Shown here: one piece after another, positions 1-64,000 of the stretch
Position numbering within the stretch: the stretch's first letter is position 1
How the letters are laid out: every line of letters starts with the position of its first letter
NCBI RefSeq assembly: GCF_023525255.1
Contig: NZ_CP073355.1
Span: 434,001-498,000 of the forward strand
From: Thermospira aquatica
GTDB lineage: Bacteria > Spirochaetota > Brevinematia > Brevinematales > Thermospiraceae
Length of the DNA: 64,000 nucleotides
Direction of reading: 5' to 3'
Translations under genes and position numbers: made by a program
The notes under the pieces: model-generated
Seen by the model: only the letters and a program-made list of their open reading frames with translations
What the model was told of the DNA's origin: nothing
Database searches by the model: none

Positions 1-24
1 TCCGCGGTGAGAAAAAACGGAGGG

Positions 25-538
25 GGCTATTACCATGTCACAGTAAAAAGTAAAGGGTCGCTCGTTTTTCCTTGTTAAGGAGAAAACTTTAGCTATTACC
101 TTTTTGCAATGAGAATCAAAAATACAAAAGCTATTTCCTTATCACAGGAAAAAAACTTGCTCTTCCCTTATTGCAGTATGGACTCGGGAGACAAAAGCTC
201 TTCCCTTATTGCAGGGAAAAAGGAGAGGGTATATGAGCTATTCCCTTATCGCAGTGAGAACACTTGCTATTACCGTGTTGCAGTCTGGAAACCTGGCAGC
301 TATTCCCATATTGCAGTGAAAGCGTAAAACATAAAAGCTCTTCCCTTTTTCCAGCGGAAACGAAATGCCCATGAGCTATTACCTTTTCGCAGTCTGAAAA
401 CAATTTTAGCTCTTACCATAGTACAGTTAATGCGAGGGACATAAAAGCTCTTTCCCTGTTACAGTGGCAACCAAGGGACAAGCTCTTCCCGTATCACAGT
501 TTTATACTCTGCGTTCACACTGCAACAAGGTAAGAGCA
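25..538. repeat. Array of a degenerate 20-bp repeat (14 clear copies)
   Basis: Thirteen direct copies begin near 25, 91, 129, 158, 196, 236, 265, 298, 336, 374, 408, 446 and 481, and one inverted copy lies at 519-538. A worn copy near 59 also fits the spacing. The consensus is WGCTMTTMCCNTNTYRCAGT. Start-to-start spacing is 29-40 bp, most often 38, so the unique stretches between copies are only about 9-20 bp. The core GCT..TT.CC.T.T..CAGT is nearly fixed, while positions 1, 5, 8, 11, 13, 15 and 16 vary. This is not a CRISPR: the repeat is too short and degenerate, the spacers are too short, and solo copies are scattered elsewhere in the window. The open frames across it simply reflect the repeat. 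Function is unknown. Confidence 0.85.
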
Positions 539-665
539 TTTTTCTCAACCCCCAAAATCTCCCCATCGATCTTACTTTTAAAATATATAAAACATCTTTT
601 TTAACAACTATAACAAAAAATTTTCGATATATATAGTATGAAAAAATTTCTCTAAGGAGAAAACC

Positions 666-1451
666 ATGGAAAAGGATTTTTTCACACTCTCAGAAAACAG
701 GGCCTACCAGATCCTCGAAAAAGCCCTCTGGCCAGAGGGACCTATTGCCGGTGTAAGGCAAAGGCTCACCTTCTCGTGCCGGCTCGTGTATCAGTGTCCC
801 AAGTGTGGCAGACAATTTTCCTTAAAAAGCCAGTCCATCATGCGAAAAAGTCACCTCTCGCCAAAAATCTGGCTTTCTGCCATGTTTCTTGTCTGCCAGG
901 ATGGTGGCATAAACGCCGTCAAACTCTCGAAACTTCTTCATATTAGCTACAAGGCAAGCTGGCTTCTTCTTCAGAAGCTACGAAGCCTTATGCGGCCACT
1001 CGCCATCACACGAAATCCCTCCGAAAGCTTGTCAAAACCTTTTTCTTTCTCTCCGGCATCAAACGCCGCCAAAGAAAAAACTTTTCTCCCATGCAGGTTG
1101 TCGAAATTGATGCGGATGATACCCCTTCTAAACTTCACATTCATCTTGTGGATGATGTGAGTATTGGCTTTCAGACTTTTTGGCAAGCTTTTCCGCCACA
1201 CGCCCGTAGAAAAAAGAACGCCGTGGCTTTCCCACCTTAACGATGGGTTGAAAAACCTTCTTGAAGACGTCTATCACTATGGTTGTCGAAAGCACATGCA
1301 GCGCTATCTTGATGAATTCTGTTTTCGGTTTAACATCGAGGGGGTTTCTTCCAGGCTTGAAGAGCTTTTAAGAAGGCTTGGCAAACGTCGCCAGCTTCTC
1401 CCGTGGAAAAAGCTTGTTGCTGAAGGGCTTATTCTTCCCATCTGGGCGTAG
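666..1451 (+). pseudogene. Decayed IS1595 (ISXO2-like) family transposase
   Basis: The first segment, about 666-1000, reads a zinc-ribbon-like CPKCGRQF motif followed by the helical region typical of IS1595 transposases (LSPKIWLSAMFL, then a motif around YKASWLLLQKLRSLM). The frame then shifts: a second frame from about 1000 to 1233 reads VVEIDADDT, and the original frame resumes to end with HMQRYLDEFCFRFN, the conserved C-terminal block of the family. Most of the middle catalytic region is missing. At least two frameshifts make it non-functional. Inverted copies of the 20-bp repeat lie on both sides (519-538 and 1629-1648) and may be its termini. Family assignment rests on recognised motifs only. 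Confidence 0.65.
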
Positions 1452-1628
1452 GTTTTCGTTTTTTCTTTCTCAACACATTTCCTGCGTCTGTCAAATAGAA
1501 AACTAAAAGTTTTTGTTTCATTTTGTTTTTTTGAATTTTTTTCATCCTTTTGAAAGAAAAGGACAGGAAAAACTCGAAAATTCATGGTGAAAACGTTTTT
1601 TTCGTGAGGTAAAAGATGAAAAAACATA

Positions 1629-1831
1629 TGCTATTACCTTGTTGCAGTTTTTAGCACCTTATACCCCATAGTATGGTGACGGCTTTCCTGCGATAAGGTA
1701 AGAGCAATTTTGGCAAATCTCGCGTTAAACGTTTAACTTGAGTTTCTCTTCCACACTCTTGAGTGAAAAGACATTTGATCTTACCTTCTTACAGCTAAAA
1801 ACTGTTTTTTTAGCTCTTCCCTTGTTATAGT
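1629..1831. repeat. Four further copies of the 20-bp repeat
   Basis: Copies lie at 1629-1648 (+), 1687-1706 (inverted), 1776-1795 (+, start worn) and 1812-1831 (+, with TAGT in place of CAGT). The copy at 1629 is the inverse of the one at 519-538 with a single mismatch over 20 bp, so the IS1595-like relic sits between inverted copies. Confidence 0.8.
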
Positions 1832-2372
1832 GAAAAACCTGGCCGGAAACTGCAAAAAGGAAATAGCTCCCACTCTCCGCGCACGATATACAAGTCACTC
1901 ACAAAGCGAAAAGAGTATGGAGTGGGAGATTCTTCTCTCCACCCACAAAAGCTCAAACCAAAAATTCCCCTTCAAAAAATTCCCCTTTAAAAGCAAAAAG
2001 AAAAAGCCTTCAGGCCCCTACAGACCCTTTTTCTCTTCCCCCGACAAAAATCCGATCTCACATATACAGAAGGGTCGTTGTACTTTGTGCCTTTATAGCC
2101 ATTTATGGTAAAAACTAAAAAATACTTTATAGAACTAAAACCATAGAAATCTTTCCATAATTCCATGAGTATTCTTCATTTTCTTTTTGAAGACGAAGAT
2201 TCTTTATTCTTTTTGTTGTTTCTTTTTCATCCCTTTCAAGATCAATGTAAAAACAAACTTTGGTAGTATACAAACCTAAACTCATCGGCACTTTCTTTTT
2301 TTACCTTTTTCCATCCTTGATCTCCGTAGGTTTAGTCTATCAAACACGAGAGACGTGAATTTTCTCAAAACT
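1832..2372. other. Gene-free, low-complexity stretch
   Basis: No credible coding region is seen. There is a 93-codon open frame at 1830-2111, but its lysine- and serine-rich composition, lack of a ribosome binding site and start inside a 20-bp repeat argue against it. The stretch has A-rich runs, including a short direct duplication (TTCCCCTT.AAA) near 1968-1990. Confidence 0.5.
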
Positions 2373-3000
2373 TTACTTCAAAACCCGCACATTCACGAGC
2401 TTGTACCTGTCGGGAAGCGTCTCAGTTCCATCCTCCATGATCGTCTTGTTAAGAATACCTCGGAAACCAGTACTCGCCTTTTGTGTAAACTTGATAATCG
2501 TTGATGTCAAAAACCACTCCCTTTAAAATCAAGCCTTTGCAGCCTCATCGTCGTTTTGTCAATAAAAAGAATATACTCGTTGGCCGTGTTTCGGAGAGAA
2601 AGTATAACACTTTTCATCCTCGGCCAGAGTGGTAAGCGTATAATTCTCCCATGCCTTTTTACTCGGCACACTCAAAAGAAGCGGCCCAAGAGTAAAGAAC
2701 CACATAGGGCTGGAAAATATCCCCATACAACTCTGTGCCATCCTCTGTAAGTCCTCGCACCTCAAGCTGCATCCCCTTTCCCCTTTGATAACGAATAATA
2801 ACACGTGTCTTCTCTCCTGGTTTTACCATATCTTTGGGTATAGTACCCAGTTTCTTCTCAATCGGTCCCCCCTGGAGTTCTGCCTCGAACGCTGGAGGAA
2901 GCGCTTCAACAAGATTTTTATGAAACTTCACCACAAATGCCTTGTCCACACCAAAACCAATCGAAACAAATACGAACAAAAAAAGCCCGTATTTACGCAT
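2373..3000 (-). pseudogene. Broken secreted LolA-like (outer-membrane lipoprotein-sorting-like) gene
   Basis: Reading from 3000, a signal peptide (MRKYGLFLFVFVSIGFGVDKAF) leads into a 113-codon frame that stops at 2659. Coding-like sequence carries on in other frames. One reads a VVFDINDYQVYTKGEYWF-type stretch near 2460-2520. Another ends with MEDGTETLPDRYKLVNVRVL before a stop at 2373. The series of beta-rich segments recalls spirochaetal outer-membrane lipoprotein-sorting proteins (periplasmic LolA fold). At least two or three frameshifts are needed to join the pieces. It keeps a good promoter and a ribosome binding site (GAGGAGGGG) upstream, so decay seems recent. IS-A copy 1 inserted just upstream of the promoter. 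Confidence 0.5.
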
Positions 3001-3027
3001 ATTCCCCTCCTCGTCTTTTTATACGTT

Positions 3028-3056
3028 ATTATACACCCATTTTGCCAGAATATCAA
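3028..3056 (-). promoter_or_regulatory. Sigma-70 promoter for the LolA-like pseudogene
   Basis: On the minus strand, TTGATA (3056-3051) and a perfect TATAAT (3033-3028) are separated by 17 nt. The IS-A copy 1 boundary lies only 6 bp upstream of the -35 box. Confidence 0.7.
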
Positions 3057-3150
3057 CTTTCCGAATTGCTTCATAATAAAAGTACTCGAAAAGGGAACGT
3101 TGCTTCAAAATAAAAAAGTACTTTAAATTTGTGTAAAATAATCCAGTTCA

Positions 3151-3219
3151 TGGCTCGACAAGCTCGCCAACCGTGGCTCGACAAGCTCGCCAACCGTGGC
3201 TCGACAGGCTCGCCAACCG
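3151..3219. repeat. Three perfect-register 23-bp tandem repeats inside IS-A
   Basis: Units at 3151-3173, 3174-3196 and 3197-3219 differ by a single A/G. Each contains CTCGACARGCTCGCC. The related IS-A copy 4 has two units at the same place. IS-A copies 2 and 3 lack them and have a plain leader there. Confidence 0.9.
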
Positions 3220-3233
3220 GAATTGGGTTGGCG

Positions 3234-4468
3234 ATGTTTGAAAGGAGACCTATTTACAGGTAAACGGCGAAATGATATGCTGAGCTTGTCGAAGCAAGAG
3301 TATCAAAAACAATAAAAAGGAAAAAATAAGAATGCTGGATTATTTTGTGAGGATAACAGGCCTAAAAAATCGAAACTATGCCGCCAGGCTCTTGAGGCAG
3401 CACGGAAAAACCATCTATGTAGGCAAGAAAAATTACCTTAAAGCCGACATAACCAAGAAGGGCAAAAGACCTGGCAGAAAGAAAAAATTCGGCGAAGAGG
3501 AACTAAAACTTCTAAAAAAGGTCTGGGAAATTGAAAACTACATGTGTGCAAAAGCACTTAAAGCCGATTCTCAATGAAGTTTTAGATAATCTCTTAGCAA
3601 ACGGACATCTCCACGGTTCTCCACAGGCTATAGAAAACTTGCGCCATATAAGTGCCTCAAGTATTGACCGACTTTTGAAACAAGAGCGTAAAAAGCTTGA
3701 GATAAAAGGACGAAAAGGTACAAAGCCTGGAACGCTATTAAAGCAACAAATAGCTATACGCACGTGGGCAGAGTGGGATGAAAATTGCCCTGGTTTTATG
3801 GAGATTGATCTGGTTGCCCATGAGGGAGGAAATAGCCGGGGAGATTTTGCTCAAACATTAAATATGGTGGATGTTTGGAGCGGTTGGACAGAACTTGTGG
3901 CAATCAAAAACAAAGCTTCAAAATGGGTAAGAGAAGCCATAGAAAAAGTCAAAGACTTCCTTTTGAGTTACGGGAATTGATTCTGATACGGTGCTGAATT
4001 TATTAATCATCCTCTACGCGATTGGTGTGAGAAGCACCAGATAAAATTTACAAGGGCTCCCGTTCCAATGATAACTGCTACGTTGAGCAGAAAAACTATT
4101 CCATAGTCCGCCAGAATGTTGGATACTTCCGCTACGATACCGAGGAAGAAGTCTACTACTTGAACCGACTCTATGCGTATCTCAGGCTTTATGCCAACTT
4201 TTCAACGGTTATGAAAATGACAGAGAAAAAGAGAATCGGAAGCAAGGTGCAAAAGAAGCATGATGATATTAAAACTCCCTACCAACGGCTTTTAGAAAGC
4301 TCTTATGTAAGTGAGGCACAAAAGGAACGCCTAACAAGGCTTTATAAGGCTCTCGATTTGTTTCACCTAAGACAAAAAATTACAGCTTGCCAGAGAAAAC
4401 TTTTCAGCCTTCAAAAGAAAAAGAATGTAAAAAACAAAAATTTGGAGGAAACTGTATGGAATTTTTGA
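3234..4468 (+). pseudogene. IS-A transposase, copy 1 (multiple lesions)
   Basis: This is the same protein as in copies 2-4, an integrase-fold (DDE) transposase of roughly 420 residues when rebuilt. The start region reads MFERRPIYR and then a stop. A 24-bp repeat insertion (3273-3296) and small indels follow. The remaining frames are 3332-3577, 3531-3980 (MEIDLVAHEGG with the first catalytic Asp) and 4160-4468. The part with the second Asp and Glu (about 3980-4090) is frameshifted. It cannot be functional. The family is possibly ISNCY or IS481-like, judged from the DSDTGAEF and ND..YVEQKN motifs seen in the better copies. Confidence 0.8.
3273..3296. repeat. 24-bp short repeat inserted in IS-A coding region
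   Basis: Relative to copies 2 and 3, 24 bp containing GCTGAGCTTGTCGAAGC are inserted after the codon for Lys in the start region of the transposase. The identical 24 bp are present at the same site in copy 4 (39166-39189). The core resembles the TTCGACAAGCTCAG-type short repeats found in many bacterial genomes. Confidence 0.85.
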
Positions 4469-4551
4469 GTACTTTTTTTTATGAGGCAATGATTCGAATT
4501 TCGAGTACTTTTTTATTTGACGCAACGGGATGATGTTAAAGATTTCCTTTT

Positions 4552-4700
4552 TCGATACGGACTCCGTCCTACTCTGCAACCGCCCCCGTTCGTCTCGATA
4601 CACTCCGTTACTCGACGAACGACACCACCCAGTCGCCGAGTAGCCCCGCAGGGGCGTATCGAGGCGACCGAGTAGCCCCAACTGCAACATGGGAAGAGCA
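4552..4700. repeat. Palindromic TCGATACG-type repeat cluster plus a 20-bp repeat
   Basis: The region 4552-4680 contains several units of the CTCGATAC...ACTCG(GC)GAC type in both orientations, including a GTATCGAGGCGACCGAGTAG block. The same family fills 48270-48500. It is directly followed by an inverted copy of the 20-bp repeat (ACTGCAACATGGGAAGAGCA, 4681-4700). The overlapping short open frames on the minus strand are artefacts of the repeats. Confidence 0.75.
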
Positions 4701-4803
4701 TTTTCTCCCGAACTTTCCACGGTAGCGGCGAAACAGAAAGCCAATTTCTCCATCCGCTAAATCACATTATCTTAATAAAACTATTCTGAAAAAATCATAA
4801 ATA

Positions 4804-4832
4804 TTGATAAACAGAACAAAAAGCCTTATAAT
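4804..4832 (+). promoter_or_regulatory. Sigma-70 promoter of the restriction-remnant operon
   Basis: TTGATA (4804-4809), 17-nt spacer, perfect TATAAT (4827-4832). It lies about 20 nt before the first small frame at 4853. Confidence 0.7.
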
Positions 4833-4852
4833 TTACAGAAAAAGGAAAAAAC

Positions 4853-4997
4853 ATGCGTGAGGAGCTGAAAAAAAGAAAAACTGATATCATACACATTGGG
4901 AAGGCTTAAAATGGCAGAAAAAGAAGCAAAAGAAGAACAGGAAAAAGCAGAAGAAAAACTTAAAGATGTATTAAAACAACGGGGGTTTGAGATATAG
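4853..4997 (+). pseudogene. Two tiny frames, probable remnant of a type I methylase (hsdM) end
   Basis: An 18-codon frame (4853-4909) is followed one base later by a 28-codon frame (4911-4997, MAEKEAKEEQEKAEEKLKDV...). Both have purine-rich leaders. The second one's stop codon overlaps the ribosome binding site of the AlbA-type gene. The charged helix resembles the C-terminal tail of HsdM proteins, and the position before a regulator and hsdS matches type I loci, so I infer a nearly deleted hsdM. Genuine small proteins from the promoter at 4804 cannot be excluded. Confidence 0.35.
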
Positions 4998-5007
4998 GAG
5001 AAGTGTT

Positions 5008-6327
5008 ATGGAAAACCAGGAAACAGAATACAAAGAATCGTGGCACGATGACTATTTAGAAACGATTTCTGCTTTTGCAAACACCCAAGGAGGCAAACTT
5101 ATCATTGGAATTGACGATAAAAATGAGATTATAGGAGTAAAAAACGCAAAAGAGTTATTAGAGAATCTCCCCAATAAAATCATTCATAAATTAAACATTA
5201 TTCCAGAAATTCAGTCGCGAACGAGAGAAGGAAAAGAGATTATAGAAATTGTTATAAAACCATCAAGTTTTCCAGTATCTTACAATGGCAGGTTTTATAG
5301 GCGTTCGGGTAGTACTACTCAACAACTCAATGGCCAGGAGCTTATGAATTTTCTTCTTGAAAAAAGTGGGCAATCGTGGGATGAAATTGTTGAACCTAAA
5401 GCCAGCTTAGAAGAGATTGATGAAAAAGCAATTGAGAATTTTATTCAACTTGCTAAAGATAAAATTCCGTCAATTGAAACCGAGACAAATTGGGTTAATA
5501 TTTTAAAGAAACTGAAATTAATCGAAAGCGATAAGTTAAAAAGGGCAGCCATTTTGCTTTTTGGGAAAAATCCACAGGATTTTTATATACAGGCAGTAAC
5601 CCGTATAGGCAAATTCAGGACTCCTACGGACGTCGTATCAACAGATATAATTGAAGGTAATCTCTTTGACCAATTACAAAAAACGCTTGAACTTTTACGA
5701 ACCAAGTACCTTATAAGTAAAATTGAATACGAGGACATTCATCGCCGGGAAATCCTTGAATACCCTTATGAAGCCCTGAGGGAAGCTATTATAAACGCAC
5801 TTATTCATAGAGACTATTTAGGTAAGTCCCAGATACAGATACGAATATACGATGACAAACTGATTATAATGAATGAAGGAAAACTACCCCCTGACATACC
5901 TGTTGAGAAATTAAAGACCGACCATATATCCAGGCCGAGGAATCCACTCCTTGCGAGGGTATTTTATTATGCTGGTTTTATTGAAACCTGGGGTAGGGGT
6001 ACCATAAAAATAGTACAGGAGTGTAAAAAGCAGGGACTTCCAGAGCCAGATTTTGAAAACGATAGCGGTGTGATGAAAGTAACTCTCTATAAAGATATTT
6101 ATAATGAAGAAAATTTAAGAAAGATGGGACTGAGCGAAAGACAAATAAAAGCGGTTAGGTATGTGAAAGAGAAAGGGAAAATAACAAATAAAGAGTATCG
6201 TGAAATATCAGGACTTTCAGACGAAGGAGTACGCCTTGACCTAAATGAACTGGTAAAGAAAAAAATATTATTATCAAAAGGTAAAGGAAGAAATACTTAT
6301 TATGTCATTGGAAAATTTGGAGATTAA
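5008..6327 (+). CDS. AlbA_2 (Schlafen-like) domain transcriptional regulator / ATP-binding protein
   Basis: The 439-residue protein belongs to the 'putative DNA-binding domain' family often found inside type I restriction operons. Residues about 5-115 form the AlbA_2 domain (ETEYKESWHDDYLETISAFANTQGG..., then FPVSYNGRFYRRSGS). The middle holds a GHKL-like ATPase region (EALREAIINALIHRDY, about residues 258-273, and GFIETWGRGTIKIV). The C-terminal about 70 residues are a winged helix (KITNKEYREISGLSDEGVRLDLNELV). ATG 5008 is chosen because AGGAG at 4996-5000 lies 7 nt upstream; an in-frame TTG at 4987 lacks one. The AT-rich base composition differs from the core genes, suggesting transfer. Its regulatory target is unknown. 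Confidence 0.8.
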   Translation: MENQETEYKESWHDDYLETISAFANTQGGKLIIGIDDKNEIIGVKNAKELLENLPNKIIHKLNIIPEIQSRTREGKEIIEIVIKPSSFPVSYNGRFYRRSGSTTQQLNGQELMNFLLEKSGQSWDEIVEPKASLEEIDEKAIENFIQLAKDKIPSIETETNWVNILKKLKLIESDKLKRAAILLFGKNPQDFYIQAVTRIGKFRTPTDVVSTDIIEGNLFDQLQKTLELLRTKYLISKIEYEDIHRREILEYPYEALREAIINALIHRDYLGKSQIQIRIYDDKLIIMNEGKLPPDIPVEKLKTDHISRPRNPLLARVFYYAGFIETWGRGTIKIVQECKKQGLPEPDFENDSGVMKVTLYKDIYNEENLRKMGLSERQIKAVRYVKEKGKITNKEYREISGLSDEGVRLDLNELVKKKILLSKGKGRNTYYVIGKFGD

Positions 6328-6426
6328 CTGGCAATTTCTTGGCGATTTTGGCGATTACCTAGCGATAGGGGCATTAAAGGGGCGCCAAAGGGGCAACAAA
6401 GACGACAAAAAAGGGAGTGATAAAAT

Positions 6427-7054
6427 ATGGAAATCACTACATCGAAACAGAATAACACCCTCCAGAACGAAAACTACAAACAAACCGAACTTGGACCACT
6501 TCCACAGGAGTGGGAGGTGGTGAGGTTGGGGGAGGTAATTATTCCAGACAGAGAAAAAATAAAAGCAAAAGATTATTCTGGTAAAGAAAAAATTGTTGAA
6601 AAAATTTCTTTTGATAGAGGTGTGATTGTATTTAGGGATAAAAATAAAACTGCAACAGACCTCTTTAAAGTTGATAAAGAAAGGCTTTTAATATCAAAAA
6701 TTAATTTTCATCAAGGGGCTGTTGCAATAACTCCTGATACAACGGTTGCTACAACACATTATGATATCTATAAAGTATTAGAAAATTCAAATATACTTTA
6801 TTTATGGTATTATTTCCGCTCAGATGCATTCAAAAAATTATTTGCAGAAGAAATTAAATTTCGTGGGTACAAAAAAGAAGCTAATTTTCAATTTATAAAG
6901 GATTTTACAATCCCCCCCCCCGCCCCTTTCCGTCCAGCAAGAAATCGTTGCCAAAATCGAAGCCGAGAGCAAGGTTATCGAAAGTTGCCGGGAACTCATA
7001 AAAACCTACGAAGAAAAAATCAAGCGTGTCATCGATAAAGTCTGGGGGGAGTGA
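6427..7054 (+). pseudogene. hsdS: Half-size type I restriction specificity subunit (HsdS), frameshifted at a C10 tract
   Basis: The N-terminal LGPLPQEWEVVRLGEVI is the standard entry into an HsdS target recognition domain, and about 160 residues of a single recognition domain follow. The frame then reaches a run of ten C (6912-6921) and continues out of phase as an arginine-rich tail to a stop at 7038. In another phase the sequence reads the expected HsdS linker PLSVQQEIVAKIEAES...YEEKIKRVIDKVWGE, ending at 7054. A run of nine C would restore one frame of 208 residues. Only one recognition domain exists, so even in frame it would be a half-subunit. No hsdR or complete hsdM is nearby. The C tract could be a slippage switch or simply decay. 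Confidence 0.7.
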
Positions 7055-7132
7055 TGCAGGTACTGTCATGGGCAAATAGGCACCTTCCTCACCTGCTAAA
7101 AACCTCCTGAACAGACCTCTCTCTGAGACCCC

Positions 7133-9052
7133 TTACACGGCTTTGTTGGTGGCCTTTGCCTCGCCAGTGGTAACCTTGAGCTTCTCCAGGCAAGTTACCA
7201 CTTCTCTTGAGATGTCCTCCATCTCCTTGTAAAGCTTTTGCGCCCTTTCCCTGTCTCCTCTATTCCAAGCGATAACCACCTCCTTTGCAAGGGCGTGAAG
7301 TCGTACATGAGGCTCATCGATCGCCTTAAAAACCTGCAAATTCCCAAAACGCTGGACCCCCTCGCTCACATACCACTTCCCAAACCGACATTGACGGTGA
7401 TCGGGGAGATTGGATGGATCGAGTACCACATCGCCTATTAACGATGCCGCTATTTTTCCAACATAGAGTCTGTGGTCGGTCTTCGCAATATCAAATATCA
7501 TCTTCTCACTTTCTTCCGTCCTGAATTCAAATGTCGCACTTCTCAATTGTTCCGTAACCATAATTAAAGTATTTACCTCATGCATGACATCATGAGCCAT
7601 TGTTTCTATGTTCTTTGATTCCATGGAGACCTTTTCCACGTTCCTTGCTACCTCATGGGATGCGGTGGCTTGCTCCTCTACGGCCGCAGTAATATCTGTT
7701 ACCTGATTTTTTACCTCCTGAACAGCATTCGTAATAGCATGCAAAACCCCCGTAACCTTCTCGATGTAATCTGAAACTTTGGTAACTTCCTGAGACGTTT
7801 TTCCCATAGAGGACACCGTCTGACGGATTTCTTTCTGAATGGATTGTATTTCTTCTGTAATTTCTGTTGTGGCTTTGAGGGTTTTTTCAGCGAGATTTCT
7901 TACTTCCTCAGCCACTACGGCAAATCCTTTTCCTTGTTTTCCAGCTCGTGCCGCCTCAATTGTCGCATTCAACGCGAGGAGATTGGTTTGATCAGCGATG
8001 TCCTTGATGATGGCAACGATATCGCCTATCTCGGTCGAGCGCTTATGAAGTTTTTCAACCATTGCTTTGAGTTCTTCGGTGGATTCCCCGAGATTGGTGA
8101 TGATAACGCCAGCATCACTGGCCATCTTTTTACCTTCTTCGCTTTTTTGCATCGCTTTTTCCGAGTTCTCCGCAGCGCGTGTTGCACTATTTGCTATCTC
8201 GTTTATCGTCTGACTCATCTCTTCGGCCGCTGTCGCTATCTGAGTTGCCTCAAAAGCTTGCAAAGACACCCCATCTTTTGTTCTCTGCCCCTGAACTCTT
8301 AGATTATCCACCGTGGAAACAACTGTATTAGAAGCAACCACCAGCTTGTTGAAAATTTTCTTAAAAGAGGTAAGCATATGCTGAAGATCTGTATAAAGCA
8401 TGGCTATTTCATCTTTACCCTTTAGCTCGGGAAGAGTGACATCGAGATGTCCTTTAGTCAATTCCTTTATCCTCTCGGTAAGGCCAAGGATCAAGGATAC
8501 GATATTGCGCTGCATAAAGACAGCAAAACCCACAAGAATAACCAAATTCACAACCAGCAGAGAAATCTGAATCACCCGCAATATCTTCACATTCTCATCA
8601 ATGGCAAAAAGAGACACTGCCCTGTCCATTTCCTGGAGAAAAATTCTACTCTTTTCAAACAGGGCAGGAGCAAAGGCAGGATCCTCCTTCGCTTTCTGGA
8701 TGGTTTCTTTATACTGTTTCCATGCATCTTCTACCATTCTCATTTGAAATAGAACTCTCTCTTCTGTAGTCCTGGGAAGTTTCAACTCTCGATCACCCTC
8801 TATCAAGCCGTGCATAATTCGATCAACAAAAGCCATCGCCTGTTGAAGTTCGGCTTCATGATCTACACCCTGGTATTTTGCCAGAACATAAGAGGCAATC
8901 TGTTGTGATAAAAATCTTTGTTTTCCTAAAAAATTGACCACGTTATCTTTTTCACTGATCAAGGTAAGTTGAAAAAGAAGAATGGATGTGTTTACCAGAG
9001 AAATAACAGCGAGAATTACCCACGCTATATTGGAGCGGGTGGAAATCCTCAT
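7133..9052 (-). CDS. Methyl-accepting chemotaxis protein with PilJ-type sensor and CZB domain
   Basis: The 639-residue inner-membrane chemoreceptor relays ligand binding to CheA/CheW. A first membrane segment is at about 8-30. The periplasmic region resembles the PilJ/NIT-like four-helix sensor ([17 protein letters not shown]). A second membrane segment at about 160-183 is followed by a HAMP domain. The cytoplasmic signalling hairpin centres on the conserved tip [20 protein letters not shown]. The C-terminal about 100 residues form a chemoreceptor zinc-binding (CZB) domain, with [16 protein letters not shown] and [10 protein letters not shown] supplying the Cys and His ligands. GGAGGAGG precedes the start. 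Its upstream region is cut by IS-B copy 1 only about 50 bp away, next to a TCCGATAA sequence resembling a sigma-28 -10 box. Confidence 0.93.
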
Positions 9053-9130
9053 AACTTCCTCCTCCTTATTTTAAACGCTAATAATAAAAGTTATCGGAAA
9101 AATACATTGTGTCAAGAAAATTGTGTCTAG

Positions 9131-10293
9131 TCATAGGATAACCTCGCTGTGAATATTTTCTTTGGTGTATGAGTGTTGCTCACGATAGAGTTGAAAGTAA
9201 TACTCCCAATTTTTTAACTTTCTTTTTAAGAACTTCTCATTTTGGTATCTTAATAACAGGTAAAGATATTTCTCAGCTGAAGCCTCGCTTTGACACATTT
9301 CCATTGTTTTTAATCTCCTTTTAAGTTCTTTAAAGAGTCTTTCCAGGGCATTGTTTGTATACACCATGCTTCGTATTCCTTCAGGTAATTCCATGTAAGT
9401 GAATATATTCTCTCTTATTGTCAAGAGGTTATTCATTAAGTTGGGATAGATATTTTTCCATTTTTGTGTAAATTTCATAAACAATTGTTCTGCCTCCTGT
9501 TTGTCTTTGGCATGAAATACCTCTTTTATTTCAGTGGCAATGATATTTCTGTGTTGAACTCTCACTTTAGCCAGTATGTTTCTCATGACATGGACTACAC
9601 AGGGCTGATACTTTGCGTGGGGATATATCTCTGTTATGACGTTTTTCATACCACTTAAGCCATCAGAGACAATAAAATGAATCTGTTTGACACCTCTTTC
9701 TCTTATATCTGCAAAATTTCCCGCCAGTTATAAGCACTTTCCATGCCTCCTGGCAGGTAGTATCCTAAAATCTCCCGTCTTCCCTCAGGTGTAATGCCTA
9801 TAGCTACATATATTGATTCATTTTCTACCCTATCTCTCTTGATAGGAAACACCATAGCATCCAGAAATACCACGGCATATTCTTCCATGAGAGGGCGACT
9901 ACGCCACTTCTGAATCTCTTCTATGCCTACCTGGCTTATCCTTGAGATGTTAGCATAAGAAATCTTTATTTCATAAAGCTCTTTTAAAACTTCTGCTATC
10001 TTCCTTGTTGACATTCCTGATATCAACATAGCCCTGATTAATGCATCTAAGTCTTCTGTGATGCGTTTGCGATAGGGAAGAAGGGCACTTTTAAATCCAT
10101 TATCCCTTGTTCTTGGAACACGTATGGCTGTAAGCTCGCCAAAAGCTGTCTTTAAATCCCTTTCGTAAAAGCCATTGCCTTTTGTGGGAGGATTGTTTTC
10201 CAGGTAAATCTCTCTTTCCTCTTTTAACATACTCTCTAATACTTCCTTGACAATTGGTTTGAATAGCTCTAAAATATTCTTCGTCTCAATCAT
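9131..10293 (-). pseudogene. IS256-family transposase, copy 1 (one frameshift)
   Basis: It encodes a Mutator-type DDE transposase: FLDAMVFPIK has the first Asp, FIVSDGLSGMKN the second, and NNALERLFKELKRR the Glu, near the end. The two frames 10293-9703 and 9649-9131 are joined by a one-base deletion near 9711 (ATCTGCAAAAT, where copy 2 has ATCTAGCAAAAT). Apart from that the reading frame is complete at about 400 residues. The start codon is preceded by AGGAGG within a strong hairpin (10300-10336). Confidence 0.88.
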
Positions 10294-10299
10294 ATCTGG

Positions 10300-10336
10300 C
10301 CTCCTGTGATAGTTTTATTTATATTATCACAGGAGG
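10300..10336 (-). promoter_or_regulatory. Hairpin hiding the transposase ribosome binding site
   Basis: Perfect 12-bp arms CCTCCTGTGATA (10300-10311) and TATCACAGGAGG (10325-10336) enclose a 13-nt loop. On the minus-strand transcript the arm nearest the gene contains AGGAGG, 6 nt before the ATG at 10293. A read-through transcript would trap this site. The same structure is in IS-B copy 2 (32663-32699). Confidence 0.75.
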
Positions 10337-10376
10337 TTATCTTTTTCCTACCAGACACAATTAAGTATACACTGCC

Positions 10377-10665
10377 ATAAAATATTATATCTTAAAAAAT
10401 TTTAACTAAAAAGTAGAATAAAAACATCGTTGAAACATTTGCCTTGAAATTTCTAAAGACGCTCTTTTCTTGTCGCAGTTTTTTGATCGAAAGATTCTTC
10501 CTAAAAAATAGGGGAATAACTATAGTTCTCTTCTCCTGAACAAGCCGAAATGGATAAACCTCTGCTCTCCACTACAACATGGGAAGAGCTCATTCGTGTT
10601 TCAAACTCATACAAACCAAAAAGGTTCTCTCTAAAGAATTTTTCAGAGGTTTTCTCCCCTATTTT
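10377..10665. repeat. Intergenic stretch with an inverted pair of the 20-bp repeat
   Basis: Copies CGCTCTTTTCTTGTCGCAGT (10460-10479, +) and ACTACAACATGGGAAGAGCT (10571-10590, inverted) face each other about 90 bp apart upstream of pgi. Nothing coding is seen between IS-B and the pgi promoter. Confidence 0.65.
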
Positions 10666-10694
10666 TTGCAGTTTTTGGGGTTTTATGGTATACT
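10666..10694 (+). promoter_or_regulatory. Sigma-70 promoter of pgi-dtd
   Basis: TTGCAG (10666-10671), 17-nt spacer, TATACT (10689-10694). Start of transcription is expected near 10701, giving a leader of about 25-28 nt. Confidence 0.7.
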
Positions 10695-10725
10695 ATTGAA
10701 CACTTTTTTCTTCGAAAGGAGGTTT

Positions 10726-12381
10726 ATGATGCTTACCAATATCAATCCAACAAAAACCAGAGCATGGAAACTACTCAAAAAAGACTACCAGCGCCTCAAA
10801 AAAGTACACATGAAAGACCTTTTTGCCAGGGATCCTCAGCGCTTCAGCAAATACTCCCTGGTGTTTGAGGACATGCTCGTTGATTTTTCAAAAAACCGTA
10901 TAGATGATAAGGCTCTTCAGCATCTTCTCCAGCTTACCGATGAGTGCCTCTTAAAAGATGCCATAGAAAGGTACTTTTCCGGCGACAGGATCAATGTCAC
11001 AGAAAATCGCGCTGTTCTTCACACTGCTCTTCGCAACCGATCCAATCTCCCTGTTTTTCTCGATGGACAGGATGTGATGCCAGCTGTCCGCGCCGTTCTC
11101 GCCAAAATGGAAAAGTTTTCCAACCAGGTCATCAGCGGCGAGTGGAAAGGCTACACAGACAAACCCATCACCGACATTGTAAACATCGGAATCGGTGGTT
11201 CTGATCTGGGCCCCGTGATGGTTACCGAGGCGCTCAAACCCTACAAAAAACCCCACATCACGACCCATTTTGTCTCGAACGTTGACGGAACCCACATAGC
11301 CGAGACCCTCAAAAAAATCAACCCGGAAACAACCCTTTTCCTTATTGCCTCCAAAACCTTTACCACCCAGGAAACCATGGCCAATGCCTACACCGCACGA
11401 GAATGGTTTTTAAAGAGCGCCAAAGAAGAAGACATCAAAAAGCACTTTGTTGCCATCTCCACCAACAAAAAAGAGGTGGAAAAGTTTGGTATTGATCCTG
11501 AAAACATGTTTGAATTCTGGGACTGGGTGGGGGGAAGATACTCCCTCTGGTCTGCCATTGGGCTCTCGATTGCCTGCACCATCGGCTTTGAAAACTTTAC
11601 CGAGCTTCTTGAGGGAGCCTATGCCATGGACCAGCACTTCCGCAAAACCCCCTTCAGGGAAAATATGCCAGTCATTCTTGCCCTCCTCGGCATATGGTAC
11701 AACAACTTTTTTGGTGCGGAAACCCACGCGATTCTTCCTTATGATCAGTACCTCCATCGTTTCCCCGCCTATTTTCAGCAAGGCGACATGGAAAGTAACG
11801 GCAAAAGCGTGGATCGGGATGGAAAGCCTGTCACCTACCAGACAGGTCCTATCATCTGGGGAGAACCCGGCACCAATGGGCAGCATGCCTTCTATCAGCT
11901 TATCCATCAGGGAACAAAGCTTATTCCCTGTGATTTCATCGCGCCAGCACAGACCCACAATCCCATCGGCAACCATCATGAACTCCTTCTCTCAAACTTC
12001 TTTGCCCAGACTGAAGCCCTCATGAACGGGAAAACAAAAGAAGAAGTCATCGAAGAGCTTCAGAGAGCCGGAAAATCCCCGGAAGAGATCGAACTTCTGC
12101 TGCCCTACAAGGTCTTCGAGGGCAACAAGCCCACCAACTCCATCCTGGTAAAAAAGATTACCCCCCGTACCCTCGGGAGTCTCATCGCCATGTACGAGCA
12201 CAAGATCTTTGTCCAGGGGGTTATCTGGAACATCTTTAGCTACGATCAGTGGGGAGTAGAACTCGGAAAACAACTCGCAAACAAGATCCTTCCCGAGCTT
12301 AAAGACAATACCCTCGTAAGTACGCACGACCAGTCCACCAATGGACTTATGAACGCCTACAAGAAATTTCGCCACCTATGA
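10726..12381 (+). CDS. pgi: Glucose-6-phosphate isomerase
   Basis: It interconverts glucose 6-phosphate and fructose 6-phosphate in the cytoplasm (glycolysis and gluconeogenesis). The 551-residue length is that of the long, E. coli-type family. Diagnostic motifs are GIGGSDLGP (about residue 158), [34 protein letters not shown] (catalytic Glu region, about 355), [18 protein letters not shown] and [13 protein letters not shown] (about 500). The start has two adjacent ATGs (10726 and 10729); AAAGGAGG at 10715-10722 gives better spacing to the second. A longer upstream open frame has no matching conservation. The stop overlaps the dtd start (ATGA), so the two are co-transcribed. Confidence 0.97.
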
Positions 12382-12818
12382 GAGCCCTCCTCCAGCGTGT
12401 TCTCCGGGGGCATGTCGCTGTCAACGGAGAAATAATCAGTAAAATCAACAAAGGATACGTCATCCTTCTCGGTGTTGGAAAAAACGACACCGAGAAGGAT
12501 GCCGATTCTCTTGCCTCCAAGATACTCGATCTCAGGCTTTTCCCCGACGGGGAGAAAGAAAACCACCTCTCCATTCGCGACGTGGGAGGAGAACTTCTCG
12601 TCGTTTCCCAGTTCACCCTCTATGGAGACGTACGAAAGGGAAGACGCCCCTCATTTGACCAGGCCATGCCAGGTCCAGAGGCGAAAAAACTCTACGAGTT
12701 TTTCGTCGAACGCCTGCGGAAGTCCGGCCTCACCGTAGCCACAGGAGTATTTGGAGCAATGATGGAGGTAGAACTCGTCAACTGGGGACCATACACCATC
12801 TGGATAGAAACCCCTTAA
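12378..12818 (+). CDS. dtd: D-aminoacyl-tRNA deacylase
   Basis: It hydrolyses D-amino acids (and mischarged glycine) from tRNA, protecting translation. At 146 residues it has the standard family length. [17 protein letters not shown] is the typical entry, [23 protein letters not shown] carries the first signature, and [23 protein letters not shown] carries the second. The cross-subunit Gly-Pro is kept, but in a WGPYT context instead of the usual DGPVT. It overlaps pgi by 4 nt and overlaps the convergent ttcA-like gene by 4 nt at its end. Confidence 0.94.
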
Positions 12819-13606
12819 GGTCTTTTGAATCGCCCACTCCCCTGGGGCTGGTAAAGATAGTTGAGGAGATATTCAGTATCAGGATTACGAAAAGCCTCAA
12901 AAAGATTTTGACGAAAGTTAGGAATCTCTTCAGAAAGACGTGCAATAAGCTCTCTCACCTGAATACGCCTGTGATCCCGGCGAAGGATCGAGTTGGGACA
13001 CACCTCGGAAAAAATAGGCATTTCCTCTTCCTGCGTATACACATACTCTTCTATCATAGATTTGGAAACATACGCAAGCGGTCGGATAAACTCCATTTCA
13101 CCCTCAAATATCTTGAGCCTCGGTACCATTGACGAGAGCTCCCGTTTAAAAAAGAGGTTCATAAGCGATGTTTCAAGAATATCGTCCATATGATGCCCAA
13201 AGGCTATCTTATTTGCCTTGCAAGCACTCGCGTACGAGATAAGTTCTACCCTCCGCTTTTGAGAACAGAGATAACACGTATTGCGGGGTTTATAGTTTCC
13301 CGAGGTGAGTTCCACAATACTATTGACACGAATCACATGGAGATCAAGCCCCGTATGCTTTTTGATATAATCCGCTAACCGCGCGATACGCTGATTATGC
13401 CCTTCATTTTTTCCATTGAAATTATCAACAAACGCAGGATAGAGAGGGATGTTGCGGTTTTTTCGCTTGTTTCCAGCCACAAGCATGAGAAGCAACACAA
13501 GAGAATCCATCCCCCCGGAAACACCCACCACAATGCCTGTGGTGTTTTCCAGCATGCCATAGTGTTCTATGGCCTTCTCAAAAAGAGCGTAAAGTCGTGA
13601 CTCCAT
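12815..13606 (-). CDS. TtcA/TilS-type PP-loop ATPase (tRNA 2-thiolation-like)
   Basis: The 263-residue protein is from the N-type ATP pyrophosphatase group. The SGGMDS loop at residues 30-35 binds ATP. CYLCSQKRR (around residue 115) matches the PC.LCG.Q Cys pair of TtcA, which 2-thiolates C32 of tRNAs with a [4Fe-4S] cluster. GHHMDDILET is the second ATP-site motif. Assignment to TtcA rather than another PP-loop member is likely but not certain. ATG 13606 sits 4 nt after the gltX stop; an in-frame ATG at 13627 would overlap gltX. It is probably translated from the gltX message. Confidence 0.8.
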   Translation of the reverse strand: MESRLYALFEKAIEHYGMLENTTGIVVGVSGGMDSLVLLLMLVAGNKRKNRNIPLYPAFVDNFNGKNEGHNQRIARLADYIKKHTGLDLHVIRVNSIVELTSGNYKPRNTCYLCSQKRRVELISYASACKANKIAFGHHMDDILETSLMNLFFKRELSSMVPRLKIFEGEMEFIRPLAYVSKSMIEEYVYTQEEEMPIFSEVCPNSILRRDHRRIQVRELIARLSEEIPNFRQNLFEAFRNPDTEYLLNYLYQPQGSGRFKRP

Positions 13607-13610
13607 CGAG

Positions 13611-14999
13611 TCACCACTCCTTCTCAAGCCTCTTCGAAAGAACGGAAGAAAGAAGACGCATCACCGAGAGAATATCAGGGCTTACCGTTCTCCCTGTTAA
13701 TTGGATGCGGATTCGCTGGATGAGATCCTTAAAGGCAACCCCATGCTTCTCGGAAATCTCACGGAGGGCCTGTTCAAGGGCGCTGTCATATGCCTTTGCC
13801 TCGAGAATACGAGCTTTCGCCTCATCGTACGCTTTTTCGTTTGCTGGATTTTTCAATGCAGGGAGAAGCTCCTTTGCCTTTTCATCAAGTTCATACTCAT
13901 CAAGCGCATAAGGCTGGATATCCCGGTAAAGATCAGCTAAAGTATCACTTCTCGTTCTGAGAAGATCCACCGCCTCTCGAAGCCAACTCTCATCCTGCAT
14001 ACGCCCAACTTTTGGTTGATTGGTATCTTCCAGATACACAGCAAAAGCAGCCAGAACCTTTTCCAGGGGTTCAAGCTTCATGTGTTTACTGTTTACCCAG
14101 ATCATCTTCTTCTCATCGTAGACAGCATTTGATTTGTTGAGATGGGTAATATCAAAAACCCGTATAAGATCCTCTAACATAAAGATCTCGTCATTCCCAT
14201 GAGACCAACCAAGTCGAGCAATGTAATTGAGAAGTGCCTCAGGGAGGATCCCCTGCTTGCGGTAGTATTCGATATTGGTGGAACCCTTTCGTTTGGAAAG
14301 GGGTGTCCTGTCCGTATCAAACACCATGGGAAGATGCCCAAACGTAGGGATAGAAAAACCAAGGTACTCATAGAGAATAATCTGCTTGGCGGTATTGGAG
14401 ATATGATCCTCTCCCCGGAGAATCGTGGTGATCCCCATCAAAGAATCGTCAATCACCACGGCAAAATTGTAGGTGGGGGAACCATCACTCTTCCACAGAA
14501 CAAAATCATCCAGTTCCTTCGTATTAATGGCAATACGCCCTTTTACTACATCTTTAAAAATAATATCTCGTTCGGGTCCAACATTTACCCGAACTACCGT
14601 CCCGTTTCCCGGTTGGACGTTTCTGTCCCGACAGTAGCCATCGTATTTCGTGACCTCGTCATATATGCCACGCGCCTGGTTACGTTTTACGAGGTCATCC
14701 CGGGTACAGTTACAGTAGTACGCCTTGCCTTCAGCCACAAGTTTATCTATGTACGACTTGTAGATATCAAACCGTTCGCTCTGCTTGTAGAACTCATCGT
14801 AGTCCATGCCCATCCATTTCATATCCTTGATAATCGAAGCAGTGTACTCCTCCTGAGAACGCGAGAGATCGGTATCCTCGATACGAAGAACAAACTTTCC
14901 CCCGGTGTGTCTTGCATACAACCAGTTAAAAATAGCCGTACGTGCACTTCCCAGATGAAGCTGCCCGGTCGGTGATGGAGCGAACCTGAGTTTCTGCAT
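13611..14999 (-). CDS. gltX: Glutamyl-tRNA synthetase
   Basis: This class I aminoacyl-tRNA synthetase charges tRNA with glutamate. The protein has 462 residues, the usual size. RFAPSPTGQLHLGSART contains the HIGH-equivalent HLGS. IEDTDLSRS follows, GEDHISNTAKQIILYEYLG lies in the catalytic domain, and LSKRKG (about residue 235) replaces KMSKS. The C-terminal third is the helical anticodon-binding domain. Start ATG 14999 follows GGAGAG; the open frame upstream to 15110 has no family similarity. The next gene (ttcA-like) begins 4 nt after its stop. IS-A copy 2 lies 65 bp upstream, so the native promoter may have been displaced. I cannot tell whether it is discriminating or also charges tRNA-Gln. 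Confidence 0.96.
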   Translation of the reverse strand: MQKLRFAPSPTGQLHLGSARTAIFNWLYARHTGGKFVLRIEDTDLSRSQEEYTASIIKDMKWMGMDYDEFYKQSERFDIYKSYIDKLVAEGKAYYCNCTRDDLVKRNQARGIYDEVTKYDGYCRDRNVQPGNGTVVRVNVGPERDIIFKDVVKGRIAINTKELDDFVLWKSDGSPTYNFAVVIDDSLMGITTILRGEDHISNTAKQIILYEYLGFSIPTFGHLPMVFDTDRTPLSKRKGSTNIEYYRKQGILPEALLNYIARLGWSHGNDEIFMLEDLIRVFDITHLNKSNAVYDEKKMIWVNSKHMKLEPLEKVLAAFAVYLEDTNQPKVGRMQDESWLREAVDLLRTRSDTLADLYRDIQPYALDEYELDEKAKELLPALKNPANEKAYDEAKARILEAKAYDSALEQALREISEKHGVAFKDLIQRIRIQLTGRTVSPDILSVMRLLSSVLSKRLEKEW

Positions 15000-15058
15000 A
15001 GACTCTCCTTTTCCAAAGTATAGATGTATATTATGAAGCAAAAAAGAAAATCTTTCAA

Positions 15059-16469
15059 ATGTTCGAATTGCTTCATAATAAAAGTACTCGAAAAGGGAAC
15101 GTTGCTTCAAAATAAAAAAGTACTTTAAATTTGTGTAAAATAATCCAGTTCAAAGAACTGGAGGTAAAAGGTGGAGTTAGCGATGTTTGAAAGGAGACCT
15201 ATTTACAGGGAAACGGCGAAAGAGTATCAAAAAGCCAGCAAAAAGGAGAAAAAGGAGATACTGGATTACTTTGTGAGGATAACAGGTTTAAAAAACCGAA
15301 ACTATGCCGCCAGGCTCTTGAGGCAGCACGGAAAAACCATCTATGTAGGCAAGAAAAATTACCTTAAAGCCGACATAGCCAAGAAGGGCAAAAGACCTGG
15401 CAGAAAGAAAAAATTCGGCGAAGAAGAACTAAAAATGCTAAAACAGGTCTGGGAAATTGAAAACTACATGTGTGGCAAACGCTTAAAGCCGATTCTCAAT
15501 GAAGTTTTAGATAATCTCTTAGCAAACGGACATCTCCACGGTTCTCCACAGGCTATAGAAAACTTGCGCCATATAAGTGCCTCAAGTATTGACCGACTTT
15601 TGAAACATGAGCGTAAAAAGCTTGAGATAAAAGGACGAAAAGGTACAAAGCCTGGAACGTTGTTAAAGCAACAAATAGCTATACGCACGTGGGCAGAGTG
15701 GGATGAAAATTGCCCTGGGTTCATGGAGATTGATCTGGTAGCCCATGAGGGAGGAAATAGCCGGGGAGACTTTGCTCAAACATTAAATATGGTGGATGTT
15801 TGGAGCGGTTGGACAGAGCTTGTGGCAATCAAAAACAAGGCTTCAAAATGGGTAAGAGAAGCCATAGAAAAAGTCCAAAGAAGACTTTTTGATTTACGGG
15901 GAATTGATTCTGATACCGGTGCTGAATTTATTAATCATCCCTCGTGATTGGTGTGAGAAGCACCAGATAAAATTTACAAGGGTAGAAGCTCCTGTTCCAA
16001 TGATAACTGCTACGTTGAGCAGAAAAACTATTCCATAGTCCGCCAGAATGTTGGATACTTCCGCTACGATACCGAGGAAGAAGTCTACTACTTGAACCGA
16101 CTCTATGCGTATCTCAGGCTTTATGCCAACTTTTTTCAACCGGTTATGAAAATGACAGAGAAAAAGAGAATCGGAAGCAAGGTGCAAAAGAAGCATGATG
16201 ATATTAAAACTCCCTACCAGCGGCTTTTAGAAAGCTCTTATGTAAGTGAGGCACAAAAGGAACGCCTAACAAGGCTTTATAAGGCTCTCGATTTGTTTCA
16301 CCTAAGACAAAAAATTACGGCTTGCCAGAGAAAACTTTTCAGCCTTCAAAAGAAAAAGAATGTAAAAAACAAAAATTTGGAGGAAACTGTATGGAATTTT
16401 TGAGTACTTTTTTTTATGAGGCAATGATTCGAATTTCGAGTACTTTTTTATTTGACGCAACGGGATGTT
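15059..16469 (+). mobile_element. IS-A copy 2 with 5-bp target duplication ATGTT
   Basis: The element spans 15064-16464, from CGAATTGC to GCAACGGG, and is flanked by ATGTT at 15059-15063 and 16465-16469. This fixes the true ends and a 5-bp target duplication for the family. Each end has two tandem near-copies of TTGC.TCA..ATAAAAAAGTACT, presumably paired transposase binding sites. It sits between gltX and the EF-G-like gene, which are divergently transcribed. It lacks the short-repeat insertions found in copies 1 and 4. Confidence 0.9.
15171..16403 (+). pseudogene. IS-A transposase, copy 2 (two frameshifts)
   Basis: The frame starts at GTG 15171 (MELAMFERRPIYRETAK...), preceded by GGAGG. It reads 258 residues including the first catalytic Asp (MEIDLVAHEGGN) and second (GIDSDTGAEFINHP), then stops at 15947. 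Compared with copy 4, two bases are missing near 15943 and one near 15985, so the original frame is regained and continues to 16403. The lost stretch contains the catalytic Glu region (ND..YVEQKN), now out of frame. The consensus protein is about 420 residues: a basic helix-rich N-terminus, an RNase-H-like catalytic core, and a lysine-rich C-terminal tail. Not functional as read. Confidence 0.85.
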
Positions 16470-16587
16470 ACGAAGCCTCAGGGGGCTTCCCCCGGGAAAA
16501 ACACACTTCTCTGCCCATCAAAGCAAGAGAAAAAGCTCCTGGTACGGTTGTAAACAGAACTTTTCACTTTTTTTATCTATAAAAATC

Positions 16588-16616
16588 TTTACAAAAATTC
16601 AAACCAGTGTTATGAT
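16588..16616 (+). promoter_or_regulatory. Sigma-70 promoter of the EF-G-like operon
   Basis: TTTACA (16588-16593), 17-nt spacer, TATGAT (16611-16616). The leader to ATG 16648 is about 25 nt. The box lies about 120 bp past the IS-A end, so it survived the insertion. Confidence 0.68.
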
Positions 16617-16647
16617 AATAAGCACAAAAATATACATGGAGGATTGT

Positions 16648-18753
16648 ATGGGGAAAATTTATGAACCCAAACGTATCAGAAATATTGCACTTTCAGGTGC
16701 TCCAAACGCAGGAAAAACCACCCTTGCCGAGGCATTACTCTACATCAGTGGCCAGATTCAAACCATGGGTTCAGTAGACAAGGGAACCACCGTGATGGAC
16801 TTTGAGGACGAAGAGATCAACAAGAAAATGTCTCTTCACACCTCTCTGGCCTACACCGAGTGGAACAACGTTAAAATTAACATCATGGATACTCCTGGTA
16901 TTCCCGATCTCGTGGGAGAAGTTCGAAGCGCTTTTCGTGCCGTAGAAGGAATTATTTTTGTCGTTTCAGCTGTTGACGGGATAACTATTGACACTGAGAA
17001 AGACTGGCATTTTGCCGATGACTACCAGATAGCCCGTGTTGTCTTTATTAATCAGATGGATAAACCAGAAGCAAACTTTTTTGGTATAGCCGAAGATCTT
17101 GAGAAAAAATTCAAAAAACCTGTAATTCCTCTCGAGCTTCCCATTATCGAAGGCAACAAGTTTGTGGGTACCTTTGATCTCGTCTCCATGGAGTCTATCT
17201 TCTCTCAGGGAAAAGAGGTGAAACGCACCAAAGATATCCCCGACCAACTCAAAGACAAGATCGATACCTACCGTGAAAAGCTTTTTGATGCTGTTGCAGA
17301 AACCGACGATAGTCTCATCGAAAAATACTTAAGCGGCGAACCCCTTACCGAAGAGGAAGTAGAACGAGGGCTGCGAACCTGTACCATGAACAATAAATTC
17401 ATCCCCATCTTTTGTGGAAGCGCTCTCCTCTGCGTCGGTATCCAGCCACTTCTTGATATTATTGTTCAGTTCCTTCCCTCTCCCCTTTACGTGGGAGAAG
17501 AGATCGGAACCGATCCCCTGCATCCCGATCACACCATCAAACGCCACCCCGATCCAGAAGAACCTTTTTCCGCCTTTGTCTTCAAGACCTATCTTGATCC
17601 CTATGCAGGCAAGCTCTCTTTTGCCCGCATTCGGTCAGGAAAGATTCGTACTGGCGATGAAGTTCTCAACGTAAGAACCAACACCAGAGAAAAAATCGCT
17701 CATATCTATATGATCAATGGAAAAAACCTCAAAGAAATCGAAGAACTTGAGGCAGGGGATATGGCTATCTTTGCAAAAATCGATTCTCTCCAGACAGGTG
17801 ACACCGTCTCCGATCCCTCGAAACCTCTCATCTACGAACCTGTTCGTTTCCCCAATCCTTCCTACTTCCTCGCCATCCATGCTAAAGATCGAAAACTGGA
17901 AGACAAACTGGCAGAAATCTTTCATCAGATTCATCTCCAGGATCCTACTTTTAACTATGAATACAACGACATCACCAAAGAAATGGTCATCTCCTGTATA
18001 GGTGAGATCCAGGCCAAACATATCCTTGATTTCATCAACCATCACTACAAGATAGAGTTTGAAACGAGAGTCCCCCGTATCGCTTACAAGGAAACCATCA
18101 CAGCAAAAGCTGAGGGACATTACAAGCACAAAAAACAAACCGGTGGTCATGGGCAATACGGTGAAGTGTACCTCCGTGTAGAACCATTGAAACGCAACGA
18201 GGGCTTTCTTTTTACTGAGAGTATTTTCGGTGGAGCTATCCCGAAAAACTATGTACCTGCCATCGAAAAGGGATGCCGCGAAGCCTGTGAAAGTGGGGTA
18301 ATTGCTGGCTATCCCGTCGTGGATATCAAGGTGGATGTGTATGATGGTTCCTATCATGAAGTAGACTCTTCTGATATGTCGTTTAAGATTGCAGGTCTTC
18401 ATGCGATGAAACTGGCTATAGAAGCCGCAAAGCCTGTTCTTTTGGAACCAATTGCCAAGGTACGAGTCTATGTTGATGAAGAAACCATCGGTGCCGTCAT
18501 GGGCGATCTCTCCAACAGGCGCGGCAAAGTCCAGGGTATGGACAAGATCTCTGAAGATGTTACCGTCATCAACGCGCTGGTACCATACGCTGAGATGCTT
18601 GCCTATGCACCTTCGCTCAATGCGCTTACCAGTGGACGTGGGAGATTTGACATGGAAATCAGTCACTACGAAATTCTCCCTCAGTCAGAATATGACAAGG
18701 CCAAAAAACAAGCAGAACTCATGCAAAAGGAACAGGAGGCAGCCAGAGGATGA
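16648..18753 (+). CDS. EF-G-like translational GTPase (second-type elongation factor G)
   Basis: The 701-residue protein has the five-domain layout of elongation factor G. The G1 loop is GAPNAGKT (about residues 17-24), G3 is DTPGIPD (about 80), and the G4 motif is NQMDKPE. Domain II reads GKLSFARIRSGKI, and domain IV has HKKQTGGHGQYGEVYLRVEP. The replacement of NIDAGKTT by APNAGKTT and the divergent switch regions match the EF-G2/EF-G-like paralogues rather than canonical FusA. Its role could be translocation, recycling or another ribosome-linked step. The start was chosen by TGGAGGA at 16637 just upstream; the upstream open frame runs out of the IS. It overlaps the next gene by 4 nt. Confidence 0.88.
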   Translation: MGKIYEPKRIRNIALSGAPNAGKTTLAEALLYISGQIQTMGSVDKGTTVMDFEDEEINKKMSLHTSLAYTEWNNVKINIMDTPGIPDLVGEVRSAFRAVEGIIFVVSAVDGITIDTEKDWHFADDYQIARVVFINQMDKPEANFFGIAEDLEKKFKKPVIPLELPIIEGNKFVGTFDLVSMESIFSQGKEVKRTKDIPDQLKDKIDTYREKLFDAVAETDDSLIEKYLSGEPLTEEEVERGLRTCTMNNKFIPIFCGSALLCVGIQPLLDIIVQFLPSPLYVGEEIGTDPLHPDHTIKRHPDPEEPFSAFVFKTYLDPYAGKLSFARIRSGKIRTGDEVLNVRTNTREKIAHIYMINGKNLKEIEELEAGDMAIFAKIDSLQTGDTVSDPSKPLIYEPVRFPNPSYFLAIHAKDRKLEDKLAEIFHQIHLQDPTFNYEYNDITKEMVISCIGEIQAKHILDFINHHYKIEFETRVPRIAYKETITAKAEGHYKHKKQTGGHGQYGEVYLRVEPLKRNEGFLFTESIFGGAIPKNYVPAIEKGCREACESGVIAGYPVVDIKVDVYDGSYHEVDSSDMSFKIAGLHAMKLAIEAAKPVLLEPIAKVRVYVDEETIGAVMGDLSNRRGKVQGMDKISEDVTVINALVPYAEMLAYAPSLNALTSGRGRFDMEISHYEILPQSEYDKAKKQAELMQKEQEAARG

Positions 18754-19799
18754 GACGTGAAAGAGGGAAGACTTTTCGTCAGAGTCAAAGACAGGTTATT
18801 TTCTCCGTTACCCTGTTCCTTAAGCTATCCCTTGCACTTGCAATGATACTCTTTCTTTCAATTGGGGTAACGGCAACCCTCCTGGAGAGTGGACTAAGGA
18901 CTGTTTTTGGCAGTATCTTTTCTCAAAAAACCCTTTTTCTTCGCCTTATACGTACTATGCAAATTATGGGGTTTGGGGGCGCTGGCGTGATGCTTCTCTC
19001 TTTTATATTCGCTTATATGCGAGGGCTTACCCAGTACCAGAGACTTTACGAAAGAATTGCCAGAACAGCGCAGCTTGATGTGTCTTATCAAAATCCCTGG
19101 CTTGTAAGTTTTCCTTCAGAAGATATTTTCGGTAACCTGGGCGCCGTCCTCAACCAGTACATACGACAACTTGCACGATTCGACAAACTCAAAACCAGTG
19201 CTCTCCAGAGACTCCAGGAGCGATTTGAATATGTGGCTGATTTCTGCCCGATTCCCATTCTCCTCCTCTTTCTCAAAAAAAGCTTTCCCTATCCGAGTGT
19301 TGTCATCTCCTATGCCAACAAAGCGTTTCTTGAAATATTTGCCAAAAAGGGAAAAGATGACTACTATGAGGTGCAGGGATTGAGTTTTGATATTCATGAA
19401 GCCAACAAAGAGAAACACACCTCTGTAGGAAAGCTCTTTGAAAGCATGTACGAAGCAGAAATAGCGGAATCTCTTTTTCTCACGGATGAGATGCAGTACA
19501 AGGTCAATGAAGTCATCGCTCATCTTGAACCGGCTTTTCTAAGCGAACAAAAGATTACCCCTCTCCATGAGAGCGAAGAAAATCCCCGACCCATTATCTG
19601 CCGGGAGATCGAATTTTATCCCTTTTTTGATGTCGTCATGGAAGAAGGCAATGAACCACAACGAAAGGTAAGAGAAGTTCTCGTTCTTTTTAAGAATGTT
19701 CAGGTTCCAAGGGACAAATCCCCCATGGATACACTCTTGAGAATCTGGAAAACCCTTATCCCGCTAAAAACAGAAGAGAAAAAGGATCAAAAAGCATGA
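18750..19799 (+). CDS. Membrane-anchored protein of unknown function, PAS-like cytoplasmic part
   Basis: The 349-residue protein is not recognised. Two hydrophobic segments (about 18-45 and 68-90) bracket a short loop, and an amphipathic HAMP-like stretch (LYERIARTAQL...) follows. The rest is soluble. The region around VADFCPIPILLLF...YPSVVISYANKAFLEIF resembles the start of a PAS fold, suggesting a sensor without an output domain, but this is a shape-based guess. It overlaps the EF-G-like gene by ATGA and the UPF0182 gene by 4 nt, so it is co-translated with both. Confidence 0.6.
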   Translation: MRRERGKTFRQSQRQVIFSVTLFLKLSLALAMILFLSIGVTATLLESGLRTVFGSIFSQKTLFLRLIRTMQIMGFGGAGVMLLSFIFAYMRGLTQYQRLYERIARTAQLDVSYQNPWLVSFPSEDIFGNLGAVLNQYIRQLARFDKLKTSALQRLQERFEYVADFCPIPILLLFLKKSFPYPSVVISYANKAFLEIFAKKGKDDYYEVQGLSFDIHEANKEKHTSVGKLFESMYEAEIAESLFLTDEMQYKVNEVIAHLEPAFLSEQKITPLHESEENPRPIICREIEFYPFFDVVMEEGNEPQRKVREVLVLFKNVQVPRDKSPMDTLLRIWKTLIPLKTEEKKDQKA

Positions 19800-22177
19800 A
19801 ACATTGGTGGCTCTGGATTTTGATCGTGATCCTGCTTGCTGGCATGACAACAGGTCTTCTCTGGTTTATCTTCCCATCCCTCACTATGTACTGGTGGTAC
19901 CAGGACCTGGGCGTCTCTCCCATGCTATGGCGAAGGTTTGCGTGGGATGCTCTCTGGATACTCGGGGCTTTCTGGTTCCCGTGGCTTGGCTTGTGGTTCT
20001 GGTTTGGGCTTATTCGACAACGATGGGGAGGAGGATTTGTCCTGCTTGCTCTTTTTCTCGGCATCCTCTCAAGTATTCTGGTGTGGTGGCAACGCGAGAA
20101 CACCCTGTCCATACTGGTTTCGCCATCCGGCATACAGGATAGTCTTCTGCATCTCGATACCATGTGGTACGTGGCCTGGTTGCCTTTCTGGAGAAAGGTT
20201 GCCCTTTACCTCACTGTCTTCGTGGGTATTCTTTTGACGGTAGACATCTTTGTTTCTACCACATCCACACAAAAACGAGACTGGCAAAGGTTGATACTTG
20301 TTTTTCTGCTCCTCAGTGGGGGTATAACGATTGCCATGTTGTTTTCATTTGAGCTTTTCGTCTGGCAACCAAACAAACGCTTAGGGATAGGATTTTCGGA
20401 TTTTTATGGGACACTGGTAGCATGGTGGTGTGTTGTGGGTGTCGGCACAGGACTTGTTATCCTCTGGACACTCATGATTTTTCTGGGAAAACTTCAACCA
20501 TCGCATTTTTTTATTCAGCTTGGAGTAGCCTCTCTCCTCGCCGCACTGGTTTTGTGGCTCTGGCCTGTTTTTCTCACGCAGTTTTACGAAAAACCCAACG
20601 AGCTTCGCGCGCAAAAGCGTTTTATTGAAGCAAGGAGAAAAGCCACACGGGAAGGATTTGGACTTCAGTACGAAGCGTTTCATTTTCAACCAACCCTGGA
20701 GACTCTCTCCTATACCCGACTCTGGGATATCCAGCCCTATCTTCAGAATATTCGCCAACTCCAAACCATACGAAACTACTTTGATTTCTTTGATGTAGAT
20801 ATTGATTTTTACACCATCTCCAACGAGCTTCTGCAAGTGCTTATCGCCTGTCGAGAAATCACCCTGACCAATCTTTTACCTGAGGTGAGAAACTGGGAAA
20901 ACACCCATCTCCGCTATACCCATGGTCTTGGCGTTGTTGTTTCCCCTGCCCATGAAATTTCCCCAGAGGGTCAACCTGTGTTTTGGGTGAAAAACCTCAA
21001 CATGGAGACAGAACATCCTGAATTTTCTCTTAAAAGACCCCAGATCTATTTTGGAGAATCAGAGCATTCCTACATCATTGTACGAACAGAGGTAAAAGAG
21101 TTTGAATACACTGACATAACCAACCGTGTTGAGAAACAGTATGAAGGAACCAACGGTGTAAGACTCTCAACGTTTCGCAAGCTGGCGTTTTCCCGTGCCT
21201 TTGGAGAAAAAAACATCCTCCTCTCCCGATACCTTTCAAAAGAAAGCGGTGTCCTCTGGAAACGTCAGCTTAGCCAGCGCCTCCAGGCTCTTGTACCACA
21301 GCTTTGCTATGATCCCGATCCCTATCCTGTGATTCTCGATGGAGAAATCTTCTGGATTATCGATGCGTACACGACCACGGATCGCTATCCCCTCTCCGAT
21401 CGATATGATTCCCGTTGGGGAAGGATCAATGGCATCCGTCATTCGGTAAAAGTCGTGGTATCCGCCTATACCGGTGATGTAAAATACTATGTGGTCGATC
21501 CAGCCGATCCCTTGCTTGCCCCGCTTCGTTTTTTTGCTCGAGAACTCTTTACCGAAGATATCCCGGACAATCTCAAAGCACATTTTCATTATCCTTATAC
21601 GCTTCTTGCCCTTCAGGCTGAGGTTTTCTGCCGTTACCATATGGATAGTGATGAAAGTTTCTACAACGGGGACGATGTATGGAGTATCCCTCTCGTTCGT
21701 CAATGGGGGACAAATCTTCCCTACGAACCCCTGTACATGCTTCTCAAAACAACCAACACCTCTCTCGGAGGAGTGTTTATTCCCTTTACCCCCCTCGGCC
21801 GACAAAACCTCTCTGGCTGGCTTTTTGGAACCTATGAAAATGGACTCAAACTCTACCAATACGTCGCCTCGCGCATTGAGAGTATCCCTGGCCCCTTGCA
21901 GGTAGACGCGCAAATTTATCAAAACGAAGAACTTGCCAAACTCTTCACCCTCTGGGGACAACGAAATTCTCAGGTTTCTCTGGGCATGACACGATATCTT
22001 CCCCTGACCGGCGGGGTAATTGCTCTTGTTCCGCTTTACATCAGTTCGGAGTACAACCCGATACCGCAGGTAGCACTGATCATAGCTGTATACAATAACA
22101 AGGTACATTACGCCAAGACAAGCGATGAACTTATACGCATCCTTGCAAAGGATATGGTATCCTCAACTCGGGAGTAA
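19796..22177 (+). CDS. UPF0182 family membrane protein
   Basis: The 793-residue protein belongs to the UPF0182 (COG1615) family, whose function is unknown. The N-terminal about 265 residues hold about seven hydrophobic segments (e.g. WIVILLAGMTTGLLWFIFPS, LVWWCVVGVGTGLVILWTLMIF). A large extracytoplasmic domain follows, with family hallmarks such as NIRLWD-like (YTRLWDIQPYLQNIRQLQTIRNYFDF), YTHGLGVVVSP, IYFGE, and ILDGEIFWIIDAYTTTDRYPLSD. The C-terminal acidic tail common in actinobacterial members is absent. Start ATG overlaps the previous stop by 4 nt, and the next gene begins 4 nt after the stop. Confidence 0.9.
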   Translation: MKHWWLWILIVILLAGMTTGLLWFIFPSLTMYWWYQDLGVSPMLWRRFAWDALWILGAFWFPWLGLWFWFGLIRQRWGGGFVLLALFLGILSSILVWWQRENTLSILVSPSGIQDSLLHLDTMWYVAWLPFWRKVALYLTVFVGILLTVDIFVSTTSTQKRDWQRLILVFLLLSGGITIAMLFSFELFVWQPNKRLGIGFSDFYGTLVAWWCVVGVGTGLVILWTLMIFLGKLQPSHFFIQLGVASLLAALVLWLWPVFLTQFYEKPNELRAQKRFIEARRKATREGFGLQYEAFHFQPTLETLSYTRLWDIQPYLQNIRQLQTIRNYFDFFDVDIDFYTISNELLQVLIACREITLTNLLPEVRNWENTHLRYTHGLGVVVSPAHEISPEGQPVFWVKNLNMETEHPEFSLKRPQIYFGESEHSYIIVRTEVKEFEYTDITNRVEKQYEGTNGVRLSTFRKLAFSRAFGEKNILLSRYLSKESGVLWKRQLSQRLQALVPQLCYDPDPYPVILDGEIFWIIDAYTTTDRYPLSDRYDSRWGRINGIRHSVKVVVSAYTGDVKYYVVDPADPLLAPLRFFARELFTEDIPDNLKAHFHYPYTLLALQAEVFCRYHMDSDESFYNGDDVWSIPLVRQWGTNLPYEPLYMLLKTTNTSLGGVFIPFTPLGRQNLSGWLFGTYENGLKLYQYVASRIESIPGPLQVDAQIYQNEELAKLFTLWGQRNSQVSLGMTRYLPLTGGVIALVPLYISSEYNPIPQVALIIAVYNNKVHYAKTSDELIRILAKDMVSSTRE

Positions 22178-22181
22178 CAGA

Positions 22182-22571
22182 ATGGAGGAGCAAGAGAGAG
22201 TAGAACTTATACGCCAGGGAAATGCATTCATGCAGGAAAAAAAATACAAAGAGGCTCTTGCGTGTTTTGTGAAGGCACAATACCAGGATGGCCTGGTACG
22301 TGTTGGTGATGTCCTCTACGAGCAAAAAAACTACGTTGGAGCCCTCAAGGTCTACTTCAAGGCAGGGCATCCGGTAAGAATCTCCGCTACAGCCGAAAAA
22401 GTAGCCGCAATACTTCACAACTGGCTTGAAGAAGACAAACAACAAAAACCTCTCGAGAAGGAACCACAACCATGGAAACCTACAGTGCTGAGTATCCAGG
22501 ATCTGATGAATCTCGGCTCCCAATCGACATCAGAAGAAAAACCAAAAAAAGGAGATAGCAATGATTCTTGA
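22182..22571 (+). CDS. Small TPR-like protein
   Basis: The 129-residue protein has one or two tetratricopeptide-like helices (IRQGNAFMQEKKYKEALACFVKAQYQDG, then GDVLYEQKNYVGALKVYFKAGHP), followed by a charged low-complexity tail. No enzymatic motif is seen. ATG 22182 follows GGGAG with an 8-nt gap and lies 4 nt after the UPF0182 stop. The end overlaps the folD start by 11 nt, consistent with translational coupling. The partner is unknown; a scaffold role for a neighbour is only a guess. Confidence 0.65.
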   Translation: MEEQERVELIRQGNAFMQEKKYKEALACFVKAQYQDGLVRVGDVLYEQKNYVGALKVYFKAGHPVRISATAEKVAAILHNWLEEDKQQKPLEKEPQPWKPTVLSIQDLMNLGSQSTSEEKPKKGDSNDS

Positions 22572-23409
22572 TGGAAAGGTGGTAGCAGCAGCAAGAAAAC
22601 AGGAACTTCGAAAACTCCTCGAAGAGTTTCCCAAACAGCTCCATCTTGCTGTAATCCTGGTGGGAAATCATCCGGCTTCTCGATCCTATGTCAGCTCCAA
22701 GGAAAAAGCCTGCCACGAGGTAGGAATAGACTCTCAGGTTATTTCTTTAGATGAAAACATCACCACCGAAGAATTGAAAGAGGTTATCCGTTCTCTCAAC
22801 GCTGACGAAAAGGTAGATGGCATCCTGGTGCAATTACCCCTCCCCAATCACATCAACGAGCAGGAGATCCTCCAGGCCATTGACCCTTCAAAAGATGTGG
22901 ACTGTTTTCACCCCTACAATGTGGGAAGACTCTTTCTGGGCCAGCCCATCATCCAACCCTGTACCCCCAAGGGAGTGATGGAGATGCTCTCCTATTACAA
23001 CATCTCACCGGCCGGTAAACACGCGGTTGTCATAGGTCGAAGTAACATCGTGGGCAAACCCATGGCTGCACTTCTTCTCCAGGCCAATGCCACCGTTACC
23101 ATATGCCATTCACGCACCCCCAACCTGAGCGAAGAGGTAAAACGAGCTGATATCGTTATCGCTGCCGTAGGTCGTCCCAAAATGATAGGCAGGGAAATGA
23201 TCAAAGATGGGGCTGTCGTGATAGATGTCGGCATCAACCGCATTGAAGACCCATCCAATCCCAAAGGCTATACCATCGTCGGGGATGTGGATTTTGAAAG
23301 CGTCAGTCAGATTGCCTCGGCCATTACCCCTGTGCCGGGGGGTGTTGGTCTCATGACAGTAGCTGAACTTCTCTGGAACACCTATACCCTTGCCAGGTGC
23401 CGGGTATGA
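22561..23409 (+). CDS. folD: Bifunctional methylenetetrahydrofolate dehydrogenase/cyclohydrolase
   Basis: It converts 5,10-methylene-THF to 10-formyl-THF in one-carbon metabolism, using NADP. The 282-residue length is standard. Motifs: VGNHPASRSYVSSKEKAC with catalytic Lys, VDGILVQLPLP, PCTPKGVMEML, the nucleotide-binding VIGRSNIVGKPMAALLL, HSRT, and ITPVPGGVGLMTVAELL. The start overlaps the end of the TPR-like gene and the stop overlaps rsmI (ATGA). Confidence 0.96.
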   Translation: MILDGKVVAAARKQELRKLLEEFPKQLHLAVILVGNHPASRSYVSSKEKACHEVGIDSQVISLDENITTEELKEVIRSLNADEKVDGILVQLPLPNHINEQEILQAIDPSKDVDCFHPYNVGRLFLGQPIIQPCTPKGVMEMLSYYNISPAGKHAVVIGRSNIVGKPMAALLLQANATVTICHSRTPNLSEEVKRADIVIAAVGRPKMIGREMIKDGAVVIDVGINRIEDPSNPKGYTIVGDVDFESVSQIASAITPVPGGVGLMTVAELLWNTYTLARCRV

Positions 23410-24101
23410 AAGAGGGCAAACTCTATGTTGTCGCCACTCCTATAGGGAATCTTGAGGACATCTCCCTGCGTGCCCTCGAAACTCTCAAACAGGTCGACAG
23501 AATTGCCTGCGAACATCCCGAAAGACACCGCAAGCTCCTCTCGCACTTTGGCATCCACAAGCCTGTTCTCCAGGTTTCTGCCGCCAATGAAACCAACAGC
23601 GCCAAAGGAATCGTCCAGCTTCTCCTCCAGGGAGAAAGTATAGCATTAGTCTCCGATGCAGGCACCCCGGGAATCTCAGACCCCGGAAAAGAAGTGGTTG
23701 AAGCCGCTAGACAAGCTAACATTCCTGTCATTCCTGTTCCGGGACCATCCGCTTTAACCGCCGTTTTGTCCGTTTTAGGAGAATCCCCGAAGGATATTGT
23801 ATTTGTGGGATTTCTCCCAAAAACACCAGGAAAAATAGCAAAAATCCTTCGGTTATACCGTGAACTTGAAATCACCCTGATAGGGTTTGTCTCTTCCTTT
23901 CAGATAAAAAAATTTCTTCAGATACTAAATGAACAGTGGGGAAATGTCGAAATATTAATAGGGCGAGAGATCACGAAGCTCCACGAAAGCTGGGTTACTG
24001 GCAGGGTTACCGACATCCTTGAGACAGGCCTGCCAGAAGAGGGTGAATGGACCATCGCAATAAAAAAATGGTTCACAGAAAATCTCAAAAAGCTAAAGTG
24101 A
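23406..24101 (+). CDS. rsmI: 16S rRNA (cytidine-1402-2'-O)-methyltransferase, short form
   Basis: It uses SAM to methylate the ribose of C1402 in the ribosomal decoding centre. The fold is the tetrapyrrole-methylase type: KLYVVATPIGNLEDISLRAL at the start, EHPERHRKLLSHFGI, and the SAM site LVSDAGTPGISDPG, followed by VIPVPGPSALTAVLSVLG. At 231 residues it is about 50 shorter than the E. coli protein and lacks the C-terminal extension, as in several other bacteria. ATG 23406 is preferred because it overlaps the folD stop; a GTG at 23397 is possible. The -35 region of the flgM promoter lies over its last codons. Confidence 0.93.
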   Translation: MKEGKLYVVATPIGNLEDISLRALETLKQVDRIACEHPERHRKLLSHFGIHKPVLQVSAANETNSAKGIVQLLLQGESIALVSDAGTPGISDPGKEVVEAARQANIPVIPVPGPSALTAVLSVLGESPKDIVFVGFLPKTPGKIAKILRLYRELEITLIGFVSSFQIKKFLQILNEQWGNVEILIGREITKLHESWVTGRVTDILETGLPEEGEWTIAIKKWFTENLKKLK

Positions 24102-24121
24102 ACGTGATCAAAAGCCGATAA
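24094..24121 (+). promoter_or_regulatory. Sigma-28 (FliA)-type promoter of flgM
   Basis: TAAAGTGA (24094-24101) and an exact GCCGATAA (24114-24121) are 12 nt apart. The enteric consensus is TAAAGTTT-N11-GCCGATAA. The -35 box overlaps the rsmI stop codon. Confidence 0.7.
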
Positions 24122-24140
24122 TAACACTAGGAGGAATCAT

Positions 24141-24425
24141 ATGGAAATTCGTGGTGTAGATCCTATTCGCGGAATAACCCAGGATAGCAAGATAAACAAA
24201 ATCCCAAGACGTGATGAAAGAGACACCTCTGATGAGGTAGAGATCTCCGAAGAAGCCCGACAGCTTGCCGAAGCGGCAAAGATCGAAGACGTTGTTCGCC
24301 AGAGTCCCGATATCCGAGAAGATCGGGTAGCAGAGGTCAAGGCAAAACTCGAACGTGGAGAATACAATACCCAAGAGGTTTTTGATCAAGTTGCCGAACG
24401 TATTATGAAAGCCTTGGGCTTATAA
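24141..24425 (+). CDS. flgM: Anti-sigma-28 factor FlgM
   Basis: The 94-residue protein would bind and inhibit the flagellar sigma factor FliA until the hook is complete, when it is exported. The N-terminal half is short and disordered-like (MEIRGVDPIRGITQDSKINK). The C-terminal half carries the sigma-binding helices (VEISEEARQLAEAAK, DIREDRVAEVKAKLERGEYN, VAERIMKALG), matching the FlgM pattern. AGGAGG lies 6 nt before the start. A sigma-28-type promoter upstream suggests autoregulation, and a strong terminator follows. No other flagellar gene is adjacent. Confidence 0.9.
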   Translation: MEIRGVDPIRGITQDSKINKIPRRDERDTSDEVEISEEARQLAEAAKIEDVVRQSPDIREDRVAEVKAKLERGEYNTQEVFDQVAERIMKALGL

Positions 24426-24453
24426 GAGAGCATCAACATATTCTAGAGAGAAT

Positions 24454-24478
24454 GCCGTCCAAAAGGGCGGCTTTTTTT
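24454..24478 (+). terminator. Rho-independent terminator after flgM
   Basis: GCCGTCC (24454-24460), AAAA loop, GGGCGGC (24465-24471), then seven T. It closes the EF-G-like to flgM cluster. Confidence 0.9.
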
Positions 24479-24486
24479 ATTGACGT

Positions 24487-24515
24487 TTGACAAAATCACT
24501 TTTTTTGCCTACAAT
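24487..24515 (+). promoter_or_regulatory. Sigma-70 promoter giving an apparently leaderless mRNA
   Basis: A perfect TTGACA (24487-24492), 17-nt spacer and TACAAT (24510-24515). The expected transcription start coincides with the ATG at 24522, and no ribosome binding site exists between. Confidence 0.75.
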
Positions 24516-24521
24516 AAAGCT

Positions 24522-24785
24522 ATGGAAAAAGATTTAGTTGACATTCTCTGTGAAATCTCAGACAGGGAAACCATGCACAAGTTCCTCTCGGAGATACTTA
24601 CAGTCGCTGAGAAAAAGGACCTCATCCTCCGATGGGAGCTTTTAAAGCAGCTTGCCAGGGGAAAATCCCAGAGAAGTATTGCCGCCGATCTTCACATCAG
24701 TCTCTGTAAAATCACCCGTGGAGCAAAGATCCTAAAAGACCCCTCTTCCGTCTGCTATCAAAAACTCAAACAGGATAAACCATAA
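24522..24785 (+). CDS. TrpR/YerC-family DNA-binding regulator
   Basis: The 87-residue helical protein matches the TrpR superfamily: LTVAEKKDLILRWELLKQLARGKSQRSIAADLHISLCKITRGAKILK contains the helix-turn-helix and the ITRGAK/ITRGS signature of TrpR. Whether it binds tryptophan is not shown; no trp genes are nearby, so YerC-like is a safer label. The ATG appears to be the first base of the transcript (see promoter at 24487). The stop codon shares its last A with the next gene's ATG (TAATG), so the J-domain gene is translationally coupled. Confidence 0.85.
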   Translation: MEKDLVDILCEISDRETMHKFLSEILTVAEKKDLILRWELLKQLARGKSQRSIAADLHISLCKITRGAKILKDPSSVCYQKLKQDKP

Positions 24786-25108
24786 TGGCATCACCTCTTT
24801 CCCTCAAAGAAGCCGTAGAGATCCTTGAACTCGGAGAAAGCTTTTCCCTTGAAGATCTCCAGAACTCGTACCGAAAACTCCTCAAAAAATATCACCCCGA
24901 TCATTGTCAGGATCTTGCTGTATTTTGCGAAGAGAAAACCCGCGAAGTTATAGAGGCGTATAAGCTTGTGTTTTCTTATGTCAAACATTACCGCATCACC
25001 GTCAACGCTTTAGAAAGCAGTGTTCCAGAGGAGTTCTGGATGAAGCATTTTGCCTCTGATGGCGTGTGGGGAAACCCGGACTTTTTCAGTCACCAGAAAA
25101 AGAAATAG
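24785..25108 (+). CDS. Small J-domain (DnaJ-like) protein
   Basis: The 107-residue protein has a J domain over about residues 8-65 (LEDLQNSYRKLLKKYHPDHCQD), with the invariant HPD tripeptide that stimulates Hsp70 ATPase. The remaining about 40 residues show no Gly/Phe, zinc or peptide-binding domain, so it would be a class III co-chaperone for DnaK acting on a specific task. It is coupled to the TrpR-like gene by a one-base overlap. Its 3' end overlaps the convergent radical SAM gene by 23 bp. Confidence 0.85.
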   Translation: MASPLSLKEAVEILELGESFSLEDLQNSYRKLLKKYHPDHCQDLAVFCEEKTREVIEAYKLVFSYVKHYRITVNALESSVPEEFWMKHFASDGVWGNPDFFSHQKKK

Positions 25109-26021
25109 CCTCTCTCCCCTGAAATATCCCCTTGTCTCTCATCCAGGATTCGAGGAGATGAATGTTTTGAGATTTTTCGAGCGTCCAGAGAGGCGCAATA
25201 AGCTTATTTTTCTCACAATCCCCAAAGAGTCTATGAACAACAATACCAGGATCAAGAAAAGACAGAGCCTCAGCCACCCATTCAATATAGGTTTCCCTCG
25301 ACAAAAGAGAAAGCCTTCCCTCTTCATACCAATTCGCAAAGACAGTATTTTTTTCCACAAAGAGGTGGTGAAACTTGATCCCCTCACAGCCCCACTGCTG
25401 AACATCCTTAACCGTTTGCAAAAAATGGTATTTCTCCTCGTGAGGAAGTCCGCCAATCACATGAACTACCTTGTCTATATGACGCTTCCCAAGATCTCTC
25501 AGGGCTTTTTCGCTTGCACCCGCATCATGCCCCCGGTTTATAAGCCGAAGGGTAGCATCGTTTGTTGTTTGGACCCCGACCTCCACCACCACCCATGTCT
25601 TTTGAGCAAGACGAAAGAGAACATCCAGGACATCCTCGCCCAAACAATCCGGACGGGTACCAATAAACACCCCCACAACGCCCGGAAGAAGGACACTTTC
25701 ATAAAGAGATGAAAGAAATTCCGGGTCCCCATACGTGTTGGTGTACGCCTGAAAATACGCAAGAAAATACCCTTCAAATCCCCTGTTTTTCCAGTAGGTC
25801 ATCCGCTCACGAAGCTGATCAATGACGGACAATTCTGGCCGTACATACCGAGCACGCGCCCCTTCTTCCCCGCAGTAAAAACACCCCCCGAAGGAAATCC
25901 TTCCATCCCGATTCGGACAGGTAAACCCGGCATCCAGCGCAATACGCTTCACAGGTTTCCCAAACCTTGACTCAAGGTAGACCTTCAACGCATGATAGGG
26001 ACGACCTTTCCACTCCTTCAT
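25086..26021 (-). CDS. YhcC-like radical SAM protein (TIGR01212 family)
   Basis: The 311-residue protein belongs to the YhcC family. Cysteines at 35, 47 and 50 (GFTCPNRDGRISFGGCFYC) bind the [4Fe-4S] cluster that cleaves SAM. FLAYFQAYTNTYGD and GTRPDCLGEDVLDVL are typical of the family, whose substrate is not established. Start ATG 26021 overlaps the stop of the methyltransferase gene by 4 nt; an upstream in-frame extension to 26054 lies within that gene and is not conserved. The run AsmA-like, methyltransferase, YhcC-like is tightly packed and likely one operon. Confidence 0.88.
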   Translation of the reverse strand: MKEWKGRPYHALKVYLESRFGKPVKRIALDAGFTCPNRDGRISFGGCFYCGEEGARARYVRPELSVIDQLRERMTYWKNRGFEGYFLAYFQAYTNTYGDPEFLSSLYESVLLPGVVGVFIGTRPDCLGEDVLDVLFRLAQKTWVVVEVGVQTTNDATLRLINRGHDAGASEKALRDLGKRHIDKVVHVIGGLPHEEKYHFLQTVKDVQQWGCEGIKFHHLFVEKNTVFANWYEEGRLSLLSRETYIEWVAEALSFLDPGIVVHRLFGDCEKNKLIAPLWTLEKSQNIHLLESWMRDKGIFQGREAISFSGD

Positions 26022-26620
26022 AGCTTTTGCGCAACAAGAATACCATCTTCCCACGAAAAAGCAAACACCCTATACTCCCCGCTTTCCCAGAGAAGCTCAT
26101 AAAAAGCCCGAAGCACTGGTTGAGCAGGAAGCGGCATCGTGCGCGATTGATGGAGATGATGGCCAAAAAGATTATCCACCACCAGACCCCCCCCCTTTCT
26201 CAGTCGTGGGGTAATAAGAGGAAGAAACTCAACATAGAGACGCTTCTCCGCATCAAGAAAAACCATATCAAAACTCTCCGGAGACTCTGCCAAAAAGCTT
26301 CTCGCATCGGCATGAAAAACCTCAACAGGTTTCTGATAAAAAAGAGCAAGCGCCTCCCGATATCTGCGCTCATCCCTTTCAAGGGTTACAATCTTTCCCC
26401 CTTGAGGGAGACAACGCAAAAGCCACAGGGTAGAATACCCACTCCCCGTACCAATTTCCAGAACCTTGTGAGGCTGGACCAACGCCACCACCATACTCAA
26501 AAACTGTCCGAACTCAGGTCGCACAGCAGGGATTTTTTGGATAAGAGCCTGCTGATAAAGCCTTTGCATCTCCTCTGTATACCCGAGGCGAACATCCTCC
26601 AAAAGGGATTGACGTTCCAT
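26018..26620 (-). CDS. SAM-dependent O-methyltransferase (COG4122 type)
   Basis: The 200-residue protein has the class I methyltransferase fold: VLEIGTGSGYSTLWLL (motif I, SAM binding, about residues 53-68), IVTLERDERRY (motif II) and FDMVFLDAEKRLYVEFL (motif IV with metal-site-like Asp), then GGGLVVDNLF. This matches the caffeoyl-CoA/catechol O-methyltransferase-like group that also includes the tRNA-modifying TrmR. The substrate cannot be assigned from sequence. It starts 3 nt after the AsmA-like stop. Confidence 0.85.
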   Translation of the reverse strand: MERQSLLEDVRLGYTEEMQRLYQQALIQKIPAVRPEFGQFLSMVVALVQPHKVLEIGTGSGYSTLWLLRCLPQGGKIVTLERDERRYREALALFYQKPVEVFHADARSFLAESPESFDMVFLDAEKRLYVEFLPLITPRLRKGGGLVVDNLFGHHLHQSRTMPLPAQPVLRAFYELLWESGEYRVFAFSWEDGILVAQKL

Positions 26621-26623
26621 GAG

Positions 26624-28591
26624 TTACTGCCCCCGTGATGGAAGAAGCACAACCTTGGGTTTTTCCAGGGTATTGGTGACCTTCAAGCGAAAAACCAGAC
26701 GATTCCCTTCACTATAGCCAGCCGTAAAAAGCTGAGCAACATTGGGGAGCCCGGAAAGATAATCTTTCGATACCGAAAGCGTGATCTCCGTATCCACTAA
26801 CTGCTTTTCAAAAGCCAGCGTTGTAGGAGCACTCACCTGAATATCATAGCTATCAAGCAAAAGATTCCTCAAGAACAATCGTTTCTCTCTCATCTCACCA
26901 GACACCGTAATACTGTCAAAACTTAGTCTCTCCAGAGGCAGGTTGTAGAGAAGTTCACTTATCTGGTTTTGAAGGACAAATCCCCTCAATTCTGGTTTAT
27001 CCACCACAAAGTTCATACTCATATATCCCGCGAGGAGATTGGTGAGAGGTAACTGATACTCTATCGATCCCCGAAGCGTGCCATAGATAGACCTTCCCTC
27101 TTTCAAAAGAGTCTCATTCAGTTCATGAAGTTTGATATCCGAAAAACTCAAATTTCCCCGAATATACTCGCCTGCTATCACCGCTTGCCCACGCACCTGC
27201 CCCCGCAAAAAATCAAACCCCATCTTCTCTATCACCCACGAGCGCACTCTTGGTTGAAGAGAAAACGAGAGATCGTCAAAAGCAATGGCATCATAAACCA
27301 CAGCAGGAATTTTCACCTCAACAGCAAGAGGAAGACTCTCCACTATCTTCTCCAGAGGAAGATTACCCCCACTAGAAGAAGATTTTGACTTTGTTTGGGG
27401 CCACTTTTGTAGCATAAGATCTTTTAGATCCACCCTATCAGCCGAAATCACCAAAGACAATCCCTGACGCCCAATAGGAGAGGCTTGAACCTCAAACATA
27501 TTGTTTCCAATGGTCACTGTGGCATTCCCATTCAGAGTAAACCCATCGATAGTAAAATCACCCTTTGCCATCAGTGGACCATATTTTACATTGTTGAGCG
27601 TAAGATTTCCATCAAGCTGGGAAACCTCCTGCATCTCATAACGAAAACGGAGATTCCCCTCAATTGAACCCTCTCCCCCTGGTGCCACATCTTGAAGTTG
27701 CAGCAAAACATTTTCAAAAACTCCATAAGCCATTTTTTGAGGAAGACTATAAAAAAGATTAGAAATGAAAAGTTCACTACTTCCGTATTTTACACGTGTA
27801 TCACTTATCAATACCGTTTGCTTTTTCGTGTCATACAGTACCGTATAACGGGGAGAAGAAACACTATTCGATTGGAAAAGCACCGTAAGAGAACTCCCCT
27901 TGATAGCCCATTGATTTCCCTGGAGAAAGAGATCTCCTCCAACCTTTTGAATAAAAATATCATTCAAAGCAGGGAAAAATTTCGCCACATTGAAATCTTC
28001 GAGAGAAAAACCTATCGTTTTTCCCCTGCCTTGAAAGGATGCTTTTCCATACATACTGACCAGAGAACCGTTATACGAGGCCGTACTCCCAAGAGAACCC
28101 AGATTCCAGGTAACATTAATATTCACAGGAATCGAGTTATACACCACTTGAGAATCGACAAACACCATCTGACGAATTTCAAATCCAAAAGAGGCTGATG
28201 AGGATTTCTTCCCCGAGGAAGAAAAACGCTTCACGATTCCCTCAATATTTTTAGAGGTCGTATACAAACCACGAATAGTGAGCCTTGAAAACCTCAAAGT
28301 CTTTTGAAACAGCCCCAAAAGATCATACGTGGCGGTAATCTCGTTCGCTTCCAATAAAACCGTACCATCTCGGTCCACAAGTTTAGGGTTCTGTAATGAG
28401 AGACCACGGAGCCAATCAATCTCAGCTCGAGACGTTTCCAGGCGAAGATAATAATTTTTTTCGAGAAAATCATTTGCCAGAGCGAATACTCTTGATGGTG
28501 GCCATTGGGTATAGAGATAAAAAATCCCCCCTGCTGCAGCCAGAACAATTATCCCTAAAAAGACAAAAAAAACAATCAGGAATCTTTTCAA
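26624..28591 (-). CDS. AsmA-like (TamB/DUF748-type) envelope protein
   Basis: The 655-residue protein has one N-terminal membrane anchor (FLIVFFVFLGIIVLAAAGGIFYLY), then a long periplasmic region of short beta-strands. That is the design of AsmA-like bridge proteins that help move lipids between the two membranes. The segment after the anchor (NDFLEKNYYLRLETSRAEIDWLRGLSLQNPKLVDRDG) is the AsmA-type opening. The start I prefer is TTG 28591, because GAGGGGG at 28597-28603 is 5 nt away; a TTG at 28606 would place that purine block inside the gene. It shares a transcript with the methyltransferase and YhcC-like genes. Confidence 0.75.
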   Translation of the reverse strand: MKRFLIVFFVFLGIIVLAAAGGIFYLYTQWPPSRVFALANDFLEKNYYLRLETSRAEIDWLRGLSLQNPKLVDRDGTVLLEANEITATYDLLGLFQKTLRFSRLTIRGLYTTSKNIEGIVKRFSSSGKKSSSASFGFEIRQMVFVDSQVVYNSIPVNINVTWNLGSLGSTASYNGSLVSMYGKASFQGRGKTIGFSLEDFNVAKFFPALNDIFIQKVGGDLFLQGNQWAIKGSSLTVLFQSNSVSSPRYTVLYDTKKQTVLISDTRVKYGSSELFISNLFYSLPQKMAYGVFENVLLQLQDVAPGGEGSIEGNLRFRYEMQEVSQLDGNLTLNNVKYGPLMAKGDFTIDGFTLNGNATVTIGNNMFEVQASPIGRQGLSLVISADRVDLKDLMLQKWPQTKSKSSSSGGNLPLEKIVESLPLAVEVKIPAVVYDAIAFDDLSFSLQPRVRSWVIEKMGFDFLRGQVRGQAVIAGEYIRGNLSFSDIKLHELNETLLKEGRSIYGTLRGSIEYQLPLTNLLAGYMSMNFVVDKPELRGFVLQNQISELLYNLPLERLSFDSITVSGEMREKRLFLRNLLLDSYDIQVSAPTTLAFEKQLVDTEITLSVSKDYLSGLPNVAQLFTAGYSEGNRLVFRLKVTNTLEKPKVVLLPSRGQ

Positions 28592-28638
28592 GATATTCCC
28601 CCTCAAGAAGTATCTTTGATACGATGAAAGTTAACCTA

Positions 28639-28848
28639 CTATTTACGAATGTATTTTTGACAGTTATACTTGAACCAATCGTCGTAGTGTTTGGCTATCC
28701 ACTCACGTGTAGCTTGACTGAGCCCAATATCATACCCTCGCTTCTCAGATTCAAGCCATTTATAGACTTCTATTTCGTGAATAACATCCTGCACCTGACG
28801 TTCGAGATCAAAAAAGCATTTCGATCTCATCACCATAATCCCACTCAT
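28639..28848 (-). CDS. Small protein of unknown function (69 aa)
   Basis: The protein begins MSGIMVMRSKCFFDLERQVQDVIHEIEVYKWLESEKRGYDIG and ends with a basic tail (KYNCQKYIRK). Its mixed helical composition recalls small spirochaetal DUF proteins, but I recognise no family. It has its own near-consensus promoter, and AAGGAGAGG lies just before ATG 28848. The longer frame to 28893 runs through the promoter and is rejected. It may lead the AsmA-like operon, 47 nt downstream. Confidence 0.7.
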   Translation of the reverse strand: MSGIMVMRSKCFFDLERQVQDVIHEIEVYKWLESEKRGYDIGLSQATREWIAKHYDDWFKYNCQKYIRK

Positions 28849-28873
28849 GACCTCTCCTTCACTTCTCCTGTAT

Positions 28874-28901
28874 ATTATACACTTTTTTGCCAAAAAGTCA
28901 A
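28874..28901 (-). promoter_or_regulatory. Sigma-70 promoter of the small protein / AsmA-like operon
   Basis: On the minus strand, TTGACT (28901-28896) and a perfect TATAAT (28879-28874) with a 16-nt spacer. Confidence 0.75.
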
Positions 28902-28925
28902 GTTTTTCAAATTAAGAAAAAGAAA

Positions 28926-28955
28926 AATTCTGCAGGCCAAAAGGCCTGCAGAATT
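28926..28955 (-). terminator. Strong terminator after tpiA
   Basis: Perfect 13-bp arms AATTCTGCAGGCC and GGCCTGCAGAATT around a 4-nt loop, followed on the minus strand by TTTTCTTTTTC. It begins 17 bp past the tpiA stop. Confidence 0.9.
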
Positions 28956-28971
28956 TTCCATCTTTGAAAAT

Positions 28972-29724
28972 TTACTGGAAACGCACAATCCGTACAAAGG
29001 AATCGAGCTTTAGACTTGCTCCCCCAACAAGGGCTCCATCAATATGTTCCTGGGCCATCAAAGCATCGATATTTTCTGGTTTCACCGAACCACCATACTG
29101 GATACAGGTCTTTTCAGCCACATCCTGATCGTAAAGTTCTGCCAGTACCTTGCGGATAAACGCATGCACCTGGTTGGCATCCTCAGGAGTTGCTGTTTTG
29201 CCTGTGCCAATAGCCCAGACAGGCTCATAGGCGATAGTGACCTTGAGAGCTTCTTCTCTGGAAAGACCCTTGTAAGCCTCAACAACCTGATGTTTACATA
29301 CCTTTTCCGTCTCTCCTTTCTCCCTCTCCTCAAGAAGTTCGCCCACACAGAGGATGGGAAGAAGTCCATGATCCAGCGCTGCTCTCACCTTTTTATTGAT
29401 CATCTCGTCGGTTTCCCCAAAGATATGACGTCTCTCTGAATGCCCGAGAATCACATGGGTAACACCGGCATCTTTGAGCTGGACAGGGGAAACCTCACCA
29501 GTAAAAGCGCCCTCTTTCTCATAGTACATGTTCTGAGCAGCTACCCATATCTGAGAACCCTTGAGTTCCTCTACCACTCCGGCAATATTGACAAACGAAA
29601 CCCCTACCAGGATATCCCTATCCTTTACATCGGCAAGGGCACTACGAAGCTCACGGGCAAAAGCTTTTGCCTCAGTGGGGGTTTTATACATCTTCCAGTT
29701 ACCGGCAATAAATGCTCTTCTCAT
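28972..29724 (-). CDS. tpiA: Triosephosphate isomerase
   Basis: It interconverts dihydroxyacetone phosphate and glyceraldehyde 3-phosphate. The 250-residue TIM barrel has AGNWKMYK (substrate Asn, Lys), LGHSERR (catalytic His), LCVGE, the catalytic Glu loop AYEPVWAIGTGKTAT, and the phosphate-binding QYGGSV and GALVGGASL. GAGGAGAAAAAG precedes the start. It lies 17 nt after pgk in the same operon and is closed by a perfect-stem terminator. Confidence 0.97.
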   Translation of the reverse strand: MRRAFIAGNWKMYKTPTEAKAFARELRSALADVKDRDILVGVSFVNIAGVVEELKGSQIWVAAQNMYYEKEGAFTGEVSPVQLKDAGVTHVILGHSERRHIFGETDEMINKKVRAALDHGLLPILCVGELLEEREKGETEKVCKHQVVEAYKGLSREEALKVTIAYEPVWAIGTGKTATPEDANQVHAFIRKVLAELYDQDVAEKTCIQYGGSVKPENIDALMAQEHIDGALVGGASLKLDSFVRIVRFQ

Positions 29725-29741
29725 CTTTTTCTCCTCACATG

Positions 29742-31010
29742 CTATTTATCCATCAATGCAGCAACACCAGGAAGCACCTTACCCTCGACGAGTTCGAGAG
29801 AAGCCCCGCCACCGGTAGAGATATGGGACATCTTGTCAGCCACACCAGCCTTGTTTACCGCAGATACAGAATCCCCTCCACCAATCACGGTAATACAATC
29901 CGGAAGAGTGGCAAGAAGCTCTGCTATTGCGATGGTTCCCTTTGCAAAGTTAGGAAATTCAAATACCCCGAGAGGACCATTCCAGAAAACTGTCTTGGCG
30001 CCTTTGAGGGCTTCCTTAAAGGTTTCAATGGTCTTGGGTCCAATATCCATACCCATCCAGCCAGGTTCTATCTGACCTCGTTCAACAATCTTGTATACAG
30101 CATCAGGAGAAAATTCCTGGGTTACCACATTATCAAGGGGAAGCAAAAGCTTCACACCCTTTGCTTCAGCTTTCTTAAGAATCTCTTTTGCCGTATCTAG
30201 CATATCATCCTCAACCAGAGAAGCCCCGACTTCAAGTCCTTGAGCCTTCAAAAAGGTATACGCCATACCACCACCAATGATAAGCGTATCCACTTTGTTC
30301 AAAAGACTCTCCAATACAGCGATCTTGGAAGAAACCTTGGCACCTCCCACAATAGCCACAAAGGGTTTTGTGGGATTCTTTACCACTTTTTCCTCAAGGA
30401 ATTCAAGCTCTTTTTCCATCAAGAAACCAGCAACAGCGGGAAGAAATTTTGCCACATCCGTCGTCGAGGCATGGGCACGATGTGCTGTTCCAAAGGCATC
30501 ATTGACATACACATCCCCATAAGAAGCCAGTTCTTTTGCCATTTTTTCTCTCTCGGCAGCATCTTTCGAGGTTTCCTCTGGATGGAATCGGGTGTTTTCC
30601 AGCATGAGAACTCCACCCTCGGGAAGACTGTCCACCATTGCTTTGACCTCCGGTCCCATACAGGAAGGGGCAAGCTTCACCTCTTTGCCGAGAAGCTTGC
30701 TCAGATGGGCTGCCACAGGGGCCATTTTATGCTTCCCTTCGATGTATTTCTTTTCATCAAAGGGCTTGCCTTCCTTCTCGGCTTTCTCCTTTGCCTTTTG
30801 CATGTCCTTTTTGGGATCCCCAAGGTGAGACATCAGAACAAGACTCTTGGCACCTTGTTTCAAAACGTACTCAATCGTTGGAAGAGCCGCCCTGATACGG
30901 GTATCATCCTGAATAACACCATCCTTCATGGGAACATTAAAATCCACACGCATCACGACACGTTTGCCTTTCAGAGCAATATCGCGTACCGTCTTCTTTG
31001 AAATAGCCAT
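29742..31010 (-). CDS. pgk: Phosphoglycerate kinase
   Basis: It transfers phosphate from 1,3-bisphosphoglycerate to ADP, the first ATP-forming step of lower glycolysis. The 422-residue, two-domain protein has [21 protein letters not shown], and ENTRFHPEE in the N-terminal half, and [38 protein letters not shown] and [13 protein letters not shown] in the nucleotide-binding half. AAGGAGG is 7 nt upstream of ATG 31010. It is the first gene of pgk-tpiA; no gap gene is adjacent in this window. Confidence 0.97.
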
Positions 31011-31053
31011 AAATATCCTCCTTTCTTTTCTTTCAAAACAAATAAGGAATTTT

Positions 31054-31082
31054 ATTTTAGCGCAAAATCACAAAAAATACAA
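31054..31082 (-). promoter_or_regulatory. Sigma-70 promoter of pgk-tpiA
   Basis: On the minus strand, TTGTAT (31082-31077), 17-nt spacer, TAAAAT (31059-31054); leader about 37 nt. Confidence 0.6.
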
Positions 31083-31203
31083 GTATATGAGAAAAAAGAA
31101 AAACAAAAACGTCATATTATGAGAGAAAAAATATTTCTTATTTTTAATTTTTTTAAAGGATCAGAGAGGCTCTTGCTGGCATGATGAGAAAACCCCACAC
31201 AAG

Positions 31204-32604
31204 CCCGTTGCGTCAAATAAAAAAGTACTCGAAATTCGAATCATTGCCTCATAAAAAAAAGTACTCAAAAATCTCCATAGGCAGTTTTCTCTGAAGCGTT
31301 TTTACATTCTTTTTCTTTTGAAGGCTGAAAAGTTTTCTCTGGCAAGCTGTAATTTTTTGTCTTAGGTGAAACAAATCGAGAGCCTTATAAAGCCTTGTTA
31401 GGCGTTCCTTTTGTGCCTCACTTACATAAGAGCTTTCTAAAAGCCGCTGGTAGGGAGTTTTAATATCATCATGCTTCTTTTGCACCTTGCTTCCGATTCT
31501 CTTTTTCTCTGTCATTTTCATAACCGGTTGAAAAAAGTTGGCATAAAGCCTGAGATACGCATAGAGTCGGTTCAAGTAGTAGACTTCTTCCTCGGTATCG
31601 TAGCTGAAGTATCCAACATTCTGGCGGACTATGGAATAGTTTTTCTGCTCAACGTAGCAGTTATCATTGGAACGGGAGCTTCTCCCCTTGTAATTTTATC
31701 TGGTGCTTCTCACACCAATCACGCAGAGGATGATTAATAAATTCAGCACCGTATCAGAATCAATTCCCCGTAAATCAAAGGAAGTCTTCTTTGGACTTTT
31801 TCTATGGCTTCTCTTACCCATTTTGAAGCTTTGTTTTTGATTGCCACAAGTTCTGTCCAACCGCTCCAAACATCCACCATATTTAATGTTTGAGCAAAAT
31901 CTCCCCGGCTATTTCCTCCCTCATGGGCAACCAGATCAATCTCCATGAACCCAGGGCAATTTTCATCCCACTCTGCCCAAGTGCGTATAGCTATTTGTTG
32001 CTTTAATAGCGTTCCAGGCTTTGTACCTTTTCGTCCTTTTATCTCAAGCTTTTTACGCTCATGCTTCAAAAGTCGGTCAATACTTGAGGCACTTATATGG
32101 CGCAAGTTTTCTATAGCCTGTGGAGAACCGTGGAGATGTCCGTTTGCTAAGAGATTATCTAAAACTTCATTTAAAATTGGCTTTAAACGTTTGCCACACA
32201 TGTAGTTTTCAATTTCCCAGACCTTTTTTAGAAGTTTTAGTTCCTCTTCGCCGAATTTTTTTTCTGCCAGGTCTTTTTGCCCTTCTTGGCTATGTCGGCT
32301 TTAAGGTAATTTTTCTTGCCTACATAGATGGTTTTTCCGTGCTGCCTCAAGAGCCTGGCGGCATAGTTTCGATTTTTTAGGCCTGTTATCCTCACAAAAT
32401 AATCCAGTATCTCCTTTTTCTCCTTTTTGCTGGCTTTTTGATACTCTTTCGCCGTTTCCCTGTAAATAGGTCTCCTTTCAAACATCGCTAATTCCACCTT
32501 TTACCTCCAGTTCTTTGAACTGGATTATTTTACACAAATTTAAAGTACTTTTTTATTTTGAAGCAACGTTCCCTTTTCGAGTACTTTTATTATGAAGCAA
32601 TTCG
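31204..32604 (-). mobile_element. IS-A copy 3 (left border of the island)
   Basis: It runs from CCCGTTGCG (31204) to GCAATTCG (32604) on the plus strand, in minus orientation. The two flanks do not form a target duplication: on the right it touches CTTCC and an IS-B fragment, while on the left it touches ACAAG near pgk. The CTTCC at 32605-32609 pairs with CTTCC at 37912-37916 next to copy 4. Its transposase start region lacks the short-repeat insertions, unlike copy 4. Confidence 0.88.
31249..32497 (-). pseudogene. IS-A transposase, copy 3 (several frameshifts)
   Basis: The start is intact (GTG 32497, MELAMFERRPIYRETAK), but the frame breaks near 32265 in a stretch reading KKGKKTWQKK. Further segments run 32201-31743, containing MEIDLVAHEGGN, and 31575-31249. 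The C-terminal end differs from copies 2 and 4 (ending ...KTLQRKLPMEIFEYFFL). It is not functional. Confidence 0.85.
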
Positions 32605-32739
32605 CTTCCTTGACAATTGGTTTGAATAGCTCTAAAATATTTTTCGTCTCAATCATATCTGGCCTCCTGTGATAGTTTTATTTATATTATCACAGGAGGT
32701 TATCTTTTTCCTACCAGACACAATTAAGTATACACTGCC
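32605..32739 (-). mobile_element. IS-B copy 2, 5' fragment
   Basis: It holds the first about 10 codons, the start codon, the hairpin (32663-32699) and the outer terminal end of the IS256 element. It is joined to IS-A copy 3 at CTTCC within the transposase codons for VKEVLES. The rest of this element lies about 4.2 kb to the right, at 36775-37916, in the order expected only for a circle. Confidence 0.88.
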
Positions 32740-33521
32740 GCGGAGTTGTAGTGGTAGAGGATACAATTATTTATAATGAGCCAAATATAAATTCAAAAGT
32801 GATCCGTTCTTTGAATATAACTGAGATAGTTTTGATCGAGAGTAATGTAATGGTCACAAACGCAGAGGGGACAAAAGAAAAATGGTTATTTATTAAAACT
32901 TTAGGAGGAAAAAAGGGCTGGATACAGAGGAACACAATAGCAAAGCCGACAGACTTTAAACAGGTTAAGAAGTTTGGAGATTACTATATTGAGGGATGGA
33001 GTGGGGATTATGATTTTGCGTATCGCTTTTATAGAAATGGAACGTATAAAATGAAAGTATTCGATGACATAAAAGAAAAGACGATTTATAAGATAGGTAG
33101 ACTCTATAGATGCAAAAATATAGTTGCAACAGAAGGTGGTGCTCTTTTTTATTTTGACGAAGAAGGTAATTTATTTACTGATGTTTTGTTTATAGATGAT
33201 AAAACTGGCGAACCCTTCAGGGCTATTACCAACAAATCCGAGTTTCCCAAATGGGCACAATCGGATAAAGCGCCTGTACTTGAAACATACTACATTCTCA
33301 CAGGAGACAATGTAAACGTGCGTTCCGAAGCTTCTACAAACTCGGCTGTATTGCTAAAGCTAAAGAAGGGCGCAAGGGTAAAGCTACTCGAACGGTCGGA
33401 TGTTACTTTTACGATTGGAGACAGGACGGGTAATTGGGTATACATAGACACTGGCGTTAAGGATAAGAAGGGTAATACTATTAAAGGCTGGGTGGTGGAT
33501 ATATATTTGAAGGAAGAATAA
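32740..33521 (+). pseudogene. 5'-truncated protein with two SH3-like domains
   Basis: The frame is open up to the IS-B end at 32739 (RGVVVVEDTIIYNEPNINSKVIRSL...). It looks like the middle of a protein cut by the element, and the GTG at 32751 is probably not a true start. The first about 65 residues and the last about 70 (TGDNVNVRSEASTNSAVLLKLKKGARVKLLERSD...) are bacterial SH3 (SH3b) domains, typical of secreted peptidoglycan-binding proteins. A beta-rich stretch (YYIEGWSGDYDFAYRFYRNGTYKMKVFDD) separates them. By position before an effector cassette it may have been a lipoprotein or an immunity-type protein, but no N-terminus remains. Confidence 0.7.
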
Positions 33522-33697
33522 ATCCCTGTAAGCACAACAAAGCTTAAAAGCAACGAAGCATAAAAAGCCTACTTCCCATGCATTCCACTGAAGCAAGCGA
33601 GGCAGGATGCCAAGCGACCTTGCCTGTTGATTTTATATCATCTGTTTTACAGGAGCAAAATTTTGCTGTATAATTTTTAGGCTGGTTCAGTACAGCT
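33522..33697. repeat. Intergenic tract homologous to the one at 36512-36774
   Basis: It contains ACAACAAAGC, GCAACGAAGCATAAAA, TTGATTTTAT, TTTTGCTGTATAATTT and GGTTCAGTA. The tract after the lipoprotein gene has the same blocks in the same order (ACAACAAAGC, GCATCGAAGC, TTGATTTTAT, TTTTGCTTTATAATTT, AGTTCAGTA). These look like recombination borders of gene cassettes. Confidence 0.6.
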
Positions 33698-35584
33698 ATG
33701 GGATTTGGTATGCAGAAGATGACGGAAGGGTTAATAAGTGGAGGTTTGATGGCGTTTACGAAGTGCTATAGCATAAGTAATGGGCAATGGCAATGGCAAT
33801 GGAATGCATATGACTGGGATAATCTACTGAAAAGTACGACGATGGGACTTGCGAGCGGCTTTGCTGCTGGTGGAGCAGGTGGATTTCTTGGAGGGATTTA
33901 CAGTGGGGGAGGTCTTGCGTTTTTGGACAAGAAGGGGAGCCTGGCAATGGCTGCAAATGTATCTTTATTCTACGCCGGCAAGCTTGATAACTTTGCTAAC
34001 ACTATAGGGAGTATAGCGGGAGAAGCAGTGCATTATGCGTGGGGAGGAAATTTTAGGATAAGTCTTGGGGGCGGTGTGGGGATAGGATTCACAACCAATG
34101 GGCAGATAGTAAATGATACGAGCGGAGGGATTGGGCTTGTTAACCTTGTGGATGCGATGGGAAGTTTAAACTATGTGGGTTTCCAGGCAGCCAATGTTAA
34201 CGGAGGGGATAAAGGCTTAAGCAGGATAAGCTATGTAAATATGGGATATTTAAGTGGGGACATGCAGAATATGAAGACAGCGATGGATGTAATAAATGAT
34301 AAGAAGAGGATAGAGTTTAACCTTGAAGGGGAAGGCAACTACGGCTATGCAGGAGAGGACAACAGGACGATACATCTAAACAGGGAAGCGATATTAGCGG
34401 ACGATGATGCCGAGCTTCGAGCGAAGCTTGCGCATTATACAGCTACGGTGATGCACGAAGGATTGCACCTTGACCAGCACGCATGGCTTGCTGCGAATGG
34501 TCTTGAAGCGGACGATATAACGCTGGAGAGGATGGCATATGAACAGAGCACGAAGACGCTGGCATTGCTTAACTTAAGGTTTGGGCTTAATGTTGGCGGG
34601 AGTAAGTATGAGGATGTAGCGATGGCTGGTGCATATTTTGCACTCACTGGAGATTCGGATACGCTGGATATGAGTGGAAGAAGTTTGAAGGTAAAGGTGG
34701 ACGGGAAGACTACGAATGTTACGATAGAGGATTGGACAAATACAGCGAAAGGAAGAAGTAACTGCATAGAAGGAATGGCTAAGGCGCTAGGAGTAACTCC
34801 TGATAAAGTGTTAGAAGCGTTAAAGAGGACGGGGCATTATAAAGGGATGAGTGATGAACAGATAGCGAAGAGCCTTAAGGTAGGCGAGACGCTTGTAGTG
34901 AGAGATGGGAGAGTAATGACGGAAGAGGAAGCGAAGGGGATAGACTTCGGAGGACTATTTAATGGGATGAAGTCTTTGTTGAATAAGAGTTTGGAGTGGA
35001 TGACGGGGCTTTTTAGGGGTAAAAGCACTGACTTAGATTCAAAACTTGTGAGCACTCTGCTTAGCGATGTTGTAGGTAAGCCATATTATAAGGGCGGTGG
35101 GCAGATGGAGTATTATCCTGGGAGTGATGGTTATCCTCCGAAACAGCTTGTTAATCCTGATGGAAGTTGGGCGTATTTTGATTGTGTTGGAGGGGTAATG
35201 TATAGTATTAGGAAAGTTTCGGGATTAGATATACCTCCTATGGGGGTGAATGTGTTATACTCTCAATCCTGGCTTATTTCTGTGGATGAGAAAGATATAA
35301 GGGAAGGTGTGCTTGGATTTTATGATTATACGAAGAAAGGTTATAATGAGGGTTATTGGGATCATGTATTTACCATTCAAGGCAAGGATAGTAATGGACA
35401 ATGGTTGATTATCACATCATCAAGTAGTGCCACACAGGGTGGGCCTGAGTTTGTACATGGAAAGACAGTGAGTAATAGGCCTTTAGGTGGTTATAATCGG
35501 CATCACGAAAAAAAATATGGAGCGATAATTAAGTACAAATATATTGATTGGAGTAAATTGAGTAATATGTATACAAATAATTAG
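33698..35584 (+). CDS. Orphan effector-like module with HExxH motif and NlpC/P60-like C-terminus
   Basis: The 628-residue product has no signal peptide, no ribosome binding site before ATG 33698, and its frame is open back to 33674 inside the cassette border tract, so it looks like the C-terminal part of a larger protein. Residues about 30-185 are Gly/Ala-rich, with repetitive GGGVGIGF-type strands. A HEGLH motif at 253-257 (MHEGLHLDQHA) resembles a zinc-protease site. The last about 150 residues resemble an NlpC/P60 cysteine peptidase: VGKPYYKGGG, YFDCVGGVMYSI (Cys 496) and YWDHVFTIQG (His 556). Target would be peptidoglycan. A lipoprotein gene follows 30 nt later. I infer a polymorphic-toxin-like cassette; full family identity is not proven. 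Confidence 0.6.
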   Translation: MGFGMQKMTEGLISGGLMAFTKCYSISNGQWQWQWNAYDWDNLLKSTTMGLASGFAAGGAGGFLGGIYSGGGLAFLDKKGSLAMAANVSLFYAGKLDNFANTIGSIAGEAVHYAWGGNFRISLGGGVGIGFTTNGQIVNDTSGGIGLVNLVDAMGSLNYVGFQAANVNGGDKGLSRISYVNMGYLSGDMQNMKTAMDVINDKKRIEFNLEGEGNYGYAGEDNRTIHLNREAILADDDAELRAKLAHYTATVMHEGLHLDQHAWLAANGLEADDITLERMAYEQSTKTLALLNLRFGLNVGGSKYEDVAMAGAYFALTGDSDTLDMSGRSLKVKVDGKTTNVTIEDWTNTAKGRSNCIEGMAKALGVTPDKVLEALKRTGHYKGMSDEQIAKSLKVGETLVVRDGRVMTEEEAKGIDFGGLFNGMKSLLNKSLEWMTGLFRGKSTDLDSKLVSTLLSDVVGKPYYKGGGQMEYYPGSDGYPPKQLVNPDGSWAYFDCVGGVMYSIRKVSGLDIPPMGVNVLYSQSWLISVDEKDIREGVLGFYDYTKKGYNEGYWDHVFTIQGKDSNGQWLIITSSSSATQGGPEFVHGKTVSNRPLGGYNRHHEKKYGAIIKYKYIDWSKLSNMYTNN

Positions 35585-35614
35585 TATTTGGAAGAGGTAG
35601 GAAGGAGGAAAAGG

Positions 35615-36511
35615 ATGGTGAAATTGAGAAGCAAATTAAGTATCATACTTATAGTTTTGGCAAGCATATTATTCTCTGGTTGCGATGGGGAAGAAGAAAA
35701 GATTGTTCCGGGAGTCAATGTAAGGGTGAATTTTAAAAGATGTATTTTAAAAATGCGAATACCGAAAGGAGTAAGAAAAACTTTCTTTGTGAACTATATG
35801 GATCTTTACCTTGAGAAGTGGGAAAGCTTTAAGGTTGATCATCCTTTAGTTGAAAGGAGGTTTAAAGAATACTTTGGGGGTGCTCCTTATAGGGTTATAT
35901 GGAAATGGGATACAGATGGGGATGACAAGATAGACTATCTTGGGGTTGAGGAGTATCCTGGCATATACAAAGGGATAGAGAGGGGTATACTTATTTCTGA
36001 GGACGGGGAGATAAAGATGTATATAGATAGAGACAAGGGGTTTTATACACCAACGTATAAGGTCTACGATTTTGAGAGGATAGGGTTCAAGAAGGGTGAG
36101 ATAGAATGCATAAGATTGTTGTTTATTAATGATGAGATGAAGTTTACAAGTAAACAATTAAAGTCGTATAAGGAAGCCAGTAAGGAACCTTCAAACTCTT
36201 CTTTAGAAGTAGGAGAATTCGATTTTCAATTGCTTGATAAAGATTTAAAAGTAATCACTCATTGGGATGATGAAAATGCACCGTATATTGATAACATGAT
36301 ATGGAAGTTGCTATGGCAGAAAGATTGGAAGATATACTATATTATTTACAATCCTAATACAGTAGAGGAAGAATATGAACTTGAAAAAAGTATACTAAAC
36401 GAATACCGTGTCAACAAATCGAAAGGACTTGTATATGATCCTATAAATTTTGATCCTGATAAAATGTACGAAGAATTGAATAAGAAAAAGTGGTATGAAT
36501 TTTGGAGATAA
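35615..36511 (+). CDS. Lipoprotein of unknown function, candidate immunity protein
   Basis: The 298-residue protein starts at ATG 35615 with GGAGG 6 nt upstream. A positively charged start and hydrophobic stretch lead to the lipobox LFSGC, so it should be lipidated and face the periplasm. The mature part is rich in aromatic and charged residues (IWKWDTDGDDKIDYLGVEEYPG...), with no enzyme motif I recognise. A possible EF-hand-like acidic loop lies at DTDGDDKID. It directly follows the effector-like module, and periplasmic lipoproteins often neutralise peptidoglycan-cleaving toxins, hence the suggestion. That role is inference from location only. Confidence 0.65.
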   Translation: MVKLRSKLSIILIVLASILFSGCDGEEEKIVPGVNVRVNFKRCILKMRIPKGVRKTFFVNYMDLYLEKWESFKVDHPLVERRFKEYFGGAPYRVIWKWDTDGDDKIDYLGVEEYPGIYKGIERGILISEDGEIKMYIDRDKGFYTPTYKVYDFERIGFKKGEIECIRLLFINDEMKFTSKQLKSYKEASKEPSNSSLEVGEFDFQLLDKDLKVITHWDDENAPYIDNMIWKLLWQKDWKIYYIIYNPNTVEEEYELEKSILNEYRVNKSKGLVYDPINFDPDKMYEELNKKKWYEFWR

Positions 36512-36774
36512 AAAAGAGCAATTTGGGGAAATAATTCTTCCAGAGTCCACAACAAAGCCATAACCTAAGTGAAGCATCGAAGCTTTGCTTGTAGGGGGTT
36601 TAACTTTCGGCATCTATAAGCTAAGGAGAAGCTATCCGCAAGCAATTGTTGCTTTGCTTTTGAGCGGAGGAAGGGGTGAAATTTTACCTATTGATTTTAT
36701 CCAAAAAGCTTTTTTTGCTTTATAATTTATAATTAATGATTAGCTTAAGTTCAGTATAAAACAAGTGCATAATT
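36512..36774. repeat. Second copy of the cassette border tract
   Basis: It follows the lipoprotein gene and shares ordered blocks with 33522-33697. It ends at the IS-B copy 2 boundary, shortly after the AGTTCAGTA block where the other copy continues into an effector frame. No gene is seen inside. Confidence 0.55.
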
Positions 36775-37916
36775 CATTGTGTCAAGAAAATTGTGTCTAG
36801 TCATAGGATAACCTCGCTGTGAATATTTTCTTTGGTGTATGAGTGTTGCTCACGATAGAGTTGAAAGTAATACTCCCAATTTTTTAACTTTCTTTTTAAG
36901 AACTTCTCATTTTGGTATCTTAATAACAGGTAAAGATATTTCTCAGCTGAAGCCTCGCTTTGACACATTTCCATTGTTTTTAATCTCCTTTTAAGTTCTT
37001 TAAAGAGTCTTTCCAGGGCATTGTTTGTATACACCATGCTTCGTATTCCTTCAGGTAATTCCATGTAAGTGAATATATTCTCTCTTATTGTCAAGAGGTT
37101 ATTCATTAAGTTGGGATAGATATTTTTCCATTTTTGTGTAAATTTCATAAACAATTGTTCTGCCTCCTGTTTGTCTTTGGCATGAAATACCTCTTTTATT
37201 TCAGTGGCAATGATATTTCTGTGTTGAACTCTCACTTTAGCCAGTATGTTTCTCATGACATGGACTACACAGGGCTGATACTTTGCGTGGGGATATATCT
37301 CTGTTATGACGTTTTTCATACCACTTAAGCCATCAGAGACAATAAAATGAATCTGTTTGACACCTCTTTCTCTTATATCTAGCAAAATTTCCCGCCAGTT
37401 ATAAGCACTTTCCATGCCTCCTGGCAGGTAGTATCCTAAAATCTCCCGTCTTCCCTCAGGTGTAATGCCTATAGCTACATATATTGATTCATTTTCTACC
37501 CTATCTCTCTTGATAGGAAACACCATAGCATCCAGAAATACCACGGCATATTCTTCCATGAGAGGCGACTACGCCACTTCTGAATCTCTTCTATGCCTAC
37601 CTGGCTTATCCTTGAGATGTTAGCATAAGAAATCTTTATTTCATAAAGCTCTTTTAAAACTTCTGCTATCTTCCTTGTTGACATTCCTGATATCAACATA
37701 GCCCTGATTAATGCATCTAAGTCTTCTGTGATGCGTTTGCGATAGGGAAGAAGGGCACTTTTAAATCCATTATCCCTTGTTCTTGGAACACGTATGGCTG
37801 TAAGCTCGCCAAAAGCTGTCTTTAAATCCCTTTCGTAAAAGCCATTGCCTTTTGTGGGAGGATTATTTTCCAGGTAAATCTCTCTTTCCTCTTTTAACAT
37901 ACTCTCTAATACTTCC
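36775..37916 (-). pseudogene. IS-B copy 2, 3' fragment with frameshifted IS256 transposase
   Basis: It carries the outer end CATTGTGTCAAG (36775) and the transposase body from stop (36801) to the CTTCC junction with IS-A copy 4 (37912-37916). The catalytic motifs are present (FLDAMVF, VSDGLSG, NNALERLFKELKRR). A one-base deletion near 37563 (GAGAGGCGAC, where copy 1 has GAGAGGGCGAC) splits the frame. Copy 1 is intact at this place and broken elsewhere, so a working gene could be rebuilt from both. Its 5' part is at 32605-32739. Confidence 0.88.
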
Positions 37917-37977
37917 CCCGTTGCGTCAAATAAAAAAGTACTCGAAATTCGAATCATTGCCTCATAAAAAAAAGTAC

Positions 37978-39228
37978 TCAAAAATTCCATACAGTTTCCT
38001 CCAAATTTTTGTTTTTTACATTCTTTTTCTTTTGAAGGCTGAAAAGTTTTCTCTGGCAAGCCGTAATTTTTTGTCTTAGGTGAAACAAATCGAGAGCCTT
38101 ATAAAGCCTTGTTAGGCGTTCCTTTTGTGCCTCACTTACATAAGAGCTTTCTAAAAGCCGCTGGTAGGGAGTTTTAATATCATCATGCTTCTTTTGCACC
38201 TTGCTTCCGATTCTCTTTTTCTCTGTCATTTTCATAACCGGTTGAAAAAAGTTGGCATAAAGCCTGAGATACGCATAGAGTCGGTTCAAGTAGTAGACTT
38301 CTTCCTCGGTATCGTAGCGGAAGTATCCAACATTCTGGCGGACTATGGAATAGTTTTTCTGCTCGACGTAGCAGTTATCATTGGAACGGGAGCTTCTTCC
38401 CCTTGTAAATTTTATCTGGTGCTTCTCACACCAATCGCGTAGAGGATGATTAATAAATTCAGCACCGGTATCAGAATCAATTCCCCGTAACTCAAAAGGA
38501 AGTCTTCTTTGGACTTTTTCTATGGCTTCTCTTACCCATTTTGAAGCTTTGTTTTTGATTGCCACAAGTTCTGTCCAACCGCTCCAAACATCCACCATAT
38601 TTAATGTTTGAGCAAAGTCTCCCCGGCTATTTCCTCCCTCATGGGCAACCAGATCAATCTCCATAAAACCAGGGCAATTTTCATCCCACTCTGCCCACGT
38701 GCGTATAGCTATTTGTTGCTTTAATAGCGTTCCAGGCTTTGTACCTTTTCGTCCTTTTATCTCAAGCTTTTTACGCTCATGTTTCAAAAGTCGGTCAATA
38801 CTTGAGGCACTTATATGGCGCAAGTTTTCTATAGCCTGTGGAGAACCCTGGAAATGTCCGTTTGCTAAGAGATTATCTAAAACTTCATTTAAAATTGGCT
38901 TTAAGCGTTTGCCACACATGTAGTTTTCAATTTCCCAGACCTGTTTTAGCATTTTTAGTTCCTCTTCGCCGAATTTTTTCTTTCTGCCAGGTCTTTTGCC
39001 CTTTTTGGCTATGTCGGCTTTAAGGTAATTTTTCTTGCCTACATAGATGGTTTTTCCGTGCTGCCTCAAGAGCCTGGCGGCATAGTTTCGGTTTTTTAAA
39101 CCTGTTATCCTCACAAAATAATCCAGTATCTCCTTTTTCTCCTTTTTGCTGGCTTTTTGATACTCTGCTTCGACAAGCTCAGCATATCATTTCGCCGTTT
39201 CCCTGTAAATAGGTCTCCTTTCAAACAT
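37978..39228 (-). pseudogene. IS-A transposase, copy 4 (single in-frame TGA near the start)
   Basis: This is the best preserved copy. From ATG 39228 it reads MFERRPIYRETAK and then TGA, supplied by the 24-bp repeat insertion. The insertion is a multiple of three, so the frame then runs without a break to 37978: the catalytic residues are Asp in MEIDLVAHEGGN, Asp in GIDSDTGAEFINHPL and Glu in NDNCYVEQKN. The longest ATG/GTG-initiated frame (from 39114, 378 residues) lacks the first 40 or so residues, probably part of the DNA-binding region. It is an integrase-fold DDE transposase, perhaps ISNCY/IS481-like. Activity would need stop-codon read-through or internal start. Confidence 0.82.
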
Positions 39229-39288
39229 CGCCACCCCAATTCCGGTTGGCGAGCCTGTCGAGCCACGGTTGGCGAGCTTGTCGAGCCA
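39166..39288. repeat. Short-repeat insertions in IS-A copy 4
   Basis: The 24-bp unit is at 39166-39189, and two 23-bp units are at 39243-39265 and 39266-39288. Each contains a GAGCYTGTCGAG-type core. They are at the same internal positions as in copy 1, which has three tandem units. Confidence 0.88.
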
Positions 39289-39433
39289 TGAACTGGATTA
39301 TTTTACACAAATTTAAAGTACTTTTTTATTTTGAAGCAACGTTCCCTTTTCGAGTACTTTTATTATGAAGCAATTCGGTTAGTTGATTTTTTCTTTCGCT
39401 AACATTACAATGAAAAGGAAAAAAGGAGGAAAG

Positions 39434-40039
39434 ATGGTCTTTTTTACCCTCTGGTTTCTTTTTCTCTCCGTGACCACACCGGCACCACCTGTCGAACCGA
39501 GTGTTTCTGTGCCCGAGATAGCATGGCCAGAGGAAACCCTCAACCGAAAAGACGTCCCCCCGCCTACCAATAACCAACTCCATGTGTTTCGTGTAAGACT
39601 CTTCCCTTATAATTCTACCCAGACAAAAGAGGGCCTATGGAAACTCTCTCGGGATGCTTTTCTTTCTCTTTCGAATGTTTCCGGGCAGAGTCTTCAGACC
39701 CTTACCCTCTCCCTCTATGACGTGTCAGAAATCTTTATCCTCTCCTGGAGAATCAACCGCATCAGCAACACCTGGCACGAGTTTGTCCCACACAGGATCA
39801 GAATCATCACCTGGAAAGGACAAACCAATGAAGGAGAAGGCGATTGGCGATGGCTCTGGTATCTCCCCCTCGAAACAGAAAACTCCCGCTGGACAAATTT
39901 TAGCCTCTTTTACGACAGCTGGGAAAAGGGGGTAGGTGACCGCCTTCGCTGGAAACACGCTCAATTTCCCCATTTCAACTATCACTTTACCACGCCCCTT
40001 CCAGGAACCATCATCCATATTCAGTTCCTCTATCCATAA
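39434..40039 (+). CDS. Secreted protein of unknown function (201 aa)
   Basis: The protein begins with a hydrophobic export segment (MVFFTLWFLFLSVTTPAPPV) followed by a proline-rich linker. The rest is a beta-rich domain with many Trp and Tyr residues (HVFRVRLFPYNSTQ..., WRWLWYLPLETENSRW). No family is recognised. AAGGAGG at 39423-39429 favours ATG 39434; an ATG at 39412 would add a basic n-region (KRKKGGK) and is a real alternative. It is followed 15 nt later by another unknown gene, likely in one operon, and starts just outside the island border. Confidence 0.65.
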   Translation: MVFFTLWFLFLSVTTPAPPVEPSVSVPEIAWPEETLNRKDVPPPTNNQLHVFRVRLFPYNSTQTKEGLWKLSRDAFLSLSNVSGQSLQTLTLSLYDVSEIFILSWRINRISNTWHEFVPHRIRIITWKGQTNEGEGDWRWLWYLPLETENSRWTNFSLFYDSWEKGVGDRLRWKHAQFPHFNYHFTTPLPGTIIHIQFLYP

Positions 40040-40054
40040 ATAAGGAGTAAAACA

Positions 40055-41065
40055 ATGTCAACACCTGTAAAAATCCTGTCCGAACGCCTCAATGGAAACT
40101 GGACCAGTTTTCCCCTCCATGTGTCTTTCGATGACAAGGTATTTTCGTTTTCCCTAGACAATCCCTCTCATCCGGAGTGGAAAACCTTTATCCAAACTGC
40201 AGGTAAAAAAAGACAATCCTGTACTTTTTCGTTTTTTTCCTCCCAGGAGAGTTTTGTTTTCGAACGTATTCACGAGATGCTTAACGCCTATATTCCTGAT
40301 CTCGCCACCAAGGTCGATCCCCTCCTTCGGGAGTTTGTGAAAAACGCCGAAAAACAAAACATGCTTCATCTCGCCACTAAGGTGGGACTTATCCCTGATA
40401 TTGAGAGTCCCCTTCCCATGGAGCTCATGGGAAAAATCCTTCAAGAAAAAGTGCTCCTCGAAGACGAAAAAATCCCCCTCCTCTACCTTGACCCATCACG
40501 TGTGGTTACCATCACCATGACCCATCAAAACAATGAGCTTCACATTCACATCAAAAACAAAGGTATCCTCGGAGAAAAGAAACAACAAAACATCGCTCGC
40601 AAGATCGAACTTGGACGAAAAATCGCCCATTTTGACCTAAAACAAGAGTTTGAGATGAAAAACTACCCCGAATGTCAGGAAGAAATAAAAGAGTTTCTTG
40701 CCTACGAATATCCCTTAGAAGAACTGGAACACCTCTGGTCACTGGCTTTTGAAGAGAGCTTTGATGAGTATTGGCTGATGTCCCCCTACTTTCTCCTCAT
40801 GGGAGCGGGGACGCACTCCTCGTTTTTCCCCTATTATGCCACCGTGCATGGACAGTTGCGCGTCGCTCAAAAGCAAATGCACCACATCGCTGAGGGAAGC
40901 TACTCGGCTGGTATGGGCTACATCCAGTCTGCTTTTATCATTGAATCGAACCGTAGCCTCTACGGCACCAGTGGCAGCATCTTTACCCCCTATGAGAAAG
41001 ACAACGAAGTCATCACCGGAATGGTTATAGGCTTCCCGAGGATCGATATCAATTTCCCCTCTTAG
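40055..41065 (+). CDS. Conserved-looking protein of unknown function (336 aa)
   Basis: It has no signal peptide or membrane segment, so it is probably cytoplasmic. The sequence alternates beta (VSFDDKVFSFSL, VVTITMTHQNNELHIHIKN) and helical segments (PLEELEHLWSLAFEESFDEYWLM), and ends with a Gly-rich stretch (AEGSYSAGMGYIQSAFIIESNRSLYGTSGSIFTPYE). I recognise no domain. AAGGAGTAAAACA precedes the start. It lies 15 nt after the secreted protein gene and converges with the galactanase gene. Confidence 0.65.
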   Translation: MSTPVKILSERLNGNWTSFPLHVSFDDKVFSFSLDNPSHPEWKTFIQTAGKKRQSCTFSFFSSQESFVFERIHEMLNAYIPDLATKVDPLLREFVKNAEKQNMLHLATKVGLIPDIESPLPMELMGKILQEKVLLEDEKIPLLYLDPSRVVTITMTHQNNELHIHIKNKGILGEKKQQNIARKIELGRKIAHFDLKQEFEMKNYPECQEEIKEFLAYEYPLEELEHLWSLAFEESFDEYWLMSPYFLLMGAGTHSSFFPYYATVHGQLRVAQKQMHHIAEGSYSAGMGYIQSAFIIESNRSLYGTSGSIFTPYEKDNEVITGMVIGFPRIDINFPS

Positions 41066-41127
41066 CCAAACATTGAAACCTTTCTCTTGTTGCACACTCT
41101 TTTTTGCACACTCTCTAGAGGAAAATC

Positions 41128-42234
41128 TTACCATCTCGTGAAAAGGGCGGGAAGAGCATCCCCCTCAAAATCAAAGAGGGCCATATTCTCCCACATGGAA
41201 CCATACCCTGGCAATGAAATCCATTCCCCGCCCCAATATATTACCCCTATACACCCGGTCAGGTACATCTCCCACAAGAAATCGTAAAGGTATTTTTTCT
41301 GCCCTTCCGGCGTTGCTGGATAATCAGATAAAAGAAAGTCTTTCTCTCCAAAGACATTGTGGAGATTGTCAGCATAGTCAGTAGTCCAAGGATAGGCCGT
41401 CTCAAGAACAAAGAGAGGTTTGTGATATCGCGAAGCTATGGCAAGAAGGGTATGTTTAAGAGAAGCGAGAGAAGCATGAGAAAAGAAGGGATAGTACGAA
41501 ACCCCAATGATGTCATACGGCACGCCGTAGAGGGTTATATGTCCAAAAAACCAATCCATACTCCCATAATCACTGCCGGCATGATGATGAAGGATGATTT
41601 TTATCCTCAAGGACTTATCGGCTTCTCTCACCCCCTCAATCGCGTTTTTCAACAACTCGGCAAAACGATTCCAATTGGTGTCGTACACTCCCCCAATACG
41701 CCCTATATCCCACAAAAACCCGGAGGAGATTTCATTGCCCACCTGAACAAAATCGGGATACACCCCCTCTTTCATACACAGGCTTATCGCCTCATAGGTA
41801 TACTGTTTTATAGCCTTTTTGAGTTCCTCGTACTCCAAATGAGACCATGCAGCTGGCTTCGATTGATTGCCGGGATCAGCCCACGTGTCAGAATAGTGAA
41901 AATCCAAAAGAATCTTCATCCCCCGTTGTTTTGCCCTTCTGGCCAGTGCAACGGCTTTTTCCAGAGAAGACTCTCCCCCGGGATGACTATGCCACAGACG
42001 AATCCTCACCGTATTGATACCGGCCTCATCAAGGATATCAAAAAAATCTCTTTCCTGGCCATTTTTCCTGTACACACCTCCCCTGTTCTCTATCTCAGGC
42101 ACAAAAGAGATGTCCATGCCTTTCAAAAAATCATCAGGAATCCTTCTCTTTTTGGTTGAAATCTCTTCTTTTGTGTTCCCACACGCCAGAAAAACCATCA
42201 TCCATAGAAAAAAGAAAAAACCTTTCCCCTTCAT
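41128..42234 (-). CDS. GH53 endo-beta-1,4-galactanase lipoprotein
   Basis: The 368-residue protein would cut beta-1,4-galactan side chains of pectin. The lipobox FLACG after a hydrophobic stretch makes it a surface or periplasmic lipoprotein. The TIM-barrel GH53 motifs are clear: GMDISFVPEIENRGGVY at the start, VRIRLWHSHPGG, KILLDFHYSDTWADPGNQSKPAAW, VQVGNEISSGFLW (acid/base Glu) and PLFVLETAYPWT (nucleophile Glu). The start ATG 42234 follows GGAGAG; the longer frame to 42291 adds sequence before a typical signal peptide. It stands alone, with no transporter nearby, and suggests use of plant polysaccharide. Confidence 0.92.
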   Translation of the reverse strand: MKGKGFFFFLWMMVFLACGNTKEEISTKKRRIPDDFLKGMDISFVPEIENRGGVYRKNGQERDFFDILDEAGINTVRIRLWHSHPGGESSLEKAVALARRAKQRGMKILLDFHYSDTWADPGNQSKPAAWSHLEYEELKKAIKQYTYEAISLCMKEGVYPDFVQVGNEISSGFLWDIGRIGGVYDTNWNRFAELLKNAIEGVREADKSLRIKIILHHHAGSDYGSMDWFFGHITLYGVPYDIIGVSYYPFFSHASLASLKHTLLAIASRYHKPLFVLETAYPWTTDYADNLHNVFGEKDFLLSDYPATPEGQKKYLYDFLWEMYLTGCIGVIYWGGEWISLPGYGSMWENMALFDFEGDALPALFTRW

Positions 42235-42344
42235 TTTCTCTCCGTTCCATTGTATGCTAACACACAACGAGTTTTCTTTCAACTTTTCCACAAAAAAGCC
42301 ATGTTTTCCTGACCCCCAACAAAGAAATAACTCCCAAGAAAAAA

Positions 42345-42376
42345 ACTTCGGGCATCGAATAATCGATGCCCGAAGT
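42345..42376 (-). terminator. Strong terminator after clpB
   Basis: Perfect 14-bp arms ACTTCGGGCATCGA and TCGATGCCCGAAGT around ATAA, followed on the minus strand by TTTTTCTT. It starts 5 bp past the clpB stop. Confidence 0.9.
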
Positions 42377-42381
42377 GGATC

Positions 42382-44982
42382 TTACGAAAGGGTTTCAAAA
42401 TGGAGTTGACCATCTTTGATGTCAACACGAATGGTATCTCCCTCTTTGACCTCTCCTGAGAGAAGGTGAATAGAGATGGGATCCAGCAGATAGCTCTGGA
42501 GTACCCGTTTGAGAGGCCGTGCTCCAAACTCCTCATCATACCCTTCGCGAGCGAGGAAGTTTTTCGCCTCGTCGGTGAGTTCCAATTTCATCCGTTTGGA
42601 GGCAAGCCGTTCTCGAATACGGGTCAGCGGGATCTCAATGATATCCTTCATATGGTTTTCGGAGAGCCTGTGGAAGCTTATAATCTCATCGATACGGTTG
42701 AGAAACTCCGGTCTAAAATACTCTTTCAAAAGGGCACGTACCTTTTCATCGGCCTCCTCTTTCTCTTTCGGAGAAGTGAACCCCTGAATGCTCGGCGAAA
42801 GATTAGAGCCAATATTGCTCGTCATAATAATCACCGTATTGGAGAAGTTTACCGTTCTTCCCTGACCATCCGTCAAGCGTCCATCATCCATGATCTGCAA
42901 GAGAATATTGAAGACATCAGGATGGGCTTTTTCAATCTCATCAAAAAGGATCACCGCATACGGTCTCCTTCGTATCACCTCGGTAAGCTGTCCTCCCTCT
43001 TCGTATCCTACATAGCCAGGAGGAGCACCAATGAGGCGCTGAACACTAAACTTTTCCATGTATTCACTCATGTCGATACGTACGAGAGCCCTCTCCGTAT
43101 CAAAGAGAAACTCAGCCAGCGCCTTGGAGAGCTCTGTTTTCCCCACACCGGTTGGTCCAAGGAAGAGAAAACTTCCAATAGGTCGGTTCTCCTCCTGGAT
43201 CCCAGCACGAGAACGACGTATTGCGTTCGCCACCGCCTTGATAGCGTGCTCCTGTCCCACCACTCTCTTTTCCAGTGCCTCTTCCAGGTGCAAAAGTCGC
43301 TGTTTCTCTGATTCAAGCATGCGGCTTACGGGGATGCCTGTCCACTCAGACACCACACGAGCGATATCCTCTTCGGTAATCTCTTCTCGTAAGAGCCTTT
43401 CGCCACTCTCCATGGCATTCAGTTTCTGCTGGAGAGCCTCGAGTTCTTTTTGTTTCTCGGGGATACGGCCGTAACGGATTTCCGCTACCTTGTCAAGCTG
43501 TCCCTGCCGTTCGTATCGTTCTTCCTCTATCTTGAGGTTATCAATTGCCTCGTTGATCTCTTTGATCTGCTGGATCAGTTGCCGTTCCTGAGTCCACTTG
43601 CTCTTCAGGGCGGTGGCTTTTTCCTGAAGCTCAGCAAGCTGTTTTTCTACTCGCTGGAGTTGCTCAGCCGCTTCCACCCCTTTTTCCTTTTTGAGAGCCT
43701 CCCTTTCAATGGAGAGTCTCAAGATCTTTCGTTCGAGATCATCAATAACCTGGGGTTGACTCTCTATCTCCAGGCGTATCTTGGATGCAGCTTCATCCAC
43801 GAGGTCTATTGCCTTGTCAGGAAGATGCCGCTCAGTGATGTAACGCACAGAAAGTTGTGCTGCCGCCACAAGGGCAGAATCCGCAATCCTTATCCCGTGG
43901 TGAAGTTCGTACTTCTCTTTCAAGCCACGAAGTATAGAGATCGTATCCTCAATCGACGGCTCTGCCACAAAAACCGCCTGGAAACGGCGCTCAAGGGCTT
44001 TGTCCTTCTCGATATACTTGCGGTATTCGTCGAGGGTTGTGGCACCAATCACCTTAATTTCTCCGCGGGCAAGAGCGGGCTTGATCATGTTTCCTGCATC
44101 GATAGCCCCTTCTGCCGATCCAGCACCCACAATCGTATGGATCTCATCAATGAAGAGAATAATCTCACCCTCGGAGTCCACAACCTCTTTTAAGAGGGCT
44201 TTAAACCGCTCTTCAAACTCTCCACGAAACTTCGTTCCGGCAATGAGAAGCCCAAGATCCAAAGAGAGAATACGCTTGTTTTTGAGACTCTCGGGAACAT
44301 CACCGCTGACTATTCTCCGGACAATACCCTCAACAATCGCGGTTTTTCCTACCCCTGCTTCACCAATGAGAACAGGATTGTTTTTTGTCCTGCGGGTGAG
44401 CACCTGCATTGCCCGTCGAATTTCATTATCGCGCCCGATAACAGGATCGAGCTTTCCCTGTCGGGCAAGTTCAGTGAGATCCCGCGTATATTTTTCGAGA
44501 GCCTGAAACTTGCCTTCAGGGGTTTCATCGGTTACTCGGTGAGAACCTCGAAGATTTTTGATAGCAATAAGGATACGGTCATAGTGCAGGTTCACACTGT
44601 CAAAAACCTGTTTGAGACCAGGATCTTTGGTGTTTACAATGCCCAAAAGAAGATGCTCGGTACTCACGTATTCATCATGCATCTTGGACATCTCCTGGAA
44701 AGCCCGATCAAGAGCCTCCGTCAGCTCCTTGCCAAAGTAGTTTTGCCATGCTCCTTCGACACGCGGTTTTTGTCTGAGTCTGTCTTCAAGTAACCCTGAG
44801 AGGCGGGAAACAGAGACCTCAAGCTGTTCAAGGATGGGTTTCACCAGCCCATCCTCCTGCTCCATCAAAGCAAGCAGAAGATGTTCACTCTCAACCGCCT
44901 GGTGGTTATAACGACTCGCTCGTTCCACAGCCGATTCAAGAGCCTCTCTTGCCTTAACGGTAAGTCGATTCATATTCATCAT
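42382..44982 (-). CDS. clpB: ClpB disaggregase chaperone
   Basis: This Hsp100 ATPase pulls proteins out of aggregates together with DnaK. The 866-residue protein has the full order: N-terminal repeat domain ([18 protein letters not shown]), first AAA+ module with GEAGVGKT and [12 protein letters not shown], the long coiled-coil middle domain (about residues 395-525) that separates ClpB from ClpA/ClpX, and second AAA+ module with [14 protein letters not shown] and [19 protein letters not shown] 44982 follows AAGGAGTG; ATGs at 44979 and 44973 are also possible. A sigma-70 promoter lies upstream and no CIRCE operator is visible. A perfect-stem terminator ends the unit. Confidence 0.97.
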
Positions 44983-45010
44983 ACGACACTCCTTTTTCCT
45001 TTTTGTCAAT

Positions 45011-45039
45011 AATATACCGTAAAAAAGTACCATCGTCAA
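45011..45039 (-). promoter_or_regulatory. Sigma-70 promoter of clpB
   Basis: On the minus strand, TTGACG (45039-45034), 17-nt spacer, TATATT (45016-45011); the leader is about 22 nt. Confidence 0.7.
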
Positions 45040-45086
45040 GAAAAAGTGTGTCTTTATTTTTTATAGTGTGTCTTTATGATACATTT

Positions 45087-46340
45087 TTACTCTTTCGGAT
45101 GATAATGGAGAAGAAGTAATGAGGCATCATCGCTCTGGGGATACTGCCCTCGAAAATTTTTGAGATCAGTCCAAACAGCATCAATAAGAAGCTGAGGTTG
45201 AAGGGTGCTCTTAATAATACGGTACAACCTTTTATCTCCGTAGAAGTCTCCCGAGCCATTTTTTTGTTCTACGATGCCATCAGAAAAACACACCAGCATA
45301 TCCCCCTCATGAAGCTGGATACGTGTGGGTTCTGGTGAGATGTACTCAAAAAGTCCGATGGGAACATTATTTTCCTTGACTTCTGTGAGATAGATACGGT
45401 GTTTACGCTGGAGAACAATGTGCCCATGTCCCATGTCCCAGAGGTGACATGCTCCGGTTTTCTCATGAAAGAAACCAAATATACCGGTGAGGTATTTTTC
45501 TCCATGGAAAGCAGAGAAGAGATAGGCGTTGAGCATCTGAAGAAAATCAGGCATTCTTTTGAGAGAAAACTCAAAGCCGTGAAAAAGCCCGCTCACACTC
45601 GTGGTAATCAGAGAAGCACTGGGACCTTTACCTGAGACATCACAGAGGAGAAAAACGATACCATCTTGAGAGGTTTTCCAGCCGTAGAAATCACCGCCAA
45701 CCTCTTTGGCAGGACGACTCCCCCCAAGAAAACTAAAAACATCCCGATGGTAGACAATTTCTTCAGGTACAAGGTTTCGTTGAACCTCTCGAGCCGCCCG
45801 GATATCTTTTTGCATGATTCTTGACAGATAAATCAAAAGATCCCTCGTCGAAAAAAGTCCAACATATCCGTCTTTTTCATCCTTGAGGAGAAAAAACTCT
45901 TCCTCCCTGTTTTCGATATGTTCGGAGAGTTCTTCTGCCAAAACATAGATATGCGTGTGATAAAAGTAAGATTTGGCCTGCATGATAAGACTGAGCACTG
46001 GCCTGTGACGATAAACCTCCAATAAATACGGCTGGGTAAGGGCAAAGAGAAACTTCTCTCGCACGATAATTCCTTTGAGTTTCATGTCCTCTCCGACAAC
46101 CCCACACGCGGGAATATACGGATGACGTTGAAAGTCCTGAAGCAAATCGTACACCTTTGTGTTCTCATGAACATAAAACCTCGAAGAAATAAGCCTGAGG
46201 GCTATCTCTCCTGACACCTTGAAGGGTTTTTGTTCCTTTAAAGCCAAAAAGCCAACATGCTCTTCAAAAACCTCTGTCTGTTCTTCCCCCTTTGGAAGAT
46301 CTTCTGGAACCTGAGCTACTATAGGTTTGGGATTCTCCAT
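45087..46340 (-). CDS. SpoIIE/RsbU-type PP2C serine phosphatase with CBS-like sensor region
   Basis: The 417-residue protein should dephosphorylate an anti-sigma-factor antagonist or similar phosphoprotein. Residues about 45-170 contain CBS-like repeats (VYDLLQDFQRHPYIPACGVVGEDMKLKGIIV, then ILVLAEELSEH...DGYVGLFSTRDLLIYL), which often bind adenine nucleotides. The phosphatase domain follows: RAAREVQRNLVPEE, GGSRPAKEVGGDFYGW (metal Asp), LCDVSGKGPSASLITT, WDMGHGHIVL, VCFSDGIVE and DDASLLLLHY. AAGGAGG sits 7 nt before ATG 46340. It has a perfect 10-bp inverted repeat around its ribosome binding site. Downstream of an anti-sigma/sigma pair, it may belong to that regulatory circuit. Confidence 0.88.
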   Translation of the reverse strand: MENPKPIVAQVPEDLPKGEEQTEVFEEHVGFLALKEQKPFKVSGEIALRLISSRFYVHENTKVYDLLQDFQRHPYIPACGVVGEDMKLKGIIVREKFLFALTQPYLLEVYRHRPVLSLIMQAKSYFYHTHIYVLAEELSEHIENREEEFFLLKDEKDGYVGLFSTRDLLIYLSRIMQKDIRAAREVQRNLVPEEIVYHRDVFSFLGGSRPAKEVGGDFYGWKTSQDGIVFLLCDVSGKGPSASLITTSVSGLFHGFEFSLKRMPDFLQMLNAYLFSAFHGEKYLTGIFGFFHEKTGACHLWDMGHGHIVLQRKHRIYLTEVKENNVPIGLFEYISPEPTRIQLHEGDMLVCFSDGIVEQKNGSGDFYGDKRLYRIIKSTLQPQLLIDAVWTDLKNFRGQYPQSDDASLLLLHYHPKE

Positions 46341-46378
46341 AGCAAAACCTCCTTCTTGAGAGTTTTGCTATGATTATA
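46339..46378 (-). promoter_or_regulatory. Inverted repeat overlapping the phosphatase promoter and start codon
   Basis: Arms ATAGCAAAAC (46339-46348) and GTTTTGCTAT (46362-46371) enclose a 13-nt loop with the ribosome binding site AAGGAG. A perfect TATAAT lies at 46378-46373 (minus strand), so the repeat covers the predicted transcription start. It could be an operator, or an RNA hairpin if transcription begins slightly upstream. Confidence 0.55.
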
Positions 46379-46430
46379 GCGTTGAAATATGAAAAGAAAA
46401 TGAAAAATTTTTAAATTTTTGGTGAATTTT

Positions 46431-46958
46431 TTAGGGTTGGAGCGTAAACTCCAGGCGCCCTTTTTCCGTTTCAATGGTGTAGTTTCCCGCCGGAAGGTTA
46501 GAAAGAGCAAGCCTCCCGTTCACCTCTCCCTGGAAAAGGGGTTTATCACCGGTAAGGACAAATGAGGGGAGCGTTCCCTGAACCACGAGGGAGAATCCAT
46601 CATTTTTTTCTGTAATAGTGAGAGAAAAGCCCAGAGTCAGGGAATGATATTCCCACGACGAAGAAGATGGAGCTCTGGTAGCCAGAGCAGGCAGAGGGAT
46701 AAGCTCACCGAGAAGTGTCTGGATGGTTTTTTTTGCCTGTCGACAAACAAGAATAAAACTATCTCTCAGTTCAGGAAGCGGAGAATGTCCCGGCTTAAGA
46801 GTGCTCATACGCGCATGGATACGGTTAATCTCAAGAAGTTCCTTCAAACACTGGGAACAGGCGTCAAGGTGCGCTTCGAGTTTCTGGGAGAGTTGGACGT
46901 CAAGACTGCCATCAAGATAGGCAAGCCAGGTAGAAAGTTCATACTCAGGACAGAACAT
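46431..46958 (-). CDS. Anti-sigma-factor-like protein with HxxxCxxC zinc motif
   Basis: The 175-residue protein starts like a zinc-binding anti-sigma factor: an N-terminal helix (YELSTWLAYLDGSLD), then LEAHLDACSQCLKEL with the H-x3-C-x2-C motif at about residues 29-36. No membrane segment is seen, so unlike many relatives it should be soluble. The C-terminal half is beta-rich and ends with LPAGNYTIETEKGRLEFTL, resembling a small beta-sandwich. It overlaps the end of the sigma-like gene by 14 nt, the usual layout for a sigma/anti-sigma pair. AAGGAGTG precedes ATG 46958. Confidence 0.78.
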   Translation of the reverse strand: MFCPEYELSTWLAYLDGSLDVQLSQKLEAHLDACSQCLKELLEINRIHARMSTLKPGHSPLPELRDSFILVCRQAKKTIQTLLGELIPLPALATRAPSSSSWEYHSLTLGFSLTITEKNDGFSLVVQGTLPSFVLTGDKPLFQGEVNGRLALSNLPAGNYTIETEKGRLEFTLQP

Positions 46959-47793
46959 ACGACACTCCTTTTTCTCTCTCTGGTGTATGCAAGAGATATT
47001 TTAGCCGACTCTCGGCAAGTTTGAGACGATTTTTTGCTTCTCTCGGCGAGGTAAAAAGCTTTGAAAAAACCCGTAGAAGCGTAGTATTATTCTGGGACAG
47101 GGTCTTCATGAGACGATTCCGTCTGACTTCCAGCTTCATGAGCTTCTGAATATTTTGAGGATTCTTTTCCTCTGGATTTTGCATCAGGGCTTTTAAGCTT
47201 GCAATGTCTTCACAGAGACTTCCCAGCTCTTCGCTTGTTTTGCGGATTTTCTCTATATCTTTGAGTTTTTCTACAATCATCTCTTGCTGGAGAGAAAGAA
47301 GTGTCTGATAGGAGTGTCCCGTCAGAGATTTTGTAAGCTTTATCTCCTCAGGGGAAAGCTCCTCAGGAAGATAAAACCATTTGATCCACAATCTGTCATG
47401 GTCCTGTAATTTCACCAGTGCGACACGTAACCTTTCCCATTGGTTGTTTTCATCGTCGACAGGGGCAACACATTCTTCCTCGTAGAGAACATCTGTAGGA
47501 GGAGGTCTGTCTCGCCAGCGAAGAAAATCAAGATACCGGTATCGAAGGATGGTGGAAAACCACAGCGAAAACTGAGGGGTTTTCTCGGGATCCCATTGTT
47601 TCCAGACAGACTCTAGTCTTTCTATCATATAGAGATAAAAATCACCGCATTCATCACCGCCTGCGTGATACGCCATGCGCGGAAACTCATAGATAAAAAT
47701 CTCTACTTCTTTTCGTAAAAGTGACAGAACCGATAGCTCACCTTGCTGATAACGCTGGAAAAGACAAAGAATTTTTTCATCATCAAGCTGCAT
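46945..47793 (-). CDS. Extended ECF-type sigma factor-like protein
   Basis: At 282 residues it is about 100 longer than ordinary ECF sigma factors. The region FSLWFSTILRYRYLDFLRWRDR (about 73-94) resembles sigma region 2. After a linker comes a region-4-like start (LQDHDRLWIKWFYLPEELSPEEIKLTKSL). A charged, coiled-coil-like stretch of about 75 residues (EKLKDIEKIRKTSEELGSLCEDIASLKALMQ...) follows, and TSPREAKNRLKLAESRLKYLL near the end recalls the close of region 4. The following anti-sigma-like gene overlaps it, supporting the call. It begins 3 nt after the ACT-like gene. Promoter targets are unknown. Confidence 0.6.
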   Translation of the reverse strand: MQLDDEKILCLFQRYQQGELSVLSLLRKEVEIFIYEFPRMAYHAGGDECGDFYLYMIERLESVWKQWDPEKTPQFSLWFSTILRYRYLDFLRWRDRPPPTDVLYEEECVAPVDDENNQWERLRVALVKLQDHDRLWIKWFYLPEELSPEEIKLTKSLTGHSYQTLLSLQQEMIVEKLKDIEKIRKTSEELGSLCEDIASLKALMQNPEEKNPQNIQKLMKLEVRRNRLMKTLSQNNTTLLRVFSKLFTSPREAKNRLKLAESRLKYLLHTPEREKGVSYVLS

Positions 47794-47796
47794 ACG

Positions 47797-48030
47797 TTAC
47801 ACTTCGATGAGCTTGACGGTTACTCCGGAGATATTTTCAAGGCTCCGAACCATGTCTACAACGTTTCCTTTGGGATCCACTTCGAGAAAGATAATACCCT
47901 CAGCAGACAATTCCTGTTCATGGAGCCCCAGGCGAACAAGTATCATCTGACCATAATCTGTAAGTACCTTTTGAACTTCTGGGGCACTCTGGAGACGTTG
48001 TGCCACTTTGATGAGAAGAAATTGTCGCAT
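47797..48030 (-). CDS. Small ACT-like protein of the TM1266 type
   Basis: The 77-residue protein resembles TM1266-type proteins ('iron-only hydrogenase system regulator', an ACT/NikR-C-like fold). It has a first strand FLLIKV, the central YGQMILVRLGLHEQELSAEGIIFLEV and the terminal strand-helix LENISGVTVKLIEV. Relatives often accompany [FeFe]-hydrogenase maturation genes, none of which are here. It leads the sigma-like gene by 3 nt, so ligand sensing for that module is conceivable. AAGGAGTG precedes the start and a clear promoter lies upstream. Confidence 0.65.
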   Translation of the reverse strand: MRQFLLIKVAQRLQSAPEVQKVLTDYGQMILVRLGLHEQELSAEGIIFLEVDPKGNVVDMVRSLENISGVTVKLIEV

Positions 48031-48055
48031 ACTTCACTCCTTATTTATTTTTTTT

Positions 48056-48083
48056 ATTATACCATATCCCGGAGAAAAGTCAA
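48056..48083 (-). promoter_or_regulatory. Sigma-70 promoter of the ACT-like/sigma/anti-sigma operon
   Basis: On the minus strand, TTGACT (48083-48078), 16-nt spacer, perfect TATAAT (48061-48056). Confidence 0.75.
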
Positions 48084-48191
48084 CTCTTTGAGAGAAAGTT
48101 TTTTGTGAATCATCTCCGTAGAACTATCGTGTTGTCTCTCCCTGGCGAGAATGGGGAAACGTGGCAGGGGAGAGTAAAAGAGGGGGAGGTA

Positions 48192-48555
48192 AGCTCTTCC
48201 CTTGTTGCAGTGAGCACGAAAAATTCCCCTCCCCTTCCTTTATTGCACAAGAACAAGTTTCCGCCTGCCGAGTAAAGAAATATGTCGAGGTGGTCACCTC
48301 GATACGCTTTGCTACTCGGTAACCGGGTGATGTCGCTCGTCGAGTAACGGAGTGTATCGAGACGAGCGGGTTGTTTCGATACGCTCCTTCGGAGCTACTC
48401 AGCAACCGCTTCGGTACGCTTTGCTACTCGGTAACCGCCCTCGATACGCTTTGCTACTCGGCGACCGGGTGGGTACGCTTCGCCAGTCATCGACCAAAAA
48501 ACCTTTGGCTCTTCCCCTGTCGCAGTGAGAAAACTTGCTCTTATCCTGTTGCAGT
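48192..48555. repeat. Mixed cluster: 20-bp repeats around TCGATACG palindromic repeats
   Basis: Copies of the 20-bp repeat are at 48192-48211 (AGCTCTTCCCTTGTTGCAGT, the best match to consensus), 48507-48526 and 48536-48555 (29 bp apart); a worn one may lie near 48228-48246. Between them, 48270-48500 holds about five units of TCGATACGCTTTGCTACTCG(GT)(AC)ACCG in alternating orientation, including a GTCGAGTAACGGAGTGTATC block. The cluster lies upstream of the tRNA promoter and contains no gene. Confidence 0.8.
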
Positions 48556-48615
48556 ACAAAAAACTCCACTCTCATTCTTGTAACCATACATCCCCTCTCA
48601 TAACAAAACAAAAAT

Positions 48616-48644
48616 TTGACACTTTGCTCGAAAAATGGTATAAT
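48616..48644 (+). promoter_or_regulatory. Consensus promoter of the tRNA genes
   Basis: Perfect TTGACA (48616-48621), 17-nt spacer, perfect TATAAT (48639-48644), ending 15 bp before tRNA-Cys. It may also serve tRNA-Leu and yidC. Confidence 0.9.
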
Positions 48645-48659
48645 ATATACCTATCGCAA

Positions 48660-48731
48660 GGGGATGTAGCCAAGTGGGAAGGCCGCGGTCTGCAAAATCG
48701 CTATGAGCCGGTTCGATTCCGGCCATCCCCT
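48660..48731 (+). tRNA. tRNA-Cys (anticodon GCA)
   Basis: A 72-nt cloverleaf: acceptor GGGGATG pairs with CATCCCC, the discriminator is T, the anticodon GCA is at 48692-48694 within CTGCAAA, and the T arm is GCCGGTTCGATTCCGGC. CCA is not encoded. Confidence 0.95.
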
Positions 48732-48742
48732 CATCTCTTTTT

Positions 48743-48828
48743 GCCGAGATGATGGAATTGGTAGACATAAGGGACTTAAAATCCCTAGGACAGAAATGTC
48801 CGTGCGGGTTCGATTCCCGCTCTCGGCA
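48743..48828 (+). tRNA. tRNA-Leu (anticodon TAA)
   Basis: An 86-nt class II tRNA: acceptor GCCGAGA pairs with TCTCGGC, the discriminator is A, the anticodon loop CTTAAAA has TAA at 48777-48779, and a long variable arm (AGGACAGAAATGTCCG) precedes the T arm. CCA is not encoded. It lies 11 nt after tRNA-Cys. Confidence 0.95.
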
Positions 48829-48871
48829 AAGACGTAGTTATTCTTTCTCCCGCAACTTCAAGGAGGACTCC

Positions 48872-50512
48872 ATGAATCAGGACTTCGAAAAACGTTTTCT
48901 CACTTCCATGTTAATAATGGTTTTATTTCTGGGTTTTTATGTGTATATTTTCAATCAAGCTGCAAAAAAAACTCCTCCCAAAACCTCTTCTGCGACAGAA
49001 ACCAACTCTCTCGCTCTGGAGAGCACTCAACCGGCACCTGTGACGATAGTTTCTTCACCATCACCTTCTACCAATATTTCTCTCGCTACGAAAACCCTTT
49101 TTCTTGATATAGCCAGTGAAGGTGCAGGGGTCACATCCCTCAGTATTGACGGCAAATGGAATCAATCCTCTCACCCTGTCAGGCTTTTACAGCCTGTTTC
49201 GTTGGGGTATGGTGTCATCCAGTGGGACAAAGAGAGTTTCGCATCTTTTAAACCCCTCCAATCGACGGAAACCTCTTCTGAATGGACAACAAAACTTCTC
49301 TGGAACAATACTCCCCTCGAGATCCGCGTGCGCTATGATGTCGTTGGAGATTATACCTTTGTTCAGACTATTACCGTGTCTAACCAAACAAAAGAAGCCG
49401 TCAAACTCGATTATCAGGGCAAATCCTTTTCGCTCCGCTGGAGACCTGATCTCATGGATACCAATACCTCTGGTACAGGAAACATCCAGACCTATGGGGT
49501 TTACGCCAACAAGAAATTTTCTCCAGTCTTAAAAAAGGGGTTGTTTAGTCCTGCACAAAATTCTCTCTTTGTAAGCAACTTCCAGTGGCTCTCTGTCGCT
49601 GACAACTATTTTGCTTTTATCGTTGAAACACTTTCTCCGGGTATTACAGCCTCCTATGAAGTAGAAAGTCGCCATAAAACCGTAGAGAAAACCGCCATCT
49701 CGCTTTACCTTCCTATCATCTTTTTGGGTGGTGGAGAGTCTACAAATTTCCGCATCCAGTATACCGCAAGCCCTAAAAAAGAATCTTTTCTCCGTGCCGT
49801 CAATCCAGCGTATGGCCGATTGTTTCAATGGCCAGCCCTCTTTGCCTGGTTTATGAAACCCATTGAATGGGCCATGGTATGGCTCCTTAACACGCTGGGT
49901 GGCTGGATCACCAACAAAGGTATTGTGATTATTCTCATCGCGCTTATTGTGAAGCTTCTGCTCTCACCGCTCTCAATCCAGGCTGCTATCTCCGTGAAAA
50001 AACAACAACTTCTTCAGCCAAAACTCAAAAACATCCAGGAAAAATACAAAGACAATCAACAGCTTCTCCAACAAAAAACCCTGGAACTCTACAAAAAAGA
50101 GAAGATCAACCCCCTCGGAGGGTGTTTTCCTCTTCTGCTTCAGATTCCTGTCTTTTTTGCTCTCTACAGGGTCCTCTCCCAGTCTGTTGAACTAAAAGGA
50201 GCTACCTTTCTCTGGATTCGGGACCTCACCCAGACGGATACCCTTTTCACCATGAATATCCCGTTCTTGCCCCATAACTTTAACCTTCTCCCCCTCATCA
50301 TGACGGCTATCCAGCTCATTCAGACCAAGCTCCAGACAGCCAAAAACCCTGCCATGCAAGGACAGTCCCTCAACATGTATCTTCTTCCCCTCATCTTTCT
50401 TTTCCTCTTCTGGAATATGCCATCGGGGTTAGTGCTCTACTGGACTATCCAGAACATCTACACTATTATCGAGCAGGAGATCATCAATCTTGATCGACAT
50501 ATCAAGCTCTAA
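48872..50512 (+). CDS. yidC: Membrane protein insertase YidC
   Basis: It inserts and folds inner-membrane proteins with or without SecYEG. The 546-residue long form has an N-terminal anchor (TSMLIMVLFLGFYVYIFNQ), a Ser/Thr-rich linker, a large periplasmic beta-domain (about 70-325), and then the conserved five-helix core: AMVWLLNTLGGWITNKGIVIILIALIVKLLLSPL, NPLGGCFPLLLQIPVFFALYRVL, and the final segments ending GLVLYWTIQNIYTIIEQEII. The hydrophilic-groove Arg region is not resolved here. AAGGAGGA lies before ATG 48872. The gene overlaps the start of mnmE. Genes rnpA and rpmH, frequent neighbours elsewhere, are not present. Confidence 0.96.
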   Translation: MNQDFEKRFLTSMLIMVLFLGFYVYIFNQAAKKTPPKTSSATETNSLALESTQPAPVTIVSSPSPSTNISLATKTLFLDIASEGAGVTSLSIDGKWNQSSHPVRLLQPVSLGYGVIQWDKESFASFKPLQSTETSSEWTTKLLWNNTPLEIRVRYDVVGDYTFVQTITVSNQTKEAVKLDYQGKSFSLRWRPDLMDTNTSGTGNIQTYGVYANKKFSPVLKKGLFSPAQNSLFVSNFQWLSVADNYFAFIVETLSPGITASYEVESRHKTVEKTAISLYLPIIFLGGGESTNFRIQYTASPKKESFLRAVNPAYGRLFQWPALFAWFMKPIEWAMVWLLNTLGGWITNKGIVIILIALIVKLLLSPLSIQAAISVKKQQLLQPKLKNIQEKYKDNQQLLQQKTLELYKKEKINPLGGCFPLLLQIPVFFALYRVLSQSVELKGATFLWIRDLTQTDTLFTMNIPFLPHNFNLLPLIMTAIQLIQTKLQTAKNPAMQGQSLNMYLLPLIFLFLFWNMPSGLVLYWTIQNIYTIIEQEIINLDRHIKL

Positions 50513-51863
50513 CCGATCAACTATCGTAGCCCTCGCCACTCCCCTTGGCGAGTCTGCCATAGGGATGGTTCGCTTAAGCGGGCCAGAAGCCTGGAAGATT
50601 GCAGGAAGCCTCTATCAGGGGAAAACCCCATGGGAAAAACTCACCGTGCGCAAGGTTTTTGTTGGCCTTTTTGGTGAAGAGGGCGAGATTCTCGATGAGG
50701 CCACGTGGATACGGTATGCAGGACCTGCCTCTTATACAGGAGAAGACATGGTAGAGATCATGTTCCACGGCAATCCCTGGATTCTCCTCGAGGCTCAGAA
50801 GAAGCTCATCGAACACGGTGCCGTGATGGCAAAACCCGGCGAATTCACAGAAAGGGCCTATCTTAACGGGAAAATGGATCTCAACCAGGCAGAGGCAGTC
50901 AACGACCTCATCCGTGCTCATAGTCGGTTCTCAAAAAGTGCCGCGCTCTCTCAACTCCAGGGAAAACTTTCGCATGTCGTCAACCACCTCCATACGAGAC
51001 TTCTTGATCTCCTTGCCCTCATCGAAGCAGCCATCGACCACAGCGATATCGAAGAGACTTTTCTTCCAACAGCAGAAATCTCTAGTCGCCTCAGTGAACT
51101 CGAAAAAGGCCTCTCAGAACTTCTCAAAACAGCCAGGGCAGGTCAATTCCTCAAGCTTGGCATCAGAGTTGCCATTGTTGGTTCACCAAATGTAGGAAAA
51201 TCCAGTCTCTTTAACCTCCTTGCTCGGGAGGATAGGGCCATTGTTACCAATATTCCCGGAACAACGAGGGATATCCTTGAAACAGAAATCCAGATCGAAG
51301 GCATTCCCTTCCGTCTGATGGATACCGCCGGTATCCGGGAAAGTCACGATATTGTCGAACAAGAGGGGATCCGTCGTACCCAACAGAGTATAGCCCTTTC
51401 CGACGTGTGCATTGTACTTTTTGACGGTCAACGAAAACCTTCCGATGAAGACCGAAAAATGGTAGAACTTGTCAAAGACAAACAGACTATTTTTGTTGTC
51501 AATAAGGTAGAAGAACCCCATTGTGCTACAATGTATGATTTTCTTCCCGATCCCATTTTGATCTCGGTAAAACATCATCATAACATCGAAAAACTTCACG
51601 AGGCACTGGAAAAACAATACACCTCGCTTGGGTACAATCCCCAGGCTGACATCCTTCTCACCAACCAGCGTCAGGAGATGCTTGTCAAACAAACGCTTGA
51701 GGCTATTCATGAGGCTCAGGATGCCGTCTCTCACAATGCCTCTGAAGAGTATATCGCCCACCACCTCTACAAGGCAAAACTGCACCTCGAAGAAATTGTC
51801 GGAAAAAGCCATCATGAAGCTATCCTTGAGAGGATTTTCTCTCAATTTTGCATAGGAAAATAG
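50490..51863 (+). CDS. mnmE: tRNA modification GTPase MnmE
   Basis: With MnmG it adds the carboxymethylaminomethyl group to U34 of tRNAs. The N-terminal folate-binding domain reads STIVALATPLGESAIGMVRLSG and MFHGNPWIL. The inserted Ras-like GTPase domain has GSPNVGKSSLFNLL (P-loop, about residue 231), GTTRDILE (G2), DTAGIRE (G3) and NKVE (G4). The C-terminal CIGK is the family's catalytic-Cys ending. Length 457 is normal. The only start upstream of the conserved region is TTG 50490, which overlaps yidC by 23 nt and has AGGAG 10 nt before it; translational coupling is likely. Confidence 0.95.
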   Translation: MIDISSSNRSTIVALATPLGESAIGMVRLSGPEAWKIAGSLYQGKTPWEKLTVRKVFVGLFGEEGEILDEATWIRYAGPASYTGEDMVEIMFHGNPWILLEAQKKLIEHGAVMAKPGEFTERAYLNGKMDLNQAEAVNDLIRAHSRFSKSAALSQLQGKLSHVVNHLHTRLLDLLALIEAAIDHSDIEETFLPTAEISSRLSELEKGLSELLKTARAGQFLKLGIRVAIVGSPNVGKSSLFNLLAREDRAIVTNIPGTTRDILETEIQIEGIPFRLMDTAGIRESHDIVEQEGIRRTQQSIALSDVCIVLFDGQRKPSDEDRKMVELVKDKQTIFVVNKVEEPHCATMYDFLPDPILISVKHHHNIEKLHEALEKQYTSLGYNPQADILLTNQRQEMLVKQTLEAIHEAQDAVSHNASEEYIAHHLYKAKLHLEEIVGKSHHEAILERIFSQFCIGK

Positions 51864-51872
51864 GAGCAAGGT

Positions 51873-52610
51873 ATGGTTCGTAACATCCACATGATTCTCG
51901 AATATGATGGGGGAAAATACCATGGCTGGCAACGCCAGAACGGCCAAAGTACCGTTCAGGGAAGAATCGAACACGTGCTCAAACAGATGACAGGTGAAGA
52001 CATAGAACTCATAGGAGCCAGTCGCACCGATGCAGGTGTTCACGCCCTGGGACAGTCGGCAAACTTTTTCTGCCGCTCTTCACTGCCAATCGAAGAGATG
52101 GAGGCATACCTGAAACAGTTTCTCCCCGATGATATTCAGGTGATTTCGATTCGAGAGGCAGAGCCCAGATTCCACGCCAGACACCTTGCGATCGGGAAAC
52201 ACTATCGCTACCAGATATGGAATGGGGAGAAAAAAAACATTTTCGAACGACGCTACTACTACCAGATCCGGCAGAAGCTCGACCTGGACGCCATGAGAGA
52301 GGTTATTCCTCTCTTAACCGGCACACGGGACTTTCGTATTTTTACCACTGCCCTCTCCAAGGATAAATCTGCTTTCAAGAGACTGGATAGCATCACCATG
52401 GAAGTAGAAGGTCCAAAGATTTTTCTCCATTTCAAGGGGGATAGTTTTCTCCACAAAATGGTGCGCATGCTAACAGGGACCCTGATTCAGGTGGGACTCC
52501 ATGAACTCTCAAAAGAAGATGTTCTCTCCCTTATGCAATCCAGTCGAGAGAAACGCCACATCCTGACGGCTCCACCGCATGCATTGTTTCTCGTCGAGGT
52601 ATATTATTGA
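51873..52610 (+). CDS. truA: tRNA pseudouridine(38-40) synthase
   Basis: It makes pseudouridine at positions 38-40 of tRNA anticodon arms. The 245-residue protein has LEYDGGKYHGWQRQ at the start and the catalytic Asp53 in SRTDAGVHALGQ. FHARHLAIGKHYRYQIWNG and DSFLHKMVRMLTGTLIQVG are further family motifs. It starts 9 nt after mnmE with AGGAGCAAGGT before ATG 51873, so three RNA- or membrane-biogenesis genes (yidC-mnmE-truA) form one unit. Confidence 0.95.
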   Translation: MVRNIHMILEYDGGKYHGWQRQNGQSTVQGRIEHVLKQMTGEDIELIGASRTDAGVHALGQSANFFCRSSLPIEEMEAYLKQFLPDDIQVISIREAEPRFHARHLAIGKHYRYQIWNGEKKNIFERRYYYQIRQKLDLDAMREVIPLLTGTRDFRIFTTALSKDKSAFKRLDSITMEVEGPKIFLHFKGDSFLHKMVRMLTGTLIQVGLHELSKEDVLSLMQSSREKRHILTAPPHALFLVEVYY

Positions 52611-52661
52611 GGACACCTCCTCGAGCTTTTTTGGAAGCAATGAAACTTTCCTCTCTTCTTT

Positions 52662-52690
52662 TTGCCAAAACGTGATTTTTATGTTATAAT
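52662..52690 (+). promoter_or_regulatory. Sigma-70 promoter of the TPR gene
   Basis: TTGCCA (52662-52667), 17-nt spacer, perfect TATAAT (52685-52690); leader about 40 nt ending in GGGAGG. Confidence 0.68.
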
Positions 52691-52735
52691 ATAGTAAGCT
52701 CGTATAACAAAGAAAAAAATAAAAGGGAGGCATCT

Positions 52736-53866
52736 ATGAATATCCAGGAACAATTAGAAAAGGCCAAAGAACTCTTAAAGGAACAGGACTACGAAGAGGC
52801 TCAAAAGATTTACAATGAGCTCTACCAGAACATGGACGAGGCAACCGCTGATGAGAAAGCTGATATTCTCGCCGGTATGGGCGATTGTCTCAGGGAACAG
52901 CTCTACTTTGAAGAAGCTATCCCGTATTATGAAAGGGCTCTCGAGCTTGATCCTATTCACAAGCGTTCTTTGGCCGGAATTGCTGACAGTTACCGTGGAC
53001 TCAAGGATTGGAACAAAGCCCTGCACTACTGGTTTGAGATTGTACGACTCAATCCTCAGGATTTTCTCATCTATACAAGAATTGCTGATGCGTATCGTAA
53101 ACTGGGAGATTTTGAACAAAGCGAGAAGTACTATCTTTTGGCTATCGAGCTCAATCCAAGAAACAAGTTTGCCCTCATGGGATTAGGTGATCTCTATTAC
53201 AAAAACAAGAAATACAATCAGGCACTGGAGTACTGGAAAAAGCTTCTCGATGTCAATCCAAAGTTCATCAACATCTTAACCATGATAGGCAACATCTACC
53301 GAAACTGGAAACAATACGACAAAGCCATCGATTATTATCAGAGGGCTCTGGAAATTGATAGAAACAACTTCTATGCTCTCTACGGTATTGCCGACTCACT
53401 CCGTGGAAAACGCCGTTTCCGTGATGCTATCAAATACTGGAAAAAAATCCTCGACAAAGAACCAGACAATGACAGGATTCTTACCCGTCTCGGGGATAGT
53501 TATATCCGCATTGGAAAGTATGCAGAGGCTTCTGCCATCTATAACAAAGTCCTGGAGAACAGCACCAACAAGTATGCCTTGATTGGGCTTATCCGTATTG
53601 AGGTGGAACAAAAACACTACTACAAAGCTGCCCAGCTTTGCGAACAGTACCTTGAACAATTCCCCTCTGACGTAAGGGTTGCTTTACTGCTTGCAAAACT
53701 TTACGAAGACAACGGAGACACAGAGAAATCTCTAGGAGTATACGAACGATACCAGAGCATGTTCTCGGGGAGAAAAGACTTTGACTCCAAACTGGCAAGT
53801 ACAACGCTCGAGCATTTTAAATCCTATATCGATGAGTATACAGAGAATGAATTTGACGATGAGTAG
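52736..53866 (+). CDS. Multi-TPR repeat protein
   Basis: The 376-residue protein is almost wholly tetratricopeptide repeats, about nine 34-residue units (examples AIPYYERALELDPIHKRSLAGIADSYRG and AIDYYQRALEIDRNNFYALYGIADSLRG). There is no signal peptide, so it acts in the cytoplasm as a protein-interaction scaffold. The C-terminal tail is acidic (YIDEYTENEFDDE). GGGAGG lies 6 nt before ATG 52736. The end overlaps the next gene by 8 nt. Partner unknown. Confidence 0.88.
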   Translation: MNIQEQLEKAKELLKEQDYEEAQKIYNELYQNMDEATADEKADILAGMGDCLREQLYFEEAIPYYERALELDPIHKRSLAGIADSYRGLKDWNKALHYWFEIVRLNPQDFLIYTRIADAYRKLGDFEQSEKYYLLAIELNPRNKFALMGLGDLYYKNKKYNQALEYWKKLLDVNPKFINILTMIGNIYRNWKQYDKAIDYYQRALEIDRNNFYALYGIADSLRGKRRFRDAIKYWKKILDKEPDNDRILTRLGDSYIRIGKYAEASAIYNKVLENSTNKYALIGLIRIEVEQKHYYKAAQLCEQYLEQFPSDVRVALLLAKLYEDNGDTEKSLGVYERYQSMFSGRKDFDSKLASTTLEHFKSYIDEYTENEFDDE

Positions 53867-54404
53867 GGTTTTTCTGCTGCTGATAGTGCTCCCTTTGGTG
53901 GGATGGGGTATCACTCTTCCCCATTCGACAGTGTTTCCTATGCGAGTGGGTATGAGCGGTGAGCTCACCAATACCAAAGAAGACGTGCTTCGGTGGGAAG
54001 TAAAGGGGTTTTCTATTCTTGATAACGAGGATCTCGAATCTGACGTGAGAATCGAATGGCGGCTTTCTCATAAGGGAAGTGTCTCGTTTAGTTATACCCT
54101 GAGTTTTGTGGTAACGCTCGAAGGTGAGGTATATCTGGATGCCCTTTCAGATGGAATCCAGAAGAGATCCTTTTTCCCTTCCTTGATTTTGCTAAACACC
54201 AATCAGTTTGTTGAAAATGATCTAGGGGAGGGAATTGCGCTGAAAAAACCCGTTTTTGTTGGCCGACTGAAGTGGGGAGGAAAGAAATATACCGACATAG
54301 TATCAGCCACCCTCGTCTTTGGAAACCATCACTGGAAGATCTTCTTCTCACGTTCTTTAGGACTGATCGGTATAGATGGAAAACAATCCTATTTTTTGAA
54401 GTAG
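53859..54404 (+). CDS. Secreted protein of unknown function (181 aa)
   Basis: The start MSRVFLLLIVLPLVGWGITLP is a short signal peptide. The mature part is beta-rich (VRIEWRLSHKGSVSFSYTLSFVVTLEGEVYLDAL), with paired strands like an immunoglobulin or flagellar-type sandwich, but I recognise no family. ATG 53859 overlaps the TPR stop by 8 nt; ATG 53847 in the same frame is an alternative. It is coupled to the TPR gene and followed 9 nt later by a membrane protein gene. Confidence 0.65.
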   Translation: MSRVFLLLIVLPLVGWGITLPHSTVFPMRVGMSGELTNTKEDVLRWEVKGFSILDNEDLESDVRIEWRLSHKGSVSFSYTLSFVVTLEGEVYLDALSDGIQKRSFFPSLILLNTNQFVENDLGEGIALKKPVFVGRLKWGGKKYTDIVSATLVFGNHHWKIFFSRSLGLIGIDGKQSYFLK

Positions 54405-54413
54405 GAAATCCCT

Positions 54414-55064
54414 ATGGAAGACAAAAGGATCACAGAGGCACTTGATATTCTCTCTGAAATACAACGTTTACTCTTCCAACGAAAACGTCTCATGGAGCAA
54501 TATCTCTCCCTGCCAATGATGCGTGTACTTTTGTGGCTATGGGGGATCGTTTCAACCGCACTGGGAGTATGGCTCTTCATAGATGGCGAAGGGTTTTTGA
54601 TGTTCTGGAAAAAATTCTCTAGCTGGGGCTTGATACTGCTCATCATACTCTTTGTCGGTACAATCTCCTGGATCAAGATTACCGCCTGGAAGATCCTTTC
54701 TCCCTCAGAGTCAGCCATAGAATCTATTTTTTCGGCGCTGGGGAAAGCGCTCCTTTCTATCCTTGCGGTAGAAACGGTGATTTTTGTGGTACTCCATGTA
54801 TGGATTGTCCTTCATGCCCCGTTGTGGTATCTTTTCCCCTTGTGGGCTATCTGGGTAGGGCTTGTCTATATGATGTATGGGGTATTTCTCTCACTGGGGA
54901 GGATAAAGTGGCCTGGAGGATGGTTGATTTTAGGAGGCCTTATCACGCTTTTCTGGTCTCCAACAACGTTTGCCCAGGGGAGCAAGGCATTTCTCTTTGT
55001 CTTTGGTCTTCCCTTCCTGGCATTAGCTGCAGTCAATGAACTTCTCTTTCGCCTGAGGAAATAA
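54414..55064 (+). CDS. Four-helix membrane protein next to a winged-helix regulator
   Basis: The 216-residue protein has a cytoplasmic N-terminus (RITEALDILSEIQRLLFQRKRLMEQYL) and about six hydrophobic stretches arranged as pairs (VLLWLWGIVSTALGVWLFI, WGLILLIILFVGTI, LLSILAVETVIFVVLHVWIVL, LWYLFPLWAIWVGLVYMMYGVFLSLG, WLILGGLITLFWSPTT). No transporter signature is seen. The gene pair 'small membrane protein plus HTH_34-type regulator' is common in bacteria, and this would be the regulated partner. The regulator begins 2 nt after its stop. Confidence 0.65.
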   Translation: MEDKRITEALDILSEIQRLLFQRKRLMEQYLSLPMMRVLLWLWGIVSTALGVWLFIDGEGFLMFWKKFSSWGLILLIILFVGTISWIKITAWKILSPSESAIESIFSALGKALLSILAVETVIFVVLHVWIVLHAPLWYLFPLWAIWVGLVYMMYGVFLSLGRIKWPGGWLILGGLITLFWSPTTFAQGSKAFLFVFGLPFLALAAVNELLFRLRK

Positions 55065-55066
55065 GG

Positions 55067-55363
55067 GTGGATGATAGTGTTCTCGATCCTTTGATTCATG
55101 AGCGTGCCAGGTTGTTTATTCTCACAGCTCTCCTCAAATCAGAAGGAGGCAAACTTTCGTTTTCTCGTCTGAAAAAAGAGACAGGGCTTACCTCTGGCAA
55201 TCTCTGGGTTCAGATGAAACGACTTGAGGAAGCTGGTTATGTGCAGGAATTATCTCAAAATAAAAGAACAACAGAATTCGTCCTCACAGAAAAAGGCATA
55301 GAGGCTTTAGAAAAGTATTTTTCTGAAATCCGGCAACTCTTTGGTAAAGAAGAAAAAAAATAA
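55067..55363 (+). CDS. Winged-helix transcriptional regulator (ArsR/MarR-like, HTH_34)
   Basis: The 98-residue protein matches the small 'winged helix DNA-binding domain' family: ARLFILTALLKSEGGKLSFSRLKKETGLTSGNLWVQMKRLEEAGYVQ contains the recognition helix, and RTTEFVLTEKGIEALEKYF forms the wing and last helix. It probably dimerises and represses its own operon. GTG 55067 is the only suitable start, with GAGG about 10 nt upstream. It directly follows the membrane protein gene. Confidence 0.82.
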   Translation: MDDSVLDPLIHERARLFILTALLKSEGGKLSFSRLKKETGLTSGNLWVQMKRLEEAGYVQELSQNKRTTEFVLTEKGIEALEKYFSEIRQLFGKEEKK

Positions 55364-55406
55364 AGTTATGGATTTCTTTTTCCGATAAATGTTTCAAGGA
55401 GTAATT

Positions 55407-55784
55407 ATGAAAAAGGTTTTTACGGGGCTTTTTTTTGTAATTTCATTGGGGTTTGCCAGCGATCTGTGGTATAGCCAGGCATATCTGGCGTATCTTTCCC
55501 TGGGATACCTTTGTATGCTCTCTACCAATGGTATGTATTCTCCCCAGGAGGCAGTAAACCGTGCTCGAGAGGTAAAGATTATTGCTCAAACAAGCTTGAA
55601 AACACTTTATCAGGCAAACGACGCCAGGGGACAGGCCCTCCGTCTCGTGTATGAGAATCTCGTTTTTCAAGCAAATGGCCTCGTGAGTCTTCTCCAGACA
55701 CCCTCTGAAGAGATACTTCAAACGTACGAGAATCTCCGACAAAAGACGTGGAATACCCTGGAGATGGTAAAAGAACTCCCATAA
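55407..55784 (+). CDS. Small secreted helical protein (125 aa)
   Basis: MKKVFTGLFFVISLGFASDLW is a signal peptide with a likely cleavage after FAS. The mature part is helical and Ala/Leu-rich (YSPQEAVNRAREVKIIAQTSLKTLYQANDARGQALRLVYENLV), as in periplasmic adaptor-like proteins. I recognise no family. AAGGAG lies 6 nt before ATG 55407. It is 43 nt after the regulator and converges with queA. Confidence 0.7.
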   Translation: MKKVFTGLFFVISLGFASDLWYSQAYLAYLSLGYLCMLSTNGMYSPQEAVNRAREVKIIAQTSLKTLYQANDARGQALRLVYENLVFQANGLVSLLQTPSEEILQTYENLRQKTWNTLEMVKELP

Positions 55785-55818
55785 TTCCCCTTATTCATAG
55801 CAAAAAAACTTCATCGTT

Positions 55819-56910
55819 TTAAGATGTGACACCATCCTTTCTCCACAAAAACATGGCATCACCGTAGCTTAAAAAACGATAGCCTTTTTCCAGGGCATGT
55901 TTATAAGCTGCTTTGACACGTTCTTTCCCACCAAAACTCTGGACCAGCAAAAGAAGGGTAGAGTAAGGCATATGAAAGTTTGTGATAAGCCCATCAATAA
56001 CCCGAAAGGGAAAGTCCCCATAAATAAAAAGATCGGTATAACCGCTATACGGTTGCCAGTCTTCAGGAAAATGCTGTGCCATGGTTTCCAGTGCCCGTGT
56101 TGATGTTGTTCCCACGGCGATGATACGTTTTCCCTTTTTGCGGGTCTCTTTGAGGACATCGATAGTCTCCTCGGGAATGGTGATCCACTCCTTGTGAATC
56201 TGGAACTCTGTGTCAGCGGGAGATATGGTGCGAAAGGTACCAGGCCCAACGTGAAGGGTCAGCGCGGTAATGACAATACCCTTCTCTCTCAGTTTTTCGA
56301 GAAGAGCCTCGGAAAAATGAAACGAAGCGGTGGGAGCTGCTACTGACCCATACAGAGAGGCAAGCACACTCTGGTAGCGCTTCTCGTCTTCGCTTGTAAG
56401 AAGATAATGTCCCTCTTTTTCTCGCTTTTTCACGATATAGGGAGGGAGAGGAATTTCACCCAGCCTTTCAAGATCCTCAAAATCGAGAGAAGGAGAGAAA
56501 TGAACGATGCGATAGGCAGGATCCTCGGGATCCGGCTGAAGAGACGCCTCCCACTTTTCAAGACGAAAACGATGATGGGGTTTCACACGCCTGGCATTTC
56601 TCACCATGGCTCTCCAGGATGTTTCATTCAGACGCTCAACAAGGAGAATCTCAAAGATCTTCCCATCATGTCGTGTAAGAAACAATCGAGCCTTAAAAAC
56701 CCTTGAGTTATTAAAAACAAGACAATCCCCGGGCACAAGATAGTTAAGAATTTCAGAGAAGATCCTGTCTTCAAAGGGCCTCTCTCCAGGAGGAACAAGG
56801 AGAAGACGAGACTCTTCCCGTGTTGGAAGAGGATGGGAAGCGATCCTGTCCTCAGGGAGTTCATAGGCTATATCTTCAAGGAAAGGCTGGATATTCACAG
56901 GTTCCTCCAT
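55819..56910 (-). CDS. queA: S-adenosylmethionine:tRNA ribosyltransferase-isomerase
   Basis: It transfers and rearranges the ribosyl part of SAM onto preQ1-tRNA to give epoxyqueuosine-tRNA. The 363-residue protein has LPEDRIASHPLPTREESRLL at the start, FNNSRVFKARLF, the insert with KKREKEGHYLLTSEDEKRYQSVLA, PTASFHFSEALLEKLREKGI, TLHVGPGTF, and VGTTSTRALE. YTDLFIYGDFPFRVIDGLITNFHMPYSTLLLLV is typical of the C-terminal part. ATG 56910 overlaps the metallo-hydrolase stop by 16 nt. Other queuosine genes are not in the window. Confidence 0.95.
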   Translation of the reverse strand: MEEPVNIQPFLEDIAYELPEDRIASHPLPTREESRLLLVPPGERPFEDRIFSEILNYLVPGDCLVFNNSRVFKARLFLTRHDGKIFEILLVERLNETSWRAMVRNARRVKPHHRFRLEKWEASLQPDPEDPAYRIVHFSPSLDFEDLERLGEIPLPPYIVKKREKEGHYLLTSEDEKRYQSVLASLYGSVAAPTASFHFSEALLEKLREKGIVITALTLHVGPGTFRTISPADTEFQIHKEWITIPEETIDVLKETRKKGKRIIAVGTTSTRALETMAQHFPEDWQPYSGYTDLFIYGDFPFRVIDGLITNFHMPYSTLLLLVQSFGGKERVKAAYKHALEKGYRFLSYGDAMFLWRKDGVTS

Positions 56911-57494
56911 CGCAGATAGCGGCCACGAAAATCCCCTATGGTAAAACTTTCCCCGTGGCCCGGATACACGATGGTATCATCGGGAAGCGAAAGTACTTTC
57001 TCAACGGATTCCCACAACTTCTGCTCGTCTCCCCCAGGAAGATCCGTTCTCCCCACCGAAAAGGCAAACAGCAGATCTCCACCAAAGAACCATTTTTTCT
57101 CAGGGAAAAAGACCCCCACAGAACCAGGAGAATGCCCGGGAAGATGCCACACTTCCCCACCCCAGTCTGCAAGAGAATGAGACTCAAGAGACATCAAACC
57201 CTGATGATAGGCAAGAGGACGAGTAAAGTAAACGGAAAGATTGAGGGCAGGATCCCGCACCATCTCTCTGTCCAAAGGATGAACATAGAGAAAAGTTTCA
57301 TATTTTACCGCCCACTCGTCAGCATACAGGATATGATCAAAGTGTCCGTGTGTAGCCAGAAGAAAAAGCTTTTGATTTTTTCTCTTGGCAAGAGCATGTG
57401 GATGAGCAGGATCAATACAGAGCATCCTTGTTTCGTCAAAAAGCACATAGGTATTCGCTGCAAAATCCTCGGGTATGTATATCTCTAGATTCAC
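56895..57494 (-). CDS. Metallo-beta-lactamase-fold hydrolase (glyoxalase II-like)
   Basis: The 199-residue protein has THGHFDHI, the di-metal HxHxDH signature, near residue 57; GHSPGSVGVFF carries the next His and GGDLLFAFSVGRTDLPGG the bridging Asp. PGHGESFTIG holds the last His. The overall form matches short 'hydroxyacylglutathione hydrolase-like' proteins such as YcbL, so thioester hydrolysis is a fair guess, but the substrate is open. GAGGAGGA precedes ATG 57494. It overlaps queA by 16 nt. Confidence 0.88.
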   Translation of the reverse strand: MNLEIYIPEDFAANTYVLFDETRMLCIDPAHPHALAKRKNQKLFLLATHGHFDHILYADEWAVKYETFLYVHPLDREMVRDPALNLSVYFTRPLAYHQGLMSLESHSLADWGGEVWHLPGHSPGSVGVFFPEKKWFFGGDLLFAFSVGRTDLPGGDEQKLWESVEKVLSLPDDTIVYPGHGESFTIGDFRGRYLRWRNL

Positions 57495-57659
57495 ATCCTC
57501 CTCCTCTCAACATTCTCCTTAGAAAACAAAAGAGAAAACATCCTTCACAAAAACCAAATACTACTCCCCAACCCCGCTCACGCTGTATTTTTCCAAAAAG
57601 TAAAAAAACATACGTTTAAAAAGTTCGAAATGAAAAAAGAAGATTCTGGTTTTTCAAAC

Positions 57660-58988
57660 TCATCGCCCTAAAAGCTCTTCCTCGAGCAAAAAAATCCCCT
57701 CGCCTACACCAAGCCAGGAAATTTTCTCCAGCCATGGAAAATCTCCATAATAAAGCCGTTGAACAGTGAGAAGAGACGCTGTCACCCTTGCCATCTTACG
57801 GGTATGCGGATTGAAAACCACTACCTCAAGCCTGTCAGGAGGCAGAAAACCAACAATGGCATAATTCCACATTTTATCTTTATAAATCGGCGAACAAGAC
57901 AGAAAATACCTGACAGGAACAGGTACGACTTCGATTCCCACATTGGTCAAACGCCCTGAGGTATCCCTCTGTGCCTCAGCATAGACAAAAAAGACGTTTG
58001 TATACGCCTCCCTTGAAAAGAGGGGAGTAATACCCTTATACCCCGAACTCCACGGAAAAACGACAGGCTGAGCGTAAAGTAAGAGAAACCTCTCTTCACC
58101 CAACGGCTCCTCCATAAATAAGGCATAGCGGTTCTGCCCGGGCTTTCTCGGACGAAGAGAAAACGGCATCGGCCAATCCCGTGTCATCCGAGGAAAGATC
58201 CAATTTTGAGATTGCAAATAATACCCTAACAAACGATTAGTGGGAACATATAAAGGAAGGGTTACCTCATACTGCCAAAAAGGTTTTCCATTTTCACGAT
58301 AGTCTTCCAACCACATCTCGAACCCCACCAGTTGCTCATACCGATTTGTCGAGCGCAGAAGCGTCAATGCCTCTCTCTTTTCTGGAAAGGCTTTGTCTTT
58401 TTCCATGAGAAAGTCACTCCACTGACGACTACTTATCCCGAGTTTCTCAGGTCTCACACGGGAGAGAATATCCTTTGCTTTTGTTTTATCCTTCTGGATA
58501 TACCAGTACCACAGTCCATAATAATACAGCGTCTCATCCGTCACCTGGATCTCAAAAGCTTGCCTCAGCAACTCCACAGCACCCGAATACTGTTTTGCCT
58601 TAAACGCAGCAATACCCGCTCTCCCCAACAAAAAACCCCTGTCCGCCACCTCATTGGTAAACACATTCGTAAGAGTAACATAGGAGAGGTACGCCAAACG
58701 ATAGGCACTACTCTCCCAGAGACTATTCACAAACTCATTCGAAAACGCCCGAAGGAGCACAGGATGAAAATTTGTCTCTTCCCTGCTTCCTGCAAGCATG
58801 AGACGAAACTGGAGATACTGTCTTTCTGCGTCACCGATACGACTATCCTTAAGTTTTTGTACAAAATCCTTGAGTTGTTCCTCCTGGGCCTTTTGCTCTT
58901 CCTGGGTCACAGAAGGTGTTTGTCTCACAGCTTTTCCACATCCTCCAAAAACAACAATCAAAACCAGGATAACACAAAAACGCTTCAT
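57660..58988 (-). CDS. Lipoprotein with TPR-like N-terminal half, unknown function
   Basis: The 442-residue protein has a type II signal (MKRFCVILVLIVVFGGCG) with lipobox FGGC. After a charged linker come helical, TPR-like stretches (GRAGIAAFKAKQYSGAVELLRQAFEI, then YYYGLWYWYIQKDKTKAKDIL). The C-terminal 200 residues are beta-rich (YEVTLPLYVPTNRLLGYYLQSQN..., NYAIVGFLPPDRLEVVVFNPHTRKM). I recognise no family. ATG 58988 follows GAAGAGGAAAGG; an upstream frame to 59051 is not used. Single-gene unit. Confidence 0.7.
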   Translation of the reverse strand: MKRFCVILVLIVVFGGCGKAVRQTPSVTQEEQKAQEEQLKDFVQKLKDSRIGDAERQYLQFRLMLAGSREETNFHPVLLRAFSNEFVNSLWESSAYRLAYLSYVTLTNVFTNEVADRGFLLGRAGIAAFKAKQYSGAVELLRQAFEIQVTDETLYYYGLWYWYIQKDKTKAKDILSRVRPEKLGISSRQWSDFLMEKDKAFPEKREALTLLRSTNRYEQLVGFEMWLEDYRENGKPFWQYEVTLPLYVPTNRLLGYYLQSQNWIFPRMTRDWPMPFSLRPRKPGQNRYALFMEEPLGEERFLLLYAQPVVFPWSSGYKGITPLFSREAYTNVFFVYAEAQRDTSGRLTNVGIEVVPVPVRYFLSCSPIYKDKMWNYAIVGFLPPDRLEVVVFNPHTRKMARVTASLLTVQRLYYGDFPWLEKISWLGVGEGIFLLEEELLGR

Positions 58989-59170
58989 CCCTTTCCTCTT
59001 CTTTCTCCAATTTATCCCCTTTAGGATAGGGAAAAAAAGAAAAAAAATCAACTCGACAGGATCTTTCTCCGGAAATACTTTTTCTTAAAAACAAAACTAC
59101 CATGAGAACCTTTTATCAGATTCTCCCTTTTTTCACCTTTTTTAAGACAAGATCTTACTCTGATATGAAT

Positions 59171-59199
59171 TTGAAAAAATCCCACTTTTATGATAGCAT
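59171..59199 (+). promoter_or_regulatory. Probable sigma-70 promoter of the carbonic anhydrase gene
   Basis: TTGAAA (59171-59176), 17-nt spacer, TAGCAT (59194-59199). The -10 is weak; TATGAT 5 bp earlier is an alternative. Confidence 0.4.
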
Positions 59200-59217
59200 A
59201 TATGACAGGAGGTTGCC

Positions 59218-59808
59218 ATGATTTCGTATGAACAGATACTTGAAAACAACAAAGCCTGGGTTACGGAAAAACTCCAGCTTGATCCAGACTATTTTTTTAA
59301 ACTCTCCCAGGGACAATCCCCGGGATATCTTTTTATTGGCTGCTCTGATAGCCGCATGCCCCTCAACACCTTCACCAAAACATCCCCTGGTGAACTCTTC
59401 ATCCACCGAAACATCGCCAATGTCGTCTCCGAAAGCGATCCAAATTTTCTTGCGGTCCTTCAGTATGCCGTTGAGGTACTCCACGTGCCCCATATTATCA
59501 TTGCCGGTCACTATGATTGTGGGGGAGTGAAATCTGTTTTTTACAATCAGGCTTACGGCCACATAAAACGCTGGCTTTCTCCCATCTTTCACATCTACAA
59601 AAAATACGCTCGTGAGCTTGAGAATCTTTCCACCGACAGAGAAAAATACGATAGACTCGCAGAACTCAATGTCATCGAAGGGGTCATGAAACTCTCGAGA
59701 CATCCTCTTATCACGAAAGCACGCGAACAGGGGCAATCCCTCCAGATTCACGGCTGGATTATCGACATTTACACCGGTATTATTAAAGACCTCAGGGTTT
59801 TAGGTTAG
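59218..59808 (+). CDS. Beta-class carbonic anhydrase
   Basis: It interconverts CO2 and bicarbonate using zinc. The 196-residue protein shows all beta-class ligands: Cys42 with Asp44 and Arg46 in GCSDSRMP, and His98 and Cys101 in GHYDCGGV. RNIANVV and the terminal GWIIDIYTGIIKDL are further family marks. AGGAGG lies just before ATG 59218. It stands alone, transcribed away from the lipoprotein gene. Confidence 0.95.
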   Translation: MISYEQILENNKAWVTEKLQLDPDYFFKLSQGQSPGYLFIGCSDSRMPLNTFTKTSPGELFIHRNIANVVSESDPNFLAVLQYAVEVLHVPHIIIAGHYDCGGVKSVFYNQAYGHIKRWLSPIFHIYKKYARELENLSTDREKYDRLAELNVIEGVMKLSRHPLITKAREQGQSLQIHGWIIDIYTGIIKDLRVLG

Positions 59809-59811
59809 CTG

Positions 59812-61680
59812 TTACCGTCGCCAGAGTCTTTTCACCCCTATAGGAGACGGTAACCTGGAAAGAATGGGAAAATCCTCGGTAGGAAAAGACCATGTTTTAA
59901 AATGGTGTTCCATATACCCTGAAATAGCCGGAGAAGGTCCAAAAGCCGCAAACAAACCCACTCCCTCAATGAAAGCCGGGACAAAATTCTCTCCAAGGGT
60001 ATAGAGCCCGGCAAGAGGAGAAATGATAGCCACGCCACGAAGGACTTTCGATCCTCCATCTTCCTGCAAAAGCCACACACCACTTTTTGAAACCAGAGCC
60101 ACCGGTTCCCCTCCTTCGGGATTGATATCCTCGAGATATATCGACCCTTCACTCACAATACAGAGCTTGTGTTTTGCCGTTCCCCGAACAATCAGAGGAA
60201 GCGTCGAGTAGATCACACCATTTTCCGGAAGATTATACATATCATCAAGATCAAGTACCACAGAACGTTCTACCGGTTCTGAAAATAAACCCTCCTCAAA
60301 ACCAGGAGGAATCTTATAAAGAGTGAAATTCTCTAAACCCCGCGCAAGCTGGATCTTGCTTCCCGAAACAGGAGGTCGTTCAAAGATAATTTTCGTGGCC
60401 GTTCTTTGATAGTTCCACACCCGTTTTCCATCGATATAGACTATCACATTTCCCCTTGCAGCAGGCATCCAGAATTCCCGGGACCAACCATCTGCCACCG
60501 CCACATCTCCCACATGGCGACGAAAAAACTCCCCGGAGGTCAATTTGAGAACCCCTCTCTTCCCATCATAAACAAAATCACTTTCGGCAAAATAGTATTC
60601 CCTCTCCCCGAGAGAAAAGGCAAGCACATCCTCATCCTGAGAGAGCAGGCTTACATCCTTCCCACGAAGAACAATTTCTCCCAGGGTGTCCCATGCCTCT
60701 GAAGGAAGCTCTACCACAGGAGCCTTTTCTCTCAGATAAGGATTACGAGAAAGCAAAAGAGAAAGACGATTTTCTCCATCTATCGAAAGGGTTTCCATTT
60801 TTTGTGGACCTTTATAGTAAAGATAGTTTTCCCACAGACCATTGGTGGACACTTTTTTACGGATATAGAGATTTTGTTTTCCCGTCCAGGAAAAAGGCAG
60901 TACTACCTCACTCCCTCCCCAGGCCAGCCATTGCTTTTTTAAAGAGAGGTAATTCACCACCTCCTGAATAAACCAGCTTCCTTCCGTAGTGATTCTCCAT
61001 GGATCTTTTACCTCCCTTTTTGCAAGTTCAAAAAGAGGTGCAAGATCCTGTCTTTTCTCCCATAACAAAGGCATACTCACCACAGAATTTTTCCCAAAGA
61101 AACCTGACTTTTCAATTTCCTGCACGATAACCTTCCCTGTAAGATGCAACGCATAGCTATTGGTTTCAAAGGTGCTACCCGGCGGAAGGGCGATATCTCC
61201 TTCTATCTCCCATGGCCAACGAAGAGACACATTCACAGGGAAAAGCCAGCTTACAGTTGCAGGGAAAAGAGGGACCCGCCAACCCTCCAGATGAAGTTCA
61301 CTTTTCCCTATACCCCCTCCAGCCCAACCATCAAGCCTCCAGTTGGTAATTCCAAGACTCCACGTCAATTCGCCGGTGATAGTACTATTGGAGAGAGTAA
61401 GAGGAATTTTTCCCTCCCTACCAACCTCTCCTCGCTTAAAAAACACAAACCACTTTGCAACCTCTCCCTCGAGTAACCACCTTGCCTGGGTTTTTTGAGC
61501 CATCCTCTGGGTTTGCAAAAAGCCCATTTGTACCATGGAGGTAATCACCATGCTCAATAAAAAAAGAAGGGTGACTGCGACAAGCGCCACGACGGTAACC
61601 GATGCTTTCCCCCTTCGAAAACCTGCAAAGACACACAAAAATTTCTCTCCCCATGGAAAAAAGGAAAAAGAGCGTTTCAT
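59812..61680 (-). CDS. Large protein with N-terminal pilin-like membrane segment, unknown function
   Basis: About 622 residues. A basic start is followed by a membrane helix (SVTVVALVAVTLLFLLSMVITSMV) and a long helix with an RMAQKTQARWLLEGE pattern. That is the layout of PilX-type pilus-assembly or type II secretion K-like proteins (one membrane pass, then a periplasmic domain). The rest is beta-rich, with strands like LPPGSTFETNSYALHLTGKVIV and LPLIVRGTAKHKLCIVSEGSIYLEDINPEGG, the latter resembling the 'envelope' repeats of such proteins. No pilus genes are adjacent. ATG 61680 is preferred over GTG 61689, which overlaps the stop of the sigma-54 activator gene by 3 nt. Confidence 0.6.
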   Translation of the reverse strand: MKRSFSFFPWGEKFLCVFAGFRRGKASVTVVALVAVTLLFLLSMVITSMVQMGFLQTQRMAQKTQARWLLEGEVAKWFVFFKRGEVGREGKIPLTLSNSTITGELTWSLGITNWRLDGWAGGGIGKSELHLEGWRVPLFPATVSWLFPVNVSLRWPWEIEGDIALPPGSTFETNSYALHLTGKVIVQEIEKSGFFGKNSVVSMPLLWEKRQDLAPLFELAKREVKDPWRITTEGSWFIQEVVNYLSLKKQWLAWGGSEVVLPFSWTGKQNLYIRKKVSTNGLWENYLYYKGPQKMETLSIDGENRLSLLLSRNPYLREKAPVVELPSEAWDTLGEIVLRGKDVSLLSQDEDVLAFSLGEREYYFAESDFVYDGKRGVLKLTSGEFFRRHVGDVAVADGWSREFWMPAARGNVIVYIDGKRVWNYQRTATKIIFERPPVSGSKIQLARGLENFTLYKIPPGFEEGLFSEPVERSVVLDLDDMYNLPENGVIYSTLPLIVRGTAKHKLCIVSEGSIYLEDINPEGGEPVALVSKSGVWLLQEDGGSKVLRGVAIISPLAGLYTLGENFVPAFIEGVGLFAAFGPSPAISGYMEHHFKTWSFPTEDFPILSRLPSPIGVKRLWRR

Positions 61681-61685
61681 GCCCT

Positions 61686-62726
61686 TCACTTAATCCCCAA
61701 ACGTTTCATCTTCTGGGTAAGAGTATTTCGATGAATACCAAGAAGTTGTGCTGCTCTTGAGATACGCCAGTGGGCACTATCCAGAGCACGGATGATCTGC
61801 TGTTTCTCCAACTCATCAAGATCCATCGATGTAATCACAAGATCTTCCTTTTGAACCAATGGTTTATGAGACGACTCTTCCTGTATCCGCTCTTGTTGAA
61901 GAAGTTGCTGGGGAATATCCTCTATCGAAATCACATCATCCGTCGTCATGATAATAGCGTGGTGAATAGCATTCTCAAGCTGACGTACATTTCCCGACCA
62001 TTCATACTGGAGAAAAATCTTCACCACCTGCGGATCAATCTCTCGGATACGCACCCCCTCTTCTTGCTGATAAAGATGGAGGAAATGATTCATGAGAAGG
62101 GGAATATCCTCTCTTCGTTGACGAAGAGGTGGCAAAGAGAGGGAAACCACATTTAATCGGTAGTAAAGATCTTCTCGAAACTTTCCCTCTTTTACATACT
62201 GCCAGAGCTTACGGTTCGTGGCGGCAATCACACGCACATCCACAGGAATAGTCTCAAGTCCTCCAACACGGGAAATTGTCTTGTCCTCAATCACCCGAAG
62301 CATTTTTGCCTGGAGAGAAAGAGACATCTCACTGATCTCATCAAGAAAAATCGTACCCTGATTGGCTAGCTCGAACTTCCCGATTTTTCGTTTTTGTGCC
62401 CCGGTAAATGCTCCCTTCTCATAACCGAAAAGCTCACTCTCTAGAAGCATCTCTGGAATCTCGGCACAGTTTATTTTCACAAAAGGACCAAAATTTCTCC
62501 GACTTAGCGCGTGGATTGCCTGGGCAAAAACCTCTTTCCCTGTCCCGCTCTCCCCTTCAATGAGGATATTCGCATTGCTTTTTGCTGCTTTTTCCGCCTG
62601 TAAAAATGTTTGAATAATTGCCTTTGAATATCCCACCACACCGAGCTTTTCCATCGTATACGTGATACCCACCGCCTCTCTATCGGGCACAGGAAGATAG
62701 GATTCTATGCCAGGTATAACCTCCAT
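61686..62726 (-). CDS. Sigma-54-dependent transcriptional activator without receiver domain
   Basis: The 346-residue protein has a short N-terminal leader (about 25 residues), then the AAA+ domain: GESGTGKEVFAQAIH (Walker A), LFGYEKGAFTGAQ with the sigma-54-contacting GAFTGA loop, and TIFLDEISEMS (Walker B). The C-terminal Fis-type helix-turn-helix (LDSAHWRISRAAQLLGIHRNTLTQKMKRLGIK) binds enhancers. It lacks the receiver, GAF or PAS input domain, so activity may be set by its level or a partner, as with PspF. AGGAG precedes ATG 62726. The large pilin-like gene follows directly and may be in the same operon. Confidence 0.93.
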   Translation of the reverse strand: MEVIPGIESYLPVPDREAVGITYTMEKLGVVGYSKAIIQTFLQAEKAAKSNANILIEGESGTGKEVFAQAIHALSRRNFGPFVKINCAEIPEMLLESELFGYEKGAFTGAQKRKIGKFELANQGTIFLDEISEMSLSLQAKMLRVIEDKTISRVGGLETIPVDVRVIAATNRKLWQYVKEGKFREDLYYRLNVVSLSLPPLRQRREDIPLLMNHFLHLYQQEEGVRIREIDPQVVKIFLQYEWSGNVRQLENAIHHAIIMTTDDVISIEDIPQQLLQQERIQEESSHKPLVQKEDLVITSMDLDELEKQQIIRALDSAHWRISRAAQLLGIHRNTLTQKMKRLGIK

Positions 62727-62760
62727 GGTTTCTCCTTGACTGTAAAAACATCATTTATTC

Positions 62761-62788
62761 ATTATACCACATTCTTAAAAAAAAGCAA
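62761..62788 (-). promoter_or_regulatory. Sigma-70 promoter of the sigma-54 activator gene
   Basis: On the minus strand, TTGCTT (62788-62783), 16-nt spacer, perfect TATAAT (62766-62761). Confidence 0.65.
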
Positions 62789-62819
62789 GTGGGAAAACAA
62801 AAAAGCAACGAAAACGAAC

Positions 62820-64000
62820 CTATCGTCGTCTGCTTCCCATGACTTTTTGAAGAGTTTCTTCCATCCCCTTGGCCTGTTCATAAGGTGAAATCTTTACCTG
62901 ACTTCCTTCCCCGAGTGAAAAAGTCACAAACTGGAAATCACTTTTTACCTGGAGAACAGCGTTTTTAATCTTGATTTTTACCCCAGGATACACCGTTTTA
63001 CTTGCCGAAATCTTGGCTTCAGCAGCAAGCCCATCGATATATTTCTGGATCTCGGCAATCTGATCCTCTGTTTCTTGAAGGATTGTTTTGAGTTCGGTCT
63101 GTTTTGCCACAAGCTCATTGTAAAGAATTTCCTTGTCCGGAGGAAGAGGTCCACTGGCAAGAAGCATGGAATAGTTTGTAACCTGCTTATTGATATCGGG
63201 AAGTTGCTTTTTAATATTGTCTCTCTGCGTAATGAGTGTCATGAGTTTATCCTCTGCATCAGGATCAATCCCTGCCTCAAGAATCGTCTCCGCATAAGCC
63301 TCTGTACCCAAAAACTTCGCATTAATCTCCTGAAAAGCACGGATCCTTCCCCCTCCAATCTGAGAACGTCTTCCACCCTGACAAAAAACCCTTTTTTTGG
63401 AGCTGACATCGCTATGGAGTATGGCTTCCGTTACCACGATATCTCCTTCTGCTCGTATCGTGGCACGCTCAATAAATTTCGCATATAGATCCCCCCCGCA
63501 TACAATCTGAGCCTCATCCTTTCCCTGGATACCCTGTCTGACCACAAGATTGCCTTCAGCAGTGATATGTGCCTTGCCCACGTTCCCTTTGATCTCTACA
63601 TTTCCTCCCGCGTATACCTTAAAGGTATCATTGACATTGCCATAGACAACAACGTTCCCCGGGAAGTTGACATCTCCTGTACTTGGACCGACATCCCCCC
63701 GAACCTCATAAACCGGTTCTACGTTAATACGACCATTTTTAAATACTACCTGCCCGTTAATATCAGAAATAAGTTGGAGTCCATCGGGTGAAAGATGGTT
63801 GTTGTTTCCCGGAAGAAGGGGCACATCTTTTCCATCTCGAGCAGGCAGAACACGTCCAGTAATAGTTTTCCCTGGCTTCCCTTTCCCCGCGGGTTCTTTT
63901 ACGGCCAGGATCTGTCCAGCCACTACTGACTGTACCACATCAAGATCGTGAAAATCCACAGAACCATCTTCTTTCACTTTTACCACGGCCTTATCGCTAT
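62820..64000 (-). CDS. FapA/DUF342 family polymer-forming protein (partial)
   Basis: The gene runs off the right edge; the visible part is the C-terminal 393 residues. It matches DUF342/FapA: the entry region (PAGKGKPGKTITGRVLPARDGKDVPLLPG), then a right-handed beta-helix made of VYGNVNDTFKVYAGGNVEIKGNVG and repeated G-D/N-V units (about residues 110-220), a coiled-coil of about 90 residues (DKLMTLITQRDNIKKQLPDINKQVTNYSMLL...), and a final beta-strand pair (KTVYPGVKIKIKNAVLQV). Such proteins are linked to flagellar or surface polymers in several phyla; the role here is unknown. Confidence 0.85.
   Translation of the reverse strand, partial: SDKAVVKVKEDGSVDFHDLDVVQSVVAGQILAVKEPAGKGKPGKTITGRVLPARDGKDVPLLPGNNNHLSPDGLQLISDINGQVVFKNGRINVEPVYEVRGDVGPSTGDVNFPGNVVVYGNVNDTFKVYAGGNVEIKGNVGKAHITAEGNLVVRQGIQGKDEAQIVCGGDLYAKFIERATIRAEGDIVVTEAILHSDVSSKKRVFCQGGRRSQIGGGRIRAFQEINAKFLGTEAYAETILEAGIDPDAEDKLMTLITQRDNIKKQLPDINKQVTNYSMLLASGPLPPDKEILYNELVAKQTELKTILQETEDQIAEIQKYIDGLAAEAKISASKTVYPGVKIKIKNAVLQVKSDFQFVTFSLGEGSQVKISPYEQAKGMEETLQKVMGSRRR

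Follow-up and report, generated by a model that had tools for sequence, protein, structure and literature searches.

The specificity subunits of type I restriction systems can be of half size, and truncation of EcoDXXI reportedly yielded such a half-S subunit (MacWilliams and Bickle 1996). Half-S subunits are described as having one target recognition domain (TRD) and one helix and as dimerising, and the same source gives the name 'Type IMS' to the fusion of HsdM with HsdS (PMC3510504). Simple repeats have been reported in 7.9% of the hsdS genes (PMC7394358). A well-documented example is NgoAV of Neisseria gonorrhoeae, with hsdS1 and hsdS2, where the type I specificity gene is phase-variable through a poly-G tract whose length varied between 6 and 9 G among 92 strains (PMC9577141).

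We analysed a stretch of 64 kb (the window, positions 434001-498000) of a genome that consists of a single contig of 2,515,453 bases, is 99.8% complete and belongs to a family with three genomes in the comparison set. The window holds a half-size hsdS gene that loses its reading frame at a run of ten C. By size, this gene corresponds to one TRD plus one terminal helix, as in the half-S subunits described; however, its helix is out of frame and the protein as read lacks it. It shares with NgoAV (PMC9577141) a C/G homopolymer at the end of a half HsdS of around 200 codons, where the frame sets what follows. Nevertheless, NgoAV is described there with hsdM, hsdR, a second half gene downstream and documented length variation, whereas in the window hsdM has been deleted and only a tail of 44 codons follows. 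This tail has its homologue in the 3' end of a fusion gene of the Type IMS kind, but the window copy is separated from any M domain. We conclude that the locus is probably the product of a recent recombination between two type I operons and an inactive relic, rather than a maintained contingency switch. The features of the locus, in window coordinates, are the following:

3062-4529, + strand: insertion sequence (IS) copy with broken frames, delimited by BLAST comparison with the copies in two other stretches of the genome (L006 and L007)
4681-4932, + strand: hsdR leader with the first seven codons, a duplicate of those in the hsdR-fic-hsdMS operon of L007 (BLAST)
4911-4997, + strand: hybrid mini-ORF of 28 codons, hsdR start joined to a type I hsdM C-terminus (alignment)
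5008-6327, + strand: AlbA_2/Schlafen and HATPase_c_4 gene, fully open (Pfam)
6427-7038, + strand: half-size hsdS in its current reading (ORF, 203 aa), with N-terminal conserved region, one TRD and an out-of-frame end
6427-6535, + strand: N-terminal conserved region of hsdS, 49% GC
6536-6908, + strand: TRD of hsdS, 26% GC
6909-7054, + strand: C-terminal tail, 3' end of an hsdM-hsdS fusion gene, coding from 6920 in a different frame, 50% GC
6912-6921, + strand: C10 tract within the IPxPPL motif, point of frame loss (sequence, run search)
7133-9052, - strand: methyl-accepting chemotaxis gene, unrelated right neighbour (Pfam)

The half-size hsdS gene and its C10 tract

The ORF 6427-7038 has the TRD of a type I specificity gene. 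The Methylase_S domain (PF01420, E 2.3e-7) covers residues 26-165 and ends at the C tract, which agrees with the half-size HsdS that an earlier note on this DNA had recognised; further HsdS matches were PADLOC Specificity_I (E 5e-14) and PDB 1yf2 (E 1e-6). The conserved C-terminal helix is not in the same frame, and in the place of an adjacent cognate hsdM only about the last 21-25 codons of such a gene remain. Thus, the gene does not present one TRD and one helix in a single open frame, as a dimerising half-S would, and it is not an HsdMS fusion either, having Methylase_S alone without N6_Mtase.

Regarding the relatives of its segments, the N-terminal stretch 6481-6531 is 88% identical over 51 bases to an hsdS remnant of the sister species G014 (L070:5065-5015), and the TRD has 42-43% identity with the first TRD in an HsdS frame of 451 aa from another genome (G205). 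The viral contigs held one relative of the TRD, within a frame of 453 aa, and the plasmid records held no match to the N-terminal half of hsdS. The G014 stretch L070:5009-5677 contains remnants of an AlbA_2 gene as well as of the hsdS start.

The frame is lost exactly at the C10 tract, as the earlier note had stated: Methylase_S runs up to the tract, and the tail, PPLSVQQEIVAKIEAESKVIESCRELIKTYEEKIKRVIDKVWGE followed by a stop, is in a different frame from the hsdS ORF and ends at 7054. Downstream of the tract the hsdS frame reads as a Pro/Arg-rich sequence. That nine C would restore the frame and the end at 7054 is borne out by the homologous motif of the sister species, AT-CCCCCTCCC-G, which is one base shorter than the window stretch and in frame; the G014 gene has C5-T-C3 at the motif and the window has ten C. 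The segment VQQEIVAKIE, which the note took for a conserved linker, has its counterpart in the C-terminal tail of a protein with two TRDs and not in a central linker.

As a homopolymer alone, C10 is within chance expectation (0.22 matches expected per 64 kb, at least one in 16 of 100 shuffles). Nor does the genome have an excess of runs of at least nine C: the C9 pattern had 10 matches in 2.5 Mb against around 29 expected, as scaled from the window shuffles. Judged by its relatives, the tract is long for its motif position: the C runs were of 2-6 in all the 29 distinct IPxPPx motifs, counted with one fixed pattern among related hsdS genes at 44 listed loci. Furthermore, in the five longer homologous frames that we read (G014, G342, G180, G134 and G195) the motif is always broken by a non-C base, and the longest C run is 4-6. 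Set beside a switch of the NgoAV kind, the window gene has the C/G homopolymer at a frame-critical site of hsdS, the tract is not conserved in the homologues, and the operon has no hsdM and hsdR partners, for which the only candidates are at 92 kb and at 370-375 kb of the genome.

We compared seven distinct long C/G tracts of the genome. The ten-base tract of the homoserine dehydrogenase gene (L054) is in frame, between two Pfam domains of one frame, and so are the tract inside an O-methyltransferase gene and the one in mlaE, three codons from the gene end. One further tract sits in tRNA-Met, and another one (L047) falls in no gene to which a name could be given. A G9 tract (L053:1501-1509, genome 993271-993279) ends an ORF of 393 aa without Pfam match, with a plausible C-terminus in a different frame, and this early end fits switches or homopolymer errors alike.

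The flanks and the restriction genes of the genome

The stretch 6909-7055 has 81.6% DNA identity over 147 aligned bases to L122:243-98, the 3' end of the G014 HsdMS, and at the protein level the identity of the 44-codon tail is 89%. The G014 HsdMS (L122, 824 aa) is intact and in frame, with N6_Mtase and two Methylase_S stretches. The 44-aa tail was matched in 18 of the 392 genomes of the phylum, the own genome counted; in 13 of these it lies within long frames (813-988 aa, one of 619 aa) and in the other five in short frames only. In each of the five long frames that we read the tail is the C-terminus; both domains were checked in that of G014, and the frame of G134 begins as an HsdM of the same type. 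Because the homologues sit at the ends of long frames of HsdMS size, the tail most likely derives from a system of the hsdR-fic-hsdMS type. On the same basis, that these homologues are frames of HsdMS size, it would be foreign to the window hsdS.

The comparison of the tail with G014 gave 18 synonymous and 5 non-synonymous codon changes (dN 0.065 and dS 1.67 over 44 codons, the dS being saturated), and the comparison with G134 gave 13 of each. The tail frame is free of internal stops. This suggests that the tail was under purifying selection in the past, and since the changes against G014 are mostly synonymous and there is no stop in the frame, the break is probably recent. Among the plasmid records there was one match to the tail, with 45.5% identity, in an annotated N-6 DNA methylase, whereas in the viral contigs the tail was confirmed in none of 108 candidate stretches. 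The isolated 44-aa tail also gave Pfam matches to CinA_KH and HR1, which were weak and below the cut-offs and which we dismissed as helix similarity.

On the left side, 4681-4932 is 95% identical over 253 aligned bases to L007:3745-3997 of the own genome, and the BLAST similarity stops there; the IS and the stretch 4530-4644 are also common to L007. Past 4932, 13 of the 22 aligned residues of the mini-ORF are identical to the end of an HsdM of 505 aa that precedes an AlbA_2 gene in L077, from a MAG of candidate division TA06. The window AlbA_2 gene is in turn 48% identical, in the best segment, to the one that follows hsdM in L077, where the order is type I hsdM, AlbA_2 and an apparent hsdS start, this last recognised by eye from 24 residues at the contig end.

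The 1.4-kb IS has at least 55 BLAST matches elsewhere in the 2.5-Mb genome, some of them tandem and some frame-broken; 40 of the 131 candidates were scored, and the window copy is not among the matches listed. The conserved genes compared in G014 and G037, which we take to be pgi to gltX, form a stretch conserved in both genomes; the ORFs of window positions 1-10300 had no match in around 15 kb to the left of this stretch, and no empty site was defined.

The window hsdS is the only PF01420 match above threshold in a profile search of the 2.5 Mb. N6_Mtase has four matches in the genome, none of them inside the 64-kb window. One is the HsdM at 92 kb, another is an M domain at 374 kb, and the remaining two share a large frame at 737 kb. 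HSDR_N has a single match, at 370 kb. Therefore, the earlier statement that no complete hsdM or hsdR is nearby is true of the window, but both are present elsewhere, and the genome search that the note had proposed did find them, as an open hsdM at 92 kb and an hsdR-fic-hsdM'S' operon at 370-375 kb.

The 92-kb HsdM is an open frame of 520 aa with HsdM_N and N6_Mtase. It is followed, within L006:7086-14262 (92-99 kb), by a methylase and MjaI-type endonuclease pair, an AlbA_2-type fragment, GmrSD and the C-terminal part only of hsdR, a decayed hsd remnant at L006:13630-14262. By its gene content, this appears to be a type I locus that was broken up and into which other restriction genes have come. 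We considered the window hsdS as the partner of this hsdM. The resemblance of the hsdS N-terminal region to the G014 remnant speaks for the pairing; however, the identity of this HsdM to the type that left its end at the window locus is only 32%.

In the operon at 370-375 kb (L007:3979-9136) the HsdR is open, with its best NCBIfam match to the EcoAI/FtnUII family below the curated cut-off, and the N6_Mtase domain is complete. The hsdM'S' gene enters the first residues of the S domain, and then the similarity to the sister relative is lost at L007:9136, near an IS copy. In the sister species G014 the hsdMS fusion is whole, unlike this cut copy.

Origin of the locus

In the recombination that we propose, the end of one type I operon would have taken the place of the interior of a second one. 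The left crossover would lie in A-rich codons, leaving the hsdR leader plus seven codons, and the right one in the C-rich IPxPPL motif that is common to HsdS proteins. Such an event would have removed hsdM and one TRD, resulting in a half-size hsdS with the frame lost at C10, and the tract itself could date from the junction, or else a T-to-C change in C5-T-C3 and subsequent slippage could have made it. A product with a TRD but without the C-terminal helix would neither dimerise nor bind HsdM. We regard the protein as inactive because the terminal helix is out of frame, going by the role of this helix (PMC3510504).

The locus reads as a chimera because its left flank and its tail match the hsdR-fic-hsdMS type and its middle resembles the hsdM-AlbA_2-hsdS order of L077, and also because the GC content steps from 49% to 26% and back to 50% across hsdS. 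Also in favour of this reading, the S part of the own hsdM'S' stops matching its relative just past the first conserved residues and the window hsdS is the sole Methylase_S match. The interrupted motif of the homologues, the lack of enrichment of C9 runs and the other tracts being in frame point in the same direction. Some observations count against this reading. The open frame of the tail and its few amino-acid changes against G014 are expected also if the gene is functional in some cells, the position of C10 at a frame-critical site resembles a switch as well, and the L053 tract likewise ends a frame early. Moreover, the start of the window hsdS resembles the G014 remnant, which lies beside a different type of AlbA_2.

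The earlier note had proposed a phase-variable contingency gene. Such a gene would work in the manner of NgoAV hsdS1: slippage of the C tract would toggle the C-terminal helix, and in the ON state the single-TRD S would dimerise and direct an HsdM from elsewhere to a palindromic site. The precedent of 6-9 G in 92 gonococcal strains (PMC9577141) makes this conceivable, and the tract at a frame-critical site, followed by an open tail with few amino-acid changes, is consistent with it. Possible partners also exist: the HsdM at 92 kb is open, and so is the HsdR at 370-375 kb, where the N6_Mtase domain is complete and the system type is that of the tail. Nevertheless, we consider a switch unlikely: the adjoining hsdM has been deleted down to its last 21-25 codons or so, the five longer homologous frames that we read have another base within the tract, the genome shows no excess of C tracts, and the 92-kb HsdM is the distant one of 32% identity. 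Even less probable, in our opinion, is that the gene is truly in frame and that the assembly has the wrong homopolymer length. Long C runs are hard for some sequencing platforms, and the second tract that ends its frame early, in L053, could be of the same kind; but the ten-base tract of the homoserine dehydrogenase lies in one frame, therefore the assembly handles such a length there.

Decay, the other alternative of the earlier note, came closer than the switch, although not as simple decay. We see very little chance that this is an old pseudogene that was never a chimera. Decayed hsd remnants do occur, both in the own genome (L006:13630-14262) and in the sister species (L070), but here the two sides are similar to a different operon type, the GC content is mosaic across hsdS, and the tail frame, with its 18 synonymous and 5 non-synonymous changes, has no stop, all of which speaks against simple decay.

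Orphan hsdMS tails in other genomes

Among the 32 places listed for the tail, eight are short frames (37-74 aa), namely that of the window and seven more, spread over five genomes. These seven orphan hsdMS tails are at L156:4707-4835, L157:4571-4702, L158:7893-7994, L160:3884-4009 and 6015-6077, L161:5225-5326 and L159:5703-5804. Their upstream neighbours, taken within about 330 bases, are the following:

G057: KwaB-like gene
G134: HhH-GPD gene, matching the PADLOC type II nicking endonuclease
G134: AIPR/AbiU gene
G153: PDC-M11B gene
G153: Fic gene
G177: glutamine amidotransferase
G037: contig end

Genes of defence families (KwaB-like, nicking-endonuclease-like, AIPR/AbiU and PDC-M11B) precede four of the seven orphan tails, which is a small count. 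The Fic gene may simply be part of an hsdR-fic-hsdMS operon. In one contig of G134 (C88) the AIPR gene is flanked by the tail of an hsdMS-like frame of 891 aa and by an orphan tail, and in one of G153 (C32) a PDC-M11A/B pair lies between two orphan tails. We would only tentatively suggest that the hsdMS 3' end is a recurrent anchor for the exchange of defence genes, leaving its last 21-44 codons as orphan tails behind genes unrelated to it, and that recombination at IPxPPL creates half-size, slippage-prone hsdS genes; we hold this to be rather doubtful.

Thus, in the case of a homopolymer in hsdS, what the tract suggests and what it shows are different things, and in this case it is a recombination junction that the relatives indicate. 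Should the pattern of the orphan tails hold, restriction loci would swap defence cargo at the conserved HsdS motifs, as physical hot spots, and this swapping would make single-TRD specificity genes.
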